Part shown: piece by piece, positions 1-22,172 of the stretch
Numbering within the stretch: position 1 is the first letter of the stretch
How the letters are laid out: every line of letters starts with the position of its first letter
IMG/VR virus record: IMGVR_UViG_3300011114_000159
Coordinates: 1 to 22,172 of that record
DNA from: a virus
Strand: one strand, 5' to 3'
DNA length: 22,172 bases
The notes under the pieces: model-generated
The model's input: the letters and a program-made list of their open reading frames with translations, nothing else
What the model was told of the DNA's origin: nothing
Database searches by the model: none
Position numbers and translations under genes: made by a program

Positions 1-20
1 GCTCGACTTAAATTGCCGTG

Positions 21-59
21 ATATATGGCATATATGGCCTATAACGCGATTGGCGTTAT
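21..59. repeat. Tandem 9-bp repeat plus inverted repeat near the left end
   Basis: ATATATGGC occurs twice back to back (21-29 and 30-38). It is followed by an inverted repeat, ATAACGC (41-47) and GCGTTAT (53-59), with a 5-bp spacer. A TATAAT hexamer lies at 57-62, eight bases before the ATG at 70. The arrangement looks like a small operator or promoter region, but no convincing -35 box is present. Regulatory function is inference only. Confidence 0.3.
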
Positions 60-69
60 AATCGCGGGC

Positions 70-270
70 ATGAAGGGTAGACCATGCAAAATTGACACGA
101 TAGCCTTTCGGCGCCCGCTGACGCCAGTAGCGCGCGCGGTATTGTTAGCAGCTGGCGCCGGCGATCTTTCGCAAGGCTGGCATGAGATTTTAGCGATCTA
201 CCAGCACTTGCACGCGCTAGGGTACCGCCCTGGTATGCGCCCTGAAAATATAGCGTTAGTGAAAAAATAG
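70..270 (+). CDS. Small hypothetical phage protein upstream of the repeat array
   Basis: This is a 66-residue protein if translation starts at the ATG at 70; the frame is open from an ATG at 25, which would give 81 residues. The 70 start is preferred because the MKGRP-type N-terminus looks like a natural beginning, and the upstream 15 residues are encoded by the repeated ATATATGGC segment. Neither start has a clear Shine-Dalgarno site. The protein is basic at its N-terminus (KGRPCK), with a predicted helical middle and a C-terminal segment HLHALGYRPGM. It resembles short hypothetical proteins I recall near phage terminase genes, but no function can be assigned. It lies alone on the far side of the repeat array from the terminase genes. 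Confidence 0.5.
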   Translation: MKGRPCKIDTIAFRRPLTPVARAVLLAAGAGDLSQGWHEILAIYQHLHALGYRPGMRPENIALVKK

Positions 271-286
271 GGCATAAAGGCCGCTG

Positions 287-311
287 CCCACATACTTTTT
301 AGGTATATGGG
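287..311. other. Imperfect hairpin between the first gene and the array
   Basis: CCCACATAC (287-295) can pair with GTATATGGG (303-311), giving nine positions with one C-A mismatch and a 7-nt loop (TTTTTAG). The downstream sequence TTAAAATTC is not a clean U-tract, so this is at best a weak terminator for the small upstream gene. Confidence 0.25.
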
Positions 312-322
312 TTAAAATTCAA

Positions 323-960
323 TGGCCTGGTGGCGCTGGCCTGATGGCCTGATGGCCTGATGGCCTGATGGCCTGATGGCCTGGTGGCCTGATGGCCTGA
401 TGGCCTGATGGCCTGATGGCCTGATGGCCTGATGGCCTGGTGGCCTGATGGCCTGATGGCCTGATGGCCTGATGGCCTGATGGCCTGATGGCCTGATGGC
501 CTGATGGCCTGGTGGCCTGATGGCCTGGTGGCCTGATGGCCTGATGGCCTGGTGGCCTGATGGCCTGGTGGCCTGATGGCCCGCTGGCCCGCTGGCCTGG
601 TGGCCTGATGGCCTGATGGCCCGCTGGCCTGATGGCCTGATGGCCCGCTGGCCTGATGGCCTGATGGCCCGCTGGCCTGGTGGCCTGATGGCCCGCTGGC
701 CTGGTGGCCTGATGGCCCGCTGGCCCGCTGGCCTGGTGGCCTGATGGCCTGATGGCCCGCTGGCCTGATGGCCTGATGGCCCGCTGGCCTGATGGCCTGA
801 TGGCCCGCTGGCCCGCTGGCCTGGTGGCCTGATGGCCCGCTGGCCTGGTGGCCTGATGGCCCGCTGGCCCGCTGGCCCGCTGGCCCGCTGGCCCGCTGGC
901 CCGCTGGCCCGCTGGCCCGCTGGCCCGCTGGCCCGCTGGCCCGCTGGCCCGCTGGCCCGC
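323..960. repeat. 80-unit array of an 8-bp tandem repeat in three variants
   Basis: The block is built from head-to-tail octamers TGGCCTGA, TGGCCTGG and TGGCCCGC. From 337 to 960 there are 78 units in perfect 8-bp register. The left edge has one further unit (323-330) and a 6-bp degenerate unit (331-336). Variants are not randomly mixed: 337-576 has only TGGCCTGA and TGGCCTGG; 577-856 mixes all three, often as 24-bp triplets ending in TGGCCCGC; 857-960 is 13 identical TGGCCCGC units. Every full unit contains GGCC, and TGGCCTGG adds CCTGG. TGA occurs in the units, so the plus strand is closed in all frames, while the minus strand has no stop in any frame. The array lies just upstream of the terminase small subunit gene. 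Function is unknown; a packaging or terminus-related site and a slippage- or recombination-expanded repeat are both possible. Confidence 0.97.
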
Positions 961-983
961 TGAATGTTGCAGCGCAGCATAGG

Positions 984-1031
984 GGGGAGGGGGTATTGGC
1001 TGGCGCGTAAACTTTGCGGTGCCCCCTCCCC
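984..1031. other. GC-rich hairpin between the array and the terminase genes
   Basis: GGGGAGGGGG (984-993) is perfectly complementary to CCCCCTCCCC (1022-1031), giving a 10-bp G/C stem around a 28-nt loop. No T-run follows on either strand, so it is not a typical intrinsic terminator. Farther on, TACTTGCA is repeated directly at 1063-1070 and 1097-1104, 34 bp apart. Placement immediately before the small terminase gene makes a packaging-related role conceivable but unproven. Apart from this, 961-1144 holds nothing I recognise. Confidence 0.45.
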
Positions 1032-1144
1032 TCTGAAAAACGGAAAACGGGCAACCGGAAACTACTTGCAGACTGTGGAAAAAAGAGCAAGCAAGATACT
1101 TGCAACCGCGCAATAGCGATTTCGCTGGTGATGAGTTATATTCC

Positions 1145-1546
1145 ATGGCAAATAAGGCATATATGGACAATCCACCGGTGATAGACGGTAGACCCAAGCG
1201 GTATCGAGCGCCGAAGGTGCTGCCGAAGACGGACTACCAGCGTTTGAATGAGCTGAAGCAGATGCTGCTGGACAGCAGTGGTCGGCGCGTAGTGCAGAAG
1301 GTGGTAGACATTGCGATGGACGACGGGCATCCGAGCCAGATGGCCGCGCTGAAGTTGTGTATGGAGCGCACGCTGCCGGTCAGCTTGTTTGAGAAGGACA
1401 AGGGGCACCGTGGTGCTGTGACGATCAACATTACTGGTATCGGTGAAGTCACCGCCAGCGCGGTCATAGACGCAACACCGGAACCGGAAGATGTAGAAGA
1501 AGAAGCAGACACCGACACCAAAGCCAACACCAAGGACGCGACCTGA
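1145..1546 (+). CDS. terS: Terminase small subunit (putative)
   Basis: The small terminase recognises phage DNA and hands it to the large terminase for cutting and packaging. The protein is 133 residues from the ATG at 1145. Alternatives are a TTG at 1100 (no ribosome site) and an ATG at 1163 (AAGG five bases upstream); the choice is not settled. A basic N-terminal stretch (GRPKRYRAP) precedes helices containing QMLLDSSGRR and HPSQMAALKLCMER, then a beta segment (AVTINITGIGEV) and an acidic tail rich in E and D. That layout and the HPxQMAALKxCMxR motif fit phage small terminases I recall. The TGA overlaps the ATG of the large terminase (TGATG at 1544-1548), which suggests translational coupling. 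The repeat array and GC hairpin lie directly upstream. Confidence 0.78.
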   Translation: MANKAYMDNPPVIDGRPKRYRAPKVLPKTDYQRLNELKQMLLDSSGRRVVQKVVDIAMDDGHPSQMAALKLCMERTLPVSLFEKDKGHRGAVTINITGIGEVTASAVIDATPEPEDVEEEADTDTKANTKDAT

Positions 1547-2802
1547 TGGCCGACCTGAACTTCAGCCTGCTTCCCTGGCAGCAAGAGGTCTTCAAGGACA
1601 CGACGCGGTTCAAGGTGATTGCGGCTGGCCGGCGTTGCGGCAAGTCAAGACTGGCGGCAACGACGTTGCTGATCGAGGCACTGCGCTGCCCGCAGGGATC
1701 CGCGGTGCTGTATGTCAGCCCGACCATGGGTCAGTCCAGGCAGATCATCTGGGATCTGCTGCTGGATCTGGGGCGGGAGGTGATCCAGTCTAGCCATGTA
1801 AACAATCTGGATATCACGCTGATAAATGGCGCGCGCATCTACGTCAGGGGCGCCGACCGGCCGGACACGCTGCGCGGGGTGAGTTTGACCTATGCCGTGC
1901 TGGATGAAGTGGCCGATATCAAGTCGGAAGCGTGGGAGCAGGTCATTCGGGCCTCTTTATCAGACAAAAAAGGCCGCGCGATCTTCATTGGCACCCCAAA
2001 AGGGCGCAATTGGTTCTTCGATCTGTTCAATTTAGGTAAAAATGAGACAGATTCGGACTGGAAGAGCTGGCACTTCACGACCAAAGACAACCCGATGATT
2101 GACCCGGACGAGATCGAGAGCGCGAAGAAGACGCTTTCGAGCTTCTCGTTCAAGCAGGAATACATGGCGAGCTTTGACACCGCTGGCAGCGACGTGTTTA
2201 AAGAGGAGTGGCTGAAATATGGCGAGGAACCAGAAGTCGGCAGCTATTACATCGCGTGCGACCTTGCCGGGTTTGAAGAAGTTGCCAAGCAAGCGGCGAA
2301 CTCGCGCAAAAGGCTTGATGAAACCGCCATCGCGGTGGTCAAGGTTGTGGATGATGGCAAGTGGTGGGTTAAAAAGATTGAGCACGGCCGTTGGGATATC
2401 AAGGAAACGGCCTCCAACATCCTGACCGCAATACGGGACTATCGTCCTCTGGCGGTCGGAATCGAGCGCGGGGCGTTAAAAAACGCTGTTTTGCCGTATT
2501 TGAGTGACTTAATGCGGAAAAACAATGTATATTCCCATATTATTGACCTGACACATGGCAACCGCAAAAAGGCCGACCGGATCATATGGGCGTTACAAGG
2601 CCGTTTCGAGCATGGGCGGGTTATCCTCAACAGTGATGAGGATTTTGATGAATTTGTGGATCAGTTGTTGATGTTTCCCGCGCAGGGCGTGCATGACGAC
2701 CTGCCCGACGCGCTATCTTATATAGACCAGTTGGCGATAACGTCGTATTTTGAAGATCAGGAAGACACCTGGTTGCCGATCGACGTAGTGTCGGGAGTCT
2801 AA
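1546..2802 (+). CDS. terL: Terminase large subunit (ATPase and nuclease)
   Basis: This is the packaging motor: an N-terminal ATPase drives DNA into the procapsid and a C-terminal RNase H-like nuclease cuts the concatemer. In the 418-residue protein the Walker A motif is GRRCGKS (28-34), Walker B is LTYAVLDE (114-121, with D120 and E121), and a coupling motif GTPKGR lies at 149-154. Candidate nuclease acidic residues are D239 in YIACDLA, E307 in VGIERGA and D384/D385/D388 in HDDLPDAL. The length is near the short end for terminases, but both domains appear intact. It overlaps the small subunit gene by one base and is followed two bases later by the portal gene, the usual packaging order. Function is secure from the motifs; the packaging strategy (headful, cos or terminal repeat) cannot be read from it. 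Confidence 0.96.
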   Translation: MADLNFSLLPWQQEVFKDTTRFKVIAAGRRCGKSRLAATTLLIEALRCPQGSAVLYVSPTMGQSRQIIWDLLLDLGREVIQSSHVNNLDITLINGARIYVRGADRPDTLRGVSLTYAVLDEVADIKSEAWEQVIRASLSDKKGRAIFIGTPKGRNWFFDLFNLGKNETDSDWKSWHFTTKDNPMIDPDEIESAKKTLSSFSFKQEYMASFDTAGSDVFKEEWLKYGEEPEVGSYYIACDLAGFEEVAKQAANSRKRLDETAIAVVKVVDDGKWWVKKIEHGRWDIKETASNILTAIRDYRPLAVGIERGALKNAVLPYLSDLMRKNNVYSHIIDLTHGNRKKADRIIWALQGRFEHGRVILNSDEDFDEFVDQLLMFPAQGVHDDLPDALSYIDQLAITSYFEDQEDTWLPIDVVSGV

Positions 2803-2804
2803 AT

Positions 2805-4880
2805 ATGGCGTTTGAAAAAGACAGCGAAATCGGCGACGAGAATGAAGTCGTCGGCGAGTATGAATACCAGCAACCGACCGAGCAGGATCGGGAGCTGACC
2901 TCATTCGTTATTGACCACTGCGACCGCTGGCGCACTTACCGCGACACGAACTTTCTGGCGTTGTGGGAGGAATACGAGCGCATGTTTCGCGGCCAGTGGG
3001 CGGCGCAGGACAAGATGCGCGACTCCGAACGCAGCCGCATTGTGACGCCGGCCGCGCAGCAGGCGGTAGAAACGCGCCACGCTGAGATCATGGAAGCGAT
3101 ATTCGGCCAGGGCGATTTCTTCGACATCCAGGATGATCTGCGGGACGTGAACAACAACCCGTTGGATGTTGAGCTGTTGAAGGCGCAGCTCATGGAAGAT
3201 TTCAAAGTTGATAAGATCCGCAAGTCTATCGACCAGATCGAGCTGATGGCCGAGATTTACGGCACTGGCATTGGCGAGATTGCGGTGGTTACGGAAAAGG
3301 TGTTTGTGCCGGCCACGCAACCGATACCGGGTCAGATGGGACAGGCGGCGATTGGGGTGCAGGAGAAGGAGCGCATCGGCGTCAGGATCATGCCGGTGAA
3401 TCCAAAGAATTTCCTATTCGACCCGAACGGCACCAGCATCGATGACTGCATGGGTGTAGCGGTAGAGAAGTATATTTCCATCCACAAGATAGTCAAAGGG
3501 CAGGAAGAGGGCATCTACCGCAAGGTGGAATTGGGCACGGACTCGGAAGATACCAAGCTAGAGCCGACGCAGGAGATTACGCAATACCGCGATGACAAGG
3601 TGCGCCTGCTGACCTACTACGGTCTGGTGCCGCGCGAACTGCTGATGAACAGCGACGACAATGCGGATATTGTTGACCTGTTTCCGGAGAGTTCGGCGCA
3701 GGACGAGTATTCCGATTTGGTGGAAGCAATCGTTGTCATTGCCAACGAAAGCGTGTTGCTGAAGGCTGAAGAAAGCCCGTACATGATGAAAGATCGTCCG
3801 ATCATCTCGTATCAGGACGATACCGTGCCTAACCGCTTACTCGGGCGCGGCACGGTCGAAAAAGCCTACAACATGCAGAAGGCCATCGACGCGCAGGTGC
3901 GTAGCCATCTGGACTCACTGGCGCTGACGACCAGCCCGATGATTGCGATGGATGCCACGCGTCTGCCGCGCGGGGCGAAGTTTGAAGTCAAGCCGGGCAA
4001 GGCTATTCTGACCAACGGGGCGCCGAGCGAGATCCTGTATCCGTTCAAGTTCGGAAATACTGACGGCACCAATCTGACAACGGCCAAAGCGTTCGAGACG
4101 ATGCTGTTGCAGGCGACCGGCACGTTGGATTCTCAGGGCATGGTCAGCCAGGGCAACCGCGATGGCGCCGGCATGTCGATGGCGGTGGCGACCATCATCA
4201 AGAAATACAAGCGCACGCTGGTAAACTTTCAGGAAGACTTCCTGATCCCGTTCATCTACAAGGCGGCGTATCGGTATATGCAGTTTGACCCCGAGCGTTA
4301 TCCGTCTGTGGACATGAAGTTCATTCCGACGGCGACCTTGGGCATCATCGCGCGCGAATACGAGCAGCAGCAGTTTATTGGCTTGTTGCAGACATTGGGG
4401 CCGGAAACGCCCGTGCTGCCGATAATCCTGAAGGGCATTTTGAGCAATTCCAGCTTGTCGAATCGCTACGAGCTGATCGCCAAACTGGATGAAATGTCGC
4501 AACCGAACCCGGAAGCGCAACAGATGCAACAGGTGCAGCAGCAATTGGCTATGCAGTCGGCACAAGCACAGATCGCGGTAAATACCACGCAGGCCGAGCA
4601 GAATCGTGCAGAGGCGCAGAAGTTGCTAACCGAAGTGCAATTGATGCCGAAGGAAACAGAAGCAAAAATCTTGGCTTCCGTGACCAAGAACCTGCCAAAC
4701 GCTGACGACGCCAACAGCCGCGAGTTTGACAAGCGGGTAAAGATTGCGGAATTGATGCTTAAAGAAGCCGACATTAAGAACAAGAGCAAGATTGTAGAAT
4801 TGCAAATGTCGAATGCTAAGGATAATGTCGCGGAAATGGAAAACGAGTTTCTGACTAAACTTTCTGGAGCGCTGAGATAA
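2805..4880 (+). CDS. Portal protein (head-tail connector)
   Basis: The portal is the dodecameric ring at one capsid vertex through which DNA enters and leaves. This 691-residue protein begins two bases after the large terminase stop, with GGAG at 2794-2797 as ribosome site. The size suits podovirus portals of the P22 or T7 type rather than the shorter siphovirus portals. An acidic N-terminus precedes a helical segment ([14 protein letters not shown]) and a long mixed alpha/beta core. From about residue 568 the sequence turns glutamine-rich and strongly helical ([13 protein letters not shown], then charged heptad-like stretches to the end), consistent with the extended C-terminal helical barrel seen in some podovirus portals. 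Identification rests on position, length and overall pattern; no short signature motif is decisive. Confidence 0.88.
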
Positions 4881-6889
4881 TGGATATTGATAAAATGTTC
4901 AGCGACGGTAATATCGATGGCATAGCGGATAATGTGTTTGGCGTAGTCAACAATTCGGTGTCTGAAGTCAAAGAAATGCAGCGCAAAAAAGTTGCCGAAA
5001 ACGTGCAGCTGGTTGTCGAGGCGTTAAAGAAGATCGAGTCAGACATACGCGAACGGTTTGATTCCGTAGGCAATGCTATTGAAAAGCGCGTCCTAACGAT
5101 CAAAGATGGTCGTGATGGCGCCAATGGTAGCGACGGCAAGCCGGGCAAGGATGGCAAGGCTGGCCGCGATGGTGCGCCAGGCGTCAAAGGCGCGGACGGG
5201 CGCAACGGCACCGATGGCATAAACGGAACCGACGGCGTGTCGGTAACGAACGCGCACATCGACTTCGACGGCAGCCTGGTGATCTCGCTATCGTCGGGTA
5301 TTGAGATAAACGTCGGCGAAGTCGTGGCGCCTGAACTGGCAGAGCAGATCAGGATCGTTTCCAGTGGTGGTGGCACGTCTCAGTATGTGCTGGATACGCT
5401 GGCGTCGTTGCAGACGCAGATTAATAACCTGATCCCGTCACAAACGGGCAACAGCGGCAAGTTCCTGACCACTGACGGAACGGCTACATCGTGGGCAACC
5501 GTATCCGGCAGCGGCACGGTTACGTCTGTCGCGGTGTCAGGCGGCACAACCGGACTGACAACCTCGGGCGGACCGATCACTAGCACGGGAACGATTACGC
5601 TTGCTGGCACGCTGGCTGTCGCTAACGGCGGCACGGGCGTAGTCACCAGCACCGGCACGGGCAATGTTGTTCTCAGCACTTCCCCGACGCTTGTAACGCC
5701 GGCGCTCGGCACACCTTCTGCCCTGGTGGGCACGAATATCACCGGAACGGCATCCGGGCTCACGGCCGGTAATGTCACCACCAATGCCAACCTGACGGGC
5801 GATGTAACGTCCGTAGGCAATGCGACAACCCTAACTAACGCGCCTGTCATTGCCAAATTATTGACCGGATATGTATCGGGCGCGGGGACTGTAGCCGCGA
5901 CGGATTCAATCCTGCAAGCTATTCAAAAGCTGAACGGTAACGACGCAACTAATGCCAACCTGACTGGGGCGGTTACTTCAGTCGGTAATGCGACTTCATT
6001 GGGCAGCTTCACCTCGGCCAATCTTTCGGCAGCACTGACTGACGAAACGGGCACCGGCGCGGCGGTATTTGCAACCTCACCAACGCTTGTAACGCCAATT
6101 CTAGGCACGCCGACAAGCGGCACGCTGACCAATGCCACCGGCCTGCCGATCTCCACGGGCGTATCTGGCCTTGGGACTGGTGTAGCTACCTTTCTCGCCA
6201 CACCGTCCAGTGCGAATCTAGCCGCTACGCTTACAGATGAAACGGGCACCGGCGCTGCGGTGTTTTCTACTTCTCCGACATTAGTTACTCCGCTATTGGG
6301 AACTCCGACAAGCGGCGTGCTAACAAACGCAACCGGTCTGCCGCTTTCTACCGGCGTAACCGGAACCCTGCCGGCAAACAACGGCGGGACGGGTGTGGCC
6401 AATAACGTAGCCAGCACCATTACTATGTCGGGCAGCTTTGCCAGCACGTTTGTGGTGACTGGTGCGTTCTCGTATACCCTGCCAGCCGCTTCAGATACCC
6501 TGGTCAATCTTGGGTCAACGCAGACCCTGACGGCAAAGACGCTGACGAATCCGACCGTAACAAATTACGTCGAATCCGTGGTCGCTATTGGAACGGTGAC
6601 AACTTCATCAACTTTAGTGCTGACTAACGGAACGGTGCAGACCGCGACCTTAACCGCAGCTACTGCTTGCGCTTTCACAATGCCGACCGCAACGGCGGGC
6701 AAATCCTTTGTGCTTTTGCTTAAGCAAGCGGCGGCAACAGGCAACGGTACCGCGACGTTTACTGGCGTAAAATTTGGCACTGCTGGTGCGCCAACCATTA
6801 CCGCAACCGCTGGAAAGATGGATATTCTGACTTTTATCTCTGACGGTACAAACTGGTATGGTTCAATTGCTCAAGGTTACACGCCATAA
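4880..6889 (+). CDS. Collagen-like, repeat-rich tail fibre protein
   Basis: This 669-residue protein is probably a trimeric receptor-binding or appendage fibre. Residues 1-75 are helical with coiled-coil character ([16 protein letters not shown]). Residues 77-121 are 15 uninterrupted Gly-X-Y triplets, a collagen-like triple helix. Next comes a beta-rich segment, then Ser/Thr/Gly repeats. Two copies of a 65-residue unit begin with [12 protein letters not shown] (nucleotide offset 195 bp, around 6046 and 6241), and a partial third copy lies near 5654 ([14 protein letters not shown]). The C-terminus ([15 protein letters not shown]) matches an end domain I recall from many phage fibres. The start codon overlaps the portal stop (TAATG) and the stop overlaps the next start. 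Its placement before the scaffold and coat genes is unusual. A second, collar-type fibre is encoded at 14397-15062. Confidence 0.85.
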
Positions 6890-7719
6890 TGTTTGCCGCT
6901 AAAAACTTCTTTTTAACTGGCGCTGCTGTTTTGCTTGCGCCAACAGCCGTTGAATACTTGGTTGTTGCCAGCGGCGGTGGTGGCGGGTATTCAAGGGGCG
7001 GCGCTGGCGGTGCGGGAGGCTACAGAACCGCAACAGGGTTTGCGGTTTCATCGGGAACTCCGATTACGGTAACTGTTGGCGCTGGCGGCGCTGCGGGAAC
7101 GTCGGGCGTGGTTGGAGCCAACGGCAATAATTCAGTATTTAGCACTATTACTTCTACTGGCGGCGGGGGCGGCGCGACTAATTCAGCCACAACGCCTGGA
7201 AATGGCGGGTCTGGCGGCGGCGGTCATGCAAACTCATCTTCGCAATTTGGCACTGGAACTGCTGGTCAAGGCAACAACGGCGGCACTGGTAACGGAACTG
7301 CCGACGCTGGCGGTGGCGGTGGCGGCGCATCTGCTGTTGGTCAAAATGCTCCGGTTACCGGCGCGGGTAACGGCGGCGCGGGATCGTCTAGCAGTATCAG
7401 CGGCGCGTCTGTGGGCTATGCCGGTGGCGGTGGCGGCGGTGCTGGATCAACTGGCCCAATTCCCGGAACTGCTTCACAAGGCGGCGGCGCTGGTGGTGGA
7501 ACAACCGTTGCGGGAACGGCTGGAACTGTAAACACAGGCGGCGGTGGCGGTGGCGGTGGCGTTACCGCAAACGGCGGCGCTGGCGGCTCAGGCACTGTCA
7601 TCATTCGGTATGCCGATACTTTTGCAGCCGCAGCTTCTACAACCGGCTCACCGACAATCACTGTGGCTGGCGGTTACAGAGTCTATAACTGGACTGGTTC
7701 AGGGAGCATTACATTTTGA
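6889..7719 (+). CDS. Glycine-rich tail/adhesin protein
   Basis: This 276-residue protein is roughly one-third glycine. A short hydrophobic N-terminus (FFLTGAAVLLAP) leads into VEYLVVASGGGGG, an opening typical of the glycine-rich domain found in phage tail proteins. Long Gly/Ala/Ser/Asn tracts follow to about residue 230, then SGTVIIRYAD and a small beta-rich end (VAGGYRVYNWTGSGSITF). Similar glycine-rich segments in some phage adhesins form packed polyglycine II helices that display variable receptor-contact loops; that role here is inferred. The gene follows the collagen-like fibre with overlapping stop and start (TAATG), so the two probably act in the same appendage. No catalytic or membrane features are evident beyond the weakly hydrophobic N-terminus. 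Confidence 0.75.
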   Translation: MFAAKNFFLTGAAVLLAPTAVEYLVVASGGGGGYSRGGAGGAGGYRTATGFAVSSGTPITVTVGAGGAAGTSGVVGANGNNSVFSTITSTGGGGGATNSATTPGNGGSGGGGHANSSSQFGTGTAGQGNNGGTGNGTADAGGGGGGASAVGQNAPVTGAGNGGAGSSSSISGASVGYAGGGGGGAGSTGPIPGTASQGGGAGGGTTVAGTAGTVNTGGGGGGGGVTANGGAGGSGTVIIRYADTFAAAASTTGSPTITVAGGYRVYNWTGSGSITF

Positions 7720-8069
7720 GCCACTTTGCTAAAGTAGAAAATAGCGTGGTCACGCAAGTAATTGTTGTGTCAAACACGGACACGGCAAATTCTGAAGGCG
7801 TTGAAATGGAATCTATTGGCGCTGCGTTCTGTGAACGGCTACTCGGTGGAGATTGGAAGCAGACCAGCTACAACGGCAAGATGCGTAAGAACTACGCCGG
7901 GATTGGCTACACCTTTGACGCAGCGCGTGACGCGTTTATCGCACCGCAACCGTTTCCATCATGGGTTCTGAACGAACAGTCTTGCCAGTGGGAATCGCCT
8001 GTGCCTATGCCTACTGACGGTAAGATGTATCAGTGGGATGAAGAATTGAAAGCGTGGGTTGAGAAATGA
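7716..8069 (+). CDS. Conserved phage protein of the MSHFAKV type, TTG start
   Basis: This 117-residue protein starts at a TTG (7716) that overlaps the TGA of the glycine-rich gene (TTGA). The start is supported because MSHFAKVENSVVTQVIVV is the N-terminus I recall for a family common in marine and freshwater phages. Further family-like segments are RKNYAGIGYTFDAARDAFI and PFPSWVLNEQSCQWE, with a C-terminal YQWDEELKAWVE. The alternating pattern suggests a small beta-rich protein. Its role is not established; the family often sits beside tail fibre genes, so a structural or fibre-assembly part is plausible. The gene ends in an ATGA overlap with the next one. No Shine-Dalgarno site is needed if translation reinitiates after the upstream stop. 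Confidence 0.8.
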   Translation: MSHFAKVENSVVTQVIVVSNTDTANSEGVEMESIGAAFCERLLGGDWKQTSYNGKMRKNYAGIGYTFDAARDAFIAPQPFPSWVLNEQSCQWESPVPMPTDGKMYQWDEELKAWVEK

Positions 8070-8308
8070 AACCGGAATTGCAGAAATATTATGAAGACCG
8101 GTTTTCCATGATGGCGACTGAAGGCTGGACGGATCTGATGGTAGATGTTGACGGCATGGCCGCTGCGCTTAATAATATTTCTGCTGTAGATAGCGAAAAA
8201 CAGTTACAGTTTAAAAAAGGCGAACTTTCGATTCTAACGTGGCTGAAAACCTTACGAGAGGCCAGCTCACGCTCATACGAGGATTTGCAAGGTGAAACGA
8301 ATATATGA
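8066..8308 (+). CDS. Small conserved phage protein, function unknown
   Basis: This 80-residue, probably all-helical protein (MKPELQKYYEDRFSMMATEGW) contains the segment FKKGELSILTWLKTLRE. I recall the same pattern from short proteins in many environmental podoviruses and myoviruses, always without known function. The start overlaps the previous stop as ATGA (8066-8069), and the gene overlaps the next by 17 bp, so it sits in the middle of a tightly coupled trio between the fibre genes and the scaffold. No membrane segment or signal peptide is visible. Confidence 0.72.
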   Translation: MKPELQKYYEDRFSMMATEGWTDLMVDVDGMAAALNNISAVDSEKQLQFKKGELSILTWLKTLREASSRSYEDLQGETNI

Positions 8309-8519
8309 TTTTGTCTGCGAAAGCGGGCACAAGACTGAACGATACGTTGAGTTTCAACACAATATCGTTCATTGTGACTGTGGCGCGTCTGCTAAACGCG
8401 TCATTTCTGCTCCAGCAATCAAGTTGGAAGGGTGGTCTGGTTCATTTCCGTCAGCACATGGGCGGTTTGAGCAGCGGCACCTTGACAAATTGAAAGCAGA
8501 GCAAAAAGCTAACTCGTAA
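8292..8519 (+). CDS. FmdB-like zinc-ribbon small protein
   Basis: This 75-residue protein begins MKRIYDFVCESGH. C9 and H13, followed by C28 and C30 (HCDCG), could form one metal-binding site like the zinc ribbon of FmdB-type regulatory proteins. The second half (LEGWSGSFPSAHGRFEQRHLDKLKAEQ) matches an extension I recall from phage versions of this protein. The spacing differs from a classical CxxC...CxxC ribbon, so zinc binding is likely but not certain. The gene overlaps its predecessor by 17 bp in another frame. It may be a virion-associated or regulatory protein; its place before the scaffold does not decide this. Confidence 0.72.
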   Translation: MKRIYDFVCESGHKTERYVEFQHNIVHCDCGASAKRVISAPAIKLEGWSGSFPSAHGRFEQRHLDKLKAEQKANS

Positions 8520-8575
8520 CCAATTTTGGCGGGTTAATCTCCTACAACCTTAAGTGGCAGGAAAAGGAAAATAGT
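8520..8575 (+). promoter_or_regulatory. Short leader before the scaffold gene
   Basis: This 56-bp gap is one of the few non-coding spaces in the late region. It carries purine-rich AGGAAAAGGAAAA just before the scaffold ATG, which serves as ribosome binding site. I see no convincing -35/-10 pair or hairpin. Confidence 0.4.
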
Positions 8576-9334
8576 ATGCTGATCGAAAACGAAGCCGAGT
8601 CGCAAGAGGATATCAAGTCAGATGATATAAAGCTGGAAGACACCGTTGAAGAAGCATCGTCTGTCGTCCCTGAGAAATACCGGGGTAAAACGCTAGATGA
8701 TATTGTGAAGATGCACCAAGAAGCTGAAAAGCTGATTGGCAAGCAAGCACAAGAAGTCGGTGAAGTCCGGAAACTGGCTGATGAACTCATTAAGCACAAC
8801 CTCGGCAATACCCCGACAGCGACTAAAGAACAAGAGCCCGAAGTAGATTTTTTTGAAGACCCGAAGAAAGCAATTCAAGCAACCGTTGATCGACATCCAG
8901 ATATCATCGCCGCGCGGCAAGCCAATGGTGATTTTAAAAAGATGCAGGTTCAGCAGAAGTTAAGCAAAGAGCATCCTGATTTTGTTGAAGTGGCTCAAGA
9001 CCCCGAATTTGCAAATTGGGTGAAATCGAGTCCGATACGGTTAGGGCTTTGGGCGAAAGCTGATGGTGAATTCGATTACGATAGTGCTAACGAATTGTTG
9101 TCTACCTATAAAGAACTGCGCGGCGTTAAGGCAAAGCAAACGGAGAATGCAGGTGAAAAAACCCGTAAGCAAAACCTCAAAGCTGCATCGGTCGATGTGG
9201 GTGGATCTGGTGAGTCTTCAAGACGTGTCTATCGTCGGGCAGACCTTATTCGGCTGAAAATGAATGATCCGAACCGCTACGAGGCATTGAATGAAGAAAT
9301 CATGCAAGCCTACGCAGAAGGTCGGGTCAAATAA
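8576..9334 (+). CDS. Capsid scaffolding protein (putative)
   Basis: Scaffold proteins guide coat protein into a procapsid and then leave or are degraded. This 252-residue protein has a very acidic N-terminus (residues 1-30), a helical region with PEKYRGKTLDDIVKMHQEAE and EVGEVRKLADELI (31-72), a central segment with DFFEDPKKAIQATVDRHPD, and a basic C-terminal part (SSRRVYRRADLIRLK) that would suit binding to coat protein. Acidic start, helical middle, basic end and a location directly before the major capsid gene are the usual marks of podovirus scaffolds. It is read from an AGGAAAAGGAAAA ribosome site. No protease motif was seen, so a self-cleaving scaffold is not supported. Confidence 0.85.
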   Translation: MLIENEAESQEDIKSDDIKLEDTVEEASSVVPEKYRGKTLDDIVKMHQEAEKLIGKQAQEVGEVRKLADELIKHNLGNTPTATKEQEPEVDFFEDPKKAIQATVDRHPDIIAARQANGDFKKMQVQQKLSKEHPDFVEVAQDPEFANWVKSSPIRLGLWAKADGEFDYDSANELLSTYKELRGVKAKQTENAGEKTRKQNLKAASVDVGGSGESSRRVYRRADLIRLKMNDPNRYEALNEEIMQAYAEGRVK

Positions 9335-9339
9335 CTTAA

Positions 9340-9352
9340 TTTAGGAGATTTA
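9340..9352 (+). promoter_or_regulatory. Extended ribosome binding site of the capsid gene
   Basis: TTTAGGAGATTTA places AGGAG (9343-9347) seven bases before the capsid ATG. The same 13 bases recur at 10362-10374 before the putative decoration gene, and a shorter version (TAGGAGATT) precedes the ejection gene at 16448. It marks highly expressed structural genes. Confidence 0.75.
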
Positions 9353-9354
9353 CC

Positions 9355-10317
9355 ATGGCTTTTCCGACACCGGCAGTAACCGTCACCACCGCAGCTACTT
9401 TCATTCCAGAAATTTGGAGTGATGAGATTGTTGCCGCCTACAAGAAAAATCTTGTTCTGGCGAATGTTGTCAAACGCATGAACTTCAAGGGCAAAAAGGG
9501 CGACACCGTTCACGTCCCCGCCCCGACCCGTGGCTCGGCCTCGGCTAAAGCGGCATCTACCGCCGTTACGCTGATCGCCGCAACGGAAACCGAAGTTCAG
9601 ATATCGATCAACAAGCACTATGAATACAGTCGCTTGATCGAAGATATCGTCGAAGTGCAGGCGTTGAGTTCGCTGCGTTCCTTCTACACCGAAGACGCTG
9701 GATATGCCCTGGCGAAACAGGTCGATACCGACCTGATCCAGCTCGGGCGCGCGTTCAACGGCGCCACCGTTGGCACGAACGACTACGCCACGGCAACTGC
9801 CACCAGCAAAGCGTTCATTGGTTCCGATGGCACGACCGCGTATAACAGCAGCACTTCAAACGCGGCTGCGCTGACCGATGCGGCGATCCGTCGCACGATT
9901 CAACGTCTGGACGATACGGATGCGCCGATGGACGGTCGCTTCTTCATCATCCCGCCGTCGAGCCGTAACACGTTGATGGGCCTTGCTCGCTACACTGAGC
10001 AGGCGTTTGTCGGCAATGGCAACGCGATCCGCAACGGCGAAATAGGCCAACTCTACGGAATCCCCGTGTTCACGACCTCAAATGCAGACTTCGGCGCCGG
10101 CTCCAGCGGCCTCGATCGTATCTGCTTGATGGGGCATCGTGACTCGATGATTCTGATCGAGCAGGTCGGTGTCCGTTCGCAGACGCAATACAAGCAGGAA
10201 TATCTGGCTACGCTGTACACCGCCGATACCCTGTACGGTGTTTCTGCTCTGCGTGCGGCGGCGAGTTCTGGCGCTGCGCTGTCCAGCAGCGCGTATGCGT
10301 TGGCCGTGCCTGCCTAA
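9355..10317 (+). CDS. Major capsid protein
   Basis: This 320-residue protein is the probable coat protein that forms the icosahedral shell. It opens with a Thr/Ala-rich segment (TPAVTVTTAATFIPEIWSDEI), then KKGDTVHVPAPTRG and the long helix-forming ISINKHYEYSRLIEDIVEVQAL and YALAKQVDTDL, which together match coat proteins of environmental podoviruses that I recall and fit an HK97-type fold. A later segment DAPMDGRFFIIPPSSRNTLMG is also characteristic. It has a strong ribosome site, sits right after the scaffold gene, and is followed by a strong hairpin, as expected for the most expressed structural gene. No N-terminal prohead-protease cleavage signal is evident. Family assignment is confident; the exact subfamily is not. 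Confidence 0.93.
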   Translation: MAFPTPAVTVTTAATFIPEIWSDEIVAAYKKNLVLANVVKRMNFKGKKGDTVHVPAPTRGSASAKAASTAVTLIAATETEVQISINKHYEYSRLIEDIVEVQALSSLRSFYTEDAGYALAKQVDTDLIQLGRAFNGATVGTNDYATATATSKAFIGSDGTTAYNSSTSNAAALTDAAIRRTIQRLDDTDAPMDGRFFIIPPSSRNTLMGLARYTEQAFVGNGNAIRNGEIGQLYGIPVFTTSNADFGAGSSGLDRICLMGHRDSMILIEQVGVRSQTQYKQEYLATLYTADTLYGVSALRAAASSGAALSSSAYALAVPA

Positions 10318-10326
10318 TGCAGACCA

Positions 10327-10358
10327 GCCCCCCGTCATCGCTGACGGGGGGCATCTTT
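10327..10358 (+). terminator. Strong hairpin after the capsid gene
   Basis: GCCCCCCGTCA (10327-10337) pairs perfectly with TGACGGGGGGC (10342-10352) around a TCGC loop, an 11-bp stem beginning nine bases after the capsid stop. The tail is ATCTTT, a weak U-tract, so termination may be partial. Like the T7 terminator after gene 10, it may step down expression after the coat gene. Confidence 0.75.
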
Positions 10359-10361
10359 AAC

Positions 10362-10374
10362 TTTAGGAGATTTA
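10362..10374 (+). promoter_or_regulatory. Extended ribosome binding site of the putative decoration gene
   Basis: TTTAGGAGATTTA is identical over 13 bases to the capsid leader at 9340-9352. AGGAG at 10365-10369 lies eight bases before the ATG at 10378. The site begins only ten bases after the terminator-like stem. Confidence 0.7.
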
Positions 10375-10377
10375 ACT

Positions 10378-10704
10378 ATGGCAGCTGCTACCGCAATTAC
10401 CTCCCGCCGTGGGAATGACCAGTTTCGCGGTCTTTTTAGCGATACTTGGCTCGTTGTCGCAACGCTAGACGCCGGTTCGCTGGTTGATGGCGCGGGTGAA
10501 ACGGATACCGTAGCCGTTCCGGGCGTTGCCCTGGGCGATATGGTGATTGGTTGTTCTTTTGCTGTGAGCGAAGTCGGCATGAGCGTGACTGCTTATGTTG
10601 ATTCGGCGGGGTCGGTATCGATTCGTATTCAAAACGAATCGGGTTCAACCGTTGATCTGGCGTCTTGCAAGATTCGCCTAGTAGTCGCTCGCTGCATCGT
10701 TTAA
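10378..10704 (+). CDS. Putative capsid decoration or stabilisation protein
   Basis: This 108-residue protein looks all-beta, with short strands separated by Gly, Asp and Ser turns (GSLVDGAGETDTVAVPGVALGDMVIG, then VTAYVDSAGSVSIRIQNESG). Its motif ADGAGETDTxxVxGVALGDMV is familiar to me from small proteins encoded next to coat proteins in environmental phages. It shares the capsid gene's 13-base ribosome leader and is bracketed by two terminator-like hairpins, so it is probably made in large amounts. A minor coat or decoration role is inferred from position, size and expression signals; no assay-level function is known to me for the family. Confidence 0.65.
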   Translation: MAAATAITSRRGNDQFRGLFSDTWLVVATLDAGSLVDGAGETDTVAVPGVALGDMVIGCSFAVSEVGMSVTAYVDSAGSVSIRIQNESGSTVDLASCKIRLVVARCIV

Positions 10705-10708
10705 GGCC

Positions 10709-10735
10709 GGGGGGCTTCGGCCCCCTACCTTTTTA
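10709..10735 (+). terminator. Intrinsic terminator with UUCG loop
   Basis: GGGGGC (10710-10715) pairs with GCCCCC (10720-10725) around a TTCG loop, extendable by one G-T pair. TACC and then TTTTT follow. The closed C(UUCG)G tetraloop is very stable. Five bases after the decoration gene stop, this is a good intrinsic terminator. Confidence 0.85.
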
Positions 10736-10746
10736 AAAGGATTGAA

Positions 10747-10956
10747 ATGGCTATCTTTCGATGTTTGCAAAGTGGCAATACGGTGACGTTCACCTTGCAG
10801 CATGACATTGATTCAATGCGTGGTCATCAGGGATACGTACGAGTAGATGAAAAACCAGCAATTGAAGCATACGATCATAACGCGGTGCGAACGGATACGA
10901 TGTTCACGGCTCCTATGAACGTAAAAAAGCGTGGCCGTCCTAGAAAAGAGGCATAG
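10747..10956 (+). CDS. Small phage protein with AT-hook-like C-terminus
   Basis: This 69-residue protein begins MAIFRCLQSGNTVTFTLQHDIDSM, a pattern I recall from short proteins following coat genes in environmental podoviruses. The C-terminus KKRGRPRKEA contains the GRP core with flanking basic residues of an AT-hook, which can bind the DNA minor groove. A clear AAAAGGA ribosome site lies upstream, directly after the terminator. It may be a DNA-contacting virion or head-completion protein, but this is inferred from the tail motif only. The stop is three bases before the next start. Confidence 0.7.
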   Translation: MAIFRCLQSGNTVTFTLQHDIDSMRGHQGYVRVDEKPAIEAYDHNAVRTDTMFTAPMNVKKRGRPRKEA

Positions 10957-10959
10957 GTT

Positions 10960-11367
10960 ATGAAAGAAGGACTATTGTCCGGTGTGACCTGCCCGCTGGC
11001 GACGCAGGATATATCGACCAATTTGAAAAACCGAAACCATGCTTTCAAAGAGTATGGCTATGGGCCTCCGAATCCAGATGAGGCAAATGATGCATTTTGG
11101 CTGAAGAAAGCCAAAATGTATAGCGCCCCAACGGATTCAATTAAGGGTATGCGATGTGGTAATTGTGCGGCTTTTATCCAGACTCCAAAGATGATGAAAT
11201 GTATCCTCGGTGGCCTAGAAAAAGACGAGAAGGAGGGCGAATTGTCCTACGATGAGCAATTTGTCGCGGCGGCTGATCTCGGCTATTGCGACCTGTTTCA
11301 GTTCACTTGTGCTGCGGCCCGCACTTGTGACGCGTGGAAATCCGGTGGGCCAATAACCAAGGAATAA
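10960..11367 (+). CDS. Cysteine-rich conserved phage protein (HiPIP-like cysteine pattern)
   Basis: This 135-residue protein has seven cysteines: C11, C66, C69, C81, C110, C117 and C123. The segment MRCGNCAAF, then MKCI, GYCDLFQF, TCAAARTCDAW, recalls the CxxC...C...C layout with a C-terminal Cys-x-x-Trp seen in high-potential iron-sulfur proteins; structural zinc is the simpler alternative. The family is familiar from environmental phages, where I know of no demonstrated role. It sits among small head-region genes downstream of the coat protein and begins three bases after the preceding stop. No signal peptide or membrane segment is present. Metal binding is likely; whether the metal is iron or zinc cannot be told from sequence. 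Confidence 0.7.
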   Translation: MKEGLLSGVTCPLATQDISTNLKNRNHAFKEYGYGPPNPDEANDAFWLKKAKMYSAPTDSIKGMRCGNCAAFIQTPKMMKCILGGLEKDEKEGELSYDEQFVAAADLGYCDLFQFTCAAARTCDAWKSGGPITKE

Positions 11368-11377
11368 TTCCGTGAAA

Positions 11378-11536
11378 ATGACCAAAGGGCAGAAGAAAAT
11401 TGGCAAAGTAATGCATGAATACAAGATGGGGAAGCTGCATACCGGCAGCAAAGCTGGCCCGATGGTGAAATCCCGCAAGCAAGCGGTTGCCATTGCCATG
11501 TCTGAGGCCAAAATGCCTAAAAAGAGGGCGTATTGA
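11378..11536 (+). CDS. DUF6496-like small basic protein
   Basis: This is a 52-residue basic protein, starting at ATG 11378 (a GTG two codons earlier is also in frame). It reads MTKGQKKIGKVMHEYKMGKL, followed by HTGSKAGPMVKSRKQAVAIAMSEA, the signature of short DUF6496-type proteins that are frequent in phages. Many lysines and no membrane segment suggest a nucleic-acid- or virion-associated role, but the function is unknown. The TGA stop overlaps the TTG start of the next gene (TTGA at 11533-11536), and the gene begins ten bases after the cysteine-rich one. Confidence 0.75.
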   Translation: MTKGQKKIGKVMHEYKMGKLHTGSKAGPMVKSRKQAVAIAMSEAKMPKKRAY

Positions 11537-11832
11537 AATCTCCTGCATGGACGCGAAAAGAGGGCAAAAACCCTAAAGGCGGCTTGAATGCTACCGGTAG
11601 AGCGTCCTATAATGCGGCTACTGGAGGGGATTTAAAGCCTCCGGTCAAGTCAGGTGACAACCCTCGTCGGGCCTCCTTTTTAGCAAGGATGGGCGCAATG
11701 CCTGGGCCAGAGCAGAAAAACGGGGAGCCTACACGTCTTCTGCTTTCTCTCAACGCGTGGGGTGCTTCATCCAAAGCAGATGCTCGGGCAAAAGCTCGTG
11801 CTATTTCGGCTAGGAATAAGGCACGAAAATGA
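11533..11832 (+). CDS. DUF6321-like conserved phage protein, TTG start
   Basis: This 99-residue protein reads WTRKEGKNPKGGLNATGRASYNA near its start and DNPRRASFLARMGAMPGPE and LLLSLNAWGASSKADARAKA later; this is the layout of a phage family I know as DUF6321-like, of unknown function. Translation must begin at the TTG at 11533, since the conserved WxRKEGKNP block starts five residues in and no ATG precedes it. That TTG overlaps the previous TGA, so reinitiation is likely. The protein is basic and ends in an Ala/Arg/Lys helix. It ends in an ATGA overlap with the next gene. Confidence 0.78.
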   Translation: MKSPAWTRKEGKNPKGGLNATGRASYNAATGGDLKPPVKSGDNPRRASFLARMGAMPGPEQKNGEPTRLLLSLNAWGASSKADARAKARAISARNKARK

Positions 11833-12161
11833 GAGAGATTTCAATTGGAAGCAACCCTACAGCTAATACGCTAACGACACTCTATACGGTGCCGAAGGGT
11901 TACTACGCCAAATTGACGCTATTGCACGCTGCAAACGCGGGCAGCAATAAGCACATCACTTTTGACTGGTATGACTCCAGTAGCAACACTACGTTTTCGT
12001 TTGTTTATCAGTACGCAATCACCTCAAAAACATACCTAACTTTGCCGGTCTATTCTGGCATTGTGTTTGAGGAAAACGACATATTGAAGGTGACTACCGA
12101 AGCGGGATCAACATATGCCGTTGTAGCAACATTTGAAATTGAAGGGGACCAGCGCGCATGA
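11829..12161 (+). CDS. Small beta-rich virion protein (putative)
   Basis: This 110-residue protein has an alternating hydrophobic pattern of beta strands (NTLTTLYTVPKGYYAKLTLLHAAN, then YLTLPVYSGIVFEENDILKVTT). The NTxTTLYTVPxGYYAK motif is one I associate with small structural proteins encoded between the coat and tail genes of environmental phages. A virion role is inferred from this and from the neighbours. Its ATG overlaps the previous stop (ATGA) and its own stop overlaps the next start in the same way, so it is translationally coupled to the head-tail adaptor gene. Confidence 0.7.
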   Translation: MREISIGSNPTANTLTTLYTVPKGYYAKLTLLHAANAGSNKHITFDWYDSSSNTTFSFVYQYAITSKTYLTLPVYSGIVFEENDILKVTTEAGSTYAVVATFEIEGDQRA

Positions 12162-12817
12162 GTACTACCTTTCTGCAAGCTGTTAACGATGTCCTGGTGC
12201 GCCTGCGTGAAGTGCAGGTTGCCAGCCTTGCTGAAACAACCTATGCCACGTTGATAGGGAAATTCGTCAACGACGCCAAGCGGCAGGTCGAAGACTCCTA
12301 TTCGTGGAATGTCCTAACGACCACGATTACGGTGTCCACAGTAGCGGCCACGTCTTCCTATACGGTCACTGGATCAGGGCAGAAGTTTCAGGTGCGAGAT
12401 GCAATCAACGCGACCAGCTTTGTTACGCTGACAAACGTCACATTTGCGATGATGAACCGCTACCTGAATTTCCCCGCTTCGCCGGCTACGGGTATCCCTA
12501 GTTATTACTCGTTTAATGGCGTCGATGCTTCGACTTACGACACCAAAGTGAGCGTGTTTCCGATTCCCGATGGCGTCTATTCGTTGAAATTCAGCCTTGT
12601 TGTGCCGCAAGCAACGCTTACCCTGGCGGAGGACGTGATATCGGTGCCGGCCGATGTGGTGATTCAAAACGCTTACGCGCGCGCGCTGGTCGAGCGCGGC
12701 GAAGATGGCGGACTGACCGGATCCGAGGCGTATCAGCTATACCGCGGGATGTTGTCCGATAGTATTGCTCTGGAAGGCACCCGCTTTCCGGAACAAGGCG
12801 AATTTGTTGCTATTTAG
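12158..12817 (+). CDS. Head-tail adaptor (tail tubular protein A-like)
   Basis: This 219-residue protein probably forms the ring that attaches to the portal, like T7 gp11. The N-terminus is helical (FLQAVNDVLVRLREVQVA, then LIGKFVNDAKRQVEDSYSWN), which matches the helix bundle of such adaptors, followed by beta strands (TVSTVAATSSYTVTG) and a helical C-terminal part with VIQNAYARALVERGEDGG and EAYQLYRGMLSDSIALE. Position just before the large nozzle protein is the usual gene 11 to gene 12 order. It starts in an ATGA overlap with the previous gene. Identification rests on layout, size and order. Confidence 0.85.
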   Translation: MSTTFLQAVNDVLVRLREVQVASLAETTYATLIGKFVNDAKRQVEDSYSWNVLTTTITVSTVAATSSYTVTGSGQKFQVRDAINATSFVTLTNVTFAMMNRYLNFPASPATGIPSYYSFNGVDASTYDTKVSVFPIPDGVYSLKFSLVVPQATLTLAEDVISVPADVVIQNAYARALVERGEDGGLTGSEAYQLYRGMLSDSIALEGTRFPEQGEFVAI

Positions 12818-12827
12818 GGTTTGCTGA

Positions 12828-14387
12828 ATGCCACAGACCATACAAGTATTCACGACCGCTGCGCCGGGGTTTTTCGGGTTAAATACCCAAGACTCCCCGC
12901 TAGACTTGGCGGCGGGATTTGCTTTGGTGGCAAACAACTGCATTATTGACCAGTACGGGCGCATCGGATCTCGCAAAGGCTTCGCAAGGCTGAATTCTTC
13001 TACAGGCACTCTGGGCGCCAACGATATAGGCGTCCTGCACGAGCTGGTGCAGTCAGATGGCACTCTGACTATATTATTCGCTGGCAACAACAAGCTGTTC
13101 AAGCTGGACGGCAGCAATGCCTTTGTTGAGCTAACCTACGGTGGCGGTGGCACTGCGCCGACCATTACGGCGAGCAACTGGCAGTGCGCCTCACTCAACG
13201 GCATAACCTATTTCTTCCAATCTGCTCACGATCCGCTGATCTACGATCCTGCGGTTAGCGTAACGACCTTCCGGCGCGTGTCCGAGAAAACAGGATATGT
13301 AGGAACGGTCCCGAGCGCAAACATCGTCCTGAGCGCGTATGGTCGGTTGTGGGCGGCAAATACGGCTAGTGAAAAAACCACCATCTATTTTTCAGACCTG
13401 CTGTCCGGCCATATCTGGTCTACCGGCACGGCCGGCAGCTTGGATGTCAGCCGCGTTTGGGCGCAGGGTTCAGACGAAATTACGGGTTTGGCCTCGCACA
13501 ATGGCTTTCTGTTTATCTTTGGAAAGCGCCAAATTCTGGTCTATTCCAACGCCACGAGCCCGGCTAACATAACCTTGAGCGACACGATTGTGGGCACGGG
13601 TTGCTTGTCGCGCGACAGCATCCAACCGATTGCAACCGATGTGATCTTTCTGTCAAATACCGGCGTTCGTTCACTGCTACGCACCGTTTCTGAGAAATCG
13701 TTGCCGTTCCGAGATTTGTCAAAAAACGTCCGTAATGACGTGATGGGCCTTGTTGCCAGTGAAGACTCTGCCGCAATCAAATCTGTCTTTTCCGAGCGTG
13801 ATGCCTTCTACCTTTTGAATTTGCCAGCGTCAAAAAAGACGTATTGTTTCGACACCAGAGGCCAGCTTGAGGACGGTTCATCACGCGTTACGACGTGGGA
13901 TTCAATTGAACCGACTTCGCTGTTGTCGCGTCGTAACGGCGACCTGTTATTCGGCAAAAACGGATATGTCACCAAGTATTCCACTTTCCAAGATAACGCT
14001 TCCAGTTACAGGATTCAGTATTACACCAATCACGCCGATCTCGGAAACCAATCACAAACGTCTGTTTTAAAACGCTTGGCGATTGTGGTTATCGGTGGCA
14101 CAAATCAATACATCACATTCAAATGGGCATTTGATTTTTCGTCAAACTACCTTTCTGCAAACTCATTCATACCAACGCAGGGGGTGTCGAATTACAACGT
14201 GGCCGAATACGGCGCAAACGGTAGCCCACTGGCTGAATACGCGGATGGCGTGGCGCTGCAAACGCTAACGATTAGCGCCAGCGGCACGGGTAAGGTGGTG
14301 CAAACTGGCTATGAAGCTGATATTAGCGGCTCGCAATTGTCGATTCAGAAGATTGAAATTCAAGCCAAAAATGGCAAATTTACGTAG
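12828..14387 (+). CDS. Tail nozzle (tail tubular protein B-like)
   Basis: This 519-residue protein is the likely nozzle of the short tail, comparable to T7 gp12 or P22 gp10. It begins with a segment (FTTAAPGFFGLNTQDSPLDLAAGFALVANNCIID) and the turn QYGRIGSRKGFARL, typical of these proteins, then a long series of beta blades (NKLFKLDGSNAFVEL; ITYFFQSAHDPLIYDP; FLFIFGKRQILVYSNA) suggesting a propeller. A glycine/serine-rich end (SASGTGKVVQTGYEADISG) follows. It starts ten bases after the adaptor stop, with AGGG upstream of the ATG. It is somewhat shorter than T7 gp12. Confidence 0.84.
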   Translation: MPQTIQVFTTAAPGFFGLNTQDSPLDLAAGFALVANNCIIDQYGRIGSRKGFARLNSSTGTLGANDIGVLHELVQSDGTLTILFAGNNKLFKLDGSNAFVELTYGGGGTAPTITASNWQCASLNGITYFFQSAHDPLIYDPAVSVTTFRRVSEKTGYVGTVPSANIVLSAYGRLWAANTASEKTTIYFSDLLSGHIWSTGTAGSLDVSRVWAQGSDEITGLASHNGFLFIFGKRQILVYSNATSPANITLSDTIVGTGCLSRDSIQPIATDVIFLSNTGVRSLLRTVSEKSLPFRDLSKNVRNDVMGLVASEDSAAIKSVFSERDAFYLLNLPASKKTYCFDTRGQLEDGSSRVTTWDSIEPTSLLSRRNGDLLFGKNGYVTKYSTFQDNASSYRIQYYTNHADLGNQSQTSVLKRLAIVVIGGTNQYITFKWAFDFSSNYLSANSFIPTQGVSNYNVAEYGANGSPLAEYADGVALQTLTISASGTGKVVQTGYEADISGSQLSIQKIEIQAKNGKFT

Positions 14388-14396
14388 GAATCTGTC

Positions 14397-15062
14397 ATGT
14401 CAAATTATGTTCAAAGCACCAATTTTGCAACTAAAGACAATCTGTCACCCGGAGATCCGCTGAAGATTGTCAAAGGCACTGAGATAAATACTGAGTATGC
14501 AAATATCGCCACGGCGGTGGCGACTAAGGCTGATCTGGCATCGCCTACGTTTACCGGCACGCCTACGCTTCCTACTGGAACAATCGCCGTAACGCAAACG
14601 GTTGGCAATAGCAGCACGGCCATATCAACCACGGCATTTGTTCAGGCGGCAATCGCGCTGCTGTATCCAGTCGGCTCGATATATATCAATGCTACGTCGA
14701 GCACTAATCCCGGAACGCTGTTGGGTTTCGGCACCTGGACGGCATTCGGTGCCGGGCGTGTGCCGGTCGGATTTGATTCAGGGAATGCGCTATTTGATGC
14801 GGCTGAAGAAACGGGCGGTAGCGCCAATGCAATCCTAGTTAGCCACAACCATACGGCTACAGACGCAGGACATGCACACACTACGCCGTTCACTACTACT
14901 GCAAACGGAACGGGCGGCGGTGCAGATAGACCTGTCCAATCCGGAACTACAACAACAAGCACGGCGTTCGCTAGTATTACCGTGTCTACTGAAGGATCCT
15001 CTGCTACTAACGCGAATTACCAACCTTACATCACGGTGTATATGTGGAAACGCACTGTCTAG
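14397..15062 (+). CDS. Collar-type short tail fibre protein
   Basis: This 221-residue protein starts with NYVQSTNFATKDNLSPGDPLKIVKGTEINTE, an N-terminal anchor I recall from podovirus fibres. A linker (PTFTGTPTLPTGTIAVTQT) leads to a tail-collar domain: YPVGSIYINATSSTNPGTLLGFGTW, then FGAGRVPVGFD, and SHNHTATDAGHAH with His-x-His pairs like those that bind metal in the T4 short fibre. The C-terminus NYQPYITVYMWKRTV is also typical. It is probably a trimeric receptor-binding fibre attached at the nozzle, and is a second fibre besides the collagen-like one. AGGA precedes the ATG. Its last 19 bases overlap the next gene. Confidence 0.87.
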   Translation: MSNYVQSTNFATKDNLSPGDPLKIVKGTEINTEYANIATAVATKADLASPTFTGTPTLPTGTIAVTQTVGNSSTAISTTAFVQAAIALLYPVGSIYINATSSTNPGTLLGFGTWTAFGAGRVPVGFDSGNALFDAAEETGGSANAILVSHNHTATDAGHAHTTPFTTTANGTGGGADRPVQSGTTTTSTAFASITVSTEGSSATNANYQPYITVYMWKRTV

Positions 15063-15358
15063 AAAAGATACCAGTTGTAAAAAATGCGTTTTTCATCGTG
15101 TATGTAGAAGAAATACCTGGAGCTACATTTATCCATATGGACGTTTTGAAGTGGACTAAAACGATACGGAATGATTTTCTTGCGGCATGGTTTTCATGGG
15201 CAAAAATGCAAACTTGTTCTCTCTACTTCATGCCGTTTATAGACAATAAAAAAATGGCTAAATGGGCTAAATTGTGCAAGTTTGAGTTAGTAAAACATCA
15301 ACCGTGTTTAGATGGCGTAACACGTAAGCTATATCTTTGGAGAAACGATCATGGGTGA
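15044..15358 (+). CDS. GNAT-like small protein, AT-rich
   Basis: This 104-residue protein contains FIHMDVLKWTKTIRNDFLAAW and KWAKLCKFELVKHQPCLDGVTRKLYLWRN, a pattern I recall from phage proteins annotated as acetyltransferase-like. It lies where T7 has gene 13, between the nozzle/fibre genes and the ejection proteins. The typical acetyl-CoA-binding Q/R-x-x-G-x-G/A loop is not seen, so enzymatic activity is doubtful and a structural role is possible. The stretch 15063-15350 is clearly richer in A and T than its neighbours, by eye about 30-42% GC per line against roughly half elsewhere. The start overlaps the fibre gene by 19 bases and no good ribosome site precedes it; the stop overlaps the next gene by eight bases. 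Confidence 0.62.
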   Translation: METHCLEKIPVVKNAFFIVYVEEIPGATFIHMDVLKWTKTIRNDFLAAWFSWAKMQTCSLYFMPFIDNKKMAKWAKLCKFELVKHQPCLDGVTRKLYLWRNDHG

Positions 15359-16436
15359 TCTAGTTGGGGGAGTATTAAATTACTTCGGGGCAAAACAAGG
15401 CGCCGACGCCGCACGCGACGCCGCTAATATTTCTGCTCAAGCGCAACTGCAAGCTGCTCAACTAGCCGCTGCGGAAGCACGGTTTAGACCGGTCGGCGTC
15501 ACCACGCGGTTTGGGCAATCAAACTTCACCACCGATGCGAATGGCCGCGTGTCCGGCGCTGGCTACACGCTCAGCCCAGAACTGAAAGCCTATCAAGATC
15601 GGATTATGGGTCTGACCGGCCAAGGTTTAGGCGAGGCTGAAGCTGCACAAGGCCGATACGCGCCGCTGACAGGTGCTGCGTCCGGGCTGTTCAATCTCGG
15701 AGCCGGGTATCTTGCACAGTCACCGGAACAGGCCGCAGCCCAATATATGCAAAGGCAGCAGGATCTGCTGGCGCCATCGCGGGAACGGCAGTATGCGGGC
15801 TTGCAAAACCAGCTATTTAATACCGGACGCGGCGGGCTGGCCGTCGGCGGCACGGGGTTGCGACCAGGGGGCGGTGGCGGGCTCGGCGCCGCGAATCCAG
15901 AGATGGAAGCCTATTACAACGCGCTGGCGCAGCAGGACGCCGGGTTGGCCGCGCAGGCGCAGCAGATGGGCCAGCAGCAGACGGCCTTTGGCGCTGGTCT
16001 ATTCGGCACCGGCGCAGGACTGCTCGGCCAATACACCAGCGGCCTAGCCGGTTCCTACTCACCGTTTACAGCTGGCCTCGGCACCGCGCAGACCATCGAA
16101 TCTCTAGGCCAGGCACCGCTAGAAATGGGCGCGGCACTGGGTGGTCGAAACGTCAATGCGACGGGCGCAAATGCGCTGTTTCAGGGCGGTATTAGCGCGG
16201 CTAAAACCATGCAGGGGGGAAGCGGCTACAGCCCGGGGGGTGGCTTGCTTTCCGGTTTAGGCAGTTATGTTTCTAAAAGTGTCCCATCGTTGACTAGTTT
16301 GTATAACCAATACCAGCAAAATAATTTGCAACAACAATATAATAGAGACGATATGGGTAACGCGTATGAGTCGGGATACCGTGTACCTCCGTATGTCCCT
16401 CCACAGGAAATGCCTGGCTTTAGATACGGCGACTAG
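15351..16436 (+). CDS. Ejection/internal virion protein (T7 gp14-like position)
   Basis: This 361-residue protein is rich in Ala, Gly and Gln. It starts MGDLVGGVLNYFGAKQGADAA, continues with an Ala/Gln helix to about residue 45, and then carries FRPVGVTTRFGQSNFTTDANG, a segment I recall from podovirus ejection proteins. Glycine-rich hydrophobic stretches follow (FGAGLFGTGAGLLGQY), which could insert into or form a channel in the envelope. GGAG lies eight bases before the ATG. It is the first of three consecutive large genes that occupy the positions of T7 genes 14, 15 and 16. The assignment is by order, composition and size. Confidence 0.75.
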   Translation: MGDLVGGVLNYFGAKQGADAARDAANISAQAQLQAAQLAAAEARFRPVGVTTRFGQSNFTTDANGRVSGAGYTLSPELKAYQDRIMGLTGQGLGEAEAAQGRYAPLTGAASGLFNLGAGYLAQSPEQAAAQYMQRQQDLLAPSRERQYAGLQNQLFNTGRGGLAVGGTGLRPGGGGGLGAANPEMEAYYNALAQQDAGLAAQAQQMGQQQTAFGAGLFGTGAGLLGQYTSGLAGSYSPFTAGLGTAQTIESLGQAPLEMGAALGGRNVNATGANALFQGGISAAKTMQGGSGYSPGGGLLSGLGSYVSKSVPSLTSLYNQYQQNNLQQQYNRDDMGNAYESGYRVPPYVPPQEMPGFRYGD

Positions 16437-16439
16437 GAG
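16435..16439 (+). promoter_or_regulatory. Ribosome binding site of the second ejection gene
   Basis: AGGAG lies eight bases before the ATG at 16448, in the context TAGGAGATTAAATC. It shares the TAGGAGATT core with the capsid and decoration leaders and overlaps the stop of the preceding gene. Confidence 0.6.
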
Positions 16440-16447
16440 ATTAAATC

Positions 16448-17800
16448 ATGGCAGAGAGCGCAATTGCCGGACTGTTCCAGACACCGGAAATGTATCAGCA
16501 GGCGCAGTTACAGCGGCAAGAGCAAGAGGCCGCAAACTACGCGCAGATGGATCCCATGCAGCGGGCTTCCTACGGCACCTTTAGAGCCGGCCAGCAGCTC
16601 GGCGCGGGCATCGGGCAACTGTTCGGCGTGCGGGATCCGCAACTGCAAAGAATTACGCAGCAGCAGCAAATCCTTAGCAAGATAGACCAAAACGATCCTG
16701 AGTCTATCGCCAAGGGCGCGCAAATGGCCGCGCAGATGGGCAATAACAGTCTGGCGGCGGCGCTGGCTACCCGCGCGCGGGAAGCCCTCGCGTCATTAGC
16801 ATTGACTCAGCAACGGACGGAAGAAAAGAAAACGCCGCAACTGCGTAATGCGGAATCAATAAGCGCGCTCGAGGAAAGAATAGCGCGACTTAATGCGTTG
16901 CCAGAAAACACGCCGGGGCGTGCGGCGGCGTTGACATCGTTTAAAGGTCAGCTTACAAACTTGCAAAGTTTGACCGGCAAAAACGCGCCGGCTGAGCCGG
17001 AAAAAATACGCTTGGCAAAAGAACTTGCAAGTTTGACGGGTTTCCCCGAAGGTTCGCCGCAGTACAATGCCGAATACGCAAAAGCCTTTAACCGGCTGGC
17101 GTATGGCGCCGATAAGTCCGTGCGGTTTGGTGTAGAGCGCGAATCTATTTCGATGGAGTTATACGGTAAACCATTTGCCGACCTAACCCAAGCCGAAATT
17201 GTAACCGTCAATAAGCGCGCGGAGGCATCAGCAACAGGTAGAAACAAAGTTACGATAGAAAATATCCTACCCGGCGTAAAAGGCTTAAAAGATGTGCCGG
17301 GCTTGCGGTCGGCAATTATTGCTACGGTTAAACCGTTTAGGGATATCGTCAATACCACAGACCAAGCACTCCAGGCCGTAGAGGACTCAATGACGGAGGG
17401 AAACTACATCTCGTTTAACGCCGCGCGGTCGCAATTAGCCAAGGCGCTATCGGGTAGCGATGTGAGTTACCGGGAAATAAAAGGCGCGGGTGGCGACCCA
17501 TCAATTTTTGGTGGCTTGCTAGACGCAACATCTACGATGTTTACTGGAACACCTACGCTCGACACGCAAGCAAAAATTAAAAAGACACTGCAAGCCATGC
17601 GTTTGGTTGCGTTGAAGAAAGGCTCTGCGGAGGTAGAAGCGCAACGTAAACTGGCCGAACGGTCTGGATTCAACGCTGACGATTTTGCGGCGGCATCTGA
17701 TATCCCCGAATTTAGGCCGCCGGCGGCTGGTGGTGGCGCGGCGGCGGGGTCGTTAATAGACCAAGCAAAAGCCGAGCAGGAAAAACGTCGGCAAAAATAG
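16448..17800 (+). CDS. Ejection/internal virion protein (T7 gp15-like position)
   Basis: This 450-residue protein is helical and glutamine-rich in its N-terminal half (EMYQQAQLQRQEQEAANYAQM, FRAGQQLGAGIGQLFGV and RITQQQQILSKID). A charged middle follows (SISALEERIARLNALPEN), then a longer C-terminal domain ending in a Gly/Ala stretch (AAGGGAAAGSL) and a basic tail. It lies eleven bases after the first ejection gene and twenty before the third. A role as a middle component of the DNA-ejection channel is inferred from its place in the trio. It is shorter than T7 gp15, so close homology should not be assumed. Confidence 0.72.
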   Translation: MAESAIAGLFQTPEMYQQAQLQRQEQEAANYAQMDPMQRASYGTFRAGQQLGAGIGQLFGVRDPQLQRITQQQQILSKIDQNDPESIAKGAQMAAQMGNNSLAAALATRAREALASLALTQQRTEEKKTPQLRNAESISALEERIARLNALPENTPGRAAALTSFKGQLTNLQSLTGKNAPAEPEKIRLAKELASLTGFPEGSPQYNAEYAKAFNRLAYGADKSVRFGVERESISMELYGKPFADLTQAEIVTVNKRAEASATGRNKVTIENILPGVKGLKDVPGLRSAIIATVKPFRDIVNTTDQALQAVEDSMTEGNYISFNAARSQLAKALSGSDVSYREIKGAGGDPSIFGGLLDATSTMFTGTPTLDTQAKIKKTLQAMRLVALKKGSAEVEAQRKLAERSGFNADDFAAASDIPEFRPPAAGGGAAAGSLIDQAKAEQEKRRQK

Positions 17801-17820
17801 ATAGTTTCTAGGGGCTTATT

Positions 17821-20469
17821 ATGGCGCTTGATTTATCAAAATTATCTGATGTTGAATTAGCCGCTATTGCATCCGGCGATTTGTCCAAGTTATCTGATGC
17901 TACGCTTGCGGCAATAGCTGGCGGCGCTCAGCCCGCAGCGCCTAGCACCGGCGCGGTGATTATGGAGTCGCTACGCAAAGGCATCACCAATATACCAACG
18001 TATACCAGCGCGGTTCTTAGTGGTTATGGCGCCGCTGTTGCGCCGCAATTTGGCGGCCCGCAAACCGACGTGGTTAAGGCAATGGAAAGCGCCGGCGCTG
18101 CGGTTCGTGATCCGGCTATGCGGTTTCTCGGCAGCACCGGCGCGGAGCCTACTACGACGGGCCAACGTATTATCGCGGGCGGTGCGGAAATGGTTTCCGA
18201 TCCCTCGTCATATCTGTTTGGCCCACTGGCCGCGACGAAACGGTTAGGTATGTTTGGTCAGGCCGCGATGTATCCGGCTGAACAGGCCGTAGTGGGCATG
18301 GGTGGTCAAGCTGGCGCTATCGCGGGGCAATACGCGGGCGAGAAAGTAGGCGCGCCCACCATCGGCTCAGTGGTGGGCGGCTTATTGGGTGGCGCGGGTA
18401 GTGGTTATGGTATGGGAACTGCGCTAAAAGCGTTGCCTTTGAGTGGAAAAGCCTATGATGCGTCGGTAAATCTAGTTAAGAAAATCAGGGGCGCCGTGCC
18501 GGAAGATGAACTGTTGCGGGACGTAGATAGCCGTATCAATAATGTCTTTATCGCGGCGGGTGCGGCAGACCCTAATTTTATGACCGCGCTAGAAGAAGCG
18601 GTCAAAGCGCAAAAAAGCGTATCGCTGCGCGCGCCAGGCGGTGCGGAAGTCAAGATGCCGATCAGCGCGCTGTTGGCAGATAACCCCGTCATCAATACGT
18701 TTATACAGAACCTATCATCCCGCGATCCAGTATTCCGCGCCCAATACGGCTCACAATACGAACTGGCAAAACGGGCGTTGACCGCCAATCAAATTCGGCT
18801 GTTTGGCGATCCAACCGCCGTCACGGTCAATCTTAAACCCGTCGATATTGCAAAGGCGCAAGTTAAAAAAACGCGCACAATTGACGAGGAAATAGCCAGC
18901 CTATCGCGTAATCAAGAAATCGATCCGACCGCGCTCGGGCAACGGATAGAAGCTCTGGTAACAAAGAAAGAAGATGACGCGCGTAGAGCAGTAACCCCGC
19001 TATATACCGAAGCGTTCAAAATCGCTACGGATAAGAACGTAGAACTCCCGGCAACGGCGGTGGACGATATCTATAACTTTGTGGCTGGCGCGCAATCATC
19101 CGATATCTTTAAGACTTTCCCCTCAATCTACAACCGCGTGCGGTCAAAATTCCGGCCGGAAACGACTGAACCTAGCGCAATTTTGACCGTAGAAGGACAA
19201 CCGGTAGTGCCCGGCGGCGTAACCTTTTCGGCAGCTACGGTAGAGGATTTGGATTCTCTTAAGAAAGAGATTAACCGCCAGTTACGCAAGACGACCGAAC
19301 CGGCGGATATACGGCTGTTGAGTGAGCTAAAGAAACGGGTAGGCGGGCATATCGACAGCCTTGACCCCGATTTTGTCACCGCATATCGTAACGCCGATAA
19401 CGCCTATCTGCAAAAGGTCGGTCTACCGTTCGGTGCGGATACGCTCAAATTGATTGACCGCAAAAAGTTTGTCGAACAGATCGCGCCCGCGTTGATCGGC
19501 AACAAGTCAAACGTGGTGCAATTTTTAGAGGCCACTGGCGACGAAGGCATGCGGGTTACGCGGGACGCTTTCGTAGATAGTTTCAGCAGGGCCGCGCTCA
19601 AGAACGATGTGATCGACCCCAAAGCGGCAAACAAATGGCTTGATAAAAATAAGGGCGGCGTGTCGTTGATACCTGGTCTTGATGACGAGTTGCGGGCTAG
19701 TGTCGATAACGTCCAAGCGTTGCTTAACTACAAGGCGCGGCTTAACGAGCAATTCAAACGCGTCGCTGGCGACCAGATCATCAGCAGCGAAGGACTTAAA
19801 AGCCCGCAAGAACTGGTGTCTAAAATGTATGGCGACGTAGACTTTACGAACAAGTTTATGAAGCAATACGGGGCCAATAAAGACGCCGTTAGCGCAGCAC
19901 GGTCGTTCATGCTGGATGATATCGTGACCTCTGGCGATCCGATTGGTTTGCTAAACGACCGCAGTAAGGCGGCGGTGTTCAACCGCGTGTTTGGGCCTAC
20001 CTATGCCGCAAAAGTAGCTGACTTCGCTACTGTGTCTAACCGGCTACAGCGCGATATTACCGACGTGTCTTTCCGTGGCGAAACGGTGCCAAAAACGCCG
20101 ATTGAAGCGTTGACCGGTATACCGCCCGAGCAAATCATTTCGCGTATCTACAATCCGGTGTCGGGCGTTACCTACGCTATAACTTCGTTAGCCAGCAAAT
20201 TTTGGGCAAAGAAAGCCTCTGAAGCAACGGAAGCACGGTTAAAAGAATTGCTGCTAAATCCAGCAGATGCAGTAAAGGTTTTTGCTGCCGTTAAGCCCCG
20301 CATAGATCAGCTAGACCGCGCTAAGATCGACGAGGCTATTGCCGTCGGCAAGAAATACGGCATCCAGTGGGTCAAAGACGCCGTTGACGATATTAAATCC
20401 GGCGCCGCGCGTGGGGCGCTACAAGCCCAAGGACAACCCGCCCCGCAACAAGAGGAAGTCACCCAATAA
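17821..20469 (+). CDS. Large ejection/internal virion protein (T7 gp16-like position)
   Basis: At 882 residues this is the longest protein here. It begins with a tandem 16-residue repeat, DLSKLSDVELAAIASG (4-19) and DLSKLSDATLAAIAGG (20-35), a motif I recall at the start of phage ejection proteins. Residues about 153-208 are a glycine-zipper hydrophobic region (AIAGQYAGEKVG, then GSVVGGLLGGAGSGYGMG) that could span a membrane during DNA entry. The rest is mostly helical and charged. I do not see a lytic transglycosylase motif such as that at the start of T7 gp16, so wall cutting is not supported. The last gene of the ejection trio, it ends in a TAATG overlap with the first lysis-region gene. 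Confidence 0.75.
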   Translation: MALDLSKLSDVELAAIASGDLSKLSDATLAAIAGGAQPAAPSTGAVIMESLRKGITNIPTYTSAVLSGYGAAVAPQFGGPQTDVVKAMESAGAAVRDPAMRFLGSTGAEPTTTGQRIIAGGAEMVSDPSSYLFGPLAATKRLGMFGQAAMYPAEQAVVGMGGQAGAIAGQYAGEKVGAPTIGSVVGGLLGGAGSGYGMGTALKALPLSGKAYDASVNLVKKIRGAVPEDELLRDVDSRINNVFIAAGAADPNFMTALEEAVKAQKSVSLRAPGGAEVKMPISALLADNPVINTFIQNLSSRDPVFRAQYGSQYELAKRALTANQIRLFGDPTAVTVNLKPVDIAKAQVKKTRTIDEEIASLSRNQEIDPTALGQRIEALVTKKEDDARRAVTPLYTEAFKIATDKNVELPATAVDDIYNFVAGAQSSDIFKTFPSIYNRVRSKFRPETTEPSAILTVEGQPVVPGGVTFSAATVEDLDSLKKEINRQLRKTTEPADIRLLSELKKRVGGHIDSLDPDFVTAYRNADNAYLQKVGLPFGADTLKLIDRKKFVEQIAPALIGNKSNVVQFLEATGDEGMRVTRDAFVDSFSRAALKNDVIDPKAANKWLDKNKGGVSLIPGLDDELRASVDNVQALLNYKARLNEQFKRVAGDQIISSEGLKSPQELVSKMYGDVDFTNKFMKQYGANKDAVSAARSFMLDDIVTSGDPIGLLNDRSKAAVFNRVFGPTYAAKVADFATVSNRLQRDITDVSFRGETVPKTPIEALTGIPPEQIISRIYNPVSGVTYAITSLASKFWAKKASEATEARLKELLLNPADAVKVFAAVKPRIDQLDRAKIDEAIAVGKKYGIQWVKDAVDDIKSGAARGALQAQGQPAPQQEEVTQ

Positions 20470-20690
20470 TGGAAGCCCAGTCCCTAATCAATATCGTCGC
20501 GGCGATTGCTGCTTTCTTTGCCGGCTGGATGATAAATTCTATTACCCGCGCAATTGAAAAAATTGAGGATAAGCTGAACGCGGTGCCAGTCGATTACGTA
20601 TCGAAGAACGATTACAAAGACGATCTAAAACGTGTCTATGAAATGCTGGACAAAATCTTTGCCCGGCTAGACGACAAGGCAGATAAATAA
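20469..20690 (+). CDS. Small single-membrane-segment protein
   Basis: This 73-residue protein has one hydrophobic segment (about residues 6-25, INIVAAIAAFFAGWMINSI) followed by a charged coiled-coil region (ITRAIEKIEDKL) and a C-terminal helix with YVSKNDYKDDLKRVYEMLDKIF. I recall this layout from phage proteins near lysis genes, variously called holin-like or unknown. It could be a membrane anchor, an antiholin or an inner-membrane spanin-like protein; the sequence does not choose. Start and previous stop overlap (TAATG). Confidence 0.72.
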   Translation: MEAQSLINIVAAIAAFFAGWMINSITRAIEKIEDKLNAVPVDYVSKNDYKDDLKRVYEMLDKIFARLDDKADK

Positions 20691-20691
20691 A

Positions 20692-20847
20692 ATGGATACT
20701 CTAGAGATGTTGGTTAAGGCTTGGCCTATTTTATTGGCACTAATCACGCTCATTATTGTGTTGTCTAAAATCGACTTGCGCGTGGCTGTAATTGAAGAAA
20801 AAGTTAGAACTCTGTTTGACCTCTGGAACAAAAGGACGGGTAAATAA
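20692..20847 (+). CDS. Very small membrane protein in the lysis cassette
   Basis: This is a 51-residue open frame beginning one base after the previous stop. It has one hydrophobic segment (WPILLALITLIIVL, about residues 11-24) and a basic, amphipathic C-terminal part (KIDLRVAVIEEKVRTLFDLW) ending NKRTGK. Its stop overlaps the holin start (TAATG at 20845-20849). Position and topology suit a small holin, pinholin or antiholin, but no family is recognised. The coupling on both sides makes it likely to be a real gene. Confidence 0.65.
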   Translation: MDTLEMLVKAWPILLALITLIIVLSKIDLRVAVIEEKVRTLFDLWNKRTGK

Positions 20848-21254
20848 TGTTCCCTCTCGGCGCCATCCTTGATATCGGCTCCAAACTGATCGACAAGTTC
20901 TTCCCCGATCCCGCCCAGGCTGAACAGGCCAAATTGAAGTTGCTGGAGATGCAGCAAACCGGCGCACTGGCGCAGCTCAATGCAGACGTGGCAGAGCAGC
21001 ACGACCTGACCGAACGCCTTAAAGCCGACATGGGCAGCGATTCTTGGCTGTCCAAGAATATCCGACCGATGACGTTAATCGCTATCCTGGCCGGCTATTT
21101 CGTTTTTGCTGGTCTGTCAGCGGCCAAGATTGAGGTGAATTCCGAGTATGTGCAGCTTCTCGGTCAGTGGGGGATGCTAATAATGTCTTTTTATTTTGGT
21201 GGCCGGACACTGGAAAAGATTATGAATATGAAAGACAAGAAAGATGCTAAGTAA
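20847..21254 (+). CDS. 3TM-type phage holin
   Basis: Holins form lesions in the inner membrane so that the endolysin can reach the wall. This 135-residue protein has an amphipathic N-terminus (FPLGAILDIGSKLIDKFFPDP), a charged helix (QAEQAKLKLLEMQQTG, ending HDLTERLKADM), then SWLSKNIRPMT leading into a membrane segment (TLIAILAGYFVFAGLSAA, about 76-93) and a second one (LLGQWGMLIMSFYFGG, 104-119). The SKNIRPMT junction and layout fit the holin family known from gene transfer agents. It overlaps the 51-residue gene by one base and the endolysin by eleven, a normal lysis cassette. Confidence 0.85.
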   Translation: MFPLGAILDIGSKLIDKFFPDPAQAEQAKLKLLEMQQTGALAQLNADVAEQHDLTERLKADMGSDSWLSKNIRPMTLIAILAGYFVFAGLSAAKIEVNSEYVQLLGQWGMLIMSFYFGGRTLEKIMNMKDKKDAK

Positions 21255-21756
21255 CTGGCCGGCATCGCTGGCGCTGGTGCTGAAGTCTGAAGGGGGATTT
21301 TCCAACCACAACGCCGACCCTGGCGGCGTGACCATGCTCGGCGTGACCAAAAAGGTATGGGAAGCGTGGGTTAAGCACCCGGTCGATGTGGCCGAGATGC
21401 GCGCGCTGACGCCCGAGCTGGTCGCGCCGCTATACAAAGCGCAGTATTGGGACGCATGCAAATGCGACGACCTGCCGCGTGGGATCGACTATGCCGTATT
21501 TGACTCAGCAGTAAACATGGGCGCCGGCCGGGCCGCCAAGTTGTTGCAAGCAGCGTTAGGCGTCACGGCCGACGGCATTATCGGCAGGGGGACGCTCGGC
21601 GTGGCGGTCAACGCCGATCCTGACGAATTTCTAGAGAAATTCAGCGCGGCAAAAGAGCACTTTTACCGTGGCTTGCAAACGTTTGACGTATTCGGCAAAG
21701 GCTGGCTGCGCCGGGTTGCTGACGTTAAGCAGGTGGCTGAGGGGATGATTGCGTAA
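21244..21756 (+). CDS. GH108-type endolysin
   Basis: This 170-residue peptidoglycan hydrolase probably acts as an N-acetylmuramidase, cleaving the glycan backbone during lysis. The N-terminal motif EGGFSNHNADPGGVTMLGV holds the presumed catalytic glutamate, E16, which matches the EGGxxNxxxDPGGxT signature of glycoside hydrolase family 108. The C-terminal part (FDSAVNMGAGRAAKLLQAALGV, then ADGIIGRGTLGVA) is the peptidoglycan-binding domain usual for this family. Length and domains look complete. No signal peptide or anchor was seen, so export depends on the holin. It starts inside the holin gene (11-bp overlap) and its 3' end overlaps the convergent minus-strand gene by 32 bases. Confidence 0.93.
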   Translation: MLSNWPASLALVLKSEGGFSNHNADPGGVTMLGVTKKVWEAWVKHPVDVAEMRALTPELVAPLYKAQYWDACKCDDLPRGIDYAVFDSAVNMGAGRAAKLLQAALGVTADGIIGRGTLGVAVNADPDEFLEKFSAAKEHFYRGLQTFDVFGKGWLRRVADVKQVAEGMIA

Positions 21757-21994
21757 CGTCCGGCTCGCCGTAGTCTTTCGCCATTAGCGCATTAACTGCC
21801 CAAATATATCGGCGCTCCATTCGCGCCGCATCCTGTTTAAACTCCATCATCGGCGTTACCAGCCTCTTAAGTTCCAGCAGATGTGCGGCAATGTCCTTCA
21901 TCTGCTGCGCGTGGTTGAGAACCATCGCTTCAAGTTCGACAGGATTCAGACGTTTTATATCTTTAATCTGTTCGTATTTATCGCTTGGGTTCAT
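21725..21994 (-). CDS. Small coiled-coil protein, minus strand, function unknown
   Basis: This 89-residue protein is helical and charged (YEQIKDIKRLNPVELEAM, then HAQQMKDIAAHLLELKRL) with a proline-rich end (SSPQPPA). The ATG overlaps the stop of the upstream minus-strand gene (TAATG), and AAGGAA lies a few bases before it, so this is a real, coupled gene. Its 3' end overlaps the endolysin 3' end by 32 bases on the other strand. I do not recognise a family. With the partial gene upstream it forms a minus-strand operon entering from the right, perhaps the early region, although no such gene is diagnostic here. Confidence 0.72.
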   Translation of the reverse strand: MNPSDKYEQIKDIKRLNPVELEAMVLNHAQQMKDIAAHLLELKRLVTPMMEFKQDAARMERRYIWAVNALMAKDYGEPDVTQSSPQPPA

Positions 21995-22172
21995 TATTTT
22001 TCCTTATCCTCAATCTTCACAGACTCCAGAAACTGCGCCAGCAAATAAACACAAGGCAATATCAGGTCGCGGCAGATAGCATCGTGCACATCTGATTCAG
22101 TCATGCTCTGCGCGTAGATTTTAAGCGCACCGATGCGCTCACTGACCAGCATGTCAAGGTGGTCAAAATCCA
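21994..22172 (-). CDS. Partial helical protein, minus strand, runs off the window
   Basis: The minus-strand frame is open from the window edge to a TAA at 21994-21996. The visible 58 C-terminal residues read DFDHLDMLVSERIGALKIYA, then SMTESDVHDAICRDLILPC and LLAQFLESVKIEDKEK. They look helical and mildly acidic, with two cysteines. The start lies beyond the window. Its stop overlaps the start of the 89-residue gene, which argues for co-translation. No family is recognised. Confidence 0.6.
   Translation of the reverse strand, partial: DFDHLDMLVSERIGALKIYAQSMTESDVHDAICRDLILPCVYLLAQFLESVKIEDKEK

Follow-up and report, generated by a model that had tools for sequence, protein, structure and literature searches.

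The octamer array and its surroundings

Beside the terminase genes of this virus stands a long run of octamers, which raises the question of whether it is a site that a protein reads, a product of assembly, or a repeat that the genome tolerates. The whole stretch of DNA analysed (22,172 nucleotides) is called the window below; the features at its left end are as follows.

70-270, + strand: ORF66, a small conserved protein of 66 aa that adjoins the array or spacer in ~128 relative loci
323-336, + strand: array edge units, TGGCCTGG at 323-330 and then TGGCGC at 331-336 (read from the sequence)
337-960, + strand: octamer run in three variants, 40 TGGCCTGA, 12 TGGCCTGG and 26 TGGCCCGC
~979-1040, + strand: conserved G-tract/C-arm element of ~64 bp, probable cos region (alignment A1)
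1018-1023, + strand: GGTGCC, predicted cut or cohesive-end core (by analogy with the ends of contig G017)
1074-1082, - strand: single DnaA-box-like TTTTCCACA, weak and not above chance in this genome (G001:10238)
1145-1546, + strand: terS, small terminase by position, start ATG 1145 or 1163
1546-2802, + strand: terL, terminase large subunit (Pfam Terminase_6N, phrog_2)

The preliminary description had counted 78 in-register octamers of three variants with two edge units, and this was confirmed by the sequence and by TRF (322-957, period 8, 79.8 copies, score 810). The 78 octamers at 337-960 are in perfect register, the TGGCGC ahead of them being a 6-base register break; no variant beyond the three occurs at 337-960, and none of the three was found outside the array within the 22,172-b window. 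The final 13 octamers, beside the element, are all TGGCCCGC, and duplicated blocks of 3-7 units occur inside the array. The longest exact period-8 run measured 98 bases, whereas none of 30 first-order Markov resamples exceeded 9, which excludes a chance origin. The array occupies a non-coding spacer bounded by ORF66 on one side and by the ~64-bp element upstream of terS on the other. A coding role was rejected, as the minus frames are open merely through the repeat and the units differ in relatives. A promoter scan of window positions 1-1700 returned nothing above chance.

The terS product matched no family and none of 50,697 phage records, its structure model was of low confidence (pLDDT 59), and the same comparison yielded no cultured relative of the window phage. 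The genome also encodes DNA polymerase A, a DUF5906 primase-helicase, a beta-clamp-like protein, an SNF2 helicase and a PD-(D/E)XK exonuclease (DUF2800/phrog_69). One TerL relative was found in a betaproteobacterial MAG, a weak hint of a betaproteobacterial host. At L213:14518-14979 (G001 34518-34979), a protein showed a weak Mom-like match below the Pfam cut-off, a possible sign of DNA modification.

A conserved element upstream of terS is a probable cos site

The element consists of a G-tract, an A, a second G-tract, ~24 bp, GG(T/A)(G/A)CC, a C-rich arm and an A-run, with nearly fixed internal spacing (alignment A1); the window carries GGTGCC at the GG(T/A)(G/A)CC place. It was found in 118 of the 123 relatives with enough DNA, and two more had one-base variants; elsewhere in 978 kb it did not occur. 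In most relatives it lies ~80-240 b upstream of terS, otherwise upstream of inserted genes. In columns ~46-60 of alignment A1, GGTGCC, GGAGCC, GGTACA, GTACCC and GTAGCC vary combinatorially between constant flanks, variation that may reflect cohesive-end diversity.

The full-length contig G017 (35,540 b) has both ends within its element, and they overlap by exactly 6 b. It starts GGTGCCTCCCCC and ends ...GATGGTGCC (longer rendering ...GATAACGATGGTGCC), GGTGCC being common to both ends, and such an exact 6-b overlap is unlike a k-mer overlap product. A random break inside the element has a probability of ~0.002, or a few percent overall given the ~15 full-length contigs looked at. The end of contig L389 and the start of L056 fall a few bases from the same spot. 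Because G017 begins and ends at GGTGCC within the element, the element is probably a cos site and the array subterminal. For the window phage, moderate evidence by analogy with G017 suggests that GGTGCC (1018-1023) forms the core of this site, and the placement draws mainly on that one contig. The circular assemblies G003, G006 and G011 (end overlaps of 99-127 b; complete genomes of the group are ~35-36 kb) run through the cut site, and other full-length contigs break away from the element. Near the element, most contig ends do not coincide with the cut but are spread over the spacer, as repeats and strain variation would produce. A unique physical end across many contigs was rejected, as ends scatter over both spacer and element.

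The array had been described as lying between two potential hairpins. The arms of the right one (984-995 and 1020-1031) pair perfectly in the window; however, RNAalifold over the elements of 36 relatives found no conserved structure and predicted no pair, and an Rfam search gave only chance matches far below threshold. A conserved RNA or hairpin was thus discarded.

Arrays recur at one place with changing units

The surroundings of the element were scanned at 125 loci (TRF score of at least 80, at least 3 copies, distances counted from the element). Within the 750 b on the left side of the element, 2,334 b belonged to qualifying arrays, compared with 0 b in ~500 kb to its right and 0 b in ~190 kb farther left. 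In this phage group, tandem arrays are thus nearly confined to ~700 bp on the left of the element, with none on the right, and their units differ nearly every time:

Window: TGGCCTGA
L011: GGCTCGTC
L013: TGGC/CCGC mixtures
L138: TGGCCGTG
L017: CTCGAGCTCGTCCGG
L018: ATCGCCC
L145: CGCCCGCT
L095: CACCAGGC
L105: GCCGCCTA
L110 and L126: AGCCCCA

L017 and L018 have identical TerL yet different units, and L016 and L104 have no array despite the same neighbourhood. On the TerL tree, presence and absence of an array require at least 17 changes (gains or losses): L013, with an array, is sister to L016, with none, and the array-less L104 falls within the window's group. Where units change, flanking identity is 94-95% for ORF66, 82-95% for TerS, 96-100% for TerL and 81-91% for DNA polymerase; ORF66, polymerase and helicase-primase together span 73-95%. 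The presence of TGGCCCGC in the spacers of the window, L011 and L013 indicates that some of this turnover took place inside arrays already inherited, and the identical array of L013 and L014, which come from two metagenome records, indicates that turnover is not always fast. Period 8 predominates in the window's clade, and periods 7 and 8 in the next.

The search of relatives upstream of terS that the preliminary description had proposed thus found arrays at the same place, but with other units or with none. L016 and L104 supply part of what it had named as contrary evidence, namely the same terS neighbourhood without an array.

These data bear directly on a packaging function, in which the array would be a cosB- or pac-like recognition region bound by TerS. 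With 57 b between its end and the probable cut, and with terS nearby, the array has a position that would suit such a region; however, the cut separates it from terS, and the element is conserved where the array is not. Moreover, the unit is replaced or absent alongside nearly the same TerS and TerL, and the repeat sequence is not conserved together with TerS, as a pac or cosB site would be, even at 82-95% TerS identity. We consider TerS recognition of the array quite improbable. What survives of the suggested role in packaging or genome termini is the position near a probable cut; a sequence-specific packaging role is not supported, as the unit changes or is missing. Restriction or methylation acting on the GGCC of each unit, also suggested, was dismissed, either as a role or as a decoy, as the units of several relatives (GGCTCGTC and ATCGCCC among them) have no GGCC.

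Copy number and the reality of the array

The window is 99.8% identical over 21.66 kb to G001, a 35,117-b contig whose array (locus L009) has 54 units against 78 in the window and includes a fourth variant, TGGCTCGC, that is absent from the window array. Since G001 carries the same kind of array, that of the window is no artefact of a single assembly. Mismatches between the two number 3 in 21,212 bases on the right side of the array and 13 in 322 on the left side (window 1-322), nearly all of the latter being silent changes in ORF66. The drop in identity, 99.99% to 96%, coincides exactly with the array, and either recombination or an assembly strain switch may explain it. A general role of the spacer as a mosaic boundary was rejected, because identities left and right of the spacer correlate (0.66) almost as well as those of the right-right control (0.74).

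An array largely produced by assembly, through a wrong path in the repeat graph or a strain chimera, would account for this switch in mismatches and for the frequent breaks of contigs within the spacer. The longest repeats within the array, at 117 b (window) and 119 b (G001), also fall just under k=127, a common short-read assembly limit. Against this, independent assemblies have arrays at the same place, many of them too short for the effect, and differing units cannot derive from one template. We give this explanation very little credence. Because of the same internal repeats, the exact copy number is uncertain and the reported figure may be too low; it is the length of the array that is in doubt, and not its existence.

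The spacer as a possible origin or control region

The main rival to a satellite, and a live one although we think it unlikely, is that the spacer serves as the origin of replication or for late control, the array being a set of iterons for an initiator or regulator whose sites differ by clade (DnaA boxes, AAACCCT motifs, GGC/GCC-cored 7-8-mers). TTATNCACA boxes numbered 82 in the 32 kb that lie at most 250 b left of the element (2.56/kb versus 0.01-0.13/kb elsewhere), at least two TT[AG]TCCACA boxes were present in 27 of 130 relatives, and a Fur-like palindrome was present in 33 of 130 and absent from 815 kb elsewhere, all of these being counts of loci and not of events among relatives that are not independent. 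Further motifs are enriched in the spacer, and in L204 and L170 DnaA boxes flank an AT-rich stretch on both sides. However, the DnaA-box cluster is absent from the window phage, some close relatives have no array of any kind, and the GC-skew minima near the element, to be read with caution, are not uniform and follow gene direction. The replication proteins and ORF66 stay alike while the units change completely; iterons would be expected to persist with their initiator, and here the direct repeats change while ORF66, polymerase and helicase-primase persist. A control or origin function of the spacer is also probable, and sites of this sort may have given rise to the array or been displaced by it.

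Two further observations concern these motifs. In L204, L170, L203 and L364 (element -420 to 0), boxes lie on either side of an AT-rich stretch in a small-oriC-like arrangement. The Fur-box-like palindrome has the form TGMGAAYNATTCKCA, for example in L034, upstream of the element.

ORF66 as a candidate array-binding protein

The AlphaFold model of ORF66 shows an extended N-terminus followed by helices at 19-28 and 33-49, an order of elements that is ribbon-helix-helix (RHH)-like but unconfirmed. Searches of Pfam, NCBIfam, PHROGs and PDB gave no match, BFVD returned only uncharacterised proteins of uncultured Caudovirales, and the RHH_1 and Arc profiles did not match; only the model topology agrees with the RHH class. 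Omega places one RHH dimer on each 7-bp repeat of arrays that contain 7-10 of them (PMC9499535). By comparison, ORF66 might coat the 7-8-bp units cooperatively and control the terminus, a late promoter or partition. It adjoins the spacer throughout the group, its predicted topology is strand-helix-helix, periods of 7-8 are favoured, and most GC-rich units contain GGC/GCC words. Nevertheless, neither RHH_1, Arc and other families nor PDB provided a match, and ORF66 is 94-95% identical where the units differ entirely. Such coating by ORF66 is, in our view, improbable.

A proposed hypervariable subterminal satellite

The explanation that we favour, at a little better than an even chance, is that the array is a hypervariable, non-coding, expendable tandem-repeat satellite just left of the probable cos. 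The packaged linear genome would then have terS at one end and the array ~60-700 b from the other. Replication slippage, together with misaligned annealing or recombination, would create, spread and replace units and alter their copy number, and resection of terminase-made ends by the phage exonuclease would plausibly promote annealing. The unit sequence would be no recognition site, and the spacer would tolerate the array. That the unit is no specific site follows from its change while TerS, TerL, ORF66 and the replication proteins change little; we infer dispensability and the slippage/annealing mechanism, with which the 13 terminal TGGCCCGC units and the duplicated blocks of 3-7 units agree. 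The recombination-driven expansion proposed earlier is well supported as change by recombination or slippage, given the 78 versus 54 units and the differing variants of the window and G001.

Two findings speak against a satellite and hint at a binding-site function: periods of 8 and of 7/8 are favoured despite changing units, and DnaA boxes and Fur-like palindromes occupy the same spacer in other clades. A further possibility is a nucleoprotein platform that has a function and keeps a period of 7-8 bp but not the letters; ORF66 or another small protein would coat the genome end cooperatively, and the unit would drift and be swept by annealing at cos-made ends. We see a rather slim chance of this. 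If true, the coat could protect, position or regulate the terminus, and the phage would possess a telomere-like satellite in subterminal position.

Under the satellite explanation, a common uncultured freshwater phage lineage would have a fixed place for the birth, spread and replacement of tandem repeats beside its probable terminus, and repeat turnover at DNA ends would become testable in a small genome. The lineage also gains a candidate cos site, and related phages are seen to swap arrays, DnaA boxes and other sites in their terminal spacers without change in the flanking genes.

Comparison with known repeat systems

Phage T7 has short repeat arrays beside its terminal repeats, known as SRL and SRR. 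At 174-245 of T7 (NC_001604), TRF detected units of 13 bp that include CCTAAAG, and it detected related units at 282-340. The earlier statement that no phage element of this kind had been described is therefore too strong. Short tandem repeats immediately within the termini of a linear genome of a tailed phage would be common to both, the terminus of the window phage being a predicted one. However, T7 ends in direct terminal repeats and the window phage probably in a cos cut, and the T7 arrays are short and imperfect, whereas those described here are exact, of up to 78 units and replaced between sister genomes. Subterminal repeats were thus already known from T7, and it is the turnover of units that is unusual here.

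Like cos sites of the lambda/HK97 type, the element is a conserved cis-element upstream of terS at which a linear contig ends with a short shared sequence; unlike them, the overlap is short (6 b) and the array lies across the predicted cut from terS. We know of no cos site that the element sequence matches. Iteron and DnaA-box origins share the clustered short direct repeats between modules, with DnaA boxes in the spacer of related clades, but the window phage has no DnaA cluster and its units vary faster than any candidate initiator. In omega/parS of pSM19035, contiguous 7-bp repeats adjoin the gene of a small DNA-binding protein (PMC9499535), which ORF66 is predicted to be at most; the omega repeats keep their consensus, whereas the unit of the window group changes, the RHH fold of ORF66 is putative, and no partition ATPase was identified among the genes examined. 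Bacterial short-sequence-repeat (VNTR) loci likewise differ in copy number and variant order between near-identical genomes, but the phage arrays recur at one conserved position with different units each time.

A scan of viral contigs for TTTGCGGTGCCCCC gave mostly unrelated matches. TGGCC-type octamer arrays were present in the viral contigs L089, L092 and L096-L099; the stretches examined of these contigs contained no relative of TerL, TerS or ORF66. Within one clade (L147, L152, L164, L168 and L178), a second cluster of 10-bp direct repeats of the CATCCGAAAC type lies ~1,000-1,250 b upstream of terS.
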